A stretch of 64,000 nt of DNA from Profundicola chukchiensis. Lineage in GTDB: Bacteria > Bacteroidota > Bacteroidia > Flavobacteriales > Weeksellaceae. This document shows, in pieces, positions 1 through 64,000 of the stretch (positions are counted from its first letter, which is position 1; every line of letters begins with the position of its first letter). The notes beneath the pieces are model-generated. The model saw only the letters and a list, made by a program, of their open reading frames with translations, made no database searches and was not told the DNA's origin. The translations under genes and the position numbers were made by a program. The stretch covers positions 372,001 to 436,000 of the forward strand of contig NZ_JANAIE010000001.1 of NCBI RefSeq assembly GCF_029664245.1, in the 5' to 3' direction.

Positions 1-126
1 CGAACCTGGCGGTGCAATTACGTGAAGATGTTCGTCAGACAGGTGGTCTTGCAACTCATCAAGCACTCGTTGTTGGTATTTTCTCCAACTGTATTTAAAC
101 TTTATGTCTTTAGGATACTCTGTCAA
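1..126 (-). CDS. DEAD/DEAH-type helicase, N-terminal fragment (runs off the left edge)
   Basis: The minus strand reads an open frame to the window edge with segments KFKYSWRKYQQRVLDEL and HVIAPPGS. The second looks like the start of a Walker A motif (APPGSGKT expected just outside the window). The spacing of a WRxYQ element about 25 residues before it is typical of SF2 helicases of the DEAD/DEAH or type III restriction-like group. An in-frame TAA lies 27 bp upstream and there is no ATG, so a TTG at 124-126 is the most plausible start. It begins about 25 bp after the attC-like site at 149-282, so it may be the next cassette of the array. Only about 42 residues are visible, so the function is tentative. 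Confidence 0.5.
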   Translation of the reverse strand, partial: MTEYPKDIKFKYSWRKYQQRVLDELQDHLSDEHLHVIAPPGS

Positions 127-148
127 TCTGTGGTTTTTTTTTACTTAC

Positions 149-282
149 GCCCAACGTCTCGGCTATGAGTAGTTGCGTGTTTCATCAACTAATTTAGTAA
201 ACAAAAACGAACGCGAGAAAATTCCGAAGGAATTTTCCAAATAAGCACTTGCCAAAGCAATTAATTATACACGGTGTTGTGC
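149..282. repeat. attC-like recombination site A
   Basis: The site begins with GCCCAAC (149-155, RYYYAAC type) and ends with GTTGTGC (276-282, GTT-type core). Its outer arms, near CGGCTATGAGTAGTTGC on the left and GCAATTAATTATACACG on the right, are imperfect inverted repeats with several possible G:U pairs. A perfect 9-bp hairpin, GAAAATTCC-gaa-GGAATTTTC, lies in the middle. This is the long imperfect-cruciform layout of integron attC sites. The right core box is complementary to the left box of the next site (489-495), as expected if 276-495 is a cassette body. Confidence 0.6.
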
Positions 283-494
283 TTAGTTTTTTTATTCATA
301 ATTGATACTCCGTTTACTCCAATCAATCCATATTCCTCATAAGCTGTTAATCCACGAATTACTTCAATCTTATAATTACCAGGATTTTCTAGAACATCGG
401 CTAATGCTTTATTAAATCTCTTGTTTTTCCGAGGTTCTCTTCTTATTAATCCATAAACAATTGAGTAAACGAGTTGTTCCGGAATTAAGCACAA
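261..494 (-). CDS. Hypothetical protein in cassette 1 (77 aa at most)
   Basis: This is a short minus-strand open frame that fills the interval between two attC-like sites. I do not recognise the protein. It is basic in the first half (RREPRKNKRFNK) and has no membrane segment. The only usable start codon in frame is a TTG that is itself part of the attC core GTTGTGC on the minus strand. Either translation starts inside the recombination site or this is the 3' part of a truncated gene. The frame also ends inside the neighbouring site (KHNTVYN then TAA), so both ends are made of attC sequence. Whether it is expressed is uncertain. Confidence 0.35.
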   Translation of the reverse strand: MCLIPEQLVYSIVYGLIRREPRKNKRFNKALADVLENPGNYKIEVIRGLTAYEEYGLIGVNGVSIMNKKTKHNTVYN

Positions 495-625
495 CGATCT
501 AGTATAACGAAAGTCGTGGCGACTGGTGTTGTTTCCTTATTGTCAGTTAATGATAAAGTTTTTTGTAGGAATAATAACATTCTCTTGACCAACTAGCTAG
601 CCATTTTTGTTATACGTTGTTGGCA
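489..625. repeat. attC-like recombination site B
   Basis: The left box is GCACAAC (489-495) and the right core is GTTGGCA (619-625). The inner arms GTATAACGAAAGT and ATTTTTGTTATAC can pair with G:U wobbles. The central part is less regular than in sites A and C. The left box is the exact complement of the core at 276-282, and the match extends to 10 bp (GTTGTGCTTA against TAAGCACAAC). The right core is the exact complement of the box at 1656-1662. Matching of boxes across the gene rather than within the site is the hallmark of inserted integron cassettes. Confidence 0.6.
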
Positions 626-1638
626 ACTGGCGTTTTACTTCTCCATAAAAACCAAATTCCACCACCAATAAGACTAACACAAATTAAAGTAAGAAACCAC
701 CAAGTCCAGGATGCATCTTCTTTCCTCTTATTATTATATTTCTCTAAAGTAAGATATTTGTAGTTATTATCTTTTAACCCATAAACAGGAATAATATCAT
801 AATTGATTATTTTATCCCATAATTCAAGTTCTTTTTCTTCAGTTAATTTCTTTAAATAAATTTCAGTTTCTATATCGAGTGAAATTAAATCTCCTTTTTT
901 TGCTTTTGACACATAATTTTTTGAATTACTTGCGTAATAACTATTACCTGAAAGTGTAAATATAAATTCTGGATGTTCCTCTATTCTAATTTCAATTGAG
1001 CGTTTTCCTTTTGTTCCTTTCTCTATTTCGACATCATTTATAATTTTCCCTTTAATTGTTGTAATATCCTCAGTATTCAATTCTTTGTTTTCGTTTCTAT
1101 AAAGATTATAAAAGAATACAGAGAATAATATTCCAACTATTAGAAATCCTATTCCAAATTTTCTATTGGATTTTCTTACCCATTCAAGTTCTAATTCTAA
1201 ATTTCTTCTTTTCCCACTTGTAAGTTTGTTTTTGAGTGAATCGTAATTTTCAAAATTTGATGAAGAAATTTTAAATTTTGAGTTAGATGTAAAAATCGTT
1301 AAATCTTTCCATTTGTTATATTTTGATTCTTTCTCAACTTCATTAAAACTTAAAATTTCATTTAAGTAAATTATTTTTTTTTGATCACCGAATATTGTAT
1401 TTATTTCTAATTTATCTGAAGATAATATTAGAACATCTAAATTATAGATTGAGTAAAAACAAATTGCTCCAATGAGTCCAAAAATTAACCCGAAAATTAT
1501 TCCCACTATTTGTGGATTATCATTCGATAAAGCATTGTTTGTAAGATTATAAGAAACAATTGATGCTACAATTCCACCAATGATAAGAATGATTATATTC
1601 TTATAGTTTAATTTCGATTTAATTCTTTCTTGTTTCAC
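610..1638 (-). CDS. Hypothetical membrane protein in cassette 2 (about 342 aa)
   Basis: An unrecognised membrane protein. Two hydrophobic helices lie near the N-terminus (NIIILIIGGIVASIVS and IVGIIFGLIFGLIGAICF). A third is mid-protein (FGIGFLIVGILFSVFFY) and a fourth is near the C-terminus (WWFLTLICVSLIGGGIWFLW). The two soluble stretches are rich in Lys and Glu; the first resembles a bacterial PH-like domain of membrane proteins, but this is a guess. The open frame extends upstream to 1779 only by reading through the attC-like site. The GTG at 1636-1638, preceded by AAAAAAGGA, is a better start. The last codons (ANNV-TAA) lie inside attC-like site B. Confidence 0.55.
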   Translation of the reverse strand: MKQERIKSKLNYKNIIILIIGGIVASIVSYNLTNNALSNDNPQIVGIIFGLIFGLIGAICFYSIYNLDVLILSSDKLEINTIFGDQKKIIYLNEILSFNEVEKESKYNKWKDLTIFTSNSKFKISSSNFENYDSLKNKLTSGKRRNLELELEWVRKSNRKFGIGFLIVGILFSVFFYNLYRNENKELNTEDITTIKGKIINDVEIEKGTKGKRSIEIRIEEHPEFIFTLSGNSYYASNSKNYVSKAKKGDLISLDIETEIYLKKLTEEKELELWDKIINYDIIPVYGLKDNNYKYLTLEKYNNKRKEDASWTWWFLTLICVSLIGGGIWFLWRSKTPVANNV

Positions 1639-1655
1639 TCCTTTTTTCAGCTTGT

Positions 1656-1787
1656 TGCCAACGTTACGTGTATGAGCAGTGGCGTGGTTCGTAACGGACA
1701 ATTGCAAACACTCACGTAACATTGGAAAATCCGCAGGATTTTTCCAAGTAGGCGAGAACAAGCCATTGCTTATACACATTGTTAGCC
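1656..1787. repeat. attC-like recombination site C
   Basis: The best preserved of the series. The left box is TGCCAAC (1656-1662) and the right core is GTTAGCC (1781-1787). The inner arms GTGTATGAGCAGTGGC and GCCATTGCTTATACAC are inverted repeats matching at 14 of 16 positions; the two differences leave G:U pairs in one strand. A central hairpin, GGAAAATCC-gca-GGATTTTTCC, has the same position and nearly the same sequence as in site A. The left box complements the core at 619-625 (9 bp, GTTGGCAAC against GTTGCCAAC), bounding cassette 2. Confidence 0.65.
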
Positions 1788-1794
1788 ACAGTTT

Positions 1795-2190
1795 TTATCT
1801 ACCATTTATTAATTCCGCGTGAGTTTTTGCTTTTCGGACATCAGCTTTCCATTCGCGTGAAAAGTCATTTTGTTCTAAATCAGAAATCCGTTCGAGTAAG
1901 TAATTCCGCAATCGTTCAATATCCATTTCCTCATTTGTGTTTTGAAAAATGATTTTGGTTTTCCACACATTCGGAATAAATCGCAACCAATTCCGCCAAC
2001 TTTCGGTCATTTCCGCTTTTTTAACCGCTTTAAAAATCTTTCCTTTTCCGTCACAAAAAAGTCGGTCTTTATAATATTTTTGAAAAATTGATTCTTTTTT
2101 AGTGTATATGTATTCGTCGTAAATTACATATTCCATTAGGTCATCCATAACCCATTTTTTTGTCGATATGTCAATTGCAGGAAATGTCAT
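1795..2190 (-). CDS. Hypothetical protein in cassette 3 (131 aa)
   Basis: A small soluble unrecognised protein, rich in Trp, Tyr and Lys (KKWVMDD, SWRNWLRFIPNVWKTK), with a helical charged C-terminus. It has no signal peptide or membrane segment. The ATG is only about 10 bp after the cassette boundary (TGTGGTTAAC, 2200-2209), and the stop lies 5 bp from the other boundary (GTTAGCCACA, 1781-1790), so the gene fills its cassette. Such tight packing is typical of integron cassettes, which usually lack their own promoter. No function is proposed. Confidence 0.55.
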   Translation of the reverse strand: MTFPAIDISTKKWVMDDLMEYVIYDEYIYTKKESIFQKYYKDRLFCDGKGKIFKAVKKAEMTESWRNWLRFIPNVWKTKIIFQNTNEEMDIERLRNYLLERISDLEQNDFSREWKADVRKAKTHAELINGR

Positions 2191-2202
2191 TTTTCAAATT
2201 GT

Positions 2203-2300
2203 GGTTAACATTGTTATAAACGAAGTCTTAATGGAATTATGGCTGTTATATTCACCTTGTACGACAAAACCACTATTTCTTCGCTTTATCAAATATAGTA
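2203..2300. repeat. Degenerate terminal attC-like site D
   Basis: GGTTAAC (2203-2209) matches the GTTAGCC core at 1781-1787 in complement except for one base. The following TATAAACGAAG can pair with CTTCGCTTTATCA around 2272-2284, giving a shortened cruciform. No GTTRRRY-type right core follows. This looks like the decayed end of the cassette array. No integrase gene is found in the rest of the window on this side. Confidence 0.4.
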
Positions 2301-2416
2301 TTTTCAAATAAATTATCCTATGAACTTTTAAGGCTAAATGGCTATTATCCACAAGAGTAAATATAAACCTTAGTAGTTTCACTCTATTAAAAACAACTTA
2401 ATACTCATCATTTCTT

Positions 2417-2474
2417 CTCTTGTCCTAGGCTTCAATACAATTTTGCTTTGCAAAATCACTCAGCCTGACAAGAG
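2417..2474 (+). repeat. CTCTTGTC-type palindromic interspersed element, copy 1
   Basis: CTCTTGTC (2417-2424) pairs with GACAAGAG (2467-2474). An inner AT-rich hairpin, ATTTTGC-ttt-GCAAAAT, is preceded by the conserved CAATACA and followed by the conserved TCACTCA. Eight further copies occur at 7455, 7603, 8012, 8400, 48961, 49245, 49678 and 50246. Confidence 0.75.
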
Positions 2475-2621
2475 GATGTTCTAGTCGAAAGTTTAAAGTA
2501 GAATGTAGAAAGAGAAAATAGTAGAGAGTGTAGAGTTCAGTGTTTTACTTTTCCTGACTCACTGAACAACTAGAATTCTTATAATTCAACATTTCATCTC
2601 TGAGTTTTATCTCAGAACATA

Positions 2622-2776
2622 GCCTCGTAGAGGCGAAATATTTATAGCATTCGTAAGTAGACAAAGTAATAAAGCTCCGTAGGAGCGACATTAGCAGTTA
2701 GTTTGTAGTACCGCTCCTGTGGAGCTCTTTAAGCCTTCGTGGGTTAATATTATTAATATTTCGCTCCTAACGGAGC
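2622..2776. repeat. Cluster of GCTCC-GGAGC mini-hairpins
   Basis: Four 5-bp-stem hairpins lie within 155 bp: GCCTC-gta-GAGGC (2622), GCTCC-gta-GGAGC (2674), GCTCC-tgt-GGAGC (2713) and GCTCC-taac-GGAGC (2763). The left ones are followed by GCGAMAT-like sequence and the right ones preceded by its mirror (ATTTCGCTCC), so they form head-to-head pairs. Stem bases covary between copies. Confidence 0.6.
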
Positions 2777-2935
2777 TGTTTTTTTTCTGTTCAAAATTCG
2801 TAGTTCAACGTTATGCAGCAAGCAAAATCATTCAAAATTTAGAATTTAAAATTCAACCTTTCGTCTCTTGTCCTAGTAACTTCAAACAATATTAAACCAC
2901 TTTTAAACACCCCTTTAAACCACTTGAACAAAAGA

Positions 2936-2954
2936 TTCCGCATCAAGTGCGGAA
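2936..2954 (+). repeat. TCAAG-loop hairpin
   Basis: TTCCGCA-TCAAG-TGCGGAA, followed by ATGACGC. It is one member of a family of 13 hairpins in the window that keep the loop and flanks but vary the stem in a compensatory way. Confidence 0.75.
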
Positions 2955-3095
2955 TGACGCTTCGAGTTTATTGTTGGAGAATTTTTAGTTAATAGTACTC
3001 GAATTGCGGTTCATTCTTTTCTGTTCATGGTTTAGAGTTCGCAGTGCTGCACTTTTTAGAATTTAAAATTCAACATTTACTCTTCTTTCTTGCAC

Positions 3096-3142
3096 AAAAA
3101 AAAGGACAACTTCAAACGAAGTTGTCCTCAACCAAACTAAAC
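3096..3142 (-). terminator. Intrinsic terminator of secreted unit 1
   Basis: On the minus strand an 11-bp perfect stem (AGGACAACTTC, 3103-3113, with GAAGTTGTCCT, 3118-3128) is followed by a run of eight T. The conserved sequence GTTTAGTTTGGTTG precedes the stem. The same terminator with its leader recurs after secreted units 2 and 3. Confidence 0.85.
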
Positions 3143-3242
3143 TTTAAAAATAAAGCTTATACTATTATCTTACTTCCTGAAGTGAATGACATAAGAATTC
3201 ATATCATTCTTTTCAATTACTTCAAGGGTTAAGATTTGAAAT

Positions 3243-3794
3243 TTATTGTTGCCAAAAGCTCCAAACTGCTCCGTTAAATACAGCAATTGATTTTTGTCTT
3301 TTGTCGTAAACCAAAGATCCTGGTTCTGGGTTCACAACAGCTGCTACACCATCTACTATAGGCAATACCATAGCTTTATCTGTTGCTTCTAAAACCAATA
3401 CGCCAGCTGCCGTGCTTGACTCCGCTCCTACTATAGTTCCATTAAGCGTTGCAATTTCGGCCAAATTGGGTGAATTTTCATCACTTCCAGCTTCCGTCAT
3501 ATTTATGGTTGCTGAAGCAGATTTATATTTAATGATATCATCGGTAGCATCAAACCAAATCGTCCCTTGACTAGTTGCTGCATTAAGCTCACTTAAGATG
3601 GGCAAAATCAAAGTTTTATTTTCTCCTCCAATGGATGTGGTTGATGTAGACGTTTTAGCTGATTCTCTGGTGTCATTGAATTCCATCAAGACACTTGAAT
3701 TTCCTGTAAAGTCTTTTTCTATAGAAACTTGAGCGCTAAGAGCTACCGCTGCAGCCATACTTATTATACTTAAAAATATTTTCATTGTATTCAA
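3243..3794 (-). CDS. Small secreted partner protein, unit 1
   Basis: A 183-aa exported protein. Residues 1-21 form a signal peptide ending ALSA|QVS, with the Gln +1 typical of Bacteroidota. The mature part has two related halves. Each has a LILPI/MVLPI strand followed by a GTIWFDATDD or GSLVYDKRQK segment and an aromatic end; the second half finishes FNGAVWSFWQQ. The pattern (L/V)LP..., G-x-x-(V/I)-(Y/W)-(D/N)..., FNG..W is a module common in Bacteroidota extracellular proteins, and it also ends the large upstream partner. It lies 15 bp after the 1045-aa gene, so the two are co-transcribed. Paralogues are at 10643-11206 (close) and 15421-15957 (more diverged). The function is unknown; a surface role with the partner is inferred. 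Confidence 0.75.
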   Translation of the reverse strand: MNTMKIFLSIISMAAAVALSAQVSIEKDFTGNSSVLMEFNDTRESAKTSTSTTSIGGENKTLILPILSELNAATSQGTIWFDATDDIIKYKSASATINMTEAGSDENSPNLAEIATLNGTIVGAESSTAAGVLVLEATDKAMVLPIVDGVAAVVNPEPGSLVYDKRQKSIAVFNGAVWSFWQQ

Positions 3795-3809
3795 TTTATT
3801 AGGTTAGGA

Positions 3810-6800
3810 TTAAAGGTTACATTTATTCTGACCACAAACCCAGTTAGTACCGTCGTAGAATTCCAAACATTGGTTAGTTAGATTCCAAATCATCATTCCT
3901 TCTTCAGCGTTTAACTGATTTCTTTGAGCTGTAGTTAAACGTGTTGGAACAAAACCTAAAGTTTTAGATTCTAATTTAATGAACCCGCTTTGTGCGTCTT
4001 CTACCCAACTTCCGTCTTCACCTCTATCTAAAGAACTGATTCCAACGTAAGTATTAGATTCAACATTACCTGTAGTTGGATCTTGAGTACAACGACAAGC
4101 TGTTGTATTAAACCCATAGGCAATACCATTAATATCTGTTAAACCTCCATGAACTTCTTGAATAATAGTAACCGAATTATCTGCATTTGAATTCCAAGGT
4201 ATCGTATTAAATGAATTAACTTGGTTTACATCTTGCTTAAATCGTAATGGATATAAATCATCATTTGAGTTTTTGATTCCGAACATTGAAACTACTCCGT
4301 CAGGACTTATTTTTACTCTAATTAAAGGGCTTTCGTCATTTCCTAGCATATTATATAATTGCAGAGTGGCAGATTCATATTGATCTCCATCCGCAAACTC
4401 AATATTAATATTGGTTGCCGTTCCAGCTTCAAACTCAATGTTTTGTTCAGCTAATAATACTCCATTTATTTGCATATTAAAGGCGTTATCTAATTTGTAA
4501 ATGTCAAAGACAAAACCTGCATTTGTACCCGGTTGAGTTGTTTCAAAAGTTACAGGACTAGCTTGATTAGGTCCATAAGACCATTCATAAGATTCACCCT
4601 CTACACGGCTAGAGCAATACACTACATTTTCTGCTGAATCGGATACACTACCAATTACATTCGAAGCAGTAGCTGTTGCATTATTTACAAGAGTATCAAA
4701 AGCTGCATCGTTCACAATACCCTTAAAGTAAAGAGTAAAAAATTGTCCGGGAGCTATACTTACGTTATCACTTTCTTTCACCATTCTCTCCGGGTCATGC
4801 GTTGACTCTCCAGCGTATTGATAATTAATAGTAAGCGATCCACTTATATCATCATGTTCACGAGGATACACATTAGTATTAACTGCATCATAAAAAGTAA
4901 ACTTAAAGTTTCCTACAGGATTTCCTGCAGCTGGAACATTTTGTCTACCTATATTCGTATTCCAAGCACCTGTGCTATTCGAACCAAATTCATTATTATC
5001 ACCATCAGCACCTCTATCAATTTCACTAATTACGCCTAAAGGAGAGGTTACAGATAAACTTAAATCCTGTTGATTTGCAAAAGCATTAGTATTAGAAAAA
5101 CTAAAACCATTTACGAAATAAGAAATGCTTGTTAAGGTAGCACCAAATGGCAACTCTGATTCAGTAAATAAAATATTTCTTGTTGAGTTTTGTCCACCGT
5201 TAAGTGATACATATTCAAAGGTTTTTGTAATTGACCCTGTTGTTACGGGGTTAGATGCATCTACTATTTGTGCCGAATTAGGAACATAAGTAAGCCCAAC
5301 AGGTACAAGGTCTTCTACCACAATATTATTAGCTGTTTGATTTCCAAAATTGCTAACTACAATAGAATAGTAAATCACATCCCCTTCTTGAACATTTCCT
5401 AAAGGTGCAGAGGTTTTATCAATTGCCAAGATTGGTCCGTCTACCACCACTGTCGCCACTGCAGGGTCACAAGGGCTTTGATTTTCATTATTTTCACAAA
5501 TCTCATAGTTAATCGTATAAATACCTGGAGGAGTCGCCTCTTCTAAAAATAATTCTCCAGTGAGATCATCAATATATAAAGGACTTGTCGGATTTGATAT
5601 AATCACCACATCATCCGTAGTTGCTTCTATTTCACCAAATAAATCATTCAATAATACATTCCCAACTGGTGAACCTTCTACGCCCTGTTGTGTGGTTACT
5701 GTATAATAATCATCATTCGCCATTGGGCCTGATAGCACCTCTGGAGTAACTTCACTTGTATTATTTAAAAGATTAGGATCGGCTTCATTAGAGAAAATAC
5801 TCGCCGTATTGGTGTAGTTTCCTGTTTCTTTCACTCGCAGAACTACCTCTAAAGTTGCGGTATCTCCCGAAGCAAATGGTCCTATAGTCCATATTCCTGT
5901 TGTTGGATCATAAGTTCCTACGGATGGATTCGCACTAACAAATTCATAACCCGTCGGAATTTGATTAGATACTAAAGTATTGGTTGCATTATCTGGTCCA
6001 AAGTTTTCAGCTGTTAAAGTAAAAGTTATCTCGTCATTAACATTAGGACTTGCATTATTTACTGCATTGATAATACTTAAATCTGAATTAAAGCAATCAC
6101 TCCCAATAGATTCTTGTCTGGTCGTTGCTCCGAAGTAGTAATAAACGTTATTATCTCTGTGGATTAATTGCTTAACTATATCATTAACAGGTGAAGTAGG
6201 AATTGTTAATTTATAAAGCGAATTATATCCAATAGAATAAAGTTCACCATTCAACCCTGCTAAACCATATGAAGTACTTTGTAAGTTACCTAAAACCCTA
6301 TGGCTAACATAATTATAATCTGTATCTACTTCAATTTCTACTAATTGAAAGGTATTATTGATAGCAAACCAGGACATATAGATTTTACCATTTAAATAAA
6401 CGAAATCCCCTCCTGGTTTACCACTAGAAAATGCATTTGCACCCGTTCCAAAATCCTTCCAAACCGTTTGCGTATATCCTTGATTGTTTGCACCTATAGT
6501 AAATCTCATTACCTCTCTCGCTGCTGCAAATGTATTAGAGCCAAAGCCTCTAAGCCCCGAGCCATCAGGAAGAAAACTTAATGAATTTCCCTCTAAACCA
6601 TTTCCTGCTGAAGAACCAGCAAATGCTACCGCAGTACCTGTTAGCTGATTAATTTCGTGTAATTCTGAAGGTTCATCTAAATCATAAGTAACACCGTATA
6701 ATTTACCATCTATATTGAAACCAATATCTCCGAATGATCTATTCGTATGGGATAATACTGTTTTAACTCCCGTATCTGCATTTATATACCCAAGCGGATA

Positions 6801-6947
6801 TCCAGATCCATTCACGAAATCTCCAGAGTTGAACCATATACGTCTATCTTCTTCACACTGAGCAGAACTCAACTGGGTTCCTAATAACAAAAAGAGACCT
6901 ATGGTCCAGAGAAAAACTTTTTGAAAGTTTAGTAAATTTAAATTCAT
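3810..6947 (-). CDS. Large secreted multidomain protein, unit 1 (DUF11 domains)
   Basis: A 1045-aa exported protein with a signal peptide ending LSSA|QCEE. The N-terminal 270 residues have repeated GxLYG/LNGxLYSIG-like strands, as in beta-propellers. Two DUF11-type Ig-like domains follow (around 295-400, with FTLTAENFGPDNAT, and around 505-580, with YYSIVVSNFGNQTANNIVVE), separated by a ND-rich cadherin-like segment. A P-domain-like stretch (LSLSVTSPLGVISEIDRGADGD) comes next. The last 80 residues (GFIKLESKTLGFVPTRL to WVCGQNKCNL) are the module shared with the large proteins of units 2 and 3. There is no classical T9SS type A tail. It is probably an adhesin-like surface protein; this is inferred from the domains only. 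Confidence 0.8.
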   Translation of the reverse strand: MNLNLLNFQKVFLWTIGLFLLLGTQLSSAQCEEDRRIWFNSGDFVNGSGYPLGYINADTGVKTVLSHTNRSFGDIGFNIDGKLYGVTYDLDEPSELHEINQLTGTAVAFAGSSAGNGLEGNSLSFLPDGSGLRGFGSNTFAAAREVMRFTIGANNQGYTQTVWKDFGTGANAFSSGKPGGDFVYLNGKIYMSWFAINNTFQLVEIEVDTDYNYVSHRVLGNLQSTSYGLAGLNGELYSIGYNSLYKLTIPTSPVNDIVKQLIHRDNNVYYYFGATTRQESIGSDCFNSDLSIINAVNNASPNVNDEITFTLTAENFGPDNATNTLVSNQIPTGYEFVSANPSVGTYDPTTGIWTIGPFASGDTATLEVVLRVKETGNYTNTASIFSNEADPNLLNNTSEVTPEVLSGPMANDDYYTVTTQQGVEGSPVGNVLLNDLFGEIEATTDDVVIISNPTSPLYIDDLTGELFLEEATPPGIYTINYEICENNENQSPCDPAVATVVVDGPILAIDKTSAPLGNVQEGDVIYYSIVVSNFGNQTANNIVVEDLVPVGLTYVPNSAQIVDASNPVTTGSITKTFEYVSLNGGQNSTRNILFTESELPFGATLTSISYFVNGFSFSNTNAFANQQDLSLSVTSPLGVISEIDRGADGDNNEFGSNSTGAWNTNIGRQNVPAAGNPVGNFKFTFYDAVNTNVYPREHDDISGSLTINYQYAGESTHDPERMVKESDNVSIAPGQFFTLYFKGIVNDAAFDTLVNNATATASNVIGSVSDSAENVVYCSSRVEGESYEWSYGPNQASPVTFETTQPGTNAGFVFDIYKLDNAFNMQINGVLLAEQNIEFEAGTATNINIEFADGDQYESATLQLYNMLGNDESPLIRVKISPDGVVSMFGIKNSNDDLYPLRFKQDVNQVNSFNTIPWNSNADNSVTIIQEVHGGLTDINGIAYGFNTTACRCTQDPTTGNVESNTYVGISSLDRGEDGSWVEDAQSGFIKLESKTLGFVPTRLTTAQRNQLNAEEGMMIWNLTNQCLEFYDGTNWVCGQNKCNL

Positions 6948-7454
6948 AGTTTTAATAGCTTAAATATTATGATTACAATTCGCACTGCTCATTTAATTAT
7001 GATGCTGAAAAGAGTTTCTATTTATTTCAGAGAATTGTAAAAGTTTAGTTGAGAAACATTAAGTTTTTCAATATTCTATTTTTTAGAACTTGGCTAAAGT
7101 ATAACCTCTCAGTCAACCAAAATGCATTTTGCACATTAAATCTATGTAAACTTTAAAATTAATTTAATTTTATCTTATTAATTTATTAAAAACGTAAAAA
7201 TATAACTTAATAAAGATACGAGCTAGTTCCCTAATATTAAGTAGCTAAGAAGCAAATCAAGGCTCTATAAACACTAAATTCAAATTAAAGTTTCCGCAAT
7301 ATTTAAATTTTAAATCAGAGCTTTATTGAGAAGAAAGTATTTGATTAAGGGGTTTTGGGTGACAATTATCTGTTCGGAGTTTATAGGTGGCAGTTCTTGG
7401 TTTTGAATTCGCAGATATGCTGCTTTTAGATTAATTTAGAATTCATCATTCCCT

Positions 7455-7511
7455 CTCTTGTCTAAGTTTTCGATACATTTTTGCAACGCAAAATCACTCA
7501 GCCTGACAAGA
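7455..7511 (+). repeat. CTCTTGTC-type element, copy 2
   Basis: CTCTTGTC at 7455-7462 and GACAAGA at 7505-7511. The inner hairpin is TTTTTGC-aac-GCAAAAT, with the conserved CGATACA and TCACTCA around it. Confidence 0.7.
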
Positions 7512-7602
7512 AGCCTTATGTTATCACATGGAGGAGGTTTTCTCCTTAGAGAAAAATGCATCGAAATGTCGACAGAAAGTGAGCATAACATCATTCGTGT
7601 TT

Positions 7603-7660
7603 CTCTTGTCTAAGTTTTCGATACATTTTTGTTTCACAAAAACACTCAAACTGACAAGAG
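7603..7660 (+). repeat. CTCTTGTC-type element, copy 3
   Basis: Perfect CTCTTGTC/GACAAGAG ends with the inner hairpin TTTTTGTttcACAAAAA. It is followed by TTTAAAC units and then the hairpin at 7714, the standard order of the composite element. Confidence 0.7.
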
Positions 7661-7713
7661 GATTCATGTCTTAATTTATTTTTAAACAAGCTTTAAACTA
7701 GGTTAATAAAAGA

Positions 7714-7796
7714 CTCTGAATCAAGTTCAGAGTGACGCGCTGGATTTAAACTACTCGGAATACCCAAGATCATGTCATTCCGGGCTTGACCCGGAA
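7714..7796. repeat. Mirrored hairpin pair
   Basis: CTCTGAA-TCAAG-TTCAGAG (7714-7732), followed by GTGACGCG, faces TTCCGGG-CTTGA-CCCGGAA (7778-7796), preceded by GTCA. The two hairpins are inverted relative to each other, about 45 bp apart, like the mosaic units of REP/BIME elements. Confidence 0.7.
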
Positions 7797-8011
7797 TCTA
7801 GAAAGCTCATTCGAAGAATATTTTTGATTTATAATTTAAGGGGTTAACTCAAAGCAAGCCGCTCCACTTTTAAGGGGAGCTGTCCGCAGGACTGAGAGGT
7901 TCATTTAGCTTAAGGTGTAGAGTTTAGGATTCGGAGTTCATAGTTGGCAGTTCTTGATTTTGAGTTCTCAGTTCTGTTGAATTCAGATTAATTTAGAATT
8001 CATCATTTCCT

Positions 8012-8069
8012 CTCTTGTCCTAGGCTTCGATACAATTTTGCAACGCCAAATCACTCAGCCTGACAAGAG
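8012..8069 (+). repeat. CTCTTGTC-type element, copy 4
   Basis: Perfect outer ends (8012-8019, 8062-8069). It starts the second copy of the 409-bp-offset duplication. Confidence 0.7.
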
Positions 8070-8122
8070 GATAAACGTCTTAATTTATTTTTAAACAAGC
8101 TTTAAGCTACATTAATAAAAGA

Positions 8123-8205
8123 CTCTGAATCAATTTCAGAGTGACGCGCTGGATTTAAACTACTCGGAATACCCAATATCATGTCATTCCGGGCTTGAAC
8201 CGGAA
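8123..8205. repeat. Mirrored hairpin pair
   Basis: CTCTGAA-TCAAT-TTCAGAG (8123-8141) faces TTCCGGG-CTTGA-ACCGGAA (8187-8205, one mismatch). It is the duplicated counterpart of the pair at 7714-7796. Confidence 0.65.
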
Positions 8206-8399
8206 TCTAGAAAAGTTATTTGAAGAATATTATTAATCTATAATTTAAGGATTTAACTCGAAGCAAGCTGCTCCTCTTTTAAGGGGAGCTGTCCGCAGGA
8301 CTGAGAGGTTCATTTAGCTTAAGGTGTAGAGTATAGAGTTTACTGTTTGCAGTTTGGGGTTATAAGTTCTTCAGCGTGTACATTAATTCAAAATTTCCA

Positions 8400-8539
8400 C
8401 TCTTGTCTAAGTTTTCGATACAATTTTGCAATGCAAAATCACTCAAACTGACAAGAGTATGCACCTCTTAAGCAATTTTAAACTACTTTTAAACTAGCCT
8501 TAAATCACATCAACATTAGATTCCGCATCAAGTGCGGAA
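8400..8539 (+). repeat. Composite element: CTCTTGTC palindrome, TTTAAAC units, TCAAG hairpin
   Basis: The palindrome spans 8400-8457. It is followed by AATTTTAAACTACTTTTAAAC-like units (8472-8510) and the hairpin TTCCGCA-TCAAG-TGCGGAA (8521-8539). The same three parts, in the same order, start at 7603 and 8012, and in reverse around 50156-50303. Confidence 0.65.
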
Positions 8540-8663
8540 TGACTCCTTGGTTTAGACTTTGTCGTGTATAAAATTTAAACAATATTAAACTACTTTTAAA
8601 TCACCTTAACATGATTGGGTGATCTTCTTTTCTCTTTTCTAATTCCTTACAATTCAAGACCTA

Positions 8664-10301
8664 TTATACCTCAACTTCCAAAGCTTCTTTCTCCAACTCT
8701 TTTATAAAGACTGAAGGCGCTAAAGTAGTGGCCTTCTTAAAGACGGTAGAGAATTTATTGGAAGAAGAAAAACCTGCTTCCTCGGCTAAAGTGGCAAATT
8801 TATATTTTCTATAAACCGGCTCATTAATTAATTTATCGATGATATATTGAACCCTTAAATTATTAATATAATGGTTAAAGTTCATCCCCTTATGATGATT
8901 GATACAATAAGATAAATATTTGGTATTGGTATCACAGTAAGAAGCTAGCCCAGGTAAGGAAATATTAGGATCTCTAAAATGCTTAGACTTCTCAAATGCT
9001 TTTAGTTTTCTTAAAATTTGTTCTTCGACCTCAGCGGATACAATAGGCGATTCACTTTGGGTTTCATCTTGTGTAACCTCTTTCTTAAGTTTTTGTTCTT
9101 TTAATATTGCTGGTTCTAAGATAGGTTCGTCTATACCTTTTAAACTAAGCTCTTCTTCTTTTTGTTTTGCTTGTTGGAACTCAGCCAAAATAGCCTGGAA
9201 CTTTTCAACTTGTCGATTCTTCTCTCTTCTATAATAAATGAAATACCCCAAACCACTCAAGAGTAAGATAATAGCAACAAGAATTAAGTACTTTCGAGTT
9301 TCTAAATCTATACTTAGCGCTTCATTTTTAGAAGTTAAATCTGTATAAGACTCATCGAGATAATCAGTCTTTTTTAATGCAAGTATAGCGTTTATAGAAT
9401 CTCTCTTTGAAAGCGCACTCCTAAAATTATCTATATTATCAGTCCTAGAAAAATATTCAGTTTTCACGACATAATATCTTCGTAAAAACTCTAAATAAGT
9501 AGAAGTTTGAGCAATCTCACTTGCTTGGTCAATATAATATTTAGCCTTATCCAAATTATCTTTTACCAAATAGGCCTCAGCATAGTTTATAAAAATATAT
9601 CCTTTACCATAGGTAGGTGGCAATTCATCCCACTTATCAAGAGCTGTATCTAAGTACGAGAGAGCTTTATCATATTCCTTAAGATCTATAGCAGTCTGTG
9701 CCATAAGTTGATAATTTTGAGCAACCGAAATATTCCCTTTTTCATCATCTAAATATTTGCTTGCTTCTCTAAATAAATCGATCGCCTTATGATGGTCATT
9801 TTGCGCTTTAGCAAGGAAAGCTTTCTCTTGCATAATCATTGCTAAGGTAATGCGAGAAGCCTTTTGATCTGGAATTTTCTTAGCTGCCTCATAAGCTTTA
9901 TCAGAATAAATTTCTGACTGTTTATATAGGGACAATATTCTATACTGAGATGCCATAAAGCCTTGAACACGAGTTTGCCAATCAAAATGTTCAGTTTTTT
10001 CAATGATCTTATTAGCTTGTTCGGCAAACTTAATCGACTTCTTCAATTCCCCAGCTTGCTCATACAAACTTGCCGTTAACATTAAACTCCTTGTTTGAAA
10101 TAAAGGCGTTTCTGAAATTTGATATAAAGAATCTGCTACTTGTAGTGCTTTTTCAAAATCTGTCTGTGAGGTTTCAAAAAATGTCTTATTTAATATCTCA
10201 GTGTATTTATCTGGGTCTTGGGCTTTAGATGGAGAAAGGCAAAAGATAAGAACTATGGACAGAATTAAACCATACTTAAACTCACTAATATTCACATACA
10301 T
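8664..10301 (-). CDS. Membrane-anchored TPR/AraC-family transcriptional regulator
   Basis: This 545-aa protein has a signal peptide or anchor (ending SPSKAQDPD), then TPR-like helical repeats to about residue 330. One transmembrane helix follows (YLILVAIILLLSGLGYFIYY, about 336-355), then a coiled charged linker. The C-terminal AraC-type helix-turn-helix domain spans about 440-540 (LPGLASYCDTNTKYLSYCINHHKG, then FATLAEEAGFSSSNKFSTVFKK). This architecture is known in Flavobacteriia, with the TPRs in the periplasm and the DNA-binding domain in the cytoplasm. It stands alone between secreted units 1 and 2, which share no close neighbour, so it may control them; that is inference from position. 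Confidence 0.85.
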   Translation of the reverse strand: MYVNISEFKYGLILSIVLIFCLSPSKAQDPDKYTEILNKTFFETSQTDFEKALQVADSLYQISETPLFQTRSLMLTASLYEQAGELKKSIKFAEQANKIIEKTEHFDWQTRVQGFMASQYRILSLYKQSEIYSDKAYEAAKKIPDQKASRITLAMIMQEKAFLAKAQNDHHKAIDLFREASKYLDDEKGNISVAQNYQLMAQTAIDLKEYDKALSYLDTALDKWDELPPTYGKGYIFINYAEAYLVKDNLDKAKYYIDQASEIAQTSTYLEFLRRYYVVKTEYFSRTDNIDNFRSALSKRDSINAILALKKTDYLDESYTDLTSKNEALSIDLETRKYLILVAIILLLSGLGYFIYYRREKNRQVEKFQAILAEFQQAKQKEEELSLKGIDEPILEPAILKEQKLKKEVTQDETQSESPIVSAEVEEQILRKLKAFEKSKHFRDPNISLPGLASYCDTNTKYLSYCINHHKGMNFNHYINNLRVQYIIDKLINEPVYRKYKFATLAEEAGFSSSNKFSTVFKKATTLAPSVFIKELEKEALEVEV

Positions 10302-10526
10302 AGAACACTTACTTTAATACAAAATTTTTGTGCCTACCAAAAATACGAATATTATTTAATCTTAAATCTATCAATAGAAGATTTAATATTTACTCTAAAT
10401 CCATCGTATAATTCTGTTGAAATTATCATTTATGTAAAAAAGCCTAATTTATAAAATCATTTGAGTCTTTTGCTTTATCAATATTTTATCGAAATCAAAC
10501 AAAGATATTCGACAATTTAGACAAAT

Positions 10527-10556
10527 AAAAAGGACAACTTCCTACGAAGCTGTCCT
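10527..10556 (-). terminator. Intrinsic terminator of secreted unit 2
   Basis: AGGACAACTTC (10531-10541) pairs with GAAGCTGTCCT (10546-10556) with one mismatch, and is followed on the minus strand by a T run. The CAACCAAACTAAAC block beside it is identical to that of unit 1. Confidence 0.8.
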
Positions 10557-10642
10557 CAACCAAACTAAACATAAACATTAAGTCTATATCCTTTTTCTTA
10601 ATCCATATTAATAGAACATATTAATTAATTATAAATTTTATT

Positions 10643-11206
10643 TTACTCTCCCCAAAAGGTCCATACGATTCCATTGAATACCGCCAATGACTTTTGAGCT
10701 TTATCATACACAATAGACCCAGGGGTTGGGTTGACTATTTCTCCAACTGCATCTACTACGGGCAATACCATGGCTTTATCCGTAGATTCTAATACTAAAA
10801 CACCAGGAGCATTAGATGATTCTGCGCCTACGATTACTCCAGCATTAGATGACTCAAGACCTTCAGACACTCCAAGCTCATCAGCTGGTGATTTTACATC
10901 TATACCGGCAACCGTCATAGAAACTACTGAATTAGCAGACTTATATTTAATCTTATCATCAGTAGCATCAAACCAAAGGGTACCTTCATCAGAATCTGGA
11001 TGAATTTCACTCACAATTGGCAATATCAAGGTTTTATTATCTCCATCAATAGACTGGGTACCATTAGCTGTTATTGCAGCCTCACGTCTGTCATTAAATT
11101 CCAAGATAACACTCGAGTTTCCGGTGAAGTCTTTGTCAATCGAGACTTGTGCATTCAAAGCTAATGCACAAGTAGTTGCTATTATTATACTTATAATTGT
11201 TTTCAT
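10643..11206 (-). CDS. Small secreted partner protein, unit 2
   Basis: A 187-aa close paralogue of the unit 1 partner. The signal peptide ends ALNA|QVS, followed by SIDKDFTGNSSVILEFNDRR (VSIEKDFTGNSSVLMEFND in unit 1). The same two halves are present: NKTLILPIVSE... GTLWFDATDDKIKYK and VLVLESTDKAMVLPVVD... GSIVYDKAQKSLAVFNG, ending VWTFWGE. A stretch around residues 110-135 contains a short near-repeat (GLESSNAGVIVGAESSNAPG). It lies 17 bp downstream of the 1161-aa gene. The role is unknown, presumably with its large partner. Confidence 0.75.
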   Translation of the reverse strand: MKTIISIIIATTCALALNAQVSIDKDFTGNSSVILEFNDRREAAITANGTQSIDGDNKTLILPIVSEIHPDSDEGTLWFDATDDKIKYKSANSVVSMTVAGIDVKSPADELGVSEGLESSNAGVIVGAESSNAPGVLVLESTDKAMVLPVVDAVGEIVNPTPGSIVYDKAQKSLAVFNGIVWTFWGE

Positions 11207-11223
11207 TTTTCAGTTATTATTGA

Positions 11224-14200
11224 TTAGCGATTACATTTATTCTTACTACATACCCAAATTGTTCCATTATAGAACTCTAAACATTGAGTATCGATATTCC
11301 AGATCATCATACCTTCTTCCGCATTCAAACTATCTCGTTCAGTAGAATTTAAGCGCGTTGGCACAAATCCTAAGTTCTTAGATTCTAATTTGATGAAACC
11401 ATTCTGAACACCTTCCGCCCAAGATGTATCTGCAACATCTCTATCAAATGTACTTATACCTATTTTTGTGTTACCTTCAACCACGCCTATATTTGGGGCT
11501 TCCGTACAGAAACAATCAATTTCTTTCACAGTTACTTTAGTCGGTATCCAATCCTCACATTGTGAAGGGGAATAGAAAGCATAATATACACCTGCTCCCA
11601 CCTGCGTAGGGTCTTCTACCTCAGTTCCAGCTTGATGATCTTCGGTAGTATACCATACCAAATTTACACCAGAAGGAAGATCGCCGATATGAGCATCAGA
11701 TAAATTAACCGTTCCATCAGAATATTGACAAATCTCGAATTCGCCAATAACATTAGGCCCTGTAGGAGCTCCACATAAACTAATTTCTGCAGTATTGGAA
11801 AAATTAAACTCAGGAACATCAGCAGATTGATAAGAGCCATCGGCCATACTACCTCGAGTTTTATGTCCTAGATAACCAAACTTAAAGCTACATTGCTTGA
11901 TTACCATAGTTGTATGTCCTCCTGTTTCAACTGCCATGATATTATCACTTTCAGTTAGGCCACCAACCATAAGGGATGGATTAATAGAAGAACCGCCGCT
12001 ACCTAACATATCATGACTATTTCTACCCCAAGACCATAACTTCCCTGAAAAAGTTAAAGCGTTAATTGCACCATACCCCTTACTTCCATCTCCGGCAGAA
12101 TGTTCATTGGGTGAAATCCAAGCAATATCCATCAGAAAGTCGTTGTTAGAATTTGCCTTTTTTACCTGAACCCAATTATTTTGATTATTAGTATTAAAAA
12201 TCCCTAACTCACGATTATTATTTTCTCCTAGAGCATATAAATAGCCGTCCGTCATAAGTGCATAGTAACTATTTCCACTGGTCATACCTATTTGCTTAAT
12301 TGTTTTATCAGCAGATGGTCTTTTCATTTCCTTCGCATAAGTTTCATTGCTTATTCCACTACCATAACCTAAATAAACATTTTCTCCCCAAGTATAAATC
12401 TTATTATCAGCGGTTAAAGCCATTAAAGCTGAAGTACTTCCTCTTAAAGCAACTACATTTTTTAGCGGTATACCTGAATAAGTTGAGACTCTATGCCAAA
12501 CATTATTGCCACTAGATGATCCATCACCATATAATGTGTTTTTTTGCGATAGAACCCAGGCTTCCCCACTACAAGTTACGATAGCTAAGGTTTTATGTGT
12601 ACCAAACATCATCTTGACATCTCGAGGCATTACACCAATCGGAAGGCTATAATTACTCGTACCGGATTGCCCAGCAGTTCCAATTGCATTTGCTTTTTGA
12701 AATTGTAATCCAGCTTTAATATTACTACTTACTAAGACACCTTCAATTCCCCAAAAGTAAAGACCGTCTGTGGTTAAAATTGTAAATTGAGCATTATCGC
12801 CATTAATAGCACCTCCAGTGAATTTTAAAATTTCTCCATTGTAATTATATCCATTCTCCGGTTTTACTAAAACAGGAACTAACTGATGATTTCCAGTTGC
12901 AGAAGCGGAGGCTCCCCAAACTTTCAAAGTACCATCTGTTTCTTTTAACATGGTAGAGTGATATAACCCGACTATATTATCATATTCTAAAGTATTAGGA
13001 TCGGTACTATTTAAAAAAGTATTATCGTTACAGCCCGTTACACAATATCCTTGATTAGGAGTACAGTCAATTTCTTTCACTGTTACCTTGGTAGGAATTA
13101 AAACTTCACAAGGTGATTCACTATAAAATGCATAGTAAACTCCCGCTCCCACCTGCGTTGCATCTTGCACCTCTGTGCCTGGTTGTTGGTCTTCAGTAGT
13201 ATACCATACCAAACCTAATCCATTAGGGATATCACCTATATGTGCTGTAGTTAAATCCACTGTTTCATTAGATTCTTGACAAACTTCAAATTCACCGACA
13301 ACATTAGGACCCGTGGGTGCACCACATAAGCTAATTTCCGCGGTATTCGTAAAGTTAAAAGTACTAACAGCAGAACTAGTTGCAATTCCATCGCCCATAC
13401 TTCCTAGAACTTTATGCCCTAAATAACCAAACTTAAAACTACATTGCTTGATAACCATTGTAGTATGTCCACCAGTTTCTACTGCCATAATATTATCGCC
13501 ATTAGATAGTCCGCCAACCATATAAGATGGACTAATACTGTGTCCTCCACCGCCTAACATCTGTGAACTATCTCTACCCCAAGACCATAATTCCCCTGCT
13601 GTAGTCAAAACATTAATAGCGCCATAACCTTTACTTCCATCTCCAGCAGAGTGCTCATTAGGGGATATCCATGCTATATTTGAAAGCAGGGCGGTGTTTG
13701 TCTTCTTAACTCGTACCCAATTTTTTTGAGCTTCCATATTAAATATTCCTAATTCTTGATCGCTATTTTCTCCTAAGGCAAATAAATCTCCATTTGCCAT
13801 TAATATGTAGTAACTATTTCCACCAGTCATACCAATTTGCTTAATAACACCAGATGGCTTAGTCATTTCTTTAGCGTAAGTTCTGTCTTTGCCTTTTTTA
13901 GCATCTCCTAAATAAGCATTTTCTCCCCAAGTATAGATTTTATTATCAGAAGTTAAAGCCATTAAGGCTGACGTACTTCCTCTTAGGGCTACCACATTAA
14001 TCAAAGGTGTACTCTCTGAAGTTTGTACTCTGTGCCATTTAGTAATATTACTTCCACCGTCACCAAAAACTTTTTGATTTCGAGATAGCACCCAAGCTTC
14101 ACCACTGCATGTAACTATTGCTAATGTTTTATAGGTACCAAACATCATTTTCACATCTTGGGGTGCAACTCCCAAGGGAAGACCATATTGACTTGTACTA

Positions 14201-14709
14201 CCTTCACCTGCTGTACCAATTGTTGTTACCTTTTGAAATTGTGTATCGGATTTAATATCATTACTTATCAAAACATCTGGCTGTCCCCAAAAATATAGTC
14301 CATCAGTAGTTAAAAGTGTAAATTGCGCATATTTACCATTTGAAGCTCCACCTGTAAATTTTAGAATTTGGCCACTATAAGTATATCCATTTCCAGGAGT
14401 TACTAAAATTGGTGTCAACTGATCATTACCATTTGCTGCAGCGGAAGCTCCCCAAACTTTTAAATTACCATCGGTTTCCTTCAACATGGTTGAGTGATAC
14501 AAACCGACGATATTATCATATTCAATAGTGTTAGGATCTGAACTATTTAAAAAAGAATTACTGTTACACCCACTTACGCAATAATTATTTGAGGTGTTCG
14601 TCTCTTGGAATTGATTTCCATTTTGAAATTCTTGACTACTTAAATTTGATAAATTAAATAAGAGCAAAAGAAGGAAAAGGTTGTTAGTTAAAAAGTTTGT
14701 TTTTCTCAT
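11224..14709 (-). CDS. Large secreted protein with two tandem RCC1-like halves, unit 2
   Basis: A 1161-aa exported protein. The N-terminal hydrophobic segment ends near SNLSSQEFQ. It consists of two homologous halves of about 510 residues (about 40-550 and 555-1065). Both open with YCV(S/T)GCN..FLNS.DPNT.EYDNIVGLYHSTML and contain repeated TWGEN, FWG, ALGEN and WSWGR strands typical of RCC1-type beta-propellers. Each half ends with an Ig-like segment (GEFE.CQ, VWYTTEDQ). The last 80 residues (ISTFDRD to WVCSKNKCNR) match the unit 1 C-terminus closely (GFIKLES(K/N)LGFVPTRL, LNAEEGMMIWN). It is probably a cell-surface protein; ligand and role are unknown. Confidence 0.8.
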   Translation of the reverse strand: MRKTNFLTNNLFLLLLLFNLSNLSSQEFQNGNQFQETNTSNNYCVSGCNSNSFLNSSDPNTIEYDNIVGLYHSTMLKETDGNLKVWGASAAANGNDQLTPILVTPGNGYTYSGQILKFTGGASNGKYAQFTLLTTDGLYFWGQPDVLISNDIKSDTQFQKVTTIGTAGEGSTSQYGLPLGVAPQDVKMMFGTYKTLAIVTCSGEAWVLSRNQKVFGDGGSNITKWHRVQTSESTPLINVVALRGSTSALMALTSDNKIYTWGENAYLGDAKKGKDRTYAKEMTKPSGVIKQIGMTGGNSYYILMANGDLFALGENSDQELGIFNMEAQKNWVRVKKTNTALLSNIAWISPNEHSAGDGSKGYGAINVLTTAGELWSWGRDSSQMLGGGGHSISPSYMVGGLSNGDNIMAVETGGHTTMVIKQCSFKFGYLGHKVLGSMGDGIATSSAVSTFNFTNTAEISLCGAPTGPNVVGEFEVCQESNETVDLTTAHIGDIPNGLGLVWYTTEDQQPGTEVQDATQVGAGVYYAFYSESPCEVLIPTKVTVKEIDCTPNQGYCVTGCNDNTFLNSTDPNTLEYDNIVGLYHSTMLKETDGTLKVWGASASATGNHQLVPVLVKPENGYNYNGEILKFTGGAINGDNAQFTILTTDGLYFWGIEGVLVSSNIKAGLQFQKANAIGTAGQSGTSNYSLPIGVMPRDVKMMFGTHKTLAIVTCSGEAWVLSQKNTLYGDGSSSGNNVWHRVSTYSGIPLKNVVALRGSTSALMALTADNKIYTWGENVYLGYGSGISNETYAKEMKRPSADKTIKQIGMTSGNSYYALMTDGYLYALGENNNRELGIFNTNNQNNWVQVKKANSNNDFLMDIAWISPNEHSAGDGSKGYGAINALTFSGKLWSWGRNSHDMLGSGGSSINPSLMVGGLTESDNIMAVETGGHTTMVIKQCSFKFGYLGHKTRGSMADGSYQSADVPEFNFSNTAEISLCGAPTGPNVIGEFEICQYSDGTVNLSDAHIGDLPSGVNLVWYTTEDHQAGTEVEDPTQVGAGVYYAFYSPSQCEDWIPTKVTVKEIDCFCTEAPNIGVVEGNTKIGISTFDRDVADTSWAEGVQNGFIKLESKNLGFVPTRLNSTERDSLNAEEGMMIWNIDTQCLEFYNGTIWVCSKNKCNR

Positions 14710-15354
14710 AGGTTTAGAATTATTCCTGGGTTTATTTTCTTTTTATAAATCACTTCAAACTTAGATTTAATAAATAGGTATAAAAAGCATAAACCCTATC
14801 AAATTCTGTAATTCGATAGGGCTCCAAACTGATTTAAAAAACTATTAATCAACACATTAACAACAAGTCTATATCTTTTCTTATTCTAGCTCTATTTTGA
14901 GGATAAAATGAGATAAAGTAGTTGATTTCTTGAAAATGGAGATGAATTTATTGAGGTAAAAGAAACCAAATTCATATACCAAAGTGACTATTTTATATAT
15001 TCTATACGCTAGTTTTTGAAACCATATTTCCATGATATATTCAACTTTTAATCATTTAAAATGATGATTAAAATTCACCCTTTAATCATGGTTGATACAG
15101 AAAGATTAATATGAGGTGTTGGTTTCGCAATACCAAGAATGCCCTAGCAAGATGGACATCGAGCATGGAGATTGGTAAAAAATTATGAAGCAACTAAAAA
15201 AGCTAGTATTCTACTTTCAAACTTATAAAATGAAGTCACCTACATCTCTTTTTAAATTCTCTAAAAATTTATTTTAAACAGCAAAAGCCAAGAATAAACT
15301 AGCATTTTGGATTTAAAGTTATTAATTGAAATAGGAGATTAAAGCGTTTGTCCA
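14710..15354. other. Intergenic, no gene seen
   Basis: About 645 bp of AT-rich sequence upstream of unit 2 and downstream of unit 3. Between 15110 and 15190 there is a patch of more balanced composition that could be a decayed gene fragment (for example a 25-codon frame from ATGAGGTGTTGG), but nothing recognisable is encoded. No interspersed repeat of the other families is present. Confidence 0.6.
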
Positions 15355-15388
15355 TAAAAAAAGACAACTCCACAAGGAAGTTGTCTTT
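15355..15388 (-). terminator. Intrinsic terminator of secreted unit 3
   Basis: AAAGACAACT (15360-15369) pairs with AGTTGTCTTT (15379-15388), with a T run on the minus strand. The adjacent AACCAAACTAAAC block is the same as in units 1 and 2. Confidence 0.8.
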
Positions 15389-15420
15389 AACCAAACTAAA
15401 CTATAAAAATTATTCTTGTT

Positions 15421-15957
15421 TTAATTCCAAAAACTCCAATGCGTGCCATTATACACTGCAATAGATTTTGTAGCCATATCATAACAAATAGTACCAGCTT
15501 TTGGCGACGGCAATAGCGTCGCATTTTCTACTTGGGGTAAAACTAGAGCTTTGTCATCTGATTCTAAAACCAGAACTCCACTAGGTGGATTCGTATTAGT
15601 TACTGTTCCTGCCGTTATCAGAGCGCCACTTCCCACATCATTCGTTGAATAATTAGAGTTATGTCCTTCTACTGTCACTTCACTTTGCTCTGTCATCGGT
15701 TTCCAAGTATTTTCGTTGGCATTGTAAAACTCTACTTGTTGGGTGTCTAAATTAAAGACCATTGCTCCCCCAGCCGTAGGTACTTCTTGAGTACTCGTAA
15801 CACGAGGCAACAATATTCCCTTTGTAGCTGGAGACTCAAAATCCATAATAGCATCTCCTCTCACCAACTCAGGCGCTGATTCTCGTTCGATACCAACCTG
15901 TGCCTGTAAGGCACTTGCTGCTAAAGCTATCGTTATTATAATTAATATATTTTTCAT
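15421..15957 (-). CDS. Small secreted partner protein, unit 3
   Basis: A 178-aa exported protein, the most diverged of the three partners. The signal peptide ends ALQA|QVG. The first half carries GILLPRVTST...GGAMVFNLDTQQVEFYN...W, the textbook form of the Bacteroidota LPR/MVFN/FYNG..W module. The second half carries VLVLESDDKALVLPQV...GTICYDMATKSIAVYNG and ends HWSFWN like the others. It lies 17 bp downstream of the 1564-aa gene. Conservation of the final half in all three small partners suggests this half is the functional constant part. Confidence 0.75.
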   Translation of the reverse strand: MKNILIIITIALAASALQAQVGIERESAPELVRGDAIMDFESPATKGILLPRVTSTQEVPTAGGAMVFNLDTQQVEFYNANENTWKPMTEQSEVTVEGHNSNYSTNDVGSGALITAGTVTNTNPPSGVLVLESDDKALVLPQVENATLLPSPKAGTICYDMATKSIAVYNGTHWSFWN

Positions 15958-15974
15958 GATAATTTCTATTTAAA

Positions 15975-18900
15975 TTATTGATTACATTGATTCGTCGTAC
16001 ACTCCCATCCAAGGGTATCTCCTTTATACAGTTTCAAACAATTATCAGTTGTATCCCATACAACCATCCCCTCAACTGGAGATGTAATATTGTTTGCTGG
16101 ATCCGCATTTCTGGTAATAACAAACGCCTTGTTGGTAGATTCTAAAGCGATATAAGCACCAAGTTTATTTTGATTCTCATCTGTCAACCACTCTTCTACA
16201 TTTCTATCTAAGGTAGAAATACCTATATGAGTAATACCTGGTGTACCAGGAGCTCCGGGCACAGTACAAGGGATTTCTAGGTTCGTAAGATATAATGTTG
16301 CATCATCACATGCCTGCGGCAATCCATTATCACAAGCCTTATAGATTAAATCTAATGTTCCAACATATCCAGGCACTGGAGTCCAAGTAAAATCACCATT
16401 AGAATTCACTTCTAAGGTACCTTTACCAGGTATCTCTACTGTTCTAGGTGAATTAGGATCAACTGTATACTCAACACCATTAACAATAATGGAAGTTAAT
16501 GTTTGATTATTTCCTTCTGGATCAAAGTCATTGGCTAATACATTTCCATTTAATACATCTCCCTTCTTGCCAATTTTCGCATCATCATTAAGTATTGTAA
16601 TGTTTTCTGTTTCTGCCAACACTTGAATTTTAACTTGAGCCGAATCTATTTCATTTTGTTCATTTTGAATGTTATAGTTAATCGGATTTACCGTACCAAC
16701 AAACCCAGGTGAAGGAACGAAAGAATAACTTCCATCCTCAGCCAAAGTAAATGTTCCGGCATTAGAAACAGGAGTTCCGACATTACTTACTCCAGCTACA
16801 ACGATGCTACTACCTACTGGATTAGTATTAGCATCTTGACCAAAAACTGTTGCCGTAATAGCTTCCGATTTAGGATCATTATCATTAAATAATACATTAT
16901 TAGATAATTCAGTGTTTAATACCGTTGTCACCACATCATTCTGAGCAATCGGAGCATGCGGCTGATTGAATGGTACAATGGGTAATACTTTGATATCTAA
17001 TTTAGCTCGACCAACATTATCACCATCAGACATTGTATAAGCCAAAGGAACATTTCCGTTAAATCCATTTTCTGGTGTAAATAAATAAGAACCATCAGTA
17101 TTTATTGAAACTTCCCCAGCTTTAACCGGATTTGGCCCTTCTGTGTATACAGTGGCTGAAGCAGAAGCATTATTTAACTCGAGCGTTTGCAAATTACCTT
17201 GAACATCATAATAATCTAATGAACTAACCGCTAAGTTTTGTCCCAAGTCATTGGTTAAAACATTTCCATTTACTTGTACATTTTGAGGAGTTTGATTAAT
17301 ATCATCCTTCACAAATAAATTACATAAGCGATCCACTGAATACAAATGAATCGGTGGGAAAACAGAAGCTTGAACCAAGGTTTTAATTCCCACACTTATT
17401 CTGTCGAACCTTTGACCTGGTGAAATATCTAAGGTCACCATCTCATTATTAGTCAATAAGTCGGCTACATTGATACCATTGATCAATCCATTTTGTGAAG
17501 TCAAGCTATATACTTCATTATTTGCTAAGTAAGCTTTAATTTCTAATCCTCCTAAAAGATCAGCATCTACAACTCCACCTTGAGTTTTGAATTGAATCCT
17601 AGCGATGTCGTTTTCATTTGAAACAGAATTGAAGTAAATCCATTGTTTCGTCGAAGCTCCAATGCCTAAAGTTCCATTACTGATTTCAGAATAATTGGTA
17701 GTGTTTCCATTAATGGCATAAGACATATTGGTTACGCCTGCACCACCAAGGTCATTAACACTAAGACTTAGTCCAGAATGCTCATAAGACGTAGCAAAAG
17801 GCCCAAAACACGGGTCAGTTACCATATCTGTACACATACCATAAACATTCATCGTATTAGGTTGTGCTAGTAATCCTAACACACTATTGGTAGTATCTGT
17901 AATACGTACAGACTGATAGTCAGAAGTAGGTGTTACAGCTATATAATATCTACCTGCAGCATCTTGAACCACACGAATCGTACCGTCACCACCAGCAGAA
18001 GCAGCATTACTACTTGCTGTATGGATAATGTTACTATTTGCATCTTTAACATCGACTCTAAAGAAATGATCTCCTAAAATTAGATTGTCTAATAATCCTG
18101 AGACTACATTTCCAAGGCTTCCACCTACTAGCCCATCTAAGATAGTTTCTTCAAAATCAATACGGATATAAGATGTAGTTCCAGCAGACATGGGTTGGTC
18201 GTATCCCATCTCAACATAGCCTTCATATTGATTTCCGAGGCCAAAAAGAATCCCTGCGCCTGATTTTAAAGTGGCATAACTATCGAAATCATCGTCAAAT
18301 AAATTCTGAACGTTATCTGCGTTATGTGCATCTACTAATGTAGTAGAGCAAGATGGCACTTCAAAAGGGAAAGGCGTTTTCGTCAATGGACATGTATCTC
18401 CATATCGCTCTACGCTATATAGACGTAAAGGTTCTGCTGCAACGTTAACGCTTGCTATAGATTCTGCACCTATTTCTACTCTGTCAAAAATTCCATTGGG
18501 CTCATATTCTAATTCTACCATTCCGCCAGAACCGAATAGCGCAAGTAAATCTAAATTATTTATCAATCCACTTTCTAAAGTTTCATCATTCCCTACTTGG
18601 GTGTTCCCATTAAAGAATTTAATTCTATATCTACCTAATACGTCTAAACTTAGTGCAGAAGATGGTTCTAACGCCAATCTAATTTTAACCTTGTCATTAG
18701 GTTGAGAAGGTTGACTAAAGTATATTGTCTGATAGACGTGAGCTGCTAAACCTGCTACCCCTAAATTAATTTCTGAATAGTCAGAAGAGTTTTCGCTAAT
18801 AGCTCCATAAGCATTCGTAACACCCACACTTGAGATATTACCAGCACTTAAACCAATTCCACCACCACGATACGAAGTGAAGTTTGCAGGGAAACAAGGA

Positions 18901-20669
18901 TCGATTCCTATTTCGAAACACGCATTGTAAACATCTAAAGAAGCTTTTTTACCTGTAGACAACAATGCTACTACGTTATTCGTAATACGAACACGGTTGT
19001 AAGCTTGATCTGGTGTAATAGCTATATAATAACGTCCAATATTATCTTGAACCAAGGTAACTGCACCATTTGAAGTACCTTCGAAACCATCAGAACTAGT
19101 AGCGGTTAGAACATTTGTATCTTCATTTTTCGCCTCTACTTCAAAATACTGGTTACCTAACAATAAACTATTGGCTAAGTCGCCTACTAATTTTCCTAAA
19201 CTACCACCTACCAATCTATCAAGCACATCTTCGTCGTAATTAATACGTACATAAGTGGTTTTATTAGCAGGAACCGTTTGGCCTAAGTCCATTTCTATAA
19301 AGCCAGCTGTTGGGCCACTAACTAATAAGTTTCCTGCATCGGCAAATAGGGTTGCATAAGATTCGTTGTTACCATCGACAGCTCTAGGTGTAAAATCTAC
19401 ATTCTCAAAATCTATTAATCCACTTGCACAAGATGCCGTTTCAAACGGGTCGTCTGTAGCTGGTGGTAATGCAGCTATCTCTGGGTTAGCACAACCAGCA
19501 GCATCATCATAACGTTGTACGTCGTAGATTTTAACTCCATTTCCTAACAAATTCACTCCTACTGGCGAGTTAAGTTTAATCGCAATACGATCAAATGCCT
19601 TACCTGGAGCAAAAGTTAAAGTTACTGGGTCTCCACTATCTAATAAAGTTACTGCGTTTGTATTATTAAGTAAGCTACTCTGCAATGATCTTCTACTTAC
19701 AATGGTATTATCTTCGAAAAAGATAATTTCTATAGCTCCTAATAAATCGGTATTTACTAAACCTCCAGAACCTAAAGCAAGTTTGATGTTTGCTGTAGTA
19801 GTTTCTGCCGATACAGTTGGAAAGTAGAAATACTGTGAAAGCGTACTCGCTACATTTACATTTAAAACGGAAGAGGATTTTAGTCTTGAAAAACTATTTT
19901 CATCATCATCTATAGCATTTCCAAGGTTTTGATCGTTTAAATCACCTACTTCCAATCCAATTCCACCACCACCATCAAAAGAAGTAGCAATTGGACGGTC
20001 ACAATCATTGCCCGTGTCTTCATAATAGAAAGCACTGTAAACGTCTAAAGTTGTTTCATTTCCAACTCCTATTAGCGAACCAATCTGATTAGTAATACGA
20101 AGGCGATCGTAATCACTTTCCGGGCGGATGGCTAGGAAGTTGTTTCCATTTCCATCTTGCATCAGTTTTACACGATCGATACCAAATCCTAAGGTGCTAG
20201 AACGAGATAATACTGAGGTATTACCCATTCGAGCGTCGATAATTATTTCTTGATTTCCAACAAGTACAGCTCCAAGTACGGTACCTAGTGCATTTCCTAA
20301 ACTACCACCAAGTAGGGCTCTAAAAAGATCAGATTCGCCTTCCATACGCACATACGACCACGTATCTGCAGGTAAGGTTTGAGCAAATTTCAGTTCTATG
20401 ACACCTTTATATGAACCTAAAGTTGCAACCACTCCCGGAGAAGCTAATAATCTGGCGTAGTTATCGTCATCTACTAAGGCGTTGTCTGGGTTTTTTACGG
20501 TTGGTGTAGTTGAGAGTGGTTTATTCCCACTCGTATACGTCACTTCATTGGCTAAAATCTTTGTCTGCGCCCAAGTTTGTTTTTGTGCGGCGACGAGAAA
20601 GACCCCAAATAAGATTAGGAGCTTTAAAAAACCTCCAGATTCTTTAAAATTGTAATTTATTGTCTTCAT
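15975..20669 (-). CDS. Large secreted repeat protein, unit 3
   Basis: A 1564-aa exported protein with a signal peptide ending near TWA|QTK. Three imperfect repeats of about 380 residues fill residues 40-1130. Each contains a (S/T)xYxRx(D/N)(Y/F)E...LxxLVGGSLG strand and an LxVYxxC(F/M) strand, and in the next part a (GGG)IGLSxGx(L/I) to AIxxNxxxYSEI segment. After that come three cadherin/Ig-like segments with the NDxxxNVLxND motif (around 1140-1470; for example VLANDFDPEGNNQTLTSI). The C-terminal 75 residues (HIGISTLDRN to WECTTNQCNQ) are the shared module, more diverged than in units 1 and 2 but with EGMVVWDTTDNCLKLY kept. Function is unknown. Confidence 0.78.
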   Translation of the reverse strand: MKTINYNFKESGGFLKLLILFGVFLVAAQKQTWAQTKILANEVTYTSGNKPLSTTPTVKNPDNALVDDDNYARLLASPGVVATLGSYKGVIELKFAQTLPADTWSYVRMEGESDLFRALLGGSLGNALGTVLGAVLVGNQEIIIDARMGNTSVLSRSSTLGFGIDRVKLMQDGNGNNFLAIRPESDYDRLRITNQIGSLIGVGNETTLDVYSAFYYEDTGNDCDRPIATSFDGGGGIGLEVGDLNDQNLGNAIDDDENSFSRLKSSSVLNVNVASTLSQYFYFPTVSAETTTANIKLALGSGGLVNTDLLGAIEIIFFEDNTIVSRRSLQSSLLNNTNAVTLLDSGDPVTLTFAPGKAFDRIAIKLNSPVGVNLLGNGVKIYDVQRYDDAAGCANPEIAALPPATDDPFETASCASGLIDFENVDFTPRAVDGNNESYATLFADAGNLLVSGPTAGFIEMDLGQTVPANKTTYVRINYDEDVLDRLVGGSLGKLVGDLANSLLLGNQYFEVEAKNEDTNVLTATSSDGFEGTSNGAVTLVQDNIGRYYIAITPDQAYNRVRITNNVVALLSTGKKASLDVYNACFEIGIDPCFPANFTSYRGGGIGLSAGNISSVGVTNAYGAISENSSDYSEINLGVAGLAAHVYQTIYFSQPSQPNDKVKIRLALEPSSALSLDVLGRYRIKFFNGNTQVGNDETLESGLINNLDLLALFGSGGMVELEYEPNGIFDRVEIGAESIASVNVAAEPLRLYSVERYGDTCPLTKTPFPFEVPSCSTTLVDAHNADNVQNLFDDDFDSYATLKSGAGILFGLGNQYEGYVEMGYDQPMSAGTTSYIRIDFEETILDGLVGGSLGNVVSGLLDNLILGDHFFRVDVKDANSNIIHTASSNAASAGGDGTIRVVQDAAGRYYIAVTPTSDYQSVRITDTTNSVLGLLAQPNTMNVYGMCTDMVTDPCFGPFATSYEHSGLSLSVNDLGGAGVTNMSYAINGNTTNYSEISNGTLGIGASTKQWIYFNSVSNENDIARIQFKTQGGVVDADLLGGLEIKAYLANNEVYSLTSQNGLINGINVADLLTNNEMVTLDISPGQRFDRISVGIKTLVQASVFPPIHLYSVDRLCNLFVKDDINQTPQNVQVNGNVLTNDLGQNLAVSSLDYYDVQGNLQTLELNNASASATVYTEGPNPVKAGEVSINTDGSYLFTPENGFNGNVPLAYTMSDGDNVGRAKLDIKVLPIVPFNQPHAPIAQNDVVTTVLNTELSNNVLFNDNDPKSEAITATVFGQDANTNPVGSSIVVAGVSNVGTPVSNAGTFTLAEDGSYSFVPSPGFVGTVNPINYNIQNEQNEIDSAQVKIQVLAETENITILNDDAKIGKKGDVLNGNVLANDFDPEGNNQTLTSIIVNGVEYTVDPNSPRTVEIPGKGTLEVNSNGDFTWTPVPGYVGTLDLIYKACDNGLPQACDDATLYLTNLEIPCTVPGAPGTPGITHIGISTLDRNVEEWLTDENQNKLGAYIALESTNKAFVITRNADPANNITSPVEGMVVWDTTDNCLKLYKGDTLGWECTTNQCNQ

Positions 20670-20955
20670 ATTTTTATTATTTATCGTTAAAATCTAAGTC
20701 ATCAAAACCCATTGTGTTGTTTTAGTCTTGTTCCTTTAAAACAGACTACATCAATGTATTTTGAGCATCATAAATTTTCTACGTATTTCAATAATAAAAA
20801 CGTGACCAATAATTAAAATAAGAATATTCCTTTTTTAATACCCGTAGATCCGATTACAATACCGTCAAATGTACAATTCTGAAACCCCCATATATAATTA
20901 ATAAAAAAGCATAACCTTAATTTAACTTACCTCAAAACATATTCATATTAAATGC

Positions 20956-20992
20956 AAAAAAGCCAAAACTGCTTAGCAATTTTGGCTTTTTT
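20956..20992. terminator. Bidirectional intrinsic terminator
   Basis: AAAAAGCCAAAA and TTTTGGCTTTTTT form a strong stem with an inner TGC/GCA extension. It is placed just after the stop of the minus-strand DUF2723 gene, with T runs on both strands. Confidence 0.8.
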
Positions 20993-21011
20993 ATAAATTA
21001 TGAGATTATTA

Positions 21012-24000
21012 TTACTCCTGCGAAACGCGTGGGTCCATTTCTCCCATTATTTGTATCATTTCCTCAAACTTCTTGTTCGCATAAGTACTATCGATGTCCA
21101 TAGCATAAGGCAGAATACCTCTTTGTAAGCTTAAGTCTGTTGATAACTGATTATGCTCCGCGTCTGTTAAACCACCTAACCCAACTTTTTGAACCTTGGC
21201 GTTCATGGTTTTGATTCGATTCTCGATAGGCGTATAATACTCCTTGAAGTACTCTAAGGCTTTAATAGTATCCTTTTCTGTCTTTAGATAGTAATCAATC
21301 AAACCAGATACAGAATACTGCTCCTGCCCCAACAATTGCTGCATTTCATTGTACACAGACATTCTATCATATTCATTTAATGATTGATAGTAATCTCTTT
21401 CTTGGGTGATACGATTTTGTAAGAATGTTTGTAATTCTTTTGCTTTCTCGTTTTCACCTAATTTATTGTAAATCGGCACAAAGCTAAATAGGGTAATTCC
21501 TTCTGAATAGCGCTGATATGGAATCTTCTCCTGAATTAAGTCCATGATTTCTTTAGCCTTATCATTTTTCCCTTCTTTGATTAATGCTTCTGCCGTACGA
21601 GCTACTGCATTTCTATAAGTCAAAATATTGTTGGTACTCGTTGGATCAAAGTAAGCTTTAGGATGGTTGTAATTTGCCCACTCATAGTTCTTAATTTGTT
21701 TATACATATCATCTGCATTAATGATACCTCTCTCTCCATATTCAGAACCACCAGATTTGATTGGAACTAACTTATAAGTAAAGCCTTCAAATTGTAGGTA
21801 ATCGTTCATATAGAAGATATTTACATCATCATACAAACCACCACTAGAGAAATAAACTCCACGTGTCCAGTCATAATTAGCTAGCATATCTAGCATGAAC
21901 AATTCATTTTTATAGCTAATCTGTTGACCTTTTAAGTTAATCACCAAGTTCGGAACAATTTGATCCGCATATTTTTGATCAACAATACCATGTTTTAAAA
22001 CATTTTTCTTATTTACAGGAACAATAATTTTCTTGGTTGGTAACACATTATCGATACCGGCATTAAAAGCCATTTTAAGCTCAGCAACCAAGGCTTTTTT
22101 AGCAGGATTATCTCTATCAAGAATCCAGTTCATGGCCTCTTTTGCTGTCATTCCATTGTCTACATAAGACTGCATAGAAAGCATGTGCTGATATAGATTA
22201 GGATTGTTTTGTTGTGCGTAGTTTTTAATCTGCTCCATTAAATCCGGAGAAAGTAAAATAATACCTTCGTTCACGCCCATTTTGTAATCATCTGGCGTCA
22301 TTTGGGTTTTAATCGCATCGGCATTATAAGTCTTACGCTGTACTTGTGAAATATTCCAAGGAGAACCTAATAAAGTAAAGTTCGCAATCTTAACATCGTC
22401 TCTAAACAAGGTTGTTTCCTGTAATCCCCATAATGGATAAGTATCATTATCACCATACACGAAAAGTATGGCGTCCTTATCTAAATTCACCAAGTAATTA
22501 TGCGCTAAATCGTGTGCAGCTCTACGCTCACTTCTATCATGATCTTCCCAGTTTTGAGAACCCATTAATACAGGTGCAATCAAAGTTAGAGAAGCAACGC
22601 CCATAGCAGCTTTCGCGGATACTCTATCTTTTAATAATGTATAAATCGCCAAGACACTCATTCCTACCCAAATCGAGTAAACATAGAAGGAAGAAACTAC
22701 TGCATAATCTCTCTCACGTGGTTCAAAAGGCCTAACGTTGGTATATAATAGAATTCCAACTCCAGTTAATAAAAACAGGGAAATCAAGGCAAAAGTTCGA
22801 CCAAAATCTCGATTGAACTGGAAGGAAAAACCAATTAAACCTAGGATTAAAGGAATCCCAAAATATACGTTTCTTGATTCTGTATCTTTAAAATAGGTTG
22901 GCAAATCCTCTTGATTTCCACCTACAATTATATTATCTATAAAGTTGATCCCTGTAATTGCATTTCCTTTGGTAACCTGCATATTACCTTCAAAATCGTT
23001 TTGACGCCCCATAAAGTTCCAGCCAAGATATCTTAGGTACATATAACCGATTTGATAGCTCAAAAAGAACTGAATATTCTGCCCCAATGTTGGCTTTTTA
23101 TAAGAAACTTGTTGCTCTCCTGTAGCAGGATTGTAGACTTGAATCTCTTCTGGAGGTCCCATGATTGCCTTATAGTTTTCAATTGCTTGTGGATTATACA
23201 TCCTAGCAAATGGACCGATATGATCTTTGTTGTAAACATACTCGGTTCTTCGTCCTACCACTTCATACGTTCCTCTTCGAACGTCCTTTTTATAAATAGG
23301 ACCATTATCAATCATTTTATAAGAACCATCTGGATTGGTTTCAACACCATTAGGATCAATATGAGCCGTATATAGAGGACCGCTAAACACAGGCCAGTCA
23401 CCGTATTGCTCACGGTTAAAGTAATCTAATAAACCAATCGCGTCATCTGGATCGTTTAAGTTCATGTGAGGATTAGCATTAGCACGAATCGGAATTACCA
23501 ACCATGCACTAAATCCAATCAGCATAAACATAGTAGCTAAAATGAAAGTATTCACCGTCGCCCAACCTCTTTTCTGGGTATAAGTTAAACCGAAATAAAA
23601 GATAGCAGCAAATAAAATAATAGTCACTAAGAATCCTGAATTGAAAGGTAAGCCTAGTTCATTCACCATAAAAATCTCTAGATTCCCCACGAAAGACATG
23701 GTGGTAGAGAATATGATTTTAAAGACAAATACAAAGATGGCTAAAGTAATCACATTGGCGATTGCAAAGGATTTCCAAGTGAAATCATAATGTCTAAAAT
23801 AGTAGATATAACATAAAGCAGGAACCACCAAAATTGCCATTAAGTGAACTCCAGTACTGAGCCCCACCAATAGAGCAATTAGAACAACCCACTTATTTTC
23901 TCGGTATTTACCCGCGTCGTTTTCCCATTTACAAGCTAACCAAAGCATGAGTGCCGTAAACATGGACGCCATAGCATAAACCTCTCCTTCTACTGCAGAG

Positions 24001-24419
24001 AACCAGAATGAATCTGAGAACATAAAAGCCGCTGAACCAACAACTCCTGTAAGAATTAAAGCCCATTTATTGCTTCCTTCGATCACATCATCATTAGATG
24101 TCATCAAGATTCGGCGAGCAAAGTGTGTGAGTGTCCAGAAAAGGAATAGAATGGTAAGTGCACTACAAATGGCCGACAAGGCGTTGATTAAAATGGCATA
24201 AAGCGAACCATCTCCAAAAGCCAATCCAGACCATACCGCACCAATCAATTGAAAAGTAGCCGCTCCGGGCGCGTGGGTTACCCCTAATTTAGCAGAGGAA
24301 ACAATATACTCTCCTGCATCCCAAAAACTCAACTCTCTTTCCATTGTGAGTAGATAGACGCATGCAGCGATAGCAAACATCACCCAACCCACAATATTAT
24401 TCAATTTCTTAAAACTCAT
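21012..24419 (-). CDS. DUF2723 multi-spanning membrane protein (GT117-type)
   Basis: An 1135-aa protein. The first 600 residues hold about 11-13 transmembrane helices. The DUF2723 signature is near the N-terminus (LSFWDAGEYIVSSAKLGVTH, then PGAATFQLIG), with the acidic DAGEY motif expected in a GT-C fold. The soluble C-terminal half has TPR-like helices (EALIKEGKNDKAKEIMDLI). The family is widespread in Bacteroidota and is classed as a lipid-linked sugar-dependent (protein O-mannosyltransferase-like) glycosyltransferase; the precise substrate is not established by sequence. It is monocistronic and ends at a strong terminator. A role in glycosylating exported proteins is plausible and would suit the secreted families next to it. 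Confidence 0.85.
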   Translation of the reverse strand: MSFKKLNNIVGWVMFAIAACVYLLTMERELSFWDAGEYIVSSAKLGVTHAPGAATFQLIGAVWSGLAFGDGSLYAILINALSAICSALTILFLFWTLTHFARRILMTSNDDVIEGSNKWALILTGVVGSAAFMFSDSFWFSAVEGEVYAMASMFTALMLWLACKWENDAGKYRENKWVVLIALLVGLSTGVHLMAILVVPALCYIYYFRHYDFTWKSFAIANVITLAIFVFVFKIIFSTTMSFVGNLEIFMVNELGLPFNSGFLVTIILFAAIFYFGLTYTQKRGWATVNTFILATMFMLIGFSAWLVIPIRANANPHMNLNDPDDAIGLLDYFNREQYGDWPVFSGPLYTAHIDPNGVETNPDGSYKMIDNGPIYKKDVRRGTYEVVGRRTEYVYNKDHIGPFARMYNPQAIENYKAIMGPPEEIQVYNPATGEQQVSYKKPTLGQNIQFFLSYQIGYMYLRYLGWNFMGRQNDFEGNMQVTKGNAITGINFIDNIIVGGNQEDLPTYFKDTESRNVYFGIPLILGLIGFSFQFNRDFGRTFALISLFLLTGVGILLYTNVRPFEPRERDYAVVSSFYVYSIWVGMSVLAIYTLLKDRVSAKAAMGVASLTLIAPVLMGSQNWEDHDRSERRAAHDLAHNYLVNLDKDAILFVYGDNDTYPLWGLQETTLFRDDVKIANFTLLGSPWNISQVQRKTYNADAIKTQMTPDDYKMGVNEGIILLSPDLMEQIKNYAQQNNPNLYQHMLSMQSYVDNGMTAKEAMNWILDRDNPAKKALVAELKMAFNAGIDNVLPTKKIIVPVNKKNVLKHGIVDQKYADQIVPNLVINLKGQQISYKNELFMLDMLANYDWTRGVYFSSGGLYDDVNIFYMNDYLQFEGFTYKLVPIKSGGSEYGERGIINADDMYKQIKNYEWANYNHPKAYFDPTSTNNILTYRNAVARTAEALIKEGKNDKAKEIMDLIQEKIPYQRYSEGITLFSFVPIYNKLGENEKAKELQTFLQNRITQERDYYQSLNEYDRMSVYNEMQQLLGQEQYSVSGLIDYYLKTEKDTIKALEYFKEYYTPIENRIKTMNAKVQKVGLGGLTDAEHNQLSTDLSLQRGILPYAMDIDSTYANKKFEEMIQIMGEMDPRVSQE

Positions 24420-24563
24420 ACTAAAAATTTACCATGCGAAAATAAGGTTTTTTTTACTATTAAGTTTTGGGCATGGAACGAATCTAAAAGTTTATGATTG
24501 TTTTAAGAATTAATAAGTTAACAAAACTACTTATAAGCGGTTTTTGAAGGAGTTCAACTCAAT

Positions 24564-25058
24564 CTAGGGTGTAGATTCGAGCTTATTTAAGAAATAAATT
24601 AATTCATGCTCAAATACATCAATCGGAATTCTATGTTCTAATCGATTTTGCCAATGAATCTCCATCGGAACTTCTTTATCAAACTCTCTGGTAAGGAAGT
24701 CAAAAGATTTTTGAGGTGGCACATCTTCATCTCTAGCACCCAAAACAATTTGCAAAAACTTGGTTCGCGGCGGTAAATCCGGTATGTACTTCATGTAATG
24801 CCTAAAAGGCAAAGCTGGATTGAACAACAAGGCTGGTAATTGTTTAACTCCAGAAAAATAATAACCTCCTAATCCACCTGCACTCGAACCCACAACCATG
24901 TCAACTTCATAGCTGTCTAATAATTCTTGTAGGGCATTGGGATTCCCTTCGTAGTCCACTTGGGGCGCAAATATTTCTAGTTCATACTTTTCGAGAACTT
25001 CTCTCCTATCTTGGTGTAAGGTGCTATTAAGCCCATGAAGATATAATACTTTATTCAT
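24564..25058 (-). CDS. YqiA/YcfP-family alpha/beta hydrolase
   Basis: A 164-aa single-domain esterase-like protein. It opens VLYLHGLNST (oxyanion region) and has the nucleophile elbow GSSAGGLGGYY near residues 57-67. An Asp in GARDEDVP (about 107-114) and a His near the C-terminus (RLEHRIP) complete a triad. These proteins cleave short acyl esters in vitro; the physiological substrate is unclear. The gene is 27 bp downstream of the metallophosphoesterase gene, so it is probably the last gene of that transcript. Confidence 0.8.
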   Translation of the reverse strand: MNKVLYLHGLNSTLHQDRREVLEKYELEIFAPQVDYEGNPNALQELLDSYEVDMVVGSSAGGLGGYYFSGVKQLPALLFNPALPFRHYMKYIPDLPPRTKFLQIVLGARDEDVPPQKSFDFLTREFDKEVPMEIHWQNRLEHRIPIDVFEHELIYFLNKLESTP

Positions 25059-25085
25059 TGAGTAGTTGACTATTTTTTAGTTGAA

Positions 25086-26018
25086 TTAAACATAATTAAT
25101 CGTGTCATCGACACCTAAAGTTAGAGCAGAGTATTCTTTTTGCTTCGTAAACGGATCTAGATAAAAATCAACTCTACCTAGGTATAATCCAGCCCATCCC
25201 ACTTGATTCACAATTACAGTTTGTCCGGCTGCATTCTGAACTTCCACAGGATTCTTTAAGAAAGTATGTGTATGTCCACCAATAATCAAGTCAATATCTT
25301 TTGTGGCTTTGGCCAATTTCATGTCTGAAACCTTAGAAGACTCACCATAATCGTATCCTAAATGCGAAAGACATATGATTAAATCACACTTTTGAGCTTT
25401 CAAATCACGCGTCACATCTTTAGCTACTTCAATTGGGTCTAAATATTTAGTTTCCTCAAAATACTCTTTTCCCACCAAACCTTCTAATTCAATTCCTAAA
25501 CCGAAAATTCCAATCTTAACACCATCTCTTTTTAAGATTTTATAAGGCTTAAAATGACCTTCTAAAATGGTATTGCTAAAATCGTAGTTGGCAGAAACAA
25601 AATCAAACTGAGCATGAGGTAATTGTTTTTTCAATCCAGCTAAACCATTATCGAAATCGTGATTTCCAATGGTAGCTAAATCATACCCCATTTTAGACAT
25701 TAATTTAAATTCTAGCTCACCGCCATAGAAATTAAAATATGGAGTTCCCTGAAAAATATCTCCGGCATCTAACAACAAGACGTTTTTTTCTTGGGCTCTA
25801 ATTTTATCAATTAATGCAGCACGGCGCGAAAAACCACCTTTGTTGCTATATCGTTCATCACTCGATGGTTCGAAAGGCTCGATTCTACTATGCTGATCGT
25901 TGGTATGTAATATCGTTATCTTTTTGGTTGGCGTTTTAGCCAATAAATCAACCGCTGGCATGGCCACTAAGCCTGTTGCTAAGGCTGATTTCTGTATAAA
26001 TTTTCGTCTACTTATCAC
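25086..26018 (-). CDS. Tat-exported metallophosphoesterase, N-terminal half of a split 5'-nucleotidase
   Basis: This 310-aa protein starts with a twin-arginine signal (ISRRKFIQKSALATG). It contains the calcineurin-type metal motifs ILHTNDQHSR, DAGDIFQG, GNHDFDNG and GGHTHTF in the order found in UshA-type 5'-nucleotidases. It lacks the C-terminal substrate-recognition domain, which is encoded by the separate gene just upstream (26046-26804, 27 bp apart). It should hydrolyse nucleotides or related phosphoesters in the periplasm. The Tat signal agrees with tatA at 30195-30491. Confidence 0.88.
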   Translation of the reverse strand: MISRRKFIQKSALATGLVAMPAVDLLAKTPTKKITILHTNDQHSRIEPFEPSSDERYSNKGGFSRRAALIDKIRAQEKNVLLLDAGDIFQGTPYFNFYGGELEFKLMSKMGYDLATIGNHDFDNGLAGLKKQLPHAQFDFVSANYDFSNTILEGHFKPYKILKRDGVKIGIFGLGIELEGLVGKEYFEETKYLDPIEVAKDVTRDLKAQKCDLIICLSHLGYDYGESSKVSDMKLAKATKDIDLIIGGHTHTFLKNPVEVQNAAGQTVIVNQVGWAGLYLGRVDFYLDPFTKQKEYSALTLGVDDTINYV

Positions 26019-26045
26019 TTGAATGGGTTTATGCGTGGGTTAATT

Positions 26046-26804
26046 TTATAAATATCTTGGATTCTGATTTACCTGAATCGTATCAACTTTTTCAAAATGC
26101 TGAATGAACATATCTCTTAACTTGATTTGAAGAAATTCAACTTCAATGGGATCTAAAAAGAAAGTCATTTGATCTCCACCTTTCTGAAGATAATCATTGG
26201 TAAGTACGCGGTAGTTTTTACTCTCATCGATTAATTCTCCACCAACCATAATTTCTTTATCCTCGGATTCCTTTTTAAAACTAATTCCTGCAATCGGATG
26301 ATTTCTTGGAGTTAATCTTAAGAAATCCACCATTTCCATCAACTTTGTTCCGGTCATGGTTACCACTACAGCTTCATTTTCAAATGGCATTAATTCATAC
26401 ATAGAACGAACGCTCAAATCACCTTTTGTAAAAGATCTTCTTAAGCCTCCTCTATTCATCAAAACCACATCGATTTTCTCATTTGGATGACGTTGAGAAT
26501 AGATTTTATTCCCCTCTTCTAACATTAAATCTGTGATTAAATTCCCCAAAGGCGTGTTCATTCCTTTGTAGCTTAAATCCACGGGCGCATAGGTAAGAAC
26601 TCGATCGAGCTCATTGGCCATTTGAATTTTATAAGGTTCAATCAACTGATTTAAATCTTCTCTTTCCTCGAGGGAATCCGAAATAAATATTCGTTCAACC
26701 TTCGAGTTTTGAACTTGATATACTTTATGCGAACAAGCATAGAAGCCTAAAATTAAGACCACCGAAAGCATGAATCTTAACTTAAGCACAGGCGCTGTAT
26801 TCAT
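26046..26804 (-). CDS. 5'-nucleotidase C-terminal domain lipoprotein
   Basis: A 252-aa protein with a lipoprotein-type signal (LILGFYAC, Cys about residue 24). The rest is the 5'-nucleotidase C-terminal domain: NLITDLMLEEG, VVLMNRGGLRRSFTKGDLSVR, and the nucleotide-stacking region FENEAVVVTMTG to YRVLTNDYLQKGGD. In most bacteria this domain follows the metallophosphoesterase domain in one chain. Here it is a separate gene that comes first in the operon. It probably forms a complex with the next gene product. It is followed by 25086-26018 with a 27-bp gap, and oxyR lies 11 bp upstream. Confidence 0.85.
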   Translation of the reverse strand: MNTAPVLKLRFMLSVVLILGFYACSHKVYQVQNSKVERIFISDSLEEREDLNQLIEPYKIQMANELDRVLTYAPVDLSYKGMNTPLGNLITDLMLEEGNKIYSQRHPNEKIDVVLMNRGGLRRSFTKGDLSVRSMYELMPFENEAVVVTMTGTKLMEMVDFLRLTPRNHPIAGISFKKESEDKEIMVGGELIDESKNYRVLTNDYLQKGGDQMTFFLDPIEVEFLQIKLRDMFIQHFEKVDTIQVNQNPRYL

Positions 26805-26815
26805 ATAATTTTGAA

Positions 26816-27772
26816 TTATTTATTAAGTTTTAATTTAGGAAATGTCTTATGATTAGATTCTAAAAATATTTTTCCTCTAACCAAACTTTGAATCAAACTT
26901 TGCATTTCCTCTACAAACTTTAATCTTAATTGGGTTGAATGATAAATGATGCTCACTTCTCTTGTTGGAACAGGCTCTTTGAAGTTCTTAATATATTTTT
27001 GATCTTCTTCTTTTAATTCTTCTGCCTGTAATAAAGGTAGAATCGTCATCCCAAAGCCGTCTTTGGCCAACTTAATTAAAGTATGAAAACTTCCACTGTC
27101 TACAGCAAGTGAATTTAATTTATCAGCCTGACCATTGTTGAAAATATTACAAATGCTCAGCACATTGTTTCTAAAACAATGACCTTCTTCTAATAACAAT
27201 AAATCTTTAAGCTCTAAATCCGTCTCACTGATTTCATCTTGATTACTCAATCGATTTCCTGGAGGGACAAAAGCAACCATAGGCTCGTGATACAATGGCA
27301 TTTCAATAATGTCATCATGGTTTAATGGCGTAACCGCAATACCAAAGTCAATTTTGTCATCTGCCAAAGCTTCTAACATTTCTTCGGTCTTTAATTCTTT
27401 GATAGACAAACTGGCATTTGGAAATTGAGTTTTAAAATTCTTGTAAAACATTGGAATTAAAGTCGGCAATACCGTTGGAATAACGCCAATTACAAATTCA
27501 CCTTCTAAACTATCGCGTAAATCACCAATCATGTGGCTCATGCGTTTAGCTTCGCTCAAAATTGTTTTAGCTTGGTCAATAACTTTCTGTCCCACCGCTG
27601 TGATTTTGATCGGGTGCGTACTCCTATCGAATATTTCAATGTCTAATTCCTTTTCTAATTTTTGAATCTGCATACTCAAGGTCGGTTGCGTCACAAAAAC
27701 TTTCTCTGCTGCCAAAGTAAAATTCTTACTTTCGGCTACTGCCAAGACATATTCTAATTGGATGAGTGTCAT
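26816..27772 (-). CDS. oxyR: Hydrogen peroxide-sensing LysR-type regulator OxyR
   Basis: A 318-aa LysR-type protein. The N-terminal winged helix-turn-helix is at residues 1-60 (LEYVLAVAESKNFTLAAEK, VTQPTLSMQIQKLE), with the substrate-binding fold after it. Two cysteines occur in GHCFRNNVLSIC at positions 199 and 208, the spacing and numbering of the redox pair of E. coli OxyR. It is divergent from dps, a classic OxyR target, with 119 bp between the start codons. Downstream the split 5'-nucleotidase genes follow at 11 bp and may be co-transcribed. Confidence 0.93.
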   Translation of the reverse strand: MTLIQLEYVLAVAESKNFTLAAEKVFVTQPTLSMQIQKLEKELDIEIFDRSTHPIKITAVGQKVIDQAKTILSEAKRMSHMIGDLRDSLEGEFVIGVIPTVLPTLIPMFYKNFKTQFPNASLSIKELKTEEMLEALADDKIDFGIAVTPLNHDDIIEMPLYHEPMVAFVPPGNRLSNQDEISETDLELKDLLLLEEGHCFRNNVLSICNIFNNGQADKLNSLAVDSGSFHTLIKLAKDGFGMTILPLLQAEELKEEDQKYIKNFKEPVPTREVSIIYHSTQLRLKFVEEMQSLIQSLVRGKIFLESNHKTFPKLKLNK

Positions 27773-27891
27773 TTATAAATAATTTTGATAAAGATATTAA
27801 AACTTATGAATGCGAACAATAGACTTTGCCACAATTCTTGCAATATTAGAAGTAATTGATTAAATTAGAAGAACAATAAAAAACTAATAAT
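27773..27891. promoter_or_regulatory. Divergent oxyR-dps control region
   Basis: 119 bp between two divergent start codons. Adjacent regulators of this type usually bind here, so an OxyR site is expected. I see partly symmetric ATAG/CTAT-like bases but no convincing full operator by eye. The dps start is preceded by AT-rich sequence without a Shine-Dalgarno motif, usual for this phylum. Confidence 0.5.
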
Positions 27892-28371
27892 ATGACACTT
27901 ACAACTATTGGATTGAAAGAAAATCAATCAAAGGATTTAGTAGAAAACTTAAACGAATTATTATCAAACTTTCAAGTTTATTATCAAAACCTAAGAAGTG
28001 TTCACTGGAACATTAAAGGTGAAAACTTCTTTGCGTTACATGATAAATTTGAGGAAATGTACACTGAAGCTCAAGTTCAGATTGACGACATTGCTGAGAG
28101 AATTTTAACCTTAGGAGAAACTCCATTACACACTTACGAAGATTATTTAGCAAATTCTAAAGTTAAAGTTGCTAAAAACGTATCAAAAGACTCTGAGTGT
28201 GTGAAAGTTATTTTAGACTCAATGAAAGAGTTATTAATTATCGAGCGTGAAATTCTTAAGAAATCAGATGAACTGAATGACGAAGGTACTAACGCTATGA
28301 TGAGTGATTTCATTGCTGGACAAGAAAAAACAGCATGGATGCTTAACTCATGGTTAAATAGAGCTATCTAA
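27892..28371 (+). CDS. dps: Dps-type ferritin-like DNA-protection protein
   Basis: A 159-aa four-helix-bundle protein of normal Dps length. The ferroxidase signature is present (SVHWNIKGENFFALHDKFEE, about residues 36-55, with His38, His50 and acidic residues), followed by QVQIDDIAERILTLG. It stores iron and uses peroxide as oxidant, protecting DNA. It is divergent from oxyR and ends at a strong terminator (28398-28431), so it is monocistronic. Confidence 0.93.
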   Translation: MTLTTIGLKENQSKDLVENLNELLSNFQVYYQNLRSVHWNIKGENFFALHDKFEEMYTEAQVQIDDIAERILTLGETPLHTYEDYLANSKVKVAKNVSKDSECVKVILDSMKELLIIEREILKKSDELNDEGTNAMMSDFIAGQEKTAWMLNSWLNRAI

Positions 28372-28397
28372 TTCATAGCTTTTTAGTAAACACAAAA

Positions 28398-28431
28398 AAC
28401 ACCTTGCTATGGCTAGCAAGGTGTTTTTTTT
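28398..28431 (+). terminator. Terminator of dps
   Basis: AACACCTTGCTA pairs perfectly with TAGCAAGGTGTT across a TGGC loop, followed by seven or more T. Confidence 0.9.
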
Positions 28432-28476
28432 ATTCTGTAATAACAACATCAGAATTTTAAATCCCTCTTCAGTTCC

Positions 28477-28546
28477 TTAAACTTCAAATCGAGAACTGCG
28501 AACTGAGAACCGTGAACCCTGAACTCTGAACTGCAAACTAGAATCT
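28477..28546 (+). repeat. Degenerate 7-bp tandem repeat, ten units
   Basis: The stretch divides into ten consecutive 7-mers fitting NNRAAYY, mostly NNGAACT: TTAAACT, TCAAATC, GAGAACT, GCGAACT, GAGAACC, GTGAACC, CTGAACT, CTGAACT, GCAAACT, AGAATCT. The last units run into the stop codon of fabH on the other strand. Related tracts occur at about 7376, 7910, 8320, 49389, 49800 and 50582. Confidence 0.75.
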
Positions 28547-29548
28547 CAGCAACACACTTCCCCAAGTAAATCCACTTCCAAAGGCAGCTAAACAAACTAA
28601 ATCACCTTTTTGGATTTTACCTTGTTCAGCGGCTTCGCTTAAAGCAATTGGAATACTCCCAGCTGTTGTATTTCCGTATTTTTGAATATTATTAAATACC
28701 TGATCATCACTCAAATTCATTCTTTTCTGAATAAACTGACTGATTCTTAAATTCGCTTGATGTGGAATTAACATTTTTAAGTTTTCTACACTTTCTCCGG
28801 CATCTTCAAAAGCTTCTTGAATAGCTTCTGGGAATCGAGTAACGGCGTGCTTAAACACAAAGTTACCATTCATGTGAGGATAGATTTTCTCGATTTCAAT
28901 TTTAAAATCTTCATCTAATAAGTTATCCGCCCAACCATATTTAGTTCCAGGGAACTGCATCGTCAACTCTTCAGCGTATTTACCTTCTGAATGCATATTA
29001 CAACTTAATATACCTCGAGACTCATCATCGGATGCACCCACAATAGCTGCTCCAGCACCATCTCCGAAAATAACTGAAACTCCTCTTCCTCTAGTCGTCA
29101 TATCTAGCCCAAAAGAGTGATTCTCCGCACCTACGACTAAAATGTTTTTATACATGCCAGACTGAACATAGGCATGTGCAGTAGATAAAGCATAAATAAA
29201 CCCAGAACATTGATTTCTAATATCCAATGCTCCTACCGTATCTATACCTAAATATTCTTGTAATTGAACCCCACAACCAGGGAAGTATAAATCTGGGCTT
29301 AAAGTCGCAAAAATGATAAAGTCAATTTCATTTTTATCTATACCAGCATTCTCAATAGCTTTTTGTGCAGCTTTGAATCCTAATACAGATGTTGGTTCAT
29401 CACCATCTCTTCCTACATGACGCCTTTCTACGATTCCGGTTCTCTCGCGAATCCACTCATCGTTGGTGTCCATCAATTTAGCTAAATCGTGATTGGTGAC
29501 TACATTTTCTGGGACATAATGTCCTAAACCTTTTATAACTGTTCTCAT
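28538..29548 (-). CDS. fabH: 3-oxoacyl-ACP synthase III family protein (FabH)
   Basis: A 336-aa thiolase-fold enzyme. The catalytic triad is visible: Cys114 in IRNQCSGFIYA, His263 in LIPHQANLRI and Asn293 in YGNTTAGSIP. It condenses an acyl-CoA primer (acetyl- or branched) with malonyl-ACP to start fatty-acid synthesis. No fab gene is adjacent, so this may be an additional KASIII rather than the copy linked to plsX, common in this phylum. It ends in a heptanucleotide-repeat tract. Confidence 0.85.
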   Translation of the reverse strand: MRTVIKGLGHYVPENVVTNHDLAKLMDTNDEWIRERTGIVERRHVGRDGDEPTSVLGFKAAQKAIENAGIDKNEIDFIIFATLSPDLYFPGCGVQLQEYLGIDTVGALDIRNQCSGFIYALSTAHAYVQSGMYKNILVVGAENHSFGLDMTTRGRGVSVIFGDGAGAAIVGASDDESRGILSCNMHSEGKYAEELTMQFPGTKYGWADNLLDEDFKIEIEKIYPHMNGNFVFKHAVTRFPEAIQEAFEDAGESVENLKMLIPHQANLRISQFIQKRMNLSDDQVFNNIQKYGNTTAGSIPIALSEAAEQGKIQKGDLVCLAAFGSGFTWGSVLLRF

Positions 29549-29631
29549 CTGTATTTCTATCGAAAAAACAAATGTAAAGGATTATTTTTAAGAATTTAAA
29601 AAATTAAGTCAATTAAATTATATAAGCATCA

Positions 29632-30195
29632 TTAATTTCGCATTTTAGCAATCGCCATTTCCCAAAAACGAAAGAAAAGAATCCCGAATAATACACCAAT
29701 TAAAGTACCTGATGCTATATCTAGTGGATAGTGTACTCCGATATAAACTCGGCTAAAGGCAATCGCTCCTGCCCAAACTAATAAAACAGGTAAAACCCAT
29801 TTGCTTTGCCTAAAAATCATTCCTACAAATACAGCTACCGCAAAGTGGTTGGTTGCATGTCCTGAAAAGAATCCAAATTGACCACCACAAGTGTCTCTCA
29901 CTAAGCGCATATACGGAAGAAGCTCCATATTTTTACATGGTCGTGGTCGTTGAATTAAAATATCTTTGTAGAATCTAGAAATCTGATCTGTAAATAATAT
30001 CATTAAGCCAGCTAAAGCTAAGGTGATCATCAATTTTTTAGCTCCGAAATTTTTGTAAATAAAAAATGCAAATACTAAATATAAAGGTATCCAAGATTTC
30101 TTATTGGTTATGAACAACCAAAAGGCATCCCATTGAGATGTTCCTAGATTATTAAGGTATAAGAATAAATTTTCGTCCCAAGAGATGAAATCCAT
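29632..30195 (-). CDS. PAP2-family membrane phosphatase
   Basis: A 187-aa integral membrane protein with about five helices. It contains the three phosphatase motifs: KDILIQRPRP (about 75), SGHATNH (about 107) and SRVYIGVHYPLDIASG (about 145). Such enzymes dephosphorylate phosphatidic acid, diacylglycerol pyrophosphate or undecaprenyl pyrophosphate. Its start codon overlaps the end of tatA by one base, so it is co-transcribed after tatA. Confidence 0.88.
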   Translation of the reverse strand: MDFISWDENLFLYLNNLGTSQWDAFWLFITNKKSWIPLYLVFAFFIYKNFGAKKLMITLALAGLMILFTDQISRFYKDILIQRPRPCKNMELLPYMRLVRDTCGGQFGFFSGHATNHFAVAVFVGMIFRQSKWVLPVLLVWAGAIAFSRVYIGVHYPLDIASGTLIGVLFGILFFRFWEMAIAKMRN

Positions 30196-30491
30196 TATAG
30201 TCTTTTTCGGGTGACAGGTCCAACGGCATCGTCAATCTCTTTTTTAGCTTGATTGATTTCCGTTTCTATTTCTTGTTGTGCTTTTTTGATATCCTTAGAA
30301 GGGTCTACCTTTTCGGCACTTTCCATTACCTCACGTTTAATTTCGTCGGTGGCTTCGCGCATAGCACGTAAACCCTCGCCTAAACCACGAGCAATTTCTG
30401 GAATCTTTTTAGGTCCAAAAACTAAAACAGAAATCACAAGAATAATGGTAATTTCTTGAAACCCTATAAAAGAAAAAACTGTGAATATCAT
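30195..30491 (-). CDS. tatA: Twin-arginine translocase subunit TatA
   Basis: A 98-aa protein with one N-terminal membrane helix (FQEITIILVISVLVFG), the FGPKKIPEIARGLGEGL hinge and amphipathic helix of TatA/TatE proteins, and a charged C-terminal tail. It forms the pore of the Tat pathway that exports folded proteins. A clear Tat substrate lies in the window at 25086-26018. It is first in a two-gene unit with the PAP2 phosphatase. Confidence 0.93.
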   Translation of the reverse strand: MIFTVFSFIGFQEITIILVISVLVFGPKKIPEIARGLGEGLRAMREATDEIKREVMESAEKVDPSKDIKKAQQEIETEINQAKKEIDDAVGPVTRKRL

Positions 30492-30758
30492 AGCGCAAAG
30501 GTATTAATTTTTTTAGATGCAAAAGTCTTTTTTTAAGTAGAAAGCAAAAAGATTACAATGTACTTAGTGTTAAAGTTCAAAAGTGAATTTTAAGCTTAGA
30601 GTTTTATCCTTTTATAAGCACTCAAAACTTATTTTAATTTAAATTCACCAATGCTCTCGTCTTCAATGACTAAAAACCAAGACTTCTAATCGGAAACTTA
30701 AAACTTATTTTTTGGAAGGATTTCTTTCTTCTTTTTTCTTTATATTTGTTCTCGAATT

Positions 30759-31844
30759 ATGAGTGATTACATTGTTTCTGCGAGAAAATATAGACCACAA
30801 ACTTTTGATCAAGTTGTTGGCCAAGAGGCTATTGTTACTACTTTAGAACATGCCCTTGCAAGCAATAAGTTGGCTCAAGCCCTACTTTTTTGCGGTCCGC
30901 GTGGTGTTGGTAAGACGACTTGTGCTAGAATTTTAGCACGAACCATCAACGAAACCGACAATCCCAACGATGACAATGATTTTGCATTCAATATATTCGA
31001 GTTAGATGCTGCATCTAACAACTCGGTAGATGATATTAGAAACCTAATCGATCAAGTTCGTTTCCCTCCACAAGTTGGAAATTATAAAGTATTCGTTATC
31101 GATGAGGTGCACATGTTATCAACCAGTGCTTTTAATGCTTTCCTTAAAACATTAGAAGAACCACCTGCGCATGCTATCTTTATATTAGCTACTACAGAAA
31201 AGCATAAGATTCTACCTACGATTCTTTCACGTTGTCAGATATATGATTTTAAAAGTATCGGTATTCCTGATATTAAAAATCATTTAGAGAAAATCGCGAA
31301 GAAAGAAGGGGTTACTTATGAGGATGATGCCCTACATTTAATTGCTCAAAAAGCAGATGGTGCTTTACGTGATGCTTTATCTATTTTTGATAGGCTCGTT
31401 ACTTTTGGTGAAGGAAGTTTAACCCTAGAAGGAGTTGCCGATACCTTAAATGTATTGGATTATGATACCTACTTCGCTATTACCGATGCTTGTCTAGAAA
31501 ATAAAATCCCTGAAGCTTTACACATTTTCGATAAGATTCTAAGAAAAGGTTATGATGCTCAGCTGTTTATATCTGGTTTAGGAGGTCATTTTAGAGATTT
31601 ATTGGTTTCTCAACATCCGCAAACAATTGAATTGCTAGACGTTGGAGAGAAAACCAAAGTTAAATACATTGAACAAGGTAAAAAGTGTACGCCTCAATTC
31701 TTGATGGATGCATTAGATATTTGCAATCAAGCTGACATCAATTATAGAGCTAGTAAGAATCAACGCTTAACAGTAGAAATTGCTTTAATGCAAATAGGAT
31801 CGCTTACCCAACAAGGTCAGCCTAAAAAAAAAAGTATAGCATAA
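30759..31844 (+). CDS. dnaX: DNA polymerase III gamma subunit (short dnaX product)
   Basis: The zero-frame product is 361 aa. It contains the AAA+ clamp-loader core: Walker A GPRGVGKTT (46-54), DEVH Walker B (115-118) and the SRC arginine finger (157-159). The Cys4 zinc module of E. coli DnaX is missing; the corresponding part (NETDNPNDDNDFAFNIFELDAAS) has no Cys. The frame ends right after the A-rich slippery tract with PKKKSIA-stop, the expected shape of a gamma product. Confidence 0.9.
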   Translation: MSDYIVSARKYRPQTFDQVVGQEAIVTTLEHALASNKLAQALLFCGPRGVGKTTCARILARTINETDNPNDDNDFAFNIFELDAASNNSVDDIRNLIDQVRFPPQVGNYKVFVIDEVHMLSTSAFNAFLKTLEEPPAHAIFILATTEKHKILPTILSRCQIYDFKSIGIPDIKNHLEKIAKKEGVTYEDDALHLIAQKADGALRDALSIFDRLVTFGEGSLTLEGVADTLNVLDYDTYFAITDACLENKIPEALHIFDKILRKGYDAQLFISGLGGHFRDLLVSQHPQTIELLDVGEKTKVKYIEQGKKCTPQFLMDALDICNQADINYRASKNQRLTVEIALMQIGSLTQQGQPKKKSIA

Positions 31845-32533
31845 TTCCGTCTTATTTATTTAAGACTGAAAAAGCTAAGCCTACTGCTCAACCAAAAGCA
31901 AAAACAGAAACCCAAGCACAAGCAACATCAGCGCCTGCTTCATCAACGTCTGCCACAAAACCTGTAGCAGCAACAACTGATGAGAGTACAAAAACGGCCA
32001 CACCTCCTCCACCTGTTACCAATAAAGCTAAGGAGAAAAAGAAATACTTTAGACGTCCAGAAAAATCTATTTTCTCTATTCGTCAGAATGTGGTTGAGGA
32101 ACAAGAGAAAGAAGATGAGGAAAGTTTAGACGATATCGACTATAGCTTACCACAAGATAAATTCTCGGATGATGAGTTTAAATTATTTTGGGACGCTTAT
32201 AAAGCTAAGCTTCAGAAAAAGAACAAGCCTTTGTTCAATGTCTTAGATACGGTGAATTGGCGCATCGACGAAAAACATCATGTTCACTTAATTTTCGATT
32301 CTAGAATGATGCTTTTAGAGTTCGAAAAGAGCAAAGAAGATTTCGTTAAGAAAGCTAGAAAAAAGCTAAACAACTATGCTTTGTTGGTGGTGAGCGATGT
32401 AAGTGAGGAAACTCAAACCGTCAACCATATTAAAACCAGAAAAGATATTTATCAAGAGTTTGTAGAAAGAAATCCAATGGTAGACAAACTTGCTCAGCAA
32501 TTAGGTTTAGATATTGAAAACGAACCTGGCTAG
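30759..32533 (+). CDS. dnaX: DNA polymerase III tau subunit (dnaX, by -1 frameshift at A10G)
   Basis: A -1 shift on the tract 31824-31834 joins the gamma frame to an uninterrupted frame that passes the gamma stop. The fusion product is about 591 aa. The added part starts with YSIIPSYLF, then an Ala/Pro/Thr/Lys-rich linker (about 31866-32045), a YFRRPEKSIFSI segment and an acidic then helical C-terminal domain (DEFKLFWDAYKAKL). This last domain resembles the DnaX C-terminal region that binds the polymerase. The long open -1 frame directly after the slip site is strong evidence that both products are made. Length and layout match tau in related organisms. Confidence 0.82.
31824..31866 (+). promoter_or_regulatory. 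dnaX frameshift or slippage site with downstream hairpin
   Basis: Ten consecutive A followed by G (31824-31834) read CCT AAA AAA AAA AGT in the zero frame. A hairpin GTCTTA-tttatt-TAAGAC (6-bp perfect stem, 31849-31866) lies 14 bases downstream. A10G can support ribosomal -1 slipping (A-AAA-AAG type) or transcriptional slippage as in Thermus dnaX. The sequence alone cannot tell them apart. Confidence 0.75.
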
Positions 32534-32788
32534 GACTAACTTTACTCTCATTTTCAATCGATAGAATTAAAGCGTATTAAAATTAGCTTTTCATAATTTT
32601 CACAGGATTCTATTTTAAAAAAGATAAGTTTCATTCAGTAATAAGATAAAAGTCATCTTTAATAGGTCTTAATAAGTGAAATAGGTCAATTTTATATTTA
32701 AAAATTCATAAATAGTTTTTATATTGGTGTTCGATATCGATTTCAACCATCGAGATTATACTTTATTTTACTCAAAATTTAAATTTAT
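32534..32788. other. AT-rich intergenic, likely fadD-like promoter region
   Basis: 255 bp without a gene. Short near-repeats (AAGATAAGTTTCATT and AGATAAAAGTCATC; TAATAGGTCTTAATAAG and AAATAGGTCAAT) occur around 32620-32700. No clear terminator follows dnaX and no sure promoter motif is seen. Confidence 0.5.
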
Positions 32789-34570
32789 ATGGAAATTACA
32801 AGGTTATTTGATTTTCTAACTCACCAGTTAGAGAACAATCCTTTGCCAGATGCTTTGGTATCTAAGACTTCGGGAGCTTGGGTTAAAACTTCTACACAAG
32901 AATACCAAGATCAAGCTAACCAAATAAGTCGTGGACTACTAAGAATGGGCATTAAGCCCGGCGATCATATAGCATTAATCACCACTACCAATCGTACAGA
33001 ATGGAATATTATGGACATCGGTTTACAGCAAATTGGTGTTATTTCGGTTCCAGTATATCCTTCTATTTCCCCAGAGGAATACGAATATATATTCAATCAA
33101 GCTAAAATCTCTTTTTCATTTGTTTCTGATAAAGAACTTTATGAAAAGATGATGAAAACTAAACCCAATACACCTGATTTAGTGGGGGTTTATACTTTTG
33201 ACGAGGTGGCAGATGCTCCGAATTGGAAGGAAATTCTGGACATGGGTGAAGATGATAGTAATCAAGGTGAGGTAGATGCTATTAAGGATTCAATTAAAAA
33301 TGATGATGTAGTAACGATTATTTACACATCAGGTACTACAGGTAAACCAAAAGGGGTTGTATTATCCCATAACAATATCGTTTCAAACGTTTTAGCTTCA
33401 AAAGAACGTGTTCCTGATATGGGAGATAATGCACGTGCTATGAGTTTCTTGCCGATTTGTCACGTTTTCGAACGTATGTTGATCTATCTATATCAATACA
33501 ACGCGATTCCTATTTATTATGCCGAAAGTATAGAATCTATTGGTGATAACTTAAAGGAATTGAAACCAACGGTAATGACGGTAGTACCTCGCTTGGTAGA
33601 AAAAGTTTATGCTAAGATATACGATACAGGATCGAACGCAGGTGGTATTAAAACTAAATTATTTATGTGGGCATTAGATCTAGTTAAAGATTTTACGCCT
33701 TACAAAGAGATGCCTTTCATGTGGAAGCTTAAATACAAATTCGCATCGGCTACCGTCTTCAAGAAATGGAGAGAAGGTGTTGGTGGAAATATGGTTTGTA
33801 TGGTTTCGGGAAGTGCTAAATTATCACCAAGATTAAATCGTTTGTTCTGGGCTGCTGGAATTCCGATTATTGAAGGTTATGGACTTACAGAAACTTCACC
33901 TGTAATCTCTGTTAACTCTATGGATCCTAAAGGATTTGCTATTGGAAGTGTTGGTTCGGCTTTAGACAAAGTAGATATTCGAATCGCTGAGGATGGTGAG
34001 ATTCAAGTGAAAGGACCGAATGTATTCCAAGAGTATTATCAACAACCAGAAAAAACGGCTGAAGTATTCACAGAAGATGGTTATTTCATGACGGGTGATA
34101 TTGGAGAAATCAAGGATGGTTTATTATTCATTACCGATAGAAAGAAACAAATTTTCAAGACCAGTGGTGGTAAATATGTTGCTCCACAGATCATTGAAAA
34201 TGCCATGAAGGCGATTCCGTTTATTGAGCAAATCATGGTGGTAGGTGAAGGTCAGAAAATGCCTTGTGCTATCATTCAACCTAACTTTGATTATGTTAGA
34301 GAGTTCATCAAGCGAAACGATCTTCCATTTGACAACCCAAGCAACGAAGAAATTGCAAATGCTCCTTCTCTTAAGAGCTTGATCGAAGAGCAAATCAAAG
34401 TTGTGAACAGGCAATTCGGTAAATGGGAACAAGTGAAGAAATTTGAGTTAACTCCTGATGTTTGGACGATTGAAGATGGTTTATTAACGCCGACTTTAAA
34501 GCATAAGCGTAAAAACATTCAAGAGAAATATCAAGACTTGTATGATAAGATGTACGACGAGACTTATTAA
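32789..34570 (+). CDS. Long-chain fatty acid-CoA ligase (AMP-forming)
   Basis: A 593-aa member of the ANL superfamily, of the FadD15-like long form. The AMP-binding P-loop YTSGTTGKPKG is near residue 180, the A5 motif GYGLTETSP near 368, and GDIGEIKDG plus DRKKQIFKTSGGKYVAPQ near 435-460. It activates long-chain fatty acids to acyl-CoA for degradation or membrane lipid use. It is monocistronic, with its own terminator at 34610-34636. Confidence 0.9.
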   Translation: MEITRLFDFLTHQLENNPLPDALVSKTSGAWVKTSTQEYQDQANQISRGLLRMGIKPGDHIALITTTNRTEWNIMDIGLQQIGVISVPVYPSISPEEYEYIFNQAKISFSFVSDKELYEKMMKTKPNTPDLVGVYTFDEVADAPNWKEILDMGEDDSNQGEVDAIKDSIKNDDVVTIIYTSGTTGKPKGVVLSHNNIVSNVLASKERVPDMGDNARAMSFLPICHVFERMLIYLYQYNAIPIYYAESIESIGDNLKELKPTVMTVVPRLVEKVYAKIYDTGSNAGGIKTKLFMWALDLVKDFTPYKEMPFMWKLKYKFASATVFKKWREGVGGNMVCMVSGSAKLSPRLNRLFWAAGIPIIEGYGLTETSPVISVNSMDPKGFAIGSVGSALDKVDIRIAEDGEIQVKGPNVFQEYYQQPEKTAEVFTEDGYFMTGDIGEIKDGLLFITDRKKQIFKTSGGKYVAPQIIENAMKAIPFIEQIMVVGEGQKMPCAIIQPNFDYVREFIKRNDLPFDNPSNEEIANAPSLKSLIEEQIKVVNRQFGKWEQVKKFELTPDVWTIEDGLLTPTLKHKRKNIQEKYQDLYDKMYDETY

Positions 34571-34609
34571 TTAAATCTTAAGTAATTCGTATCAAATAAA
34601 TAATAAAAA

Positions 34610-34636
34610 AATGAGCTGGTTTTACCGGCTCATTTA
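34610..34636 (+). terminator. Terminator of the acyl-CoA ligase gene
   Basis: AAATGAGCTGG and CCGGCTCATTT pair with one G:U across a TTTTA loop. The T run is short. Confidence 0.6.
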
Positions 34637-34665
34637 AATTTAAAGCCAACTGAAAAATTAAAATC

Positions 34666-35355
34666 ATGAGCAAAAAACATATTGTAGTATTAACCGGTGC
34701 AGGAATTTCCCAAGAAAGCGGAATTAAAACCTTTAGAGACTCCAATGGACTATGGGAAAATCATGACATTATGGAAGTCGCTTCCCCAGAAGGTTTTAGA
34801 AGCAATCCTGAATTAGTGTTGAATTTTTATAATCTAAGAAGACGGCAGTTACAAGAAGTTGAACCCAATGCAGCACATCTTTTCTTAGCTGAATTAGAAA
34901 AGCATTATGATGTTTCGGTGGTTACCCAAAACGTAGACGATTTACACGAGCGTGCAGGGAGTTCTAATATCATTCATCTTCATGGTGAACTTAAAAAAGC
35001 ACGAAGTGTAGCCGATGAATACACCACTTATGATCATCCAGGAGATTTAAATCTAGGTGATTTAGCACCAGACGGACATCAACTGCGTCCACATATTGTT
35101 TGGTTTGGCGAAGCCGTTCCAGAAATGTCTCGTGCCATGGAAGTTACTCGCAAAGCCGATATTTTACTCATCATCGGAACTTCTATGCAAGTTTACCCAG
35201 CGGCAGGATTAATAGATTTTGTGGATAGCGATGTTCCAATTTACATTGTCGATCCAGAAAAAGTTCCTCAAAGTGGAAATTCTCGTGTAACGCACATCCA
35301 AGAAAAAGCGGTAAAAGGCTGTGAAAAGCTGAGAGAAATATTATTAAAGGAATGA
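34666..35355 (+). CDS. cobB: Class III sirtuin (NAD-dependent protein deacylase, CobB-like)
   Basis: A 229-aa sirtuin. It has the NAD-binding GAGISQESGI (11-20), FRDSNGLW, TQNVDDLHERAGS (88-100) and the catalytic His106 in HLHGEL. FYNLRRRQL carries Tyr55 and Arg58, the YxxR pair that gives class III enzymes their desuccinylase/demalonylase preference. The zinc-binding Cys4 cluster of E. coli CobB is absent; there is no Cys between HGEL and RPHIVWFGE. This zinc-less form is known for some class III sirtuins. It is probably monocistronic. Confidence 0.88.
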   Translation: MSKKHIVVLTGAGISQESGIKTFRDSNGLWENHDIMEVASPEGFRSNPELVLNFYNLRRRQLQEVEPNAAHLFLAELEKHYDVSVVTQNVDDLHERAGSSNIIHLHGELKKARSVADEYTTYDHPGDLNLGDLAPDGHQLRPHIVWFGEAVPEMSRAMEVTRKADILLIIGTSMQVYPAAGLIDFVDSDVPIYIVDPEKVPQSGNSRVTHIQEKAVKGCEKLREILLKE

Positions 35356-35465
35356 ATTTCCAAAATCTTTAAAAAAATATTTTTCTCGTAAAAAATTGAT
35401 TTCAAAACGCTTACAAATGGCTTTGTTAAAAAATCAGAATTTTTCTTAAAAATTGGTGGATTTGA

Positions 35466-35498
35466 TTTGGCTTTAACAAAAATATTCTCTTATATTTG
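35466..35498 (+). promoter_or_regulatory. Bacteroidota-type promoter of tRNA-Ser
   Basis: TTTGG (35466-35470) and TATATTTG (35491-35498), 20 bp apart, match the -33 TTTG and -7 TAnnTTTG consensus of the phylum. Transcription would start about 30 bp before the tRNA. Confidence 0.75.
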
Positions 35499-35533
35499 CA
35501 CCCGCTTGATACGATAAACGAGCGATGATTAAA

Positions 35534-35618
35534 GGAGAGTTGGCAGAGTGGTCGAATGCGGCGGTCTTGAAAACCGTTGAGGGTCACACCTCCGGGGGTT
35601 CGAATCCCTCACTCTCCG
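35534..35618 (+). tRNA. tRNA-Ser (anticodon UGA)
   Basis: An 85-base cloverleaf. The acceptor arm is GGAGAGT/ACTCTCC with discriminator G. The D arm contains GGCAGAGTGGTCGAATG. The anticodon loop CTTGAAA gives UGA. A long class II variable arm (GAGGGTCACACCTC) and the T arm GGGGGTTCGAATCCCTC follow. The CCA end is not encoded (GCA follows). No integration scar is seen beside it. Confidence 0.95.
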
Positions 35619-35625
35619 CAAAAGG

Positions 35626-35653
35626 AAACCCTAACATTAGTTAGGGTTTTTTT
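35626..35653 (+). terminator. Terminator of tRNA-Ser
   Basis: AAACCCTAA (35626-35634) pairs with TTAGGGTTT (35641-35649), followed by T. Confidence 0.85.
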
Positions 35654-35753
35654 ATTTCCATTAATTTCTAAACAAATTCAAGTTTCAGAAATCCTCATTT
35701 CATCTTATCTCATCTAGAAATATTCTTTAACCTAAAAAGAGGTTTTAATTCCA

Positions 35754-35787
35754 TAAAAAAACTCACATAAGTCAAACCTATGTGAGT
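35754..35787 (-). terminator. Terminator of the MDR oxidoreductase gene
   Basis: ACTCACATA (35761-35769) and TATGTGAGT (35779-35787) form a perfect 9-bp stem, followed on the minus strand by seven T. Confidence 0.85.
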
Positions 35788-35832
35788 TGTTATATTTCTA
35801 TCAGAAATGATTTAATGCTTAGAGAAGCATTC

Positions 35833-36807
35833 TTAAGCTATGCTAATTACCAATCTTTTTCCTGATTCAATTTTCTGATTCCATAATTGCTCTATATTTT
35901 CAATAGAATCTACTACCAAATCCATTTTTAATTTACCTTTTGCAGCCAAGTCAAACATTTTTGGTAATACTTCTTGACTTAACGAAGCTAAATCATCTGG
36001 CGATAAACTACCAAATCCTGAACCTAGAATCTCAATCGCAGAACTTCTTAAGATACCAGAAGGCAAACTAATCGTTTCTCCTGCCATAGATCCTACGCTT
36101 ACAATACGTGTTCTATGAGATTGATGATCGAGTCCTCCACCCTTTAAAGCGGTTAGAATTAATTCTGCAGGCTTTCCCCATACATAATCAATCACTAAAT
36201 CAATCGGCGTTGCTGCGTGTACTTTTTTCAGTTGCTCTACAATGGCATCGTCCTCTTGTTTTAACGAGATAATTTGATCTGCTCCAAGTTCTAAGGTTTT
36301 CTCTAAACTTTCTTGATTCCTTCCGGTAGTAATGATGTTTTCAGCGCCATAGTATTTCGCTACTTGCACCGCTAAAAGTCCTGTTACGCCCGTTGCTCCA
36401 TTGATTAAGACATTTTGCCCTGGCTTAATTTCTCCTCTTACTTTCAAGGCCATTGCCGAACCTAATACCGCATTTGGTAAAGCTGCCGCTAAATCATCGT
36501 CTAAACCATCTGGTATCACCGTATATTTATTTTTATCGATAATAGCTTTCTCTGCTATCATACCCGAAATGCCTTGTGCATAAACACGCGTACCGTCTTC
36601 TAAAACTCCTACGCCGTCCATTCCTACCACCACTGGCAATTCGGTATAGCTTGCATAGTGCGTTCCACCGGCTCTTAATTTATCTAAATTCTTAACTGCC
36701 GCTGCTTTTACATCTAGCAGTACTTGATTTTCATTTTGAATCTCCGGATCTGCAAAGTCCATATATTTTGGTGCTTTGCCCAACTCTTCTAAAACTGCTG
36801 CTTTCAT
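35833..36807 (-). CDS. Medium-chain (MDR) zinc-free quinone oxidoreductase-like protein
   Basis: A 324-aa MDR-superfamily protein with a GroES-like N-terminal part (VVVGMDGVGVLEDGTRVYAQG). The Rossmann domain has its nucleotide-binding turn LINGATGVTGLLAVQ near residue 137. Catalytic-zinc Cys/His and structural-zinc Cys4 motifs are absent, so it belongs with quinone oxidoreductase or enoyl reductase-like members. NADPH is the likely cofactor; the substrate is unknown. It follows DoxX by 105 bp with a weak hairpin between and has a strong terminator. Confidence 0.8.
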   Translation of the reverse strand: MKAAVLEELGKAPKYMDFADPEIQNENQVLLDVKAAAVKNLDKLRAGGTHYASYTELPVVVGMDGVGVLEDGTRVYAQGISGMIAEKAIIDKNKYTVIPDGLDDDLAAALPNAVLGSAMALKVRGEIKPGQNVLINGATGVTGLLAVQVAKYYGAENIITTGRNQESLEKTLELGADQIISLKQEDDAIVEQLKKVHAATPIDLVIDYVWGKPAELILTALKGGGLDHQSHRTRIVSVGSMAGETISLPSGILRSSAIEILGSGFGSLSPDDLASLSQEVLPKMFDLAAKGKLKMDLVVDSIENIEQLWNQKIESGKRLVISIA

Positions 36808-36844
36808 AGGCTTATATTTTAATTTTCTTTTATCTAATCTTAAC

Positions 36845-36872
36845 GAAAAAGAGGCAGTAAATCATGCTGCCC
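36845..36872 (-). terminator. Possible weak terminator after the doxX-like gene
   Basis: GGCAG (36853-36857) and CTGCC (36867-36871) with TCTTTTT on the minus strand. The stem is only 5 bp. Confidence 0.35.
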
Positions 36873-36912
36873 CTTCTCCTACTCTAAATTAATTATGAAT
36901 ACTTAATAATTA

Positions 36913-37344
36913 TTATATCGATTTCTTCGAAAGCAAATAATCTACTGAGTACTTTCCTGCGCCAATTAATCCTACTGCTGCAAACATAGCCGCAAAAAGT
37001 GTTGGCAATTCTTGTCTAGCAAGAGGATCATCAGCATGTACAATTAAAGCTGCTACCAACATGGTGAAAATTAATGGAATCACCGCAAAACGTGTTGCTA
37101 ATCCAATGATAAGCAAAATAGCACATAATACTTCAGCAAATACGGCAAGCACTAAAGATACTTCTTGACCTAATCCAATCGGATCTGCGAACTGAATAGG
37201 TTCTCCACTAAATAATGCTTCCATTTTTCCCCATCCGTGGGTTAACATAAATACACCTGCAACTAAACGTAATATCAACATGGCAATACTCACACTTTCG
37301 TTGCTAAGGCCAGGGTTTAGAAATCTGCTTAAATTTTGTTTCAT
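36913..37344 (-). CDS. DoxX-family membrane protein
   Basis: A 143-aa protein with four transmembrane helices. It has the family start ILRLVAGVFMLTHGWGKM and the middle motif AVFAEVLCAILLIIGLATR. DoxX-like proteins are associated with thiol/redox stress and respiratory functions, but the biochemical role of this subgroup is not settled. It lies 7 bp after the GNAT gene and in the same run as the pirin gene, so the three are likely one transcript. Confidence 0.85.
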   Translation of the reverse strand: MKQNLSRFLNPGLSNESVSIAMLILRLVAGVFMLTHGWGKMEALFSGEPIQFADPIGLGQEVSLVLAVFAEVLCAILLIIGLATRFAVIPLIFTMLVAALIVHADDPLARQELPTLFAAMFAAVGLIGAGKYSVDYLLSKKSI

Positions 37345-37350
37345 CTATTA

Positions 37351-37635
37351 TTATTTTTTAAGTACGTCTTGAATATCATCTAATTTTTTGAACATTGCCG
37401 CTGCAAATGGACATAATGGAGTAATTTTAATTCCTTCTTCTCTTGCCCACTCTACGATTTTGTAAAGCATTTTTTTACCAACACCTTGTCCTTTAAATTC
37501 TGGTTCAACTTCTGTGTGGTCGATGATAATGTGATCCTCACTAGGTTTTCTAAATGTCATAGCTCCAGCTCTTGCTTCGCCTTCTCTAGCCATTGCATAA
37601 CCTCTATTTTCTTTTTCTCTGATAAATACTTCCAT
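37351..37635 (-). CDS. Small GNAT-family N-acetyltransferase (YjdJ-like)
   Basis: A 94-aa protein containing a minimal GNAT fold with the acetyl-CoA loop VEPEFKGQGVGKKML and a C-terminal PLCPFAAAMFKK strand. This is the short GNAT form whose substrates are unknown. It sits 30 bp after the pirin gene and 7 bp before the doxX-like gene. Confidence 0.85.
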   Translation of the reverse strand: MEVFIREKENRGYAMAREGEARAGAMTFRKPSEDHIIIDHTEVEPEFKGQGVGKKMLYKIVEWAREEGIKITPLCPFAAAMFKKLDDIQDVLKK

Positions 37636-37664
37636 GATAATTGTTTTTTTTGTTAATAGTATAT

Positions 37665-38543
37665 TTATATGCTCATTGGTACTTCCATCAGTAGTACACG
37701 AGCATCATTTGTTGCCGTTACATTAATGCTATCGGTATCCCAAATTCCCATTCCGTCTCGTTTAGACAACTGAGTACCGTTTATTTCTACCTCTCCATCG
37801 ATGATAAAAGCGTAAACTCCGTTTCCTTCTTTCTTAAGTTTATATTCGTCTGACTTACCTTTTTCAAACTTTCCTAAGTGAAACCAAGCATCTTGATTGA
37901 TCCAAACTCCTTGGTCATCTTGGTTTGGCGAAAGAATTTGATAAAACTTGTTTTCCTTGGCAATATCTCTGATGGATATCTGATCATATCGAGGCTCTAA
38001 GTTTCTTTCTTTTGGGAAAACCCAAATCTGTAAAAACTTAACTTTTCTATCTTTATTCTTATTATATTCTGAATGCGTAATTCCAGTTCCTGCACTTAAT
38101 ACTTGCACATCACCTTCTTTAATGATCGCCACATTGCCCATGCTATCTTTATGCTCTAAATCTCCCTCTAAAGGAATAGAGATAATCTCCATATTGTCAT
38201 GTGGATGCGTTCCAAAGCCCATTCCAGCTGTTACAACATCGTCATTTAATACGCGTAACACGCCAAAATGCATTCTATCTGGATTGTGATAGTTCGCAAA
38301 ACTAAAAGTATGATTAGATTGTAACCATCCATGGTTCGCATAACCTCTGGTTTCTGCTTTGTGAATTACACTATTCATAGTTTCTATTTTTTCGTTAGGT
38401 AAATGATTAAAGCCCACTTGCTGCATCAATTTATCATAAGTTGATGAAATAGCTTCTTTATTAGATGCACTCAAAACTTGAGGTGCAACACTTCCCACCA
38501 CTCCTGTTAAAAAGATACTTTTTATAAACTTCTTGCGATTCAT
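37665..38543 (-). CDS. Pirin-family bicupin protein with an N-terminal export-like segment
   Basis: A 292-aa protein. The first 27 residues (NRKKFIKSIFLTGVVGSVAP) resemble a Tat-like or Sec signal with KK rather than RR, unusual for pirin. The pirin N-cupin follows with metal ligands in FGTHPHDNMEIIS and GTGITHSEYNKN, then LQIWVFPKE. A C-terminal cupin closes the chain. Pirins can act as quercetinase-like dioxygenases. The possible export should be tested. It is the first gene of the pirin-GNAT-doxX group. Confidence 0.82.
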   Translation of the reverse strand: MNRKKFIKSIFLTGVVGSVAPQVLSASNKEAISSTYDKLMQQVGFNHLPNEKIETMNSVIHKAETRGYANHGWLQSNHTFSFANYHNPDRMHFGVLRVLNDDVVTAGMGFGTHPHDNMEIISIPLEGDLEHKDSMGNVAIIKEGDVQVLSAGTGITHSEYNKNKDRKVKFLQIWVFPKERNLEPRYDQISIRDIAKENKFYQILSPNQDDQGVWINQDAWFHLGKFEKGKSDEYKLKKEGNGVYAFIIDGEVEINGTQLSKRDGMGIWDTDSINVTATNDARVLLMEVPMSI

Positions 38544-38704
38544 AATCTATGCATTAACTTGAGTACAAAGATATATAGCATCCAAAGTCTACAGAATATT
38601 AAAAATAGAGTTAATAATGTGAAAATCCGATATTTTATTTATCAATCCATTTTATCGAAGCTTCCCTCCTCTACGCCTATTTAAAATTTAAACCATTTTA
38701 AGCA

Positions 38705-39274
38705 TTAAATACTTTCCTCTAATCGCCTATCTGGAACTAACCACATAATGGCAACAATCGCGTATAAAGCCAAGGCAATCCATGTGTTGACAAAAGAAAA
38801 TGCAACACCCAAAGAATAGCAAACAATCGAAATCTTACCCTTTCTATCCGATCCTACTACTCTTTTTAGTGGGAAATCATCTTCATGGTATTTAATGATC
38901 TGAGCTTGTAAAATAAAATAAGCAATCGCACAGAACAGCAGAATCACGCCATAGGCAATCACCGGAAGCTTTTCATTATAGTTAATACCAATCCAAGCCG
39001 TTGTAAAAGGAATCAAAGACAACCAAAACAGCAAATGTAGATTCGCCCAAAGGATTTTACCGTTCACACGTTGCGTAATTTGAAACAGGTGATGATGGTT
39101 GTTCCAATAAATCCCGATGTAGATAAAACTAAAAAGATAACTAACAAAAACAGGCAATCTAACCAGCAAGGCATTTAAGGTAACTTCTTCTGGCGCACCT
39201 AGTTCTAGCACCATAATCGTAATAATAATGGCTAATACACCATCGCTAAATGCTTCTAATCGACTTGTTTTCAT
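38705..39274 (-). CDS. TMEM175/DUF1211-family potassium channel-like protein
   Basis: A 189-aa, six-helix membrane protein beginning TSRLEAFSDGVLAIIITIMVLEL. The RxxxFSDGVxAI(x)xT pattern in helix 1 is the defining pore motif of bacterial TMEM175 channels. HHHLFQ and a Trp-rich loop follow. It is monocistronic. Confidence 0.85.
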   Translation of the reverse strand: MKTSRLEAFSDGVLAIIITIMVLELGAPEEVTLNALLVRLPVFVSYLFSFIYIGIYWNNHHHLFQITQRVNGKILWANLHLLFWLSLIPFTTAWIGINYNEKLPVIAYGVILLFCAIAYFILQAQIIKYHEDDFPLKRVVGSDRKGKISIVCYSLGVAFSFVNTWIALALYAIVAIMWLVPDRRLEESI

Positions 39275-39370
39275 ATCTAATTAATTTAATAGTTGAGGCC
39301 GCAAAAATAAATTCTATTTATAAATATTCTATCTCAATTCATTAAAAATTTAAGATTCAATCTTATTAAA

Positions 39371-39733
39371 TTAAGTTGCAGCCCAACGCAAAGCCTCATC
39401 TAAATCCGCTTTATCAAAGCCTTTAAACTCACCAGGCATCACATGACTAAAGATTTCTGTGAAATTCTGAATAGCATTACTATCCGTTACAATCGCTGAC
39501 TTATGCCACTTAGTAATGTTTTGAATGCCCAACATCGCGTCCTTCCACCAAGCGCCCATGGTAAATTCAGACAAATCTGTATTGAGTAGATAAACCAAAT
39601 TGATTTCATCTATATCATCAATCATGGCCTCAATGGCAGGAATCACCATTTGGTTGAAATCCTCTTTGGTAACTTCTCCTAGAAATTCAAAGGCAACGAT
39701 ATTGTCGTACGAGTGATCTACTTTTTTAATCAT
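39371..39733 (-). CDS. STAS/SEC14-like (SpoIIAA-like) protein
   Basis: A 120-aa soluble protein with the start VAFEFLGEVTKEDFNQMVIPAIEAMI, a NLVYLLNTDLSEF strand and the WHKSAIVTDSNAIQN strand, typical of the SpoIIAA-like (DUF3478-type) group. The role is unknown and no partner is adjacent. Confidence 0.75.
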   Translation of the reverse strand: MIKKVDHSYDNIVAFEFLGEVTKEDFNQMVIPAIEAMIDDIDEINLVYLLNTDLSEFTMGAWWKDAMLGIQNITKWHKSAIVTDSNAIQNFTEIFSHVMPGEFKGFDKADLDEALRWAAT

Positions 39734-39937
39734 TTTTATATTTTTACTAAAAATAATGAATTAAATTTTATTATTCACATTTATACCCACTTAAGTCAGG
39801 TTAAATTTAAGTCAAGCAAATAGAAATTTATCATTTTACCAAGACCAGTTTTTGTTGTAGAAAAGAGAACTAGATTTATCTTGCATTTACCTCAGCAAAT
39901 TCACTAATTTGCAACTTCCTTTTTTTATAGTTGAGTC

Positions 39938-42235
39938 ATGAAAGTATGTATCGCCGAAAAACCAAGTGTTGCACGTGAGATAGCATCTGTATTGGGAGCA
40001 AATTCCAAGCACGATGGCTACTACGAGGGCAATGGCTATGCCGTTACCTACACTTTTGGGCATTTATGTACACTCAAAGAACCACATGATTATAAACCGC
40101 ATTGGAAAAGTTGGGACCTCAACAATCTTCCGATGCTTCCCGAGAAATTTGAAACCAAAGTGGTTCAGAATTCTGGGATACAAAAACAGTTTAGAATCGT
40201 CAAGAGTTTATTCGAAAAAGCCAGCGTGGTCATCAATTGTGGGGATGCTGGACAAGAAGGAGAATTGATTCAACGTTGGGTGTTGAACGAAGCCAACTAT
40301 AAAGGAAAAGTCCAACGATTGTGGATTTCATCCTTGACGACAGAGGCCATAGAAGAAGGTTTTCAGAATCTAAAACCGGCAGAGGATTACGACAATCTAT
40401 ATTATGCTGGATTTTCTAGAGCTATCGGAGATTGGCTTTTGGGCATGAATGCTACCAGACTCTACACCGTTAAACACGGCGGATACAAACAAGTGCTATC
40501 TGTGGGGCGCGTGCAAACGCCTACGCTTGCCATGGTGGTCAATCGTTTTAAGGAAATCGAGAACTTTAAACCTCAACCTTATTGGGAATTGCAAACCCTT
40601 TATCGAGAAACCAACTTTAGTTATGAGGAAGGTCGCTTCCACAACAAAGAGGACGGTGAAGCCCTTGCGAATAAAGTAAAGGAAAGTGAGTTTGAAATCA
40701 TCTCTATCGAGAAAAAGAAAGGAAAGGAATATGCGCCTAAACTCTTTGACTTAACGGGTTTACAGGTTTATTGTAACAATAAATTCAGTTTATCGGCAGA
40801 TGATACGTTAAAGATTGTTCAGAAACTATACGAACAAAAATTGGTGACTTACCCTAGAGTAGACACCACTTTCTTGCCGAATGATTTATACCCTAAAGTA
40901 CCTGGGATTTTAAAGAATCTCACCAAGTACGCTGAGTTTACGCAGCCACTTTTGGGTAAAAAGATTAAAAAATCAAGTCGTGTATTTAACGACAAAAAAG
41001 TAACCGATCACCATGCAATTATTCCTACGGGAGTTCAAGGGAATTTATCGCACAGCCATCAGCAGGTGTATGACATTATTACCCGAAGATTTATCGCTGT
41101 TTTCTACGATGAATGTAAAGTAGCCAACACAACCGTATTAGGAAGTGCGGCCGAAGTTGTGTTTAAAACTACTGGAAAAGAAATTCTAGAAGAAGGATGG
41201 CGCGTGGTGTTGAAGAATCCAAATGCTAAAGAAAAAGAACCAGACATTCTTCCGACTTTTGTGAAAGGTGAAAAAGGTCCGCACGAACCTTCGTTTATAG
41301 AAAAAGAAACCAAACCGCCTAAGCATTTTACCGAGGCTACCCTCCTACGTGCGATGGAAACCGCAGGTAAGCAAGTAGACGATGAGGAATTGCGTGATTT
41401 GATGAAAGAAAACGGAATCGGAAGACCTTCTACCCGAGCAAATATCATCGAAACGCTATTCAAGAGAAAGTACCTAAAACGAAATAAGAAACAAGTACTT
41501 CCTACGCCAACCGGAATTCAGTTGATTGATACCATTCAAAATGAGTTATTGAAATCGGCAGAGCTTACGGGTACTTGGGAAAAGCAGTTAAAAGACATAG
41601 AAAAAGGAGAGTTTAGCGCTGCAGCCTTCATCAGAAACATGAAACAAATGGTTGATGCCTTGGTTTATGAGGTGAGAAGTGAGAAAAAACGCGCTAATAT
41701 TTCGCATGTCGTACAAACCAAAAAGAAGGAAGCTAAAGCTGCCAGCAAGAAAAAAGCTGGTATAGCCGCACAAGTTTGTCCGAAATGTAAGAAAGGAAAC
41801 CTGCTCAAAGGGAATGCTGCCTATGGTTGTAGTAACTACAATTCGGGCTGTGATTTTGTCTTACCTTTTAAGTTTTTGGGCAAGACCATTTCTGAAAAGC
41901 AATTGATTCGCTTACTAGAGAAAGGTAGCACCATCAATCTGAAAGGTTTTAAAACCGAAGAGGGCAGCGTGACAGGATTGGTGCGCTTTGACGATGACTT
42001 TAATTTAAAACTAGAACCAAAGAAAACAGCACCTAAAGCTCCAGCCAAAGATGAAGACCCGCTTTGTCCGAAATGTAAGAAAGGGAAAATCATAAAAGGC
42101 AAAACAGCCTATGGATGCTCTGCCTATAAAACAGGATGTGATTTTAAAGTTAGTTTTGAAACCGTAAAAGCCAAAATCGCCGGACAAAAGCCAACCAAAG
42201 AATTGGTTTATAAGATTTTGATGGAGGAAATCTAA
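39938..42235 (+). CDS. topB: DNA topoisomerase III (type IA)
   Basis: A 765-aa type IA topoisomerase. The Toprim domain has VCIAEKPSVAREIA (3-16) and GDAGQEGELIQRW (102-114). SVGRVQTPTL is at 188-197, and the active-site Tyr305 is in LVTYPRVDTTFLP. After residue 620 come two C4 zinc ribbons (CPKCKKG...YGCSNY..GC and the same again before the end), separated by a Toprim_Crpt-like domain. It relaxes negative supercoils and decatenates DNA. Plasmid or mobile TopB copies are often of this form, and it borders the defence island. Confidence 0.92.
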   Translation: MKVCIAEKPSVAREIASVLGANSKHDGYYEGNGYAVTYTFGHLCTLKEPHDYKPHWKSWDLNNLPMLPEKFETKVVQNSGIQKQFRIVKSLFEKASVVINCGDAGQEGELIQRWVLNEANYKGKVQRLWISSLTTEAIEEGFQNLKPAEDYDNLYYAGFSRAIGDWLLGMNATRLYTVKHGGYKQVLSVGRVQTPTLAMVVNRFKEIENFKPQPYWELQTLYRETNFSYEEGRFHNKEDGEALANKVKESEFEIISIEKKKGKEYAPKLFDLTGLQVYCNNKFSLSADDTLKIVQKLYEQKLVTYPRVDTTFLPNDLYPKVPGILKNLTKYAEFTQPLLGKKIKKSSRVFNDKKVTDHHAIIPTGVQGNLSHSHQQVYDIITRRFIAVFYDECKVANTTVLGSAAEVVFKTTGKEILEEGWRVVLKNPNAKEKEPDILPTFVKGEKGPHEPSFIEKETKPPKHFTEATLLRAMETAGKQVDDEELRDLMKENGIGRPSTRANIIETLFKRKYLKRNKKQVLPTPTGIQLIDTIQNELLKSAELTGTWEKQLKDIEKGEFSAAAFIRNMKQMVDALVYEVRSEKKRANISHVVQTKKKEAKAASKKKAGIAAQVCPKCKKGNLLKGNAAYGCSNYNSGCDFVLPFKFLGKTISEKQLIRLLEKGSTINLKGFKTEEGSVTGLVRFDDDFNLKLEPKKTAPKAPAKDEDPLCPKCKKGKIIKGKTAYGCSAYKTGCDFKVSFETVKAKIAGQKPTKELVYKILMEEI

Positions 42236-42261
42236 GCTTTTACTACATCATTCATTTAATT

Positions 42262-42444
42262 TTATAATCCGCTAACATTTGCCATACGCTTCATCGTAAC
42301 AAAGAATGCTTGATAAAATGCACCATCTTTAGCATACAATCTATATAGATTTAATTCTTGTTTTCGCTGCTGCGTCATAACATCATCTAGAATCTTTTTA
42401 AAGGTTAAATCTTTGTTTTGGGCATCTTTGTTTTCAGCAACTTT
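42262..42444 (-). pseudogene. Remnant of a type I restriction HsdR-like C-terminus
   Basis: An open stretch of about 60 codons with no start reads ENKDAQNKDLTFKKILDDVM, then RKQELNLYRLYAKDGAFYQAF, and ends in a stop. The FKKIxDDVM and ELxLYRxYAxDxAFxxxF pattern resembles the C-terminal helices of HsdR-type restriction subunits. A TAG precedes the stretch and no upstream part remains. It lies 15 bp downstream of the DUF262-DUF1524 gene. I read it as the tail of a gene lost when the present island was inserted. The family assignment is moderate. Confidence 0.4.
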
Positions 42445-42459
42445 CTATCGGAAATAAAG

Positions 42460-44364
42460 CTATGCTCCTTTTAATTTGTTTTTCATTAAATCAGAATGTT
42501 TCCTGATTTCTATTTCACTCCATTCTGGTTCAGACATCATTATCTGTTGCTTTAAACTATCTGCACCCACTTTATGGTAATAATCTTTTTTGGCTGATGG
42601 CATATGGTTACTCAAGCGAGAGTTTTTACTGCTACTTATCAGACACAAATTTCCGAACATATCATAAATGGAAGCATCTATTTTATGATCCTTGGAAATT
42701 GGATTTTGTGGATAATAGTGTTCTACAGAACTTCTAAAGGTGAATTCAAAATCAGATGATCCTTTCACACCTTCTTTCCAAAGAATATAATCCAAATAGT
42801 TAAATACAAAATTCTCAACCGATGTCCCCTGGTCTAATACATCCATATTGTAAGCGCCAGAACTCTTATTCACTGACAGACTCTGATTCTTATATATAAT
42901 TTCAAAGTAGTCTATTGGATCTAAGGCGATATATCTATCAAACAAATAGGCTTCTGCTAATTTGAGCAAATAAGCTTTATATTCTTCTCCATTGATTACG
43001 GGTTGGTTAAACAAGTAATTTAAAGCTGCATTAAGCCAATGTTTATAAACCAATGTGGGCGTTGATACGTGGAACATTGACAATAACATAATCAACTCTT
43101 TGTTTAATGCCTCATCATTTTCTACGTTATTTACGTAACTCACCTTATTACCAGCATACCATTTTAGAACTTTTAAACTCCACTGGTCTTTTTCTCTGAT
43201 AAATTCTCGTTTTATAATGTACTGATCAAATAGGTGTTTAATCTTCAATAAATTAAAGCCAAAATCCTTTACAAATTGTATCTGTGTTTCCTTTTCTGTA
43301 TCTTTTAAAAATGTTTTAAAGGAATCAATCAGTCTTTTATCATCTAAAGGAATATCAGACTTAGTTTGAATACGAAGTACGTGCAATAAAAAATTCGAGA
43401 AATTAATAACAGAAGTAAAACGTTCTGGAGCATCTTCCTTTTCGTCTGTATTTACTTTAAACGAACCCTTGTAGTCAATGATTTCATTAATATTCAATTG
43501 GGCGGAATGCTTATCCTCTTTGGCTGCTTCAAATATTCTAGTAGCAATATCATCCAAGGAATTACAGTTCAAAACATTCCAGTTGTTATCCTTAAAAACA
43601 ATATCTCGCTCTTTTGTAGAAAAACCATATTGCACGTAGCGCTCCATATCGGCACAAGCTTCCCAAATAGTGTTGAATGCATACGTCAATGCTGGATTGT
43701 CGGATAAAACCTCCAACATATTTGCTTTTAGAATTTCGTGCTTTTCCAGTTGTTCTCCGCGGTTGTTCATTATTTCAAAATAATGATTCAAATCGGTTTC
43801 TTCAGGCACAGAAACTCTAACTACTTTTACTTTTTGGGTTAAGTAATTGTAGAAAATATTCACTTTATCTGGCGTATCTAAAAAGCGGGCTAAGACTTTT
43901 TCCGCATCATAATAGCGTTGCTTTATTTGAGGATTGTAATCTTTACTCGAAATAAAGGCCACCTCTTTTTGATTTTGATTGGTGATGACCTCCAAAGTTT
44001 CTGTTGACTTTTTCCGGCTATCAAAACTTAAATCTAAATGATAAGAAATTTTATCTTCTATTTCCTGATCAAACTTTCTATGTAGTGCATTCAGAAGTAT
44101 TTTTAAAGTGGTTAAGCGTTGTTGCCCATCGATGGTTTCATAAGTTGTCTGACCGTCTATATGGCGCTCATAAACCACCAATGTGCCAATGTAGTAATTG
44201 GTTTTACACTTTTCTTCGTCAAAAGCATAGTCATATACATCCTGAATCAATTGAGTAATTTCTCCCAAGCCCCAGGTATAATTTCTTTGGTAGATGGGAA
44301 TGACGTAGGAATCAGAATTCTCAAATAAAGATCCTATAGAAAATGAAGGGATTGTATTACTCAT
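42460..44364 (-). CDS. DUF262-DUF1524 protein (GmrSD-type, HNH nuclease fused)
   Basis: A 634-aa protein. The N-terminal DUF262 domain has IPIYQRNYTWGL (about 18-29) and the ParB-like ETIDGQQRLTTLK motif (about 77-89), linked to nucleotide hydrolysis. The C-terminal DUF1524 domain has SVEHYYPQN (about 556) and MFGNLCLISSSKNSRLSN (about 577-594), the His and Asn residues of an HNH-type nuclease. This is the GmrSD/BrxU/SspE architecture that attacks modified or phage DNA. The start overlaps the preceding gene by 8 bp, so the two are translationally coupled. Confidence 0.85.
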   Translation of the reverse strand: MSNTIPSFSIGSLFENSDSYVIPIYQRNYTWGLGEITQLIQDVYDYAFDEEKCKTNYYIGTLVVYERHIDGQTTYETIDGQQRLTTLKILLNALHRKFDQEIEDKISYHLDLSFDSRKKSTETLEVITNQNQKEVAFISSKDYNPQIKQRYYDAEKVLARFLDTPDKVNIFYNYLTQKVKVVRVSVPEETDLNHYFEIMNNRGEQLEKHEILKANMLEVLSDNPALTYAFNTIWEACADMERYVQYGFSTKERDIVFKDNNWNVLNCNSLDDIATRIFEAAKEDKHSAQLNINEIIDYKGSFKVNTDEKEDAPERFTSVINFSNFLLHVLRIQTKSDIPLDDKRLIDSFKTFLKDTEKETQIQFVKDFGFNLLKIKHLFDQYIIKREFIREKDQWSLKVLKWYAGNKVSYVNNVENDEALNKELIMLLSMFHVSTPTLVYKHWLNAALNYLFNQPVINGEEYKAYLLKLAEAYLFDRYIALDPIDYFEIIYKNQSLSVNKSSGAYNMDVLDQGTSVENFVFNYLDYILWKEGVKGSSDFEFTFRSSVEHYYPQNPISKDHKIDASIYDMFGNLCLISSSKNSRLSNHMPSAKKDYYHKVGADSLKQQIMMSEPEWSEIEIRKHSDLMKNKLKGA

Positions 44365-45772
44365 AGATAAATTTCATTTTTATAAATAAATCTTTAAGCG
44401 CTTTCGTTTTATCGGAATTTACCAATTCCGCCTCCTGAAGCGGATGAAGCTTTATATTTAGAAAATCGCTAGGCTTTAAAGCATCTTTTATGGTTTTGAA
44501 AATGAAGGGATGTGCTAAAGCGTGGTTATCCATACTTGCCAGTTGAACACTATGCATCGTTAGACGTAAAGAATAACTCCATATAAATATTTTTTCTACG
44601 GCTCGTTCCATTTCCACCATTCCGAATTTGTCTACGTAATACGCCAGTGCACAATCAAAAAGATTACGAACATATTTATCGCCTGTTCTATCTTTTCCTG
44701 AATAAGTGTCTAGCGTGGTTAAAATTTCTTGAGCTATAGTATCATCTTTTGAAGAAAATTTTAATTTGTTGATGACCTTCACATAATGTTGAATCATTTC
44801 GAAAAATCGTTTACCATTGATTACGATTTGATCTAATTGAAAAGGATAAGGCATTGTTTTGCCATCTATCTTTCTGTTAAAATCTTGATTGTAGCCTTCT
44901 ATATAAAAATGACTGATGCGATAGATACTCGCAAACGGAAAAGGCTCTTTTACTTCTGGACTGATTCCTTTAAAAACATCCACATCATCTTTCGTGAATT
45001 TACGGGCAGACTTTGCATTACTCCAATTTCTAATCCGGAATAAATAATGAGAAAACGTTTTCTTCAAAGCATCCAACTCCATATTCTCCCAATCGTTAAC
45101 GGTGGCTATACGTTCAGATTCGGTACTGCTATCCAACATTTCACGAAGGTGAAACGCCTTTAATAAATCGTGGGGAAAAAGATCGACCCCGCGTGCATTT
45201 TGAGAATCGAAAAACTGAAAAGCTTCGGATATATCGTAAAGAACCACTTTTACCATTTCACAGCGTTCATAAAAAAATTGAACAGTTTCTTCGTCGAAAT
45301 CATTTATTCTACGTTCAATTTCAAAATAATTATCCCGAATGTTTTCTTTGCTCTGTGGGTCTTGAAAAGATAAGGTCGAAGTAACAGAAAGCTTAGGCGT
45401 ACTTATTTTTGCTTTTTTTAATTTCTCTTGAAGGATTTCATTATTTTGAATAGCCAAACCGATCAGTAAAAGTGTAATAGTGCGTTGTTGTCCATCTACT
45501 ATATTTAGCATATTGTCTTCGTCCAGATGATAAACGATGGTTCCTAAACGATAGGCAGGTTTGGTTTTGAAAAAGAGAATATCATCCAACAATTGGTTGA
45601 CATTTTTAGACGACCATTTGTATGGACGTTGATAGGGAGGAATCACAAAACGCGGCGTTTCCACCAGTTGTTGTACCGTGATAATTTCCGGCTGAATCTC
45701 TCTCAACTCTTTTTCTTTTGTAACCGGTATTGAATTGGTCTCCAAAACTTCTCTTCTCATAATCATTTTCAA
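44357..45772 (-). CDS. DUF262 protein without nuclease domain
   Basis: A 471-aa protein with a DUF262 domain, RFVIPPYQRPYKWSSKN (about 41-57) and NIVDGQQRTITLLLIG (about 90-105). Its C-terminal half is helical (FFDSQNARGVDLFPHDLLKAFHL). The DUF1524 HNH signatures (H..PQ, NLxLxxxxxN) are absent, so it should be a non-nuclease partner. The 8-bp overlap with the DUF262-DUF1524 gene strongly implies a two-subunit system, probably antiphage. An in-frame alternative start at codon 4 (MRREVLE) is possible. Confidence 0.8.
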   Translation of the reverse strand: MKMIMRREVLETNSIPVTKEKELREIQPEIITVQQLVETPRFVIPPYQRPYKWSSKNVNQLLDDILFFKTKPAYRLGTIVYHLDEDNMLNIVDGQQRTITLLLIGLAIQNNEILQEKLKKAKISTPKLSVTSTLSFQDPQSKENIRDNYFEIERRINDFDEETVQFFYERCEMVKVVLYDISEAFQFFDSQNARGVDLFPHDLLKAFHLREMLDSSTESERIATVNDWENMELDALKKTFSHYLFRIRNWSNAKSARKFTKDDVDVFKGISPEVKEPFPFASIYRISHFYIEGYNQDFNRKIDGKTMPYPFQLDQIVINGKRFFEMIQHYVKVINKLKFSSKDDTIAQEILTTLDTYSGKDRTGDKYVRNLFDCALAYYVDKFGMVEMERAVEKIFIWSYSLRLTMHSVQLASMDNHALAHPFIFKTIKDALKPSDFLNIKLHPLQEAELVNSDKTKALKDLFIKMKFIYE

Positions 45773-45887
45773 TTCTACATTTTCAAATTCATTTGTTTTG
45801 ACCTTCTCCGAAATTAATCAAATTTTTGTTTCTTCATAAGATAATTCCGTAGTGATTTCTGCCTTATTTAGTTTATAAGCACTTTTA

Positions 45888-47258
45888 TCAGCCCAACTTT
45901 TCAAAATCAAACTTATACGTAAATAGTTCTAAATCTTTTTTAGCTTTCACTTTCTCTATTAGTGCAGGGTTGGACTTGTGCATAAAGATAATTCCTTTTA
46001 TGGGCTTGGCTATTTCTTTTTTCAAAGCAGCCATATAACTTTCAATTTGAGACACAACCTCCAATCCAGCTGAATTTCGTTTAAGTTCTACTACATATAG
46101 AACATCTGCAGTCTTATCAATCAATAAAAGGTCTAAACGCCCATTAATTTCTTTTAAGAAGTACTGCCGACCATAAATTTTATTATCTTGATACAGTTCA
46201 AGTTTTTTTCCAAAAACCTCACCCCTGTATTTTATCTGCTCCACAATCATATCCTCTAATACTTTCTCCCGCGCAATTTGTTGCGTCTTGTTAAAGGATA
46301 TTATGTTATAAGGTCTTTTTATAGATTTTACATTACTAAGAATATCATCAGCCGTATCTTGACGCCCTTTCCCTTCTACAAACTTTTTCAATTGTTTTTT
46401 GTAGTAGTAATTTCCAGGCATTAATTCCAACACTTTTTGTAATACATTTATCGCTGTGACGTAATCACCTATTTTATCTAAAGCGAGAAGATAGTTATTT
46501 ATAAAAATCTCAAATGTAGTTCTTCCTATGGTATCACTCTTTTCTGGAGATAAAATATAATATTGATCTTCAAGCTTATCTAGAGTCAAAACTTTTTCAA
46601 ATTCAGTTTTTGCTTTTATATAATGCTTTGTAACATTATATAAATAGCCTAGAACTAAATGAACATCATTCATAAAGAAATTTAAGGAAAAGTTAGAATC
46701 AAAACCTTCATCTGGATATTTGGCAAATAACTGATTTAGGCCATCTAGAAACGCTTGAAAGTTTCGAATAGCATTAGGGTAATTTTCTAAATCCATATAA
46801 CTAAACCCTCTAAAATAAGCCCCAATATAGTGTTCAACCTGATTAAAGTGTAATATTGCCAATTCGGGCGAACCTTGGTCCAAATAGTTTGAACCTTCAT
46901 ATATATTACCAGCTACAGTATTTACTCCTTCATTAATAATTTTCTCGTTAATATAAATCGCTATTTCTTCCGAAAACAAAACGTATAATCTACAGTCGTT
47001 TATCAACCAAAATTCTGGGAATTCATTAAGATTTGCACTAAATCGTTCAGCTAAATAATCATAAAATTGATTTGGTAAGTTGGCTATAATCTCTTCTGCG
47101 CTCGTCTTATCTCTAATTAAGTCTTCTGTATTAACCACTTTAAATGCCTCGATTACCTTCTTTAAGTTTTCTTCAGAAAACTCTTTAATCAATGTTCCTG
47201 CAGCTAAATAAAAAGTATTTAAGACTTTCTCATCAATAAATTTACTATCTGAATTCAT
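45888..47258 (-). CDS. TPR protein with C-terminal PD-(D/E)XK (NucS/DUF91-like) nuclease domain
   Basis: A 456-aa protein. Residues 1-290 are helical with TPR-like repeats (GSNYLDQGSPELAILHFNQ, SYMDLENYPNAIRNFQAFL, LALDKIGDYVTAINVLQKV). The C-terminal 130 residues have NGRLDLLLIDK, then LYVVELKRNSAG and VVSQIESYM. This gives the Asp...Glu-x-Lys active site and following Gln of PD-(D/E)XK nucleases, close to the NucS/DUF91 type. It lies 115 bp upstream of the DUF262 pair on the same strand. A guide or sensor role for the TPR part is a guess. Confidence 0.75.
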   Translation of the reverse strand: MNSDSKFIDEKVLNTFYLAAGTLIKEFSEENLKKVIEAFKVVNTEDLIRDKTSAEEIIANLPNQFYDYLAERFSANLNEFPEFWLINDCRLYVLFSEEIAIYINEKIINEGVNTVAGNIYEGSNYLDQGSPELAILHFNQVEHYIGAYFRGFSYMDLENYPNAIRNFQAFLDGLNQLFAKYPDEGFDSNFSLNFFMNDVHLVLGYLYNVTKHYIKAKTEFEKVLTLDKLEDQYYILSPEKSDTIGRTTFEIFINNYLLALDKIGDYVTAINVLQKVLELMPGNYYYKKQLKKFVEGKGRQDTADDILSNVKSIKRPYNIISFNKTQQIAREKVLEDMIVEQIKYRGEVFGKKLELYQDNKIYGRQYFLKEINGRLDLLLIDKTADVLYVVELKRNSAGLEVVSQIESYMAALKKEIAKPIKGIIFMHKSNPALIEKVKAKKDLELFTYKFDFEKLG

Positions 47259-47319
47259 GTTTTTATCTATAATTGTTGAATTTTATTCTTTTAAAACCAA
47301 GCAAATAAACATTTCACAT

Positions 47320-47997
47320 TTACTTATTATCATTTATAATAAAACCTTTCAACCTATTGCTTACTATTTTAAAATCTTCTTCACTGTTACGGATTAAACG
47401 TTTATTTGACCTATGCTGAAACTCTGAGTAATCAAAAATTATAAGTTTAATTCCGTTTTTAGGTAATTCTGTTTTCCTTAAATCATCGTATCGTTTACGT
47501 TGCTCTCCTCTACTAATACCTGATGAAGTCATACGTTTATCAAAGAACTTCACAGTTTCTGAATGTTGTCGTTCATAGTATTCAATAACCAGGTTTAGGT
47601 TTGGATAGTAGCAATCGACGGGCAATTTAACACCAGTGTCTCCACGCAAAAAATCAAAACGATGTTGTCTTATTCCCTCCGATTGTAAAACAATATCACA
47701 TAAATCAATTATATATGCTTCATCATTATGTGCTTTATTTTTGCTTAATAGTTTTATTCTTTCTGACTTGACTTTTCTAAATTCTTTTAAGTTTTGACCT
47801 CCATCAATTGTAACTACTCTTCTAAAATCTGAAACCGAATATCCACCACCAAGACCAAAATCTGAAGCATAAAAGCCTAATCGTCTTATTTTAGCTCTAA
47901 TGCTTTTTTGCTTAACAGCAGTAGCCAATAATTTTTGATTAATTAAAGACTCAATTTCATTTGCTTCTGCCTGTGTAAAACGACTTCTTCCTTTCAT
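47320..47997 (-). CDS. Restriction endonuclease-like protein
   Basis: A 225-aa protein. The N-terminal 60 residues (RFTQAEANEIESLIN, KSIRAKIRRLGFYASDFG) form a helical domain seen at the start of several restriction or defence proteins. The C-terminal part has LPVDCYYPNLNLVIEYYERQH (Asp...Glu), then SGISRGEQRKRYDDLRKTELP and IFDYSEF, resembling Vsr-like or PD-(D/E)XK folds with basic helices. It is the first gene of the island, 61 bp before the TPR-nuclease gene. The catalytic Lys is not certain by eye. Confidence 0.6.
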   Translation of the reverse strand: MKGRSRFTQAEANEIESLINQKLLATAVKQKSIRAKIRRLGFYASDFGLGGGYSVSDFRRVVTIDGGQNLKEFRKVKSERIKLLSKNKAHNDEAYIIDLCDIVLQSEGIRQHRFDFLRGDTGVKLPVDCYYPNLNLVIEYYERQHSETVKFFDKRMTSSGISRGEQRKRYDDLRKTELPKNGIKLIIFDYSEFQHRSNKRLIRNSEEDFKIVSNRLKGFIINDNK

Positions 47998-48256
47998 AAT
48001 AAACTATTTAATTATCAAAGCCTACTGAGCTTAATACTATAAGCCATTATAGTTAATTAGTAAACTAAATGAATTTCCACCTAATAAAAAAGTCCAAAGC
48101 TGTCCAATTTCCCAAAGCATTATCACCACATCATTTTTTTGCTTAATTTTATCTAACCCAATGCATAAACCTCTCGTGTTAAAGCATATAAAAGCATTCT
48201 AGATGAGGTTGATGAAAATAAAATGATTGTATGAACCCTAATTAAATCCAAAATAT

Positions 48257-48649
48257 ATGTCCACACCACGTGTCAACCTAAAAGTTCAGAGAAAGAAGAA
48301 TCCGCGCGATTTGTCGGCGCCGGATCGTTATTATGTACAAGCCGTTAAGACCGGAAATTGCGATTTAGAACGCCTCGCCTACCTCATCTCTAACCAATCT
48401 ACCGTAAGCGAAGCCGATTGTTTGGCCGTCTTGCATTCTTTTGTTCATAATATGATGGACGAACTAGAACAAGGTCGCGTGGTAGAATTAGGACATTTAG
48501 GGAATTTCCAGATCAAAGTGAGTTCTCTACCTAGTAATTCACCCGAAGAAGTGGGCATAGAAAACGTAAAAAGCATAGGCGTAAATTATCGCCCCAGCCT
48601 GAAGATTAAAAAACGCTTGCAAAAGATAAAATTCAAACTGCAGAAATAA
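48257..48649 (+). CDS. HU-family DNA-binding protein (HU-HIG type)
   Basis: A 130-aa basic protein with an HU-like fold. SAPDRYYVQAVKTGNCDLERLAYLIS and AVLHSFVHNMMDELEQGRVVELGHLGNFQIKV match the HU/IHF helical base and saddle. It lacks the classical RNPxTG arm and has NYRPSLKIKKRLQK instead, as in the HU-HIG group of Bacteroidota. It may act as a nucleoid protein. A very strong hairpin lies 180 bp downstream (48830-48861). Confidence 0.8.
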   Translation: MSTPRVNLKVQRKKNPRDLSAPDRYYVQAVKTGNCDLERLAYLISNQSTVSEADCLAVLHSFVHNMMDELEQGRVVELGHLGNFQIKVSSLPSNSPEEVGIENVKSIGVNYRPSLKIKKRLQKIKFKLQK

Positions 48650-48733
48650 GCGCAAAAGCCTTTATTCATAAGGCATTCACTTGATGATTTCATTTATTTA
48701 TTTGATGAATCAAATTAATCATCCGCATGATGC

Positions 48734-48825
48734 AAAAAAAAGCTCTTGTACTTTTACAAAAAAGCTCTTGAGGTTTTTGGAAAAAGCTCTTGTACTTTTC
48801 TAAAAAAGCTTTTGAGCTTTTTTTC
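48734..48825 (+). repeat. Four-unit tandem repeat, AAAAAAGCTCTTG type
   Basis: Four units of 21-24 bp, each starting with an A run and GCTCTTG (GCTTTTG in the last), followed by TACT or AGGT/AGCT and a T run. Units alternate TACT, AGGT, TACT, AGCT. Each A run can pair with the T run in the same or the next unit. Confidence 0.7.
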
Positions 48826-48829
48826 TGAA

Positions 48830-48861
48830 GATGCGCATAATCCATCGCGATTATGCGCATC
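48830..48861. terminator. Strong 13-bp hairpin
   Basis: GATGCGCATAATC and GATTATGCGCATC form a perfect stem around CATCGC, followed by TTTTGT. It is probably a terminator for the HU-like gene together with the preceding T-rich repeats. Confidence 0.65.
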
Positions 48862-48960
48862 TTTTGTCGAGAACATCTAGATAAAGTGGCTTAAAGGGTT
48901 GTTTAAAAGTAGTTTAATATTGTTTAAAGGTGGTTTAAAGGTGGTTTAAGACGTGAATCT

Positions 48961-49012
48961 CTCTTGTCAGGCTAAGTGATTTTGTGAAACAAAATTGTAT
49001 CGAAGCCTTGAA
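48961..49012 (-). repeat. CTCTTGTC-type element, incomplete
   Basis: CTCTTGTCAGGC and the AGTGATTTTGT-gaa-ACAAAATTGTAT hairpin core are present. The matching outer GACAAGAG end is lost. Confidence 0.6.
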
Positions 49013-49087
49013 ATGAAATTTTGAATGTTGAATTCTAAATTTTGAATTATGCTGCATACTGCGATCATCGATTCTCGTCTTTCCTTA

Positions 49088-49147
49088 TTTCTGTCGAGAT
49101 TTCAATACAAATTTTTCTAAAGAAAAATTCACTCAACCCGACAGAAA
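49088..49147 (+). repeat. TTTCTGTC-type element, copy 1
   Basis: TTTCTGTCG and CGACAGAAA form the outer stem. The core CAATACA, ATTTTTCTAAAGAAAAAT and TCACTCA has the same plan as the CTCTTGTC family. Confidence 0.7.
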
Positions 49148-49157
49148 ACATAGTAGA

Positions 49158-49241
49158 TGCTGAATCCAGTTCAGCATGACATGCGACTTGATTTTACCAT
49201 AAAAGTCAGACCCGAAGTGTCATTCCGCACTTCATGCGGAA
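49158..49241. repeat. Mirrored hairpin pair
   Basis: TGCTGAA-TCCAG-TTCAGCA (49158-49176), followed by TGACATGCG, faces TTCCGCA-CTTCA-TGCGGAA (49223-49241). Confidence 0.7.
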
Positions 49242-49244
49242 TCT

Positions 49245-49302
49245 CTCTTGTCAGTCTGAGTGATTTTGCGCAGCAAAATTGTATCGAAGACTTAGACAAG
49301 AG
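49245..49302 (-). repeat. CTCTTGTC-type element, complete
   Basis: Perfect ends at 49245-49252 and 49295-49302. Inner hairpin ATTTTGC-gca-GCAAAAT. Confidence 0.7.
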
Positions 49303-49326
49303 AAGCAAAAAGGACGTCAAACCCTC

Positions 49327-49386
49327 TTTCTGTCGACATTTCGATACAAATTTTTCTAAAGAAAAATTCACTCAATGTGACAGAAA
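49327..49386 (+). repeat. TTTCTGTC-type element, copy 2
   Basis: Outer TTTCTGTC and GACAGAAA with the same inner hairpin as copy 1. The flanking bases differ. Confidence 0.7.
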
Positions 49387-49475
49387 AACTCTACACTCTC
49401 AGCTCTATACTAAAACCAATTACCGACTACTAACCACAAACAACCCTACACTCTACACAATACACCCTAAACTAT

Positions 49476-49577
49476 TTAGTACTTAGGTTTCTTATCTCTT
49501 TTTTCAGCTTTCTTTTCTTTCGCAGTTTTAGCTGGTTCTTTCTTTACGCTTTTTCTTGAATCTTGTCCTTTGGCCAT
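49476..49577 (-). CDS. Small Lys-rich protein (33 aa)
   Basis: The minus strand reads MAKGQDSRKSVKKEP, then AKTAKEKKAEKRDKK, ending PKY and TAA. The MAKGQDSKK...KKEPAKT...EKKAEK pattern is a conserved tiny basic protein type in Bacteroidota whose function is unknown. The ATG is preceded by an AT-rich leader with AAAACC. It stands alone among repeats and yet has an intact frame, which argues that it is maintained. Confidence 0.6.
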   Translation of the reverse strand: MAKGQDSRKSVKKEPAKTAKEKKAEKRDKKPKY

Positions 49578-49677
49578 GATAATAGGTTTTTAATTTTCCT
49601 GAAAGCTAGTCATTTAAGATGGATATTTTAGATTTAAGTTTATATAAATGGGTTAAAAATTACTAAACTCGAAAATC

Positions 49678-49731
49678 CTCTTGTCATGTAGAGTGATTTT
49701 GTGAAACAAAATTGTACCGAAGCCTTGAAAT
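49678..49731 (-). repeat. CTCTTGTC-type element, incomplete
   Basis: CTCTTGTCATGTAG with the ATTTTGT-gaa-ACAAAAT core. The distal outer end is missing, as at 48961. Confidence 0.6.
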
Positions 49732-49859
49732 GATATTTTGAATGTTGAATTCTAAATTTTGAATTATTTAAAATGCTGCAAACCTAAAAGCAGGGGACTG
49801 AGCAACTCTACACCCTACACTCTACACCTTAAACTAAACCCCGAAGCCCTCAGAAATCC

Positions 49860-49952
49860 ATGTTTAATGGTGTTCAGCGTACGCGTCCGTGGCCTATAGC
49901 TGTTTGGCCCTGGGAAGGCAAGCCGATGATCATCCATGTTCCCGCCACGTAA
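49860..49952 (+). CDS. Candidate 30-aa Trp/Pro-rich frame
   Basis: The frame reads MFNGVQRTRPWPIAV then WPWEGKPMIIHVPAT and a stop. It has three Trp and four Pro and codons such as ACG, CGT, CCG and GGC that are rare nearby; the local composition is clearly more GC-rich than the flanks. It could be a real microprotein, a leftover of a foreign gene, or part of a structured RNA. I do not recognise it. Confidence 0.25.
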   Translation: MFNGVQRTRPWPIAVWPWEGKPMIIHVPAT

Positions 49953-50090
49953 ATATAAGACACAAGGTAAAATAGATAATCAGGCGGGAAAACATTATTT
50001 CTGATTGATTTTTTGGTTCGTTTTTGATCAAGCAAAAATGAACAGAAAGATTAAATCTAAACTCGCCTAAATAATAAAAAAACAAATAGA

Positions 50091-50174
50091 TTCCGGGTCA
50101 AGCCCAGAATGACACGCGCCTTGTAATTTCGATTAAAGTTAAACCCGAAGCGTCACTCTGAACTTGATTCAGAG
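50091..50174. repeat. Mirrored hairpin pair
   Basis: TTCCGGG-TCAAG-CCCAGAA (one mismatch, 50091-50109) faces CTCTGAA-CTTGA-TTCAGAG (50156-50174). Confidence 0.7.
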
Positions 50175-50245
50175 TCTTTTGCTCAAGTGGGATAATGGTT
50201 GTTTAAATGGTTTAATAAGTTTAAATATTACTTAAGACGAGAAGC

Positions 50246-50303
50246 CTCTTGTCAGGCTGAGTGATTTTGTGAAACAAAATTGTATCGAAGCCTAAGACAA
50301 GAG
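50246..50303 (-). repeat. CTCTTGTC-type element, complete
   Basis: Perfect ends. It is preceded by TTTAAAC-like units and, further left, the hairpin at 50156: the composite element in reverse order. Confidence 0.7.
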
Positions 50304-50327
50304 AAGCAACAAGGACGTCAAACTCCA

Positions 50328-50388
50328 TTTCTGTCGACATTTCGTTACATTTTTCTCAAACAAGAAAAACTCCTCCACGTGACAGAAA
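50328..50388 (+). repeat. TTTCTGTC-type element, copy 3 (diverged core)
   Basis: TTTCTGTC and GACAGAAA ends are intact. The inner hairpin is altered (TTTTTCTCAAACAAGAAAAA). Confidence 0.6.
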
Positions 50389-50398
50389 GCATAGTAGA

Positions 50399-50482
50399 TG
50401 CTGAATCAAGTTCAGCATGACACGCGTCTTGCATTAACGATTAAAATCAAACCCGTAGCGTCATTCCGCACTTGATGCGGAA
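50399..50482. repeat. Mirrored hairpin pair
   Basis: TGCTGAA-TCAAG-TTCAGCA (50399-50417) faces TTCCGCA-CTTGA-TGCGGAA (50464-50482). A further single TGCTGAA hairpin is at 50515-50533. Confidence 0.7.
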
Positions 50483-50581
50483 TCTTTTTAATTTTAAACT
50501 ATTACTCCTCTTGATGCTGAATCAAGTTCAGCATGACATGCGTCTAATCTATAAACCCATAACAAATAATGTTAAAACCAA

Positions 50582-50637
50582 AAGAACTGAAAACCGAGAA
50601 CTATGAACTGCAAACCCTAAACCGAGAACTCTAACCA
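50582..50637 (+). repeat. Degenerate 7-bp tandem repeat, eight units
   Basis: Units AAGAACT, GAAAACC, GAGAACT, ATGAACT, GCAAACC, CTAAACC, GAGAACT, CTAACCA fit NNRAACY. The tract ends 35 bp before the catalase-like gene. Confidence 0.7.
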
Positions 50638-50672
50638 CAATTCACTATCTTGTTCTTCTAAACCCGAAGACG

Positions 50673-51713
50673 ATGAACAAAAACTGGTTAAAATATAATC
50701 CTGAGATGGATGAGCTGTCAGAGAAAACTTTAGCAATCCTTGAGAAAGCTAAAACTTCAACGCAAAAGTTTGTTGAAGTTTCTCCCGAGTTGAGTCAGTC
50801 GAATTACTTTACAAGAGGAGCACACGCCAAGTCTTATGCTTATGTAGACGCCTACTTTTCTCCGAATCAAGAATTGGTGGATGCTTTAGGTATTTCAGAT
50901 TATTTTTATGAAAATCAGAAGTTAAACATTCGTTTTTCTAATGCGAATAATGTCATCGAACCGGGTAAAAAGAACTTCCCTGCTTATGGTATGAGCCTTA
51001 AATTTGATCAGGTATGTTATCCATTAGTTAACTTTCCCCTATTCCCGACGGATGATGCTCACTCATTTTTAGAGTTATTTAATGATTTGAACGAAGCACG
51101 AATTGCACAAGCTAAAAGTGGTTGGGATGCGGTGAAAGAAATTCCATCTTTATTGGTTTCTGGCTTAAAAGCCTTTTATCACATCAATCCATTAAACATT
51201 GGAAATCTCATCTGGAAAGGCTCTCAAATGGAGCAAGATTTCCTAATGAACTATGCATACCACGGCATCGGATGTTATAGGTTTGGTGATTACGTTGGTA
51301 AGCTCCACACCGAAAAGAAAGATTTTGAGTTATTAGAGAATGAAAACTCCGATAATCTACAAAAGACAACTTTGCAACAGATTCTGGATACTCAAGAGAT
51401 TCAGTTTAACTTATACATTCAATTAGGTATAGACGAAGAAACAACACCCGTGAATGTATTGTCTAAGGAGTGGGATCGAGAAAAAGCAGCTTGGCAGGTC
51501 TTGGGTACCGTCACTATACCTCAGCAAAAGGTGATTGAAAACAATTACACCCTTGAAAACACTTCTTATAGTCCATTTATTAATCCCAAAGCCATGCAAC
51601 CTGTCGGTAGAATCCAACAAACGCGCAAGGAAATCTATCAAATTTCATTAGAAACGAGGACAAAATTGAATGAAAATCAAGGTGAACGTGAATTGAAGCT
51701 AAAAAAAGAATAA
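50673..51713 (+). CDS. Catalase-like heme protein
   Basis: A 346-aa protein of the catalase-related family (the SrpA/catalase-like subgroup). HAKSYAYVDAYFS near residue 51 corresponds to the catalase distal segment (xxHAKGxxxxGxF). The C-terminal part SYSPFINPKAMQPVGRIQQTRKEIY matches the catalase region downstream of the heme Tyr (SPFxxxxxxRPLGxINRxRxxxY). The protein is shorter than true catalases and the distal catalytic residues are not all recognisable, so peroxidase-like heme chemistry is inferred. It stands alone after the repeat mosaic. Confidence 0.6.
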   Translation: MNKNWLKYNPEMDELSEKTLAILEKAKTSTQKFVEVSPELSQSNYFTRGAHAKSYAYVDAYFSPNQELVDALGISDYFYENQKLNIRFSNANNVIEPGKKNFPAYGMSLKFDQVCYPLVNFPLFPTDDAHSFLELFNDLNEARIAQAKSGWDAVKEIPSLLVSGLKAFYHINPLNIGNLIWKGSQMEQDFLMNYAYHGIGCYRFGDYVGKLHTEKKDFELLENENSDNLQKTTLQQILDTQEIQFNLYIQLGIDEETTPVNVLSKEWDREKAAWQVLGTVTIPQQKVIENNYTLENTSYSPFINPKAMQPVGRIQQTRKEIYQISLETRTKLNENQGERELKLKKE

Positions 51714-52065
51714 TTTTTTAAAAATAAATCTAATTGGTTAAAGCACTAAGCAGTAGTGAACTTAAGTACTTTTTAATAAGTTTTATTTATGAAAAATCTA
51801 ATTATTTATAAAGATATTCTATAAAACATTAGGTGGTTCGATTAATCCGTTCTATATTTGCATCACAATAAAACACCTACATAGTTTTACAGTATAGTAT
51901 ATAGTGCAATTAGTATTTATCGAGTTTTACTCCATCTTTCCCAATTAAATTTTTACAATTACTTTTTAATAGTGTTTTCTTATCAAAAGTGCAGAGTGCA
52001 TTTTAGTTGATGCTTATATATAGGCTGTTTATTGTAAAAATTTATAACATTTAAAAATTATTAAA
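51714..52065 (+). promoter_or_regulatory. Promoter and long 5' leader of the cold-shock gene
   Basis: TATATTTG at 51853-51860 fits the TAnnTTTG -7 element. The -33 part is weak. Transcription from here gives a leader of roughly 200 bases before the cold-shock ORF, like the temperature-responsive leaders of cspA mRNAs. No specific fold was established. Confidence 0.5.
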
Positions 52066-52257
52066 ATGCAAGAAGGTACAGTAAAATTTTTCGACGAGAC
52101 AAAAGGATTCGGATTTATTACAGCAGAATCAGGTGAAGAAATTTTCGTTCACAATTCAGGTTTGAACGTAGAAATCAGAGATAACGATAGAGTTTCTTTT
52201 GACACACAGGAAGGTAGAAAAGGTTTAAACGCAATTAACGTTGAAGTTATTGACTAA
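52066..52257 (+). CDS. Cold-shock domain protein (CspA family)
   Basis: A 63-aa single cold-shock domain. It has GTVKFFDETKGFGFITAESG with the RNP1-type KGFGFI and the RNP2-type EIFVHNSG. It binds single-stranded nucleic acid and acts as an RNA chaperone. A long leader upstream and two hairpins (52267-52284 and 52297-52327) downstream fit a short monocistronic message. Confidence 0.93.
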   Translation: MQEGTVKFFDETKGFGFITAESGEEIFVHNSGLNVEIRDNDRVSFDTQEGRKGLNAINVEVID

Positions 52258-52296
52258 ACCATTATGCTCTATCAAACGATAGAGTGATAAAAGTAC

Positions 52297-52327
52297 AAAG
52301 GAGATCAGAAATGATCTCCTTTTTTTT
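52297..52327 (+). terminator. Terminator of the cold-shock gene
   Basis: AAAGGAGATCA-gaaa-TGATCTCC, then eight T. A second stem, CTCTATC/GATAGAG, lies just before it. Confidence 0.9.
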
Positions 52328-52502
52328 GTGCCTAATTTTTTGAAAAAATATTTACTTATTTTATCGCTTGAGACTGTATTAGTTATGGGAATCATTAGGA
52401 TTCTAACATAAAAACACCAACTTCTTATGTTTTAGTAAAATGTATTATTTATCTATCTTTAAACCTTTATATTGAAAAGACAAAACAATCAAAAAGGCAA
52501 AT

Positions 52503-52988
52503 ATGCAACGTAAACGTTTAACTATGTGCGCAGTATTGTTGTTAGGCATGGGTCTAACAGGAATGCAAGCACAAGAAAGTATTAATGCTTCTGGTGGTGA
52601 AGCCACAGGTACAGCAGGCTCTGTGAGTTATTCACTAGGCCAAGTGACCTACACCACTCAAGATAGCTCAACAGGTTCTGTAGCACAAGGAGTGCAACAG
52701 GCATTTGAAATCTCAGTTTTAGGTGTAGAAGACCTAGTGAATAAAGATATTCAATTAGCTGCCTACCCTAACCCAACTTCAGATTTCCTAAAACTTTTGG
52801 TGAAGGAAGATAATTTAAGCGATTTAAGTTTTCAAATGTTCGATGCTCAAGGTCGACTTTTGTTAGCTAATGAAATTAAAGATCAGCAGACCCTAATCAA
52901 TATGAGCTCATTGCCAACTGCTACCTACTTCATAAAAGTTAGCCAAGCGCAAAAACCGTTAAAAACATTCAAAATATTAAAGAAATAA
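52503..52988 (+). CDS. Small secreted T9SS-tail protein
   Basis: A 161-aa protein with a signal peptide (LLLGMGLTGMQA|QES) and the common ASGGEATGTAGSVSYSLGQV start. The type A sorting domain occupies about 85-161 (LAAYPNPTSDFLKLLV, YFIKVSQAQKPLKTFKILKK). It should be moved across the outer membrane by the type IX system and anchored or released. It is 11 bp before the FISUMP gene, so they are co-transcribed. Confidence 0.85.
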   Translation: MQRKRLTMCAVLLLGMGLTGMQAQESINASGGEATGTAGSVSYSLGQVTYTTQDSSTGSVAQGVQQAFEISVLGVEDLVNKDIQLAAYPNPTSDFLKLLVKEDNLSDLSFQMFDAQGRLLLANEIKDQQTLINMSSLPTATYFIKVSQAQKPLKTFKILKK

Positions 52989-52999
52989 AAATTAGATAT

Positions 53000-54136
53000 A
53001 TGAAACTTCTTAACTTCAAAGTAGGTTTAGTTTTGGCCTTAACATTCGTTTTAAACACGACTCTTTTTGCCCAATCTCCAGAAAAATTGAGCTACCAAGC
53101 TGTAGTGAGAAATGCTGAGAACAACTTAGTGGCAAACACACAAGTTGGAATGCAGATTAGCATTTTACAAGGTTCTGAAAGCGGAGCGGTTGTTTATAGC
53201 GAGGTTTTAACTCCAACCACCAACGCGAATGGATTGGTGAGTGTTGCGATTGGCGAAGCTGCTGATTTGAGTAGCATCGATTGGTCAAATGGAACTTACT
53301 TTATTAAAACAGAAACAGATCCAAATGGAGGAACTGATTACAGCATCGTTGGAACATCTCAGTTATTAAGTGTTCCTTATGCATTACATGCAAAGTCAGC
53401 TGACGGGTTCACACCAGGAACTACACCAGGAGAAATGAAATACTGGAACGGTTCTGAATGGGCTGATGTAACTCCAGGAAACGAGGGTGATGTATTGACT
53501 TTTGTAAATAACACACCAACTTGGGTTGGCGAAGGCAGTGGAGAAGTTATTCCTACAGTTACGAACCCAACTACGGGTAAAATCTGGATGGACAAAAACT
53601 TAGGAGCTGAGCAAGTAGCTACTTCATCCTTTGACGAAGCTTCTTATGGAGATTTATACCAATGGGGACGCGGTACAGACGGTCACGAGAAAAGAACCTC
53701 TGCTTCTACTACTTCATTAAGTGATACAGATACGCCAGGACATGGTGATTTCATCATCAACGGAAACAGTCCATTTGACTGGAGAGTTCCTCAAAACCAC
53801 AACTTATGGGATGGCGCTGCAGGAATCAACAATCCTTGTCCAACAGGATTTAGATTACCAACCGAAAACGAATGGAACTTAGAAATGATGACTTGGTCTT
53901 CTATGAACGTTGCAGGTGCTTTTGATTCTGTGCTTAAATTACCAGCAGCTGGACAAAGAAGATACAGCGATGGAGATTTCTATGGTGTTGGTGTAAGTGG
54001 AAGCTACTGGGCAAGTACTTTATCTAACGAAGCAGGTGGAATCTATTCAAGATTTATGAACTTTAGATATAGCGCTTATGTAATTTCTGCACACCGTGCG
54101 ACAGCAAATAGTGTAAGATGTATTAAACATTACTAA
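53000..54136 (+). CDS. FISUMP-domain secreted protein
   Basis: A 378-aa protein. The signal peptide ends LFA|QSP. The YQAVVRNAENNLVANTQVGM segment starts a common Bacteroidota N-terminal domain, followed by the linker MKYWNGSEWADV and a FISUMP domain (MDKNLGAEQVATSSFDEASY, GYLYQWGRGTDGH-like GDLYQWGRG, FRLPTENEW, ending SVRCIKHY). The domain belongs to the C-type-lectin-like fold family. There is no T9SS tail. It is in an operon with the preceding T9SS gene and has a terminator at 54158-54203. Confidence 0.85.
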   Translation: MKLLNFKVGLVLALTFVLNTTLFAQSPEKLSYQAVVRNAENNLVANTQVGMQISILQGSESGAVVYSEVLTPTTNANGLVSVAIGEAADLSSIDWSNGTYFIKTETDPNGGTDYSIVGTSQLLSVPYALHAKSADGFTPGTTPGEMKYWNGSEWADVTPGNEGDVLTFVNNTPTWVGEGSGEVIPTVTNPTTGKIWMDKNLGAEQVATSSFDEASYGDLYQWGRGTDGHEKRTSASTTSLSDTDTPGHGDFIINGNSPFDWRVPQNHNLWDGAAGINNPCPTGFRLPTENEWNLEMMTWSSMNVAGAFDSVLKLPAAGQRRYSDGDFYGVGVSGSYWASTLSNEAGGIYSRFMNFRYSAYVISAHRATANSVRCIKHY

Positions 54137-54157
54137 AATTCATCTTTTTACATAGTT

Positions 54158-54203
54158 AAGAAAGTTTATAGAATGCAAGTTTTATAAACTTTCTTCTTTT
54201 TTA
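54158..54203 (+). terminator. Terminator after the FISUMP gene
   Basis: A 13-bp stem, AAGAAAGTTTATA/TATAAACTTTCTT, with a 12-base loop, then CTTTTTT. Confidence 0.85.
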
Positions 54204-54265
54204 GACCTATGGGTTTTTGTTCTCCTTAGAATTCAATTAATTTTAGCACCGATTAAAATCACCAC

Positions 54266-55669
54266 ATGAAGCTTAAGTTTATTTCAAGTCTACTTCTACT
54301 CTATTTTTTAAATCTTAGCCTGAATGCTCAGCACAATATTCATGGTTCTTTTCCTGGTTTAGCAGGACAACAAGTTAAATTAGTAAGCTTTAAAAACCTA
54401 GGAATTAAAAGCATAGACAGCATTAAAGTAGATGCTAAAGGAGATTTTAAACTTCAATTTCCAAAAGATCAAGTAGGAATGGCTTATTTGACAGCAGAAG
54501 ACAACAAGCCATTTATAATTGTATTAGACGGTGAAGATATTGTTTTGAATGGTCAGATTTTAAGTTATACGCAAGACGTAAACATTCTTGAGGGCAAACA
54601 AAACAAAATTTTCTCTCAATATGCTACAGAACATCCTAGAAGGGAACAGACCTATAGTGCTTGGGATTTCTTAGATAAAATCTATAGCCAAGATTCACTT
54701 TTTATGGTTCAACAAGAAGCCAAACTTGCTATTGAAAAGGAAAAAACACGAATTCAACAGGAGGATAATGCTTTCTTAAATAGCCTAGAAAAAGATACTT
54801 ACTTAAGTTATTATTTACCTTTAAGGAAATTGGTTAGTCAGGTTAGAACCATTGCTCAATACAGGTTTACAGAAATTCCTACGAGTATAGAAAGTTTCAG
54901 AAACCTAGATTATACCGATGAGCGTCTTTATACCAGTGGCATTTTAAAAGAAAGTATAGAAAATCATTTTTGGTTGATTGAAAACAGTGGCAAGGAATTG
55001 AATCAAGTCTATGAGGAAATGAAAATTTCTGTAGATGCCATGTTTAAACCTTTAGCAAAAGATACGGATAAATTGAATTTAGTGGCGACTCATCTTCTAA
55101 AACTGTTAGAAGAGCGCAGTATGTTTGAGGTAGCCGAACATTTATCTTTAAAGTTATTAAATGATAAGAAATACAATATCCACTCAGATTTAAAGCTAGA
55201 ATTAGAACGCTACCGAAGTGTTAAATTAGGCCAGAAAGCTCCTAATTTTAAATTGAAAGGAGATGTCTTTGCCCCTGACTATACTAAGAAGAGCAAGCCT
55301 AAGTCCTTAAACGATATCAAGGCTAAAAACACACTTATAATTTTCGGATCTAGCTGGTGTCCTGCTTGTCCGCCGGATTTAATGAAGATAGCTAAGCAAT
55401 ATCCACAATGGAAAGAATTAGGCTTGGAAGTCGTTTTTATTTCTTTAGATGAAGACAAGGAAATATTTAAGAACTTCGTAAAACCCTTTCCATTTATCAG
55501 CTTTAGTGATTATAAAAAATGGGAAAGTCCAATCGTTAAGGATTATTATGTAAATGCTACGCCAAGTTTCTTTTTATTAGACGATAAAAAAGAGATTATA
55601 ATTCGTCCCAATAGTTTAAATCATTTAGAAGCATGGATAGATTGGTATTTAATTCAAGGAAAAAAATAA
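54266..55669 (+). CDS. Secreted TlpA-like thioredoxin-fold protein
   Basis: A 467-aa protein. The signal peptide ends SLNA|QHN. An N-terminal DUF4369-like domain (about 25-115: LVSFKNLGIKSIDSIKVDAKG) precedes a helical middle part and a C-terminal thioredoxin domain with LGQKAPNFKLKG, SSWCPACPPDL (CxxC active site) and the cis-Pro in NATPSFFLLDD. Such proteins reduce disulfides in the periplasm. It is monocistronic; the ilv leader region follows. Confidence 0.88.
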   Translation: MKLKFISSLLLLYFLNLSLNAQHNIHGSFPGLAGQQVKLVSFKNLGIKSIDSIKVDAKGDFKLQFPKDQVGMAYLTAEDNKPFIIVLDGEDIVLNGQILSYTQDVNILEGKQNKIFSQYATEHPRREQTYSAWDFLDKIYSQDSLFMVQQEAKLAIEKEKTRIQQEDNAFLNSLEKDTYLSYYLPLRKLVSQVRTIAQYRFTEIPTSIESFRNLDYTDERLYTSGILKESIENHFWLIENSGKELNQVYEEMKISVDAMFKPLAKDTDKLNLVATHLLKLLEERSMFEVAEHLSLKLLNDKKYNIHSDLKLELERYRSVKLGQKAPNFKLKGDVFAPDYTKKSKPKSLNDIKAKNTLIIFGSSWCPACPPDLMKIAKQYPQWKELGLEVVFISLDEDKEIFKNFVKPFPFISFSDYKKWESPIVKDYYVNATPSFFLLDDKKEIIIRPNSLNHLEAWIDWYLIQGKK

Positions 55670-55766
55670 TTCTCACACCCAACATAACTCATTGAATTAA
55701 AATCAATTACATTACAATCTGAAGTAAAGAATTAATAGCCAGCCAAAATTTAATTCTCCAAAACTC

Positions 55767-55796
55767 TTTGAACTTTGAAATATTTACTTAGTTTTG
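55767..55796 (+). promoter_or_regulatory. Promoter of the ilv leader region
   Basis: TTTG (55767-55770) and TAGTTTTG (55789-55796), 18 bp apart, fit the Bacteroidota consensus. The start site would fall only a few bases before the ATG at 55805, so the leader message may be nearly leaderless. Confidence 0.6.
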
Positions 55797-55804
55797 CCAT
55801 CGAA

Positions 55805-55879
55805 ATGAGAAATTTATCTATTATTCCTGCTATTATTATTGCAATTGTGATTATCACACCTGCAACAGGGATGCTATAG
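55805..55879 (+). CDS. Isoleucine-rich leader peptide 1 (24 aa)
   Basis: ATG to TAG encodes 24 residues starting MRNLSIIPAIIIA and ending VIITPATGML: eight Ile, one Val, two Leu and two Thr. A 24-base gap then leads to an intrinsic terminator. Such peptides control amino-acid operons by ribosome stalling at codons of the scarce amino acid. It differs in sequence from leaders 2 and 3. It lies at the head of the region that includes ilvE-ilvA. Confidence 0.7.
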   Translation: MRNLSIIPAIIIAIVIITPATGML

Positions 55880-55902
55880 AAAAAATATAAAATTATATCT
55901 AA

Positions 55903-55933
55903 AAGCCTCCCGAGAAATCAGGAGGCTTTTTTT
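55903..55933 (+). terminator. Attenuator terminator 1
   Basis: AAGCCTCC (55903-55910) and GGAGGCTT (55921-55928) with a T run. A competing structure is not obvious; only a 4-5 bp GGGA/TCCC pairing was seen. Confidence 0.75.
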
Positions 55934-55948
55934 ATTAGTTAAAACAAA

Positions 55949-56005
55949 ATGACAACACATACAAACATTATTATTATCAGCATTATTATTCGCTCCCTAG
56001 AGTGA
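55949..56005 (+). CDS. Isoleucine-rich leader peptide 2 (18 aa)
   Basis: It encodes MTTHTNIIIISIIIRSLE: seven Ile (six before the first Arg in two runs) plus three Thr. The stop codon lies inside GAGTGAG (56000-56006), which can pair with CTCACTC (56037-56043) in the downstream terminator. A ribosome stalled at the Ile codons would leave GAGTGAG free (antitermination); one that finishes would cover it (termination). Sequence and layout are nearly the same as leader 3. Confidence 0.75.
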   Translation: MTTHTNIIIISIIIRSLE

Positions 56006-56028
56006 GGATTGCTGGTATCTATAATACT

Positions 56029-56063
56029 AAGCCTTTCTCACTCACCTGAGGAAGGCTTTTTTT
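56029..56063 (+). terminator. Attenuator terminator 2
   Basis: A 12-position stem, AAGCCTTTCTCA/TGAGGAAGGCTT with one T:G, loop CTCACC, then a T run. Confidence 0.85.
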
Positions 56064-56115
56064 GTTTAAAAACTTAAGAAAACATTGAATTAAATTTTAA
56101 TTATAAAACGTAAAC

Positions 56116-57717
56116 ATGAAAAAAAGACTTTTAATCAGCTTATTCTCCTGCCTTCCCTTACTCGGAACGGCACAAGTATTCCAAGAAAACTTTGATGGCG
56201 ATGGACCTGGAATCGATGCTTGGACTGTATTGGACTTAGATGGAAATACCGTTGCTCCTCCTGTGAGTGAAATTACAGACGCTTGGGTGGCTATCGACCG
56301 TGGAGGGCCTGCTCCAAATTATGGTGGTCCAGATGGAGATTTTGCCGCAGCGAGCACATCATTTTATATTCCGGATGGTATCGCTAATGATTGGCTTATC
56401 TCTCCAGAGTTCACAGTAACTGGTGAGTCACCTTATTTAGTATGGGATGCCAAAGGTACCGATCCTAGATTTTTAGATGGTTATAAAGTAATGCTTGCGC
56501 CATCAGCTGGTGATTCTCCAGAGGATTTTAGCGTAGAATTATTTAGTACTGAAGCTGAAAATTTTGACTGGACAACAAGACATGTAGATCTTTCTGCATA
56601 TCTAGATCAAACTGTAAGAATAGCTTTTGTAAACAATAGTGAAAACAAATTTGTTCTACTTATAGATAATATTTTAGTCGACGAATATACTCCTGCCCCA
56701 GTGCCTGACTGTACTTCACTTAACCTTCCAGTGGATGGTGCGACTGAGGTTGAGTTTACAGAAGGTGTGTTATTTAGCTGGGAACCAGTTGGCGATACTG
56801 AAGGAATCGAATATGACTTTTATTTGGACATGCATCCTAACCCTACCACTTTAATCGGTACAACCAGCGAAACATCGGTAACGGTATCTGGAATCACACA
56901 TGGAGGAACAACGCATTATTGGAAAGTTGTCCCAAAGAACACAAGTGGAGAAGCTAGCGATTGTAATGAATTTTATTTTACCACCATTGAAATGAATGTT
57001 GCACCATATTGTGGTCCTTTAAACTTCTCATTCAATGTCGAGCCGATAAGCTATGTAAGTTTTGGTGGCATGACAAATGAATCAGATGCTGCTTTGAACA
57101 ACTCTCCAGCACACGAAGTATTCTTAGATCAAGTTGCCAATGTATCTCCTGGCACTACTGAGACAATTGTTATCAAAGGAAATACAAATGGTCCTTGGGA
57201 GAATTCTTTAATGGTGTTTATCGACTGGAATCAAGATGGAGATTTTGATGACGAAAATGAAACCTATACGATACCTACACCTTTAGCCGGATCTGATGGA
57301 TTAGACGATGTTCAAGTATCCTATGATATAGAGGTTCCTTCTGATGCATTGCTAGGAAACACCCGTATGAGAGTTAAAAAGAACTTTGGCCCACAGAATT
57401 TAGAAAATCCTTGCGTAGGTGGAAGTTTCGGACAAGCAGAAGATTATACTGTAAACGTAGGAAGCCTATCTGTTCATGATGTTGATTTATTGGAATTTAG
57501 CTACTATCCAAACCCAGTTAAAAATGTTTTAACCTTTAAAACAAATCAATCTCTTAATGAGGTAAGTGTTTATGATGCTATGGGTAAATTCTTAATGAAC
57601 AAGAAGTTTACTAACTCAGAATATCAATTAAATTTATCTCACCTACCTACAGGCGTTTACACCCTTGTAGCTAGTTTAGAAGACAAAACAAAAACCTTTA
57701 AAGTTGTAAAAAAATAA
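56116..57717 (+). CDS. Secreted choice-of-anchor/GEVED protein with T9SS tail
   Basis: A 533-aa protein with a signal peptide ending LLGTA|QVF. A lectin-like/MAM-type domain (about 25-195, FQENFDGDG to FVLLIDNILVDE) precedes a fibronectin III-like domain (about 205-290) and a GEVED domain (about 300-455, with VFIDWNQDGDFDDENETY and AEDYTVNV). A type A T9SS domain ends the chain (FSYYPNPVKNVLTFKT to TFKVVKK). It belongs to the extracellular T9SS cargo group. It sits between attenuators 2 and 3, so its message would be controlled like the ilv operon; whether it is part of the same transcript is open. Confidence 0.88.
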   Translation: MKKRLLISLFSCLPLLGTAQVFQENFDGDGPGIDAWTVLDLDGNTVAPPVSEITDAWVAIDRGGPAPNYGGPDGDFAAASTSFYIPDGIANDWLISPEFTVTGESPYLVWDAKGTDPRFLDGYKVMLAPSAGDSPEDFSVELFSTEAENFDWTTRHVDLSAYLDQTVRIAFVNNSENKFVLLIDNILVDEYTPAPVPDCTSLNLPVDGATEVEFTEGVLFSWEPVGDTEGIEYDFYLDMHPNPTTLIGTTSETSVTVSGITHGGTTHYWKVVPKNTSGEASDCNEFYFTTIEMNVAPYCGPLNFSFNVEPISYVSFGGMTNESDAALNNSPAHEVFLDQVANVSPGTTETIVIKGNTNGPWENSLMVFIDWNQDGDFDDENETYTIPTPLAGSDGLDDVQVSYDIEVPSDALLGNTRMRVKKNFGPQNLENPCVGGSFGQAEDYTVNVGSLSVHDVDLLEFSYYPNPVKNVLTFKTNQSLNEVSVYDAMGKFLMNKKFTNSEYQLNLSHLPTGVYTLVASLEDKTKTFKVVKK

Positions 57718-57744
57718 TTTAAAAACTTAGAACAAACACACATC

Positions 57745-57801
57745 ATGACAACTTTCACTAACATTATTATCAGCATTATTATTATTCGCTCCCCCGAGTG
57801 A
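57745..57801 (+). CDS. Isoleucine-rich leader peptide 3 (18 aa)
   Basis: It encodes MTTFTNIIISIIIIRSPE, with seven Ile, and differs from leader 2 at only a few positions. The stop codon is inside GAGTGAG (57796-57802), which can pair with CTCATTC (57833-57839) with one G:U in place of a G:C. It is the leader directly in front of ilvE. The ATG is preceded by AACACACATC without a Shine-Dalgarno sequence, usual for the phylum. Confidence 0.78.
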   Translation: MTTFTNIIISIIIIRSPE

Positions 57802-57824
57802 GGAATGCTGCTATACCTATATCT

Positions 57825-57861
57825 AAGCCTTTCTCATTCATTTGAGAAAGGCTTTTTTTTT
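57825..57861 (+). terminator. Attenuator terminator 3
   Basis: A perfect 12-bp stem, AAGCCTTTCTCA/TGAGAAAGGCTT, loop TTCATT, then a run of nine T. It lies 32 bp before ilvE. Confidence 0.9.
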
Positions 57862-57893
57862 AACCAAAATTCAAAATTTAATAATCACATACC

Positions 57894-58781
57894 ATGTACT
57901 ACAACGACAACACATTAATCTATCTCGACGGAGAATTTGTTAAAGCCAATGAAGCTTCCACAGATTTATACAGTCAAACGCTTCACTACGGATACGGCGT
58001 TTTTGAAGGAATTCGCGCCTATGCTACAGAGGACGGAACTCAAGTTTTTAAATCTCATGAGCATTACGAACGCTTGAAAAAATCAGCAGAGCTTATTCAA
58101 ATTCCATTCGAGTATGATGTGCAAGCATTAGTGGATGCTACGGATGAATTGCTGCGTAGAAATAAGCTAACGGATGCCTATGTTCGTCCTTTGGTGTTCT
58201 GTGATCCCAACATGACACTAGCGCGACCAAACAATGTTTCTATCATGATCTGCGCTTGGGAATGGGGCGCTTATTTGGGCGACAAACAATTGCGTTTAAC
58301 GGTTTCCTCTTATTGCCGACCACACCCCCGTTCTATCAAAATCGAAGCTAAAGTTTGCGGACATTATGTGAATTCAATTCTTGCTACAAATGAAGCCAAA
58401 GATAAAGGCTATGACGAAGCCTTGCTTTTGGATAGCGATGGCTTCTTGGCAGAAGGTCCGGGCGCTAATTTATTCTTCGAAAAAGATGGTGTTTTATTCA
58501 CGCCGCAATTGGGAAATATCCTTCCCGGAATTACGCGCGCAACTGTGTTAGAATTAGCCGAAGAACTTGGGTTGGAGGTTCAGCAAGGCTTATTTAAGCC
58601 GAATGAATTATTTGAAGCAGATAGTGCTTTCTACTGTGGAACAGCCGCTGAAGTCATTGGAATTGCTTCGGTTGATGAAACTGTATTTCCAAAAGCTTGG
58701 AAAGATTCATTAGGAAGAAAATTACAAGATGCTTACTCAAAAAGAGTGAGAGAAACTTCAAACGTATTGAGCAAAAATTAA
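57894..58781 (+). CDS. ilvE: Branched-chain amino acid aminotransferase
   Basis: A 295-aa fold-IV PLP enzyme. It starts with [16 protein letters not shown] and has [14 protein letters not shown] (30-43), the PLP-linked Lys153 in [10 protein letters not shown], and the [12 protein letters not shown] and GTAAEVIGI loops. It transaminates the keto acids of Ile, Val and Leu. It is the first gene of the ilv operon and is 2 bp from ilvD. Confidence 0.95.
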
Positions 58782-58783
58782 TC

Positions 58784-60460
58784 ATGAAAACTTTAAATAA
58801 ATACAGTAAAACAATCACGCAAAACGAATCTCAACCTGCTGCACAAGCTATGCTTTACGGTATAGGCTTGACGGAAGAAGACATGCAAAAAGCACAAGTC
58901 GGGATTGTGAGTACAGGTTACGAAGGAAATACCTGCAATATGCACTTGAACGACTTGGCGAAAGAAGTCAAAACAGGAGTCCAAAATGAAAATCTTGTTG
59001 GATTAATTTTCAACACAATTGGCGTAAGTGATGGGATTTCCAACGGAACAGATGGAATGCGATTTTCATTGGTTTCCCGTGATGTTATTGCTGATTCAAT
59101 CGAAACGGTGGTTAGCGCACAATGGTACGACGCAGTTTTAGCCGTAGTGGGTTGTGATAAAAACATGCCTGGTTCTATCATCGCCATGGGCAGATTAAAT
59201 CGTCCTGCTATCATGATTTACGGTGGAAGCATTCATTCAGGAAAATGGAAAGGTGAATCTTTGAATATCGTTTCGGCATTTGAAGCCTTGGGCAAGAAGT
59301 TCAACAACACGATAAGTCCGGAGGATTTCAAAGACGTCATCAAAAATGCCTGTCCTGGTGCAGGTGCTTGTGGCGGAATGTACACTGCCAACACGATGGC
59401 TTCTGCCATTGAAGCTCTGGGAATGAGTTTGCCTTACAGTTCTTCAAATCCTGCTTTGAGCGCTGAGAAAAATCAAGAATGTTTAGCTGCTGGAAAGGCG
59501 ATACGCGTATTACTTGAAAAAGATATCAAACCCAAAGACATCATGACCAAAAAGGCATTTGAAAATGCAATTACCATGGTTACTGTTTTGGGTGGTTCTA
59601 CCAATGCGGTCTTGCACTTAATCGCGATGGCGCATGCTGTAGACATCGAGTTAACATTAGAAGATTTCCAGAAAATCAGCGATAAAGTTCCTGTTTTAGC
59701 CGATTTAAAACCAAGCGGTAAATACTTGATGGAGGATTTACATGCTGTTGGTGGAGTTCCTGCAGTGATGAAATACTTACTCGCCAACAACTTGCTTCAC
59801 GGTGATTGTTTAACCGTAACAGGAAAAACAGTTGCCGATAATTTAGCTGAAGTTCCAGCTTTAACGGCAGGTCAGGAAGTGTTTTTCTCCTTGGATTCTC
59901 CTGTTAAAGAAACGGGGCATTTACAAATCCTTTTTGGGAATTTGTCACCCAATGGAAGTGTGGCGAAAATCAGTGGAAACGAAGGTGAATATTTTGAAGG
60001 TTCTGCAAAAGTTTACAACGATGAATACGCAGCAATTGATGGAATAAAAAGCGGCGAAGTGAAATCAGGAGATGTGGTGGTGATTCGCTACTGTGGACCG
60101 AAAGGAGGTCCTGGAATGCCAGAAATGCTCAAGCCAACTTCTGCTATCATGGGCGCTGGTCTTGGGAAAAGTGTTGCGCTTATTACCGATGGAAGATTCT
60201 CAGGTGGAACGCATGGATTTGTGGTGGGGCACATCACTCCTGAGGCTTATGACGGAGGAACAATTGCTCTTGTTGAAAATGGTGATACGATTAAAATTGA
60301 CGCGAAGCACAATACCATAGATTTAAAAGTGAGTGACGTGGAATTAGCAAAGCGAAAGTTGAATTGGAAGCGACCGGAGCTTAAAGCGAAAAAGGGAGTG
60401 CTGTATAAATATGCAAAGTGTGTTTCGTGCGCATCTACAGGTTGTGTAACAGATAAATAA
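58784..60460 (+). CDS. ilvD: Dihydroxy-acid dehydratase
   Basis: A 558-aa enzyme counted from the ATG at 58784 ([13 protein letters not shown]). A longer frame starting at 58697 would overlap ilvE and is not needed. It has [11 protein letters not shown] and [16 protein letters not shown] (Fe-S cluster Cys) and the GRFSGGTHG and [11 protein letters not shown] motifs. It dehydrates dihydroxyacids to the keto acids used by IlvE. It is 2 bp from ilvE and overlaps ilvB by one base. Confidence 0.95.
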
Positions 60461-62163
60461 TGAAAGAAATGACAACAACAAAAACAACAGGCGCTCAAGC
60501 GGTAATGAAATCATTGGTCGCAGAACAAGTCGATACGATATTTGGATATCCCGGAGGAGCAATTATGCCAATTTATGATGCTTTATACGACTATGAAGAT
60601 GCGGTAAAACACATTTTAGTTCGTCATGAACAAGGCGCAACACATGCTGCTCAGGGTTATGCGCGAACATCAGGGAAAACGGGAGTAGTTTTCGCCACTT
60701 CTGGACCGGGAGCAACGAATTTAATTACAGGTTTGGCGGATGCCATGATCGATTCAACACCTTTGGTTTGCATCACAGGACAGGTGGATTCAAAACTGTT
60801 GGGAACGGATGCTTTCCAAGAAACAGATGTGGTGGGAATTTCTATGCCGATTACAAAATGGAATACCCAAGTAACCAAAGCAGAAGATATTCCAGCGGCG
60901 ATTGCAAAGGCGTTTTATATTGCGAAATCTGGTCGTCCAGGACCTGTTTTAATCGACATTACCAAGGATGCTCAGTTTGGTGAAATGGAATTTCAGTACG
61001 AAAAATGTACGACCATCCGCAGTTATCGTCCGAAACCAAAATTGAATTCTGCATTAGTTGAAGAAGCTGCCAATTTAATCAATGGAGCGAAAAAACCGTA
61101 TTTATTGATCGGTCAAGGCATCATGCTTTCGAATGCAGAACAAGAACTTTTAAAATTCGTTGAAAAATCTGGAATTCCAGTGGCTTCTACTCTTTTAGGA
61201 TTGGGTGCTTTCCCAAATCATCATCCTTTATATGCTGGTTATTTAGGAATGCACGGAGATTATGCTGCGAATATCAAAACCAACGAATGTGATGTGCTGA
61301 TTGCCATCGGAATGCGCTTCGATGATAGGGTAACGGGTGATGTTTCTCGTTATGCCAAACAAGCAAAAGTGATTCATATAGATATAGATGCTGCAGAGCT
61401 GAATAAAATTGTTCAAACAGAAGTTGGAATTCATGCAGATGCCAAAGAAGTATTGACTGTTTTAACAGAATTGGTTCACCCAAAAGAACATACGGCTTGG
61501 TTACAGGAATTCAGAGATCTTAAGAAAGTTGAGGTTGAAACTTTGCAAAAAAGTACAGACGAATCACTCAGCGATGAAATAAAAATGGAAGAAGTGATTA
61601 AGGTGCTTTCTGAAATCACCAAGGGAGAAGCGGTTGTTGTTACCGATGTTGGTCAGCACCAAATGTTGACTGCGCGTTATTACGAATACAATAAAACGAA
61701 GAGCAACATTACTTCTGGAGGATTAGGAACGATGGGATTCGCACTTCCTGCGGCGATTGGAGCGAAGTTCGGTGCGCCTAAAAAACCCGTAATTGCTATT
61801 ATCGGAGATGGCGGATTTCAAATGACTTTACAGGAATTGGGCACGATTTTACAAAGTGAAGTGGATGTGAAAATCGTCATTCTGAACAATCGATTCCTTG
61901 GAATGGTGAGACAATGGCAGCAACTATTTTTTGAAAAACGCTATTCTTTCACCCATATGGTCAGCCCAAATTTCACTGCGTTGGCTCAGGCCTACTCTAT
62001 CAGCGCTAAAAAAGTGGAAGCTCGTGAGGATTTGAAAGAGAATTTATTAAAAATGTTGAATCACAATGGTCCTTATTTACTGGAAGTCATGGTGGCAAAG
62101 GAGGAAAACGTTTTCCCTATGATTTGCACTGGCGCTTCGGTTTCAGAAGTACGATTAAACTAA
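60460..62163 (+). CDS. ilvB: Acetolactate synthase large subunit
   Basis: A 567-aa ThDP enzyme. IFGYPGGAIMPIYDAL and VRHEQGATHAAQGYAR (activating Glu) are in the N-terminal domain. GDGGFQMTLQELGT binds Mg-ThDP in the C-terminal domain. It makes acetolactate and acetohydroxybutyrate, the first shared step. The start overlaps the ilvD stop (TAATG); a second in-frame ATG is three codons downstream. Confidence 0.95.
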   Translation: MKEMTTTKTTGAQAVMKSLVAEQVDTIFGYPGGAIMPIYDALYDYEDAVKHILVRHEQGATHAAQGYARTSGKTGVVFATSGPGATNLITGLADAMIDSTPLVCITGQVDSKLLGTDAFQETDVVGISMPITKWNTQVTKAEDIPAAIAKAFYIAKSGRPGPVLIDITKDAQFGEMEFQYEKCTTIRSYRPKPKLNSALVEEAANLINGAKKPYLLIGQGIMLSNAEQELLKFVEKSGIPVASTLLGLGAFPNHHPLYAGYLGMHGDYAANIKTNECDVLIAIGMRFDDRVTGDVSRYAKQAKVIHIDIDAAELNKIVQTEVGIHADAKEVLTVLTELVHPKEHTAWLQEFRDLKKVEVETLQKSTDESLSDEIKMEEVIKVLSEITKGEAVVVTDVGQHQMLTARYYEYNKTKSNITSGGLGTMGFALPAAIGAKFGAPKKPVIAIIGDGGFQMTLQELGTILQSEVDVKIVILNNRFLGMVRQWQQLFFEKRYSFTHMVSPNFTALAQAYSISAKKVEAREDLKENLLKMLNHNGPYLLEVMVAKEENVFPMICTGASVSEVRLN

Positions 62164-62169
62164 TAAAAA

Positions 62170-62682
62170 ATGGAAAAAACATATACTGTTTCGGTTTTTA
62201 CAGAAAATAGCATTGGAATGATGAATCGTGTGACGATTGTTTTCACGCGTAGACATTTAAACATTGACAGTATTACGGCTTCTGAATCTGAAGTTCCTGG
62301 CGTATTTCGCTACACAATTGTTTTAAGAACAACTCGCCAACAGGTAGATAAGGTGGTAGGTCAGCTGGAAAAAGTAATCGATGTAATCAAGGCTTTTGTT
62401 CATGAAGAAAATGACATCGTTCATCAAGAAATTGCTTTGTATAAGATTAGGACAGAAACATTAACGAATGGCGATGTCGAAAAAGTGATTCGTGAACATC
62501 ATGCGCGAGTGTTAACAGTTGATCCTCAATTTATGGTCATCGAAAAAACAGGACATGTTGAAGAAACGCAATTGCTTTTCGAAAAGCTCAGACCGTATGG
62601 AGTGCTCGAATTCGCAAGATCTGGAAGGGTGGCAGTAACGAAACCGATGAAGGAGTTGAGTACGTACTTGGAGGAGATTTAA
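62170..62682 (+). CDS. ilvN: Acetolactate synthase small (regulatory) subunit
   Basis: A 170-aa protein with an N-terminal ACT domain (YTVSVFTENSIGMMNRVTIVF, then RRHLNIDSI) and a C-terminal regulatory region (VTKPMKELSTYLEEI). It binds Val/Ile for feedback inhibition of IlvB. It is 6 bp after ilvB. The 59-bp gap to ilvC contains three imperfect GAATTAACAAAAA repeats. Confidence 0.93.
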   Translation: MEKTYTVSVFTENSIGMMNRVTIVFTRRHLNIDSITASESEVPGVFRYTIVLRTTRQQVDKVVGQLEKVIDVIKAFVHEENDIVHQEIALYKIRTETLTNGDVEKVIREHHARVLTVDPQFMVIEKTGHVEETQLLFEKLRPYGVLEFARSGRVAVTKPMKELSTYLEEI

Positions 62683-62741
62683 TTACGAATTAACAAAAAA
62701 AAGAATTAACGAATTAACAAAAATAAATTAAACAATAAAAA

Positions 62742-63785
62742 ATGGCAACAATAAATTTTGGAGGCGTATTAGAAAACGTAGTAAAGCGCGATGAATTTCC
62801 GTTGGGAAAAGCGCAAGAAGTATTAAAAAATGAAACCGTAGCTGTAATCGGTTATGGAGTTCAAGGACCTGGACAGGCGCTCAATTTAAGAGACAATGGT
62901 GTGAATGTCATTGTGGGTCAACGCAAAGGAACTGGAAGTTGGAAAAAAGCTTTGGCAGATGGTTGGGAGGAAGGAAAAACACTTTTCGAAGTGGAGGAAG
63001 CTTGTGAAAAAGCAACTGTAGTGATGAATTTACTTTCTGATGCGGGTCAAATTCAAGCTTGGGAAGGAATGAAAAAACACTTAACCAAAGGGAAAACGCT
63101 TTATTTCTCTCATGGATTTGGAGTAACCTTCCACGAAAAAACAGGAATTGTTCCTCCTACGGATATCGATATTGTTTTAGTTGCACCGAAAGGCTCGGGA
63201 ACTTCGCTCAGAAGTTTATTCTTGAGTGGTCAAGGTTTGAACTCTAGTTATGCCGTTTTTCAAGACGCAACAGGAAAAGCAAAAGAACGCGCTTTGGCTT
63301 TGGGTATCGCCATTGGTTCGGGATATTTATTCGAAACAACGTTCCAAAAAGAAGTGTACAGTGATTTAACAGGAGAACGTGGTGTTTTAATGGGCGCTGT
63401 AGCAGGAATATTTGAAGCACAATTCAATGTTTTACGTCAACGTGGACATTCGCCAAGTGAAGCATTTAACGAAACTGTGGAAGAATTCACACAAAGTTTA
63501 ATGCCACTGATCGCGGAAAACGGAATGGATTGGATGTTTGCCAATTGTTCAACCACTGCACAACGTGGAGCATTGGATTGGAAAGGAAAATTCCGAGACG
63601 CAACAGAACCTGTTTTGAATGAACTATACGACAGTGTGGTTTCAGGAAAAGAAGCGGAAATCGTAATCGAAGCGAATAGTAAACCCGACTACCGAATGAA
63701 ATTAGAAGAAGAACTTAACGAAATGCACAACAGTGAATTATGGCAAACTGGATTGGAAGTACGAAAATTAAGACCCACGAAATAA
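62742..63785 (+). CDS. ilvC: Ketol-acid reductoisomerase
   Basis: A 347-aa class I type enzyme. The NAD(P)-binding loop VAVIGYGVQGPGQALNLRD is near residue 33 and SHGFGVTF marks the Rossmann end. The metal-ligand region is DLTGERGVLMG, then LFETTFQKEV and the C-terminal helical domain. It reduces acetolactate and acetohydroxybutyrate to the dihydroxyacids. It overlaps ilvA by one base (TAATG). Confidence 0.95.
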   Translation: MATINFGGVLENVVKRDEFPLGKAQEVLKNETVAVIGYGVQGPGQALNLRDNGVNVIVGQRKGTGSWKKALADGWEEGKTLFEVEEACEKATVVMNLLSDAGQIQAWEGMKKHLTKGKTLYFSHGFGVTFHEKTGIVPPTDIDIVLVAPKGSGTSLRSLFLSGQGLNSSYAVFQDATGKAKERALALGIAIGSGYLFETTFQKEVYSDLTGERGVLMGAVAGIFEAQFNVLRQRGHSPSEAFNETVEEFTQSLMPLIAENGMDWMFANCSTTAQRGALDWKGKFRDATEPVLNELYDSVVSGKEAEIVIEANSKPDYRMKLEEELNEMHNSELWQTGLEVRKLRPTK

Positions 63786-64000
63786 TGGAATTATTAGGTA
63801 AAGTTTACGAAGCCAGAGAACGTATAAAAAACGTTGCACTGCATACACCTTTGATGAAAAATGAAAACTTGAGCGAGGAATTCTTCGCTCAAGTTCACCT
63901 GAAACGGGAAGATTTACAACCTGTTCGTTCCTATAAATTAAGAGGGGCATACAACAAAATTGTTTCTCTAACTGACCAAGAAAAAACCAAAGGTGTTGTA
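63785..64000 (+). CDS. ilvA: Threonine dehydratase, N-terminal fragment
   Basis: The first 72 residues are visible. LLGKVYEARERIKNVALHTPL and LKREDLQPVRSYKLRGAYN contain the PLP-binding Lys (SYKLRGAYN), typical of threonine deaminase. It converts threonine to 2-oxobutanoate, the first step to isoleucine, which explains an Ile-sensing leader for the operon. It runs off the right edge. Confidence 0.9.
   Translation, partial: MELLGKVYEARERIKNVALHTPLMKNENLSEEFFAQVHLKREDLQPVRSYKLRGAYNKIVSLTDQEKTKGVV

Follow-up and report, generated by a model that had tools for sequence, protein, structure and literature searches.

Three predicted isoleucine-leader attenuators in series ahead of an ilv operon in a Bacteroidota genome, with a gene between the second and the third

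Textbook attenuation of an amino-acid operon uses one leader. Single leader-peptide attenuators are classical, and E. coli ilvL, trpL, hisL and thrL are ribosome-mediated attenuators of amino-acid operons with one leader each. In the 64 kb of DNA analysed here (the window), three small ORFs rich in isoleucine codons lie ahead of the ilv operon, which raises the question of what three leaders for the same amino acid would be doing there.

All of the features concerned are on the + strand. A predicted sigma-A-type promoter found by a box scan occupies 55767-55796 (TTTG at 55767-55770, 18 nt, and the -7 box TAGTTTTG at 55789-55796) and leaves a predicted 5' UTR of about 4 nt before leader ORF 1 (55805-55879, 24 codons, 8 Ile, peptide MRNLSIIPAIIIAIVIITPATGML). 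Terminator 1 follows at about 55901-55933, and its 5' arm can alternatively pair with GGGATGCT at the end of ORF 1 as an antiterminator. Leader ORF 2 (55949-56005, 18 codons, 7 Ile, peptide MTTHTNIIIISIIIRSLE) has its stop codon within the antiterminator segment GAGTGAG and is followed by terminator 2 (about 56029-56063). Next comes a gene for a 533-aa secreted protein with choice-of-anchor J and GEVED domains and a T9SS type A sorting tail (56116-57717), and then leader ORF 3 (57745-57801, 18 codons, 7 Ile, peptide MTTFTNIIISIIIIRSPE), a paralogue of ORF 2, with terminator 3 at about 57825-57861. The operon itself is ilvE-D-B-N-C-A, with ilvE at 57894-58781, ilvD, ilvB, ilvN and ilvC together at 58784-63785, and ilvA just past the window end (ilvC by Pfam, the others by NCBIfam). 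The ilv genes thus sit behind three attenuators, and the secreted-protein gene behind two.

This layout bears out most of what the first-pass annotation had read at the locus. It described three Ile-rich small ORFs, each with a terminator after it, upstream of ilvE-D-B-N-C-A; the ATGs are at 55805, 55949 and 57745, all three terminators end in U-runs, and the gene families assign the operon as stated. It also called two of the leaders near-identical, and units 2 and 3 are 83% identical in DNA. Its description of the units as successive holds in that all three lie ahead of ilvE, but they are not contiguous, since the 533-aa gene separates leaders 2 and 3.

Ile-rich ORFs with a terminator might arise by chance, and we controlled for this with shuffled sequence. 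When a unit is defined as an ORF with at least 5 Ile codons plus a terminator, the scan of the + strand of all 64 kb returns exactly leaders 1, 2 and 3, and the one match on the - strand overlaps a 324-aa ORF. After dinucleotide shuffling, 30 versions of the window gave 9 units in total on one strand, about 0.3 per shuffle, and the single shuffled window (1/30) with three units had them spread across the 64 kb. Together with the class-wide control described below, these shuffles led us to reject a chance origin of the units.

The first-pass annotation proposed comparing the ilv upstream regions of relatives, and when this was done double and triple arrays were found to recur. Of the best 80 of 567 candidate ilvE loci, a set that leans to close relatives because only the best 80 were kept, 12 carry three contiguous units, 21 carry a pair and 35 a single one, and the remaining 12 have no unit that was detected; this count takes in all 80 loci, with Myroides L063 entered as two units, its third spanning a run of Ns. 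The ilvE locus of F. psychrophilum (L047) has three units, and three contiguous units are also present in two further genomes (G431 and G599). A class-wide draw of 395 Bacteroidia genomes contained 46 with this ilvE, and units were counted within 900 nt of it: one unit in 29, two in 8, three in 1 and none in 8. At least one unit was therefore scored in 38 of the 46 genomes, compared with 9 of 920 shuffled stretches with one unit and none with two. By eye, two of the 38 positive rows (L207 and L239) look like the ends of coding genes, and so does an additional unit in each of L228 and L232. The window enters this draw as a one-unit genome, its other units lying more than 900 nt away. A model of unit 2 gave two matches in the window's own genome. 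At E<=0.001, it matched 105 of 296 genomes of the window's family, mostly as weak single matches, and 22 of 299 genomes of the Oceanihabitans family, where strict filters left strong doublets in 3 of the 299. Judged from these sequence counts, single gates are common, pairs are fairly common, and the triple type is patchy and rare. The 38 scored genomes suggest that in Bacteroidia leader-peptide attenuation is the usual arrangement ahead of this ilvE. The earlier statement that one leader is normal for amino-acid operons needs qualifying for this ilvE, as at least two units were scored in 9 of the 46 genomes, or in 8 when judged by eye.

If the ORFs sense isoleucine, their Ile codons should be the part that is kept. 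The window leaders carry 7-8 Ile codons in ORFs of 18-24 codons. Leader and Ile-codon comparisons drew on 20-22 chosen loci, the window included. Ile occupies 206 of the 210 codons at six core positions in 35 ORFs of the leader-2/3 type, taken from 21 loci plus the window. A search for Ile-rich runs had selected these ORFs, which inflates the figure; the four replacements are Ser, Asn, Leu and Met, and the residues flanking the Ile core vary. Broken small ORFs or non-Ile changes in relatives had been named as evidence that would count against the proposal. Apart from the four core replacements, the exceptions are unit 3 of L048, which has lost its stop codon, and unit 2 of L254, which was missed by the scan and has only three Ile codons.

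Serial gating also requires that the units share a transcript, and here we relied on the flavobacterial -7 consensus, TAnnTTTG, as given in the F. psychrophilum transcriptome paper (PMC9723704). Between 55121 and 58000 on the + strand there is one exact TANNTTTG, the box at 55789-55796, and there are one-mismatch boxes at 56091, 57629, 57672 and 57699. The 50-nt gap preceding the 533-aa gene holds no exact box, the nearest thing there being the one-mismatch box at 56091. Among relatives from the best 80 of 567 loci, a box lies within 75 nt ahead of the first unit in 25 of 31 loci with at least two units. Of 44 later units in these multi-unit loci, one has a box in the stretch that separates it from the terminator before it. 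The box occurs 31 times in the 64 kb of the window, so that about one would be expected by chance in either set; first units are therefore enriched and later units are not, although the stretches scanned ahead of later units are short (mostly 25-40 nt), so 1/44 is about the chance level. A box before the first unit only makes the units look serial on one transcript, not ALTERNATIVES. We considered a separate promoter for each leader in the window and rejected it by the same scan, which rules out exact boxes only, also for a promoter located within the preceding unit.

We modelled the folding of eight units, the three in the window and five from relatives L043 and L054, and the RNA of all eight contains three competing hairpins. 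In window units 2 and 3, the 1:2 hairpin pairs TATCAGC or CAGCATT and CGCTC, within the ORF, with the segment around and after the stop codon. The segment from GAGTGAG onward can alternatively pair with the 5' arm of the terminator, CTCA(C/T)TC, to give the antiterminator, and in the terminator that arm is paired with its 3' arm. For unit 1, the antiterminator can form between GGGATGCT and AGCCTCCC. With a ribosome modelled at the stop codon, a footprint that is a simplification in these models, the antiterminator is gone, the terminator 5' arm stays unpaired until its 3' partner has been transcribed (0 to -0.3 kcal/mol), and the terminator of the window units then folds at -16.8 to -18.4 kcal/mol. 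With the ribosome on the Ile codons, the RNA preceding the 3' arm folds as the antiterminator (-10.4 to -20.7 in the window units). In equilibrium folds of complete units, the terminator wins despite a stalled ribosome, the one exception being window unit 2 when the ribosome stands on its final Ile codon; therefore the switch must rest on folding during transcription. Classical attenuation likewise depends on folding in transcription order.

When no ribosome is present and the 3' arm has yet to be transcribed, window units 2 and 3 favour the antiterminator over the 1:2 hairpin, which is at most a candidate protector for a leader that is not being translated. The 1:2 hairpin is found in complete-unit folds, and in an alignment of 30 type-2 units (A2) it is 87.8% paired; three of its pairs have double changes, a number matched by 113 of 500 shuffles, and its covariation score is equalled by 7 of 500. 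The antiterminator is 91% paired in A2, compared with 37-50% when slid, and in that alignment it has no double-sided changes and does not score better than column shuffles.

Complementarity between the two halves of the antiterminator can be scored unit by unit, by comparing the segment at the leader's end and the terminator 5' arm against 100 shuffles of that segment per unit. Of the 80 loci, 75 were examined for the complementarity and promoter-box counts; L050 and L062 were excluded (foreign or short upstream sequence), as were L055, L057 and L058 (leader peptides the same as in L054). A unit was present in 65, and 109 of 110 units were scored, unit 3 of L048 having too short a segment. In these 109 units, from 65 loci of the best 80 of 567 plus the window, p was 0.05 or lower in 89, with a mean z of -3.2, related units not being independent of each other. 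For window units 1, 2 and 3, p is 0.03, 0.00 and 0.00 (3, 0 and 0 of 100 shuffles as good). The 20 units above 0.05 include both first units of Pontibacter, in which the complementarity test finds no antiterminator. In Brumimicrobium (L040), the terminator arm differs and contains CCTGAC. By eye, that motif can pair with GTCAGG close to the end of the leader; p is 0.01 for unit 1 and 0.03 for unit 2, and for unit 3 it is above the limit (0.22).

We consider it highly probable that this is a serial array of three ribosome-mediated Ile attenuators on one transcript, the best explanation of the folds, the complementarity, the conserved Ile codons, the promoter box at the first unit only and the arrays in relatives, all of which favour the serial ribosome-mediated attenuation that the first-pass annotation proposed and which may give the stepwise or stricter control it had in mind. 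The ORFs, terminators, competing folds, conservation and promoter position come from the sequence or from in silico work, and from them we infer stalling, the termination response, multiplication of read-through and co-regulation of the inserted gene. RNA polymerase would start at the promoter ahead of leader 1, and a ribosome would translate the Ile-rich leader of each unit, with charged tRNA-Ile as the signal shared by all three attenuators. When Ile-tRNA is plentiful, the ribosome would reach the stop codon and cover the 5' half of the antiterminator, so that the terminator forms. When it is scarce, the ribosome would stall on the Ile run, the antiterminator would form first, and the polymerase would proceed. 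Three such gates would have to be passed before ilvE, and the read-through probabilities would multiply, which should give lower leakage and a steeper response than one gate. The secreted-protein gene, being behind gate 2 and ahead of gate 3, would be expressed at Ile shortage with a looser setting than ilv.

A variant of this explanation is that the gates are not equivalent, with unit 1 and units 2/3 responding at differing degrees of Ile shortage to give stepwise control in place of plain multiplication. Unit 1 does have its own layout, with its first Ile at codon 6, separated Ile clusters, one Val and a different length, and its leader-to-arm complementarity is weaker (-11.4 kcal/mol, against -18.6 and -17.0 for units 2 and 3). 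In this genome, different genes also lie behind two gates and behind three. Ile codons nevertheless dominate all three leaders, and conservation of the Thr and Val codons in units 2/3 is inconsistent, so we regard non-equivalence as possible but somewhat doubtful.

It is also conceivable that only one gate matters, the others being tandem duplicates of little effect on control that chance or repeated slippage has preserved. Copy number does range from 1 to 3 among relatives (best 80 of 567 loci), units 2 and 3 are on average slightly more alike within a locus (0.883, 12 loci) than unit 2 is between loci (0.861), as expected from slippage or gene conversion, and L048 and L254 show one stop loss and one shortened Ile run. 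But in the 12 triple loci of the clade described below, the stop is kept in 35 of 36 leaders, every unit has a terminator, and most units reach p<=0.05 for complementarity. Unit 1 is also distinct from unit 2 (mean identity 0.605) yet kept across loci at 0.801, and therefore two unlike gates have been maintained together for a long time. We think this alternative unlikely. We reject as very improbable the idea that the small ORFs encode functional hydrophobic peptides (e.g. type I toxin-like) and the terminators merely end small RNAs, because although the peptides are short and hydrophobic with a terminator after each, the hydrophobic stretch is just 8 residues (leaders 2 and 3) or 12 (leader 1) with variable flanks, much of the conservation falls on letters required for RNA pairing (TATCAGC with GCTGGTA, GAGTGAG with CTCATTC), and the location ahead of ilvE recurs in relatives.

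Returning to the serial array, its history can be followed in an ilvE tree of 42 rows (41 of the 80 loci plus the window). A single clade with support of 97/93 contains 12 of the 13 triple rows, namely the window and 11 loci; its members are Flavobacteriaceae, Brumimicrobium (Crocinitomicaceae), the window and, with two units, L060. The remaining triple, Paenimyroides (L056), is placed among two-unit relatives. The tree requires three changes, and one gain with two losses would account for them as well, so independent triplication is no more than probable. At Myroides L063, a third, near-identical unit lies across the run of Ns, and therefore copy numbers read from assemblies may be too low.

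The window's ilvE is 96% identical to that of Oceanihabitans sediminis. In comparison, the clamp-loader gene at 30759-31844 is 65% identical to the O. sediminis genome and 79-84% identical to two congeners of the window's organism, and those congeners have distant aminotransferases only, with no close ilvE and no unit detected by the unit-2 model. The simplest reading of these identities is that the ilv operon was probably transferred together with its attenuators. A topoisomerase III-like gene was dropped as the yardstick since it behaves as an accessory gene, and the clamp-loader gene was used instead. Plasmid carriage was also considered and rejected: there is no close ilvE in 72,556 plasmid records, and the 38 matching ones are all below 60% identity (best listed, 42%).

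In the Oceanihabitans locus, a gene-free stretch of 72 nt separates units 2 and 3, and therefore the insertion in the window most simply came after triplication. The closest homologues found of the 533-aa protein (61-62%, full length) are encoded immediately downstream of ilvA in G092 and G106, two genomes of one genus; in another member of that genus, G029, ilvA is not followed by such a gene. When seven proteins were compared, the three that are ilv-linked formed a clade (100/100). In G106, a TATATTTG box lies ahead of the homologue's gene, so co-transcription there is uncertain. A role for the secreted protein in scavenging or at the cell surface is a guess.

How does the array compare with known systems? 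The leader in E. coli has mixed branched-chain codons. For Listeria and Staphylococcus, ilv leader-peptide attenuation is reported (PMC5864092, PMC5794164). The window shares with all three the end-product codons in an ORF, an intrinsic terminator and a competing antiterminator, and it differs from their one leader in having three serial gates with almost only Ile codons, in Bacteroidota. The Salmonella mgtCBR leader has tandem attenuators, with two short ORFs, that respond to different signals, ATP and proline, and this is called a singular example (PMC3641672). As in mgtCBR, there are multiple short ORFs in the leader region, each part of a predicted attenuator; the difference is that the gates in the window are all rich in codons for a single amino acid, and that gates 2 and 3 are paralogues. 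The codons give no sign of a different signal for each attenuator, all three leaders being Ile-rich. Series of switches for one signal are known for T-boxes and riboswitches (PMC12452182). Tandem T-boxes are repeated switches for the same ligand with their own expression platforms, expected to be digital and pseudo-cooperative, and the ilv operon is discussed among the tandemly regulated processes (PMC12452182, PMC7583486). The repetition of same-signal switches, each with its own expression platform, is alike here, and the sensing element differs, being a translated ORF where T-boxes bind tRNA directly. No T-box riboswitch is present among 26 relaxed-threshold matches in 55700-57900. The Rfam models Phe_leader (RF01859, 35.8 bits) and Thr_leader (RF00506, 25.6 bits) score below their gathering threshold of 55, and at gathering threshold the sole Rfam match across the window is a tRNA.

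Closer in lineage, the transcriptome paper on F. psychrophilum speaks of 'strong clues' for leader-peptide attenuation upstream of amino-acid operons (PMC9723704), so that attenuation of this kind has been proposed in a related lineage. The words 'ilv' and 'isoleucine' are absent from its main text, and an ilv leader may be in its supplement. For B. thetaiotaomicron, short ORFs reminiscent of leader peptides in long 5' UTRs have been noted (PMC7366714). In the open-licence PMC literature, supplements aside, we found no description of serial leader-peptide attenuators for the same amino acid.

We tentatively propose that the copy number of same-signal attenuators is an evolvable control setting. 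The ilv genes would form a transferable cassette in which the number of serial Ile gates ranges from one to three or more, probably through more than one amplification, and insertion of cargo genes between gates would give genes on one transcript graded set-points of the same amino-acid signal; the case for this is, in our judgement, close to evenly balanced, leaning slightly against. Papers that we found give only brief descriptions of leader-peptide attenuation in Bacteroidia. What connecting switches in series does has been asked for tandem riboswitches (PMC12452182), and we did not find the question posed for leader-peptide attenuators in the open-licence PMC literature. Arrays of two or three same-signal gates that recur and can be transferred would serve as a natural experiment on how series connection affects leakage, range and steepness, and a comparison series is ready in relatives with one, two and three gates together with the window, which has a gene between its gates.

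Only 8 nt (55797-55804) separate the predicted -7 box from the start of the first Ile leader ORF in the window, and its mRNA is therefore predicted to be nearly leaderless. Among the 24 other loci with two or more attenuators and a -7 box, the distance from the box to the first leader is 17-22 nt in 20 and 7-9 nt in four. Pontibacter (L086 and L116) has two Ile-leader units, and because no antiterminator was found in the first of them at either locus when the end of the leader was compared with the terminator arm for complementarity, that unit may work in another way.

In Myroides sp. 1354, a run of 100 Ns lies within a near-identical third attenuator (L063, 4804-4903). Assemblies may collapse or break arrays of this kind, so the attenuator copy numbers should be read as lower bounds. 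Ile leaders are also present on two contigs binned as Nitrotoga and Rhizobium (L068 and L074), in which ilvE clusters with Flavobacterium or Flavobacteriaceae sequences, and these contigs are probably mis-binned.

Elsewhere in the window, at 39938-44364, a topoisomerase III-like gene adjoins a GmrSD-type restriction gene. The former is 77-80% identical to its counterparts in Oceanihabitans, Bizionia and one congener, and at most 59% identical in the other genomes searched; this is a possible island.

Three genomes have a gene for a GEVED/choice-of-anchor-J T9SS protein in linkage with the ilv operon (window, 56116-57717; L254, 9224-10822; L261, 8731-10329, reverse strand). Its placement is of two kinds, between attenuators or after ilvA, and the three ilv-linked proteins form one clade among the seven compared. 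Immediately 3' of ilvA in the window's own genome (L255, 7240-7720) there is a degraded remnant that, judged by its motif, resembles the end of a tyrosine recombinase. Such a remnant would fit with the ilv region being mobile in origin.
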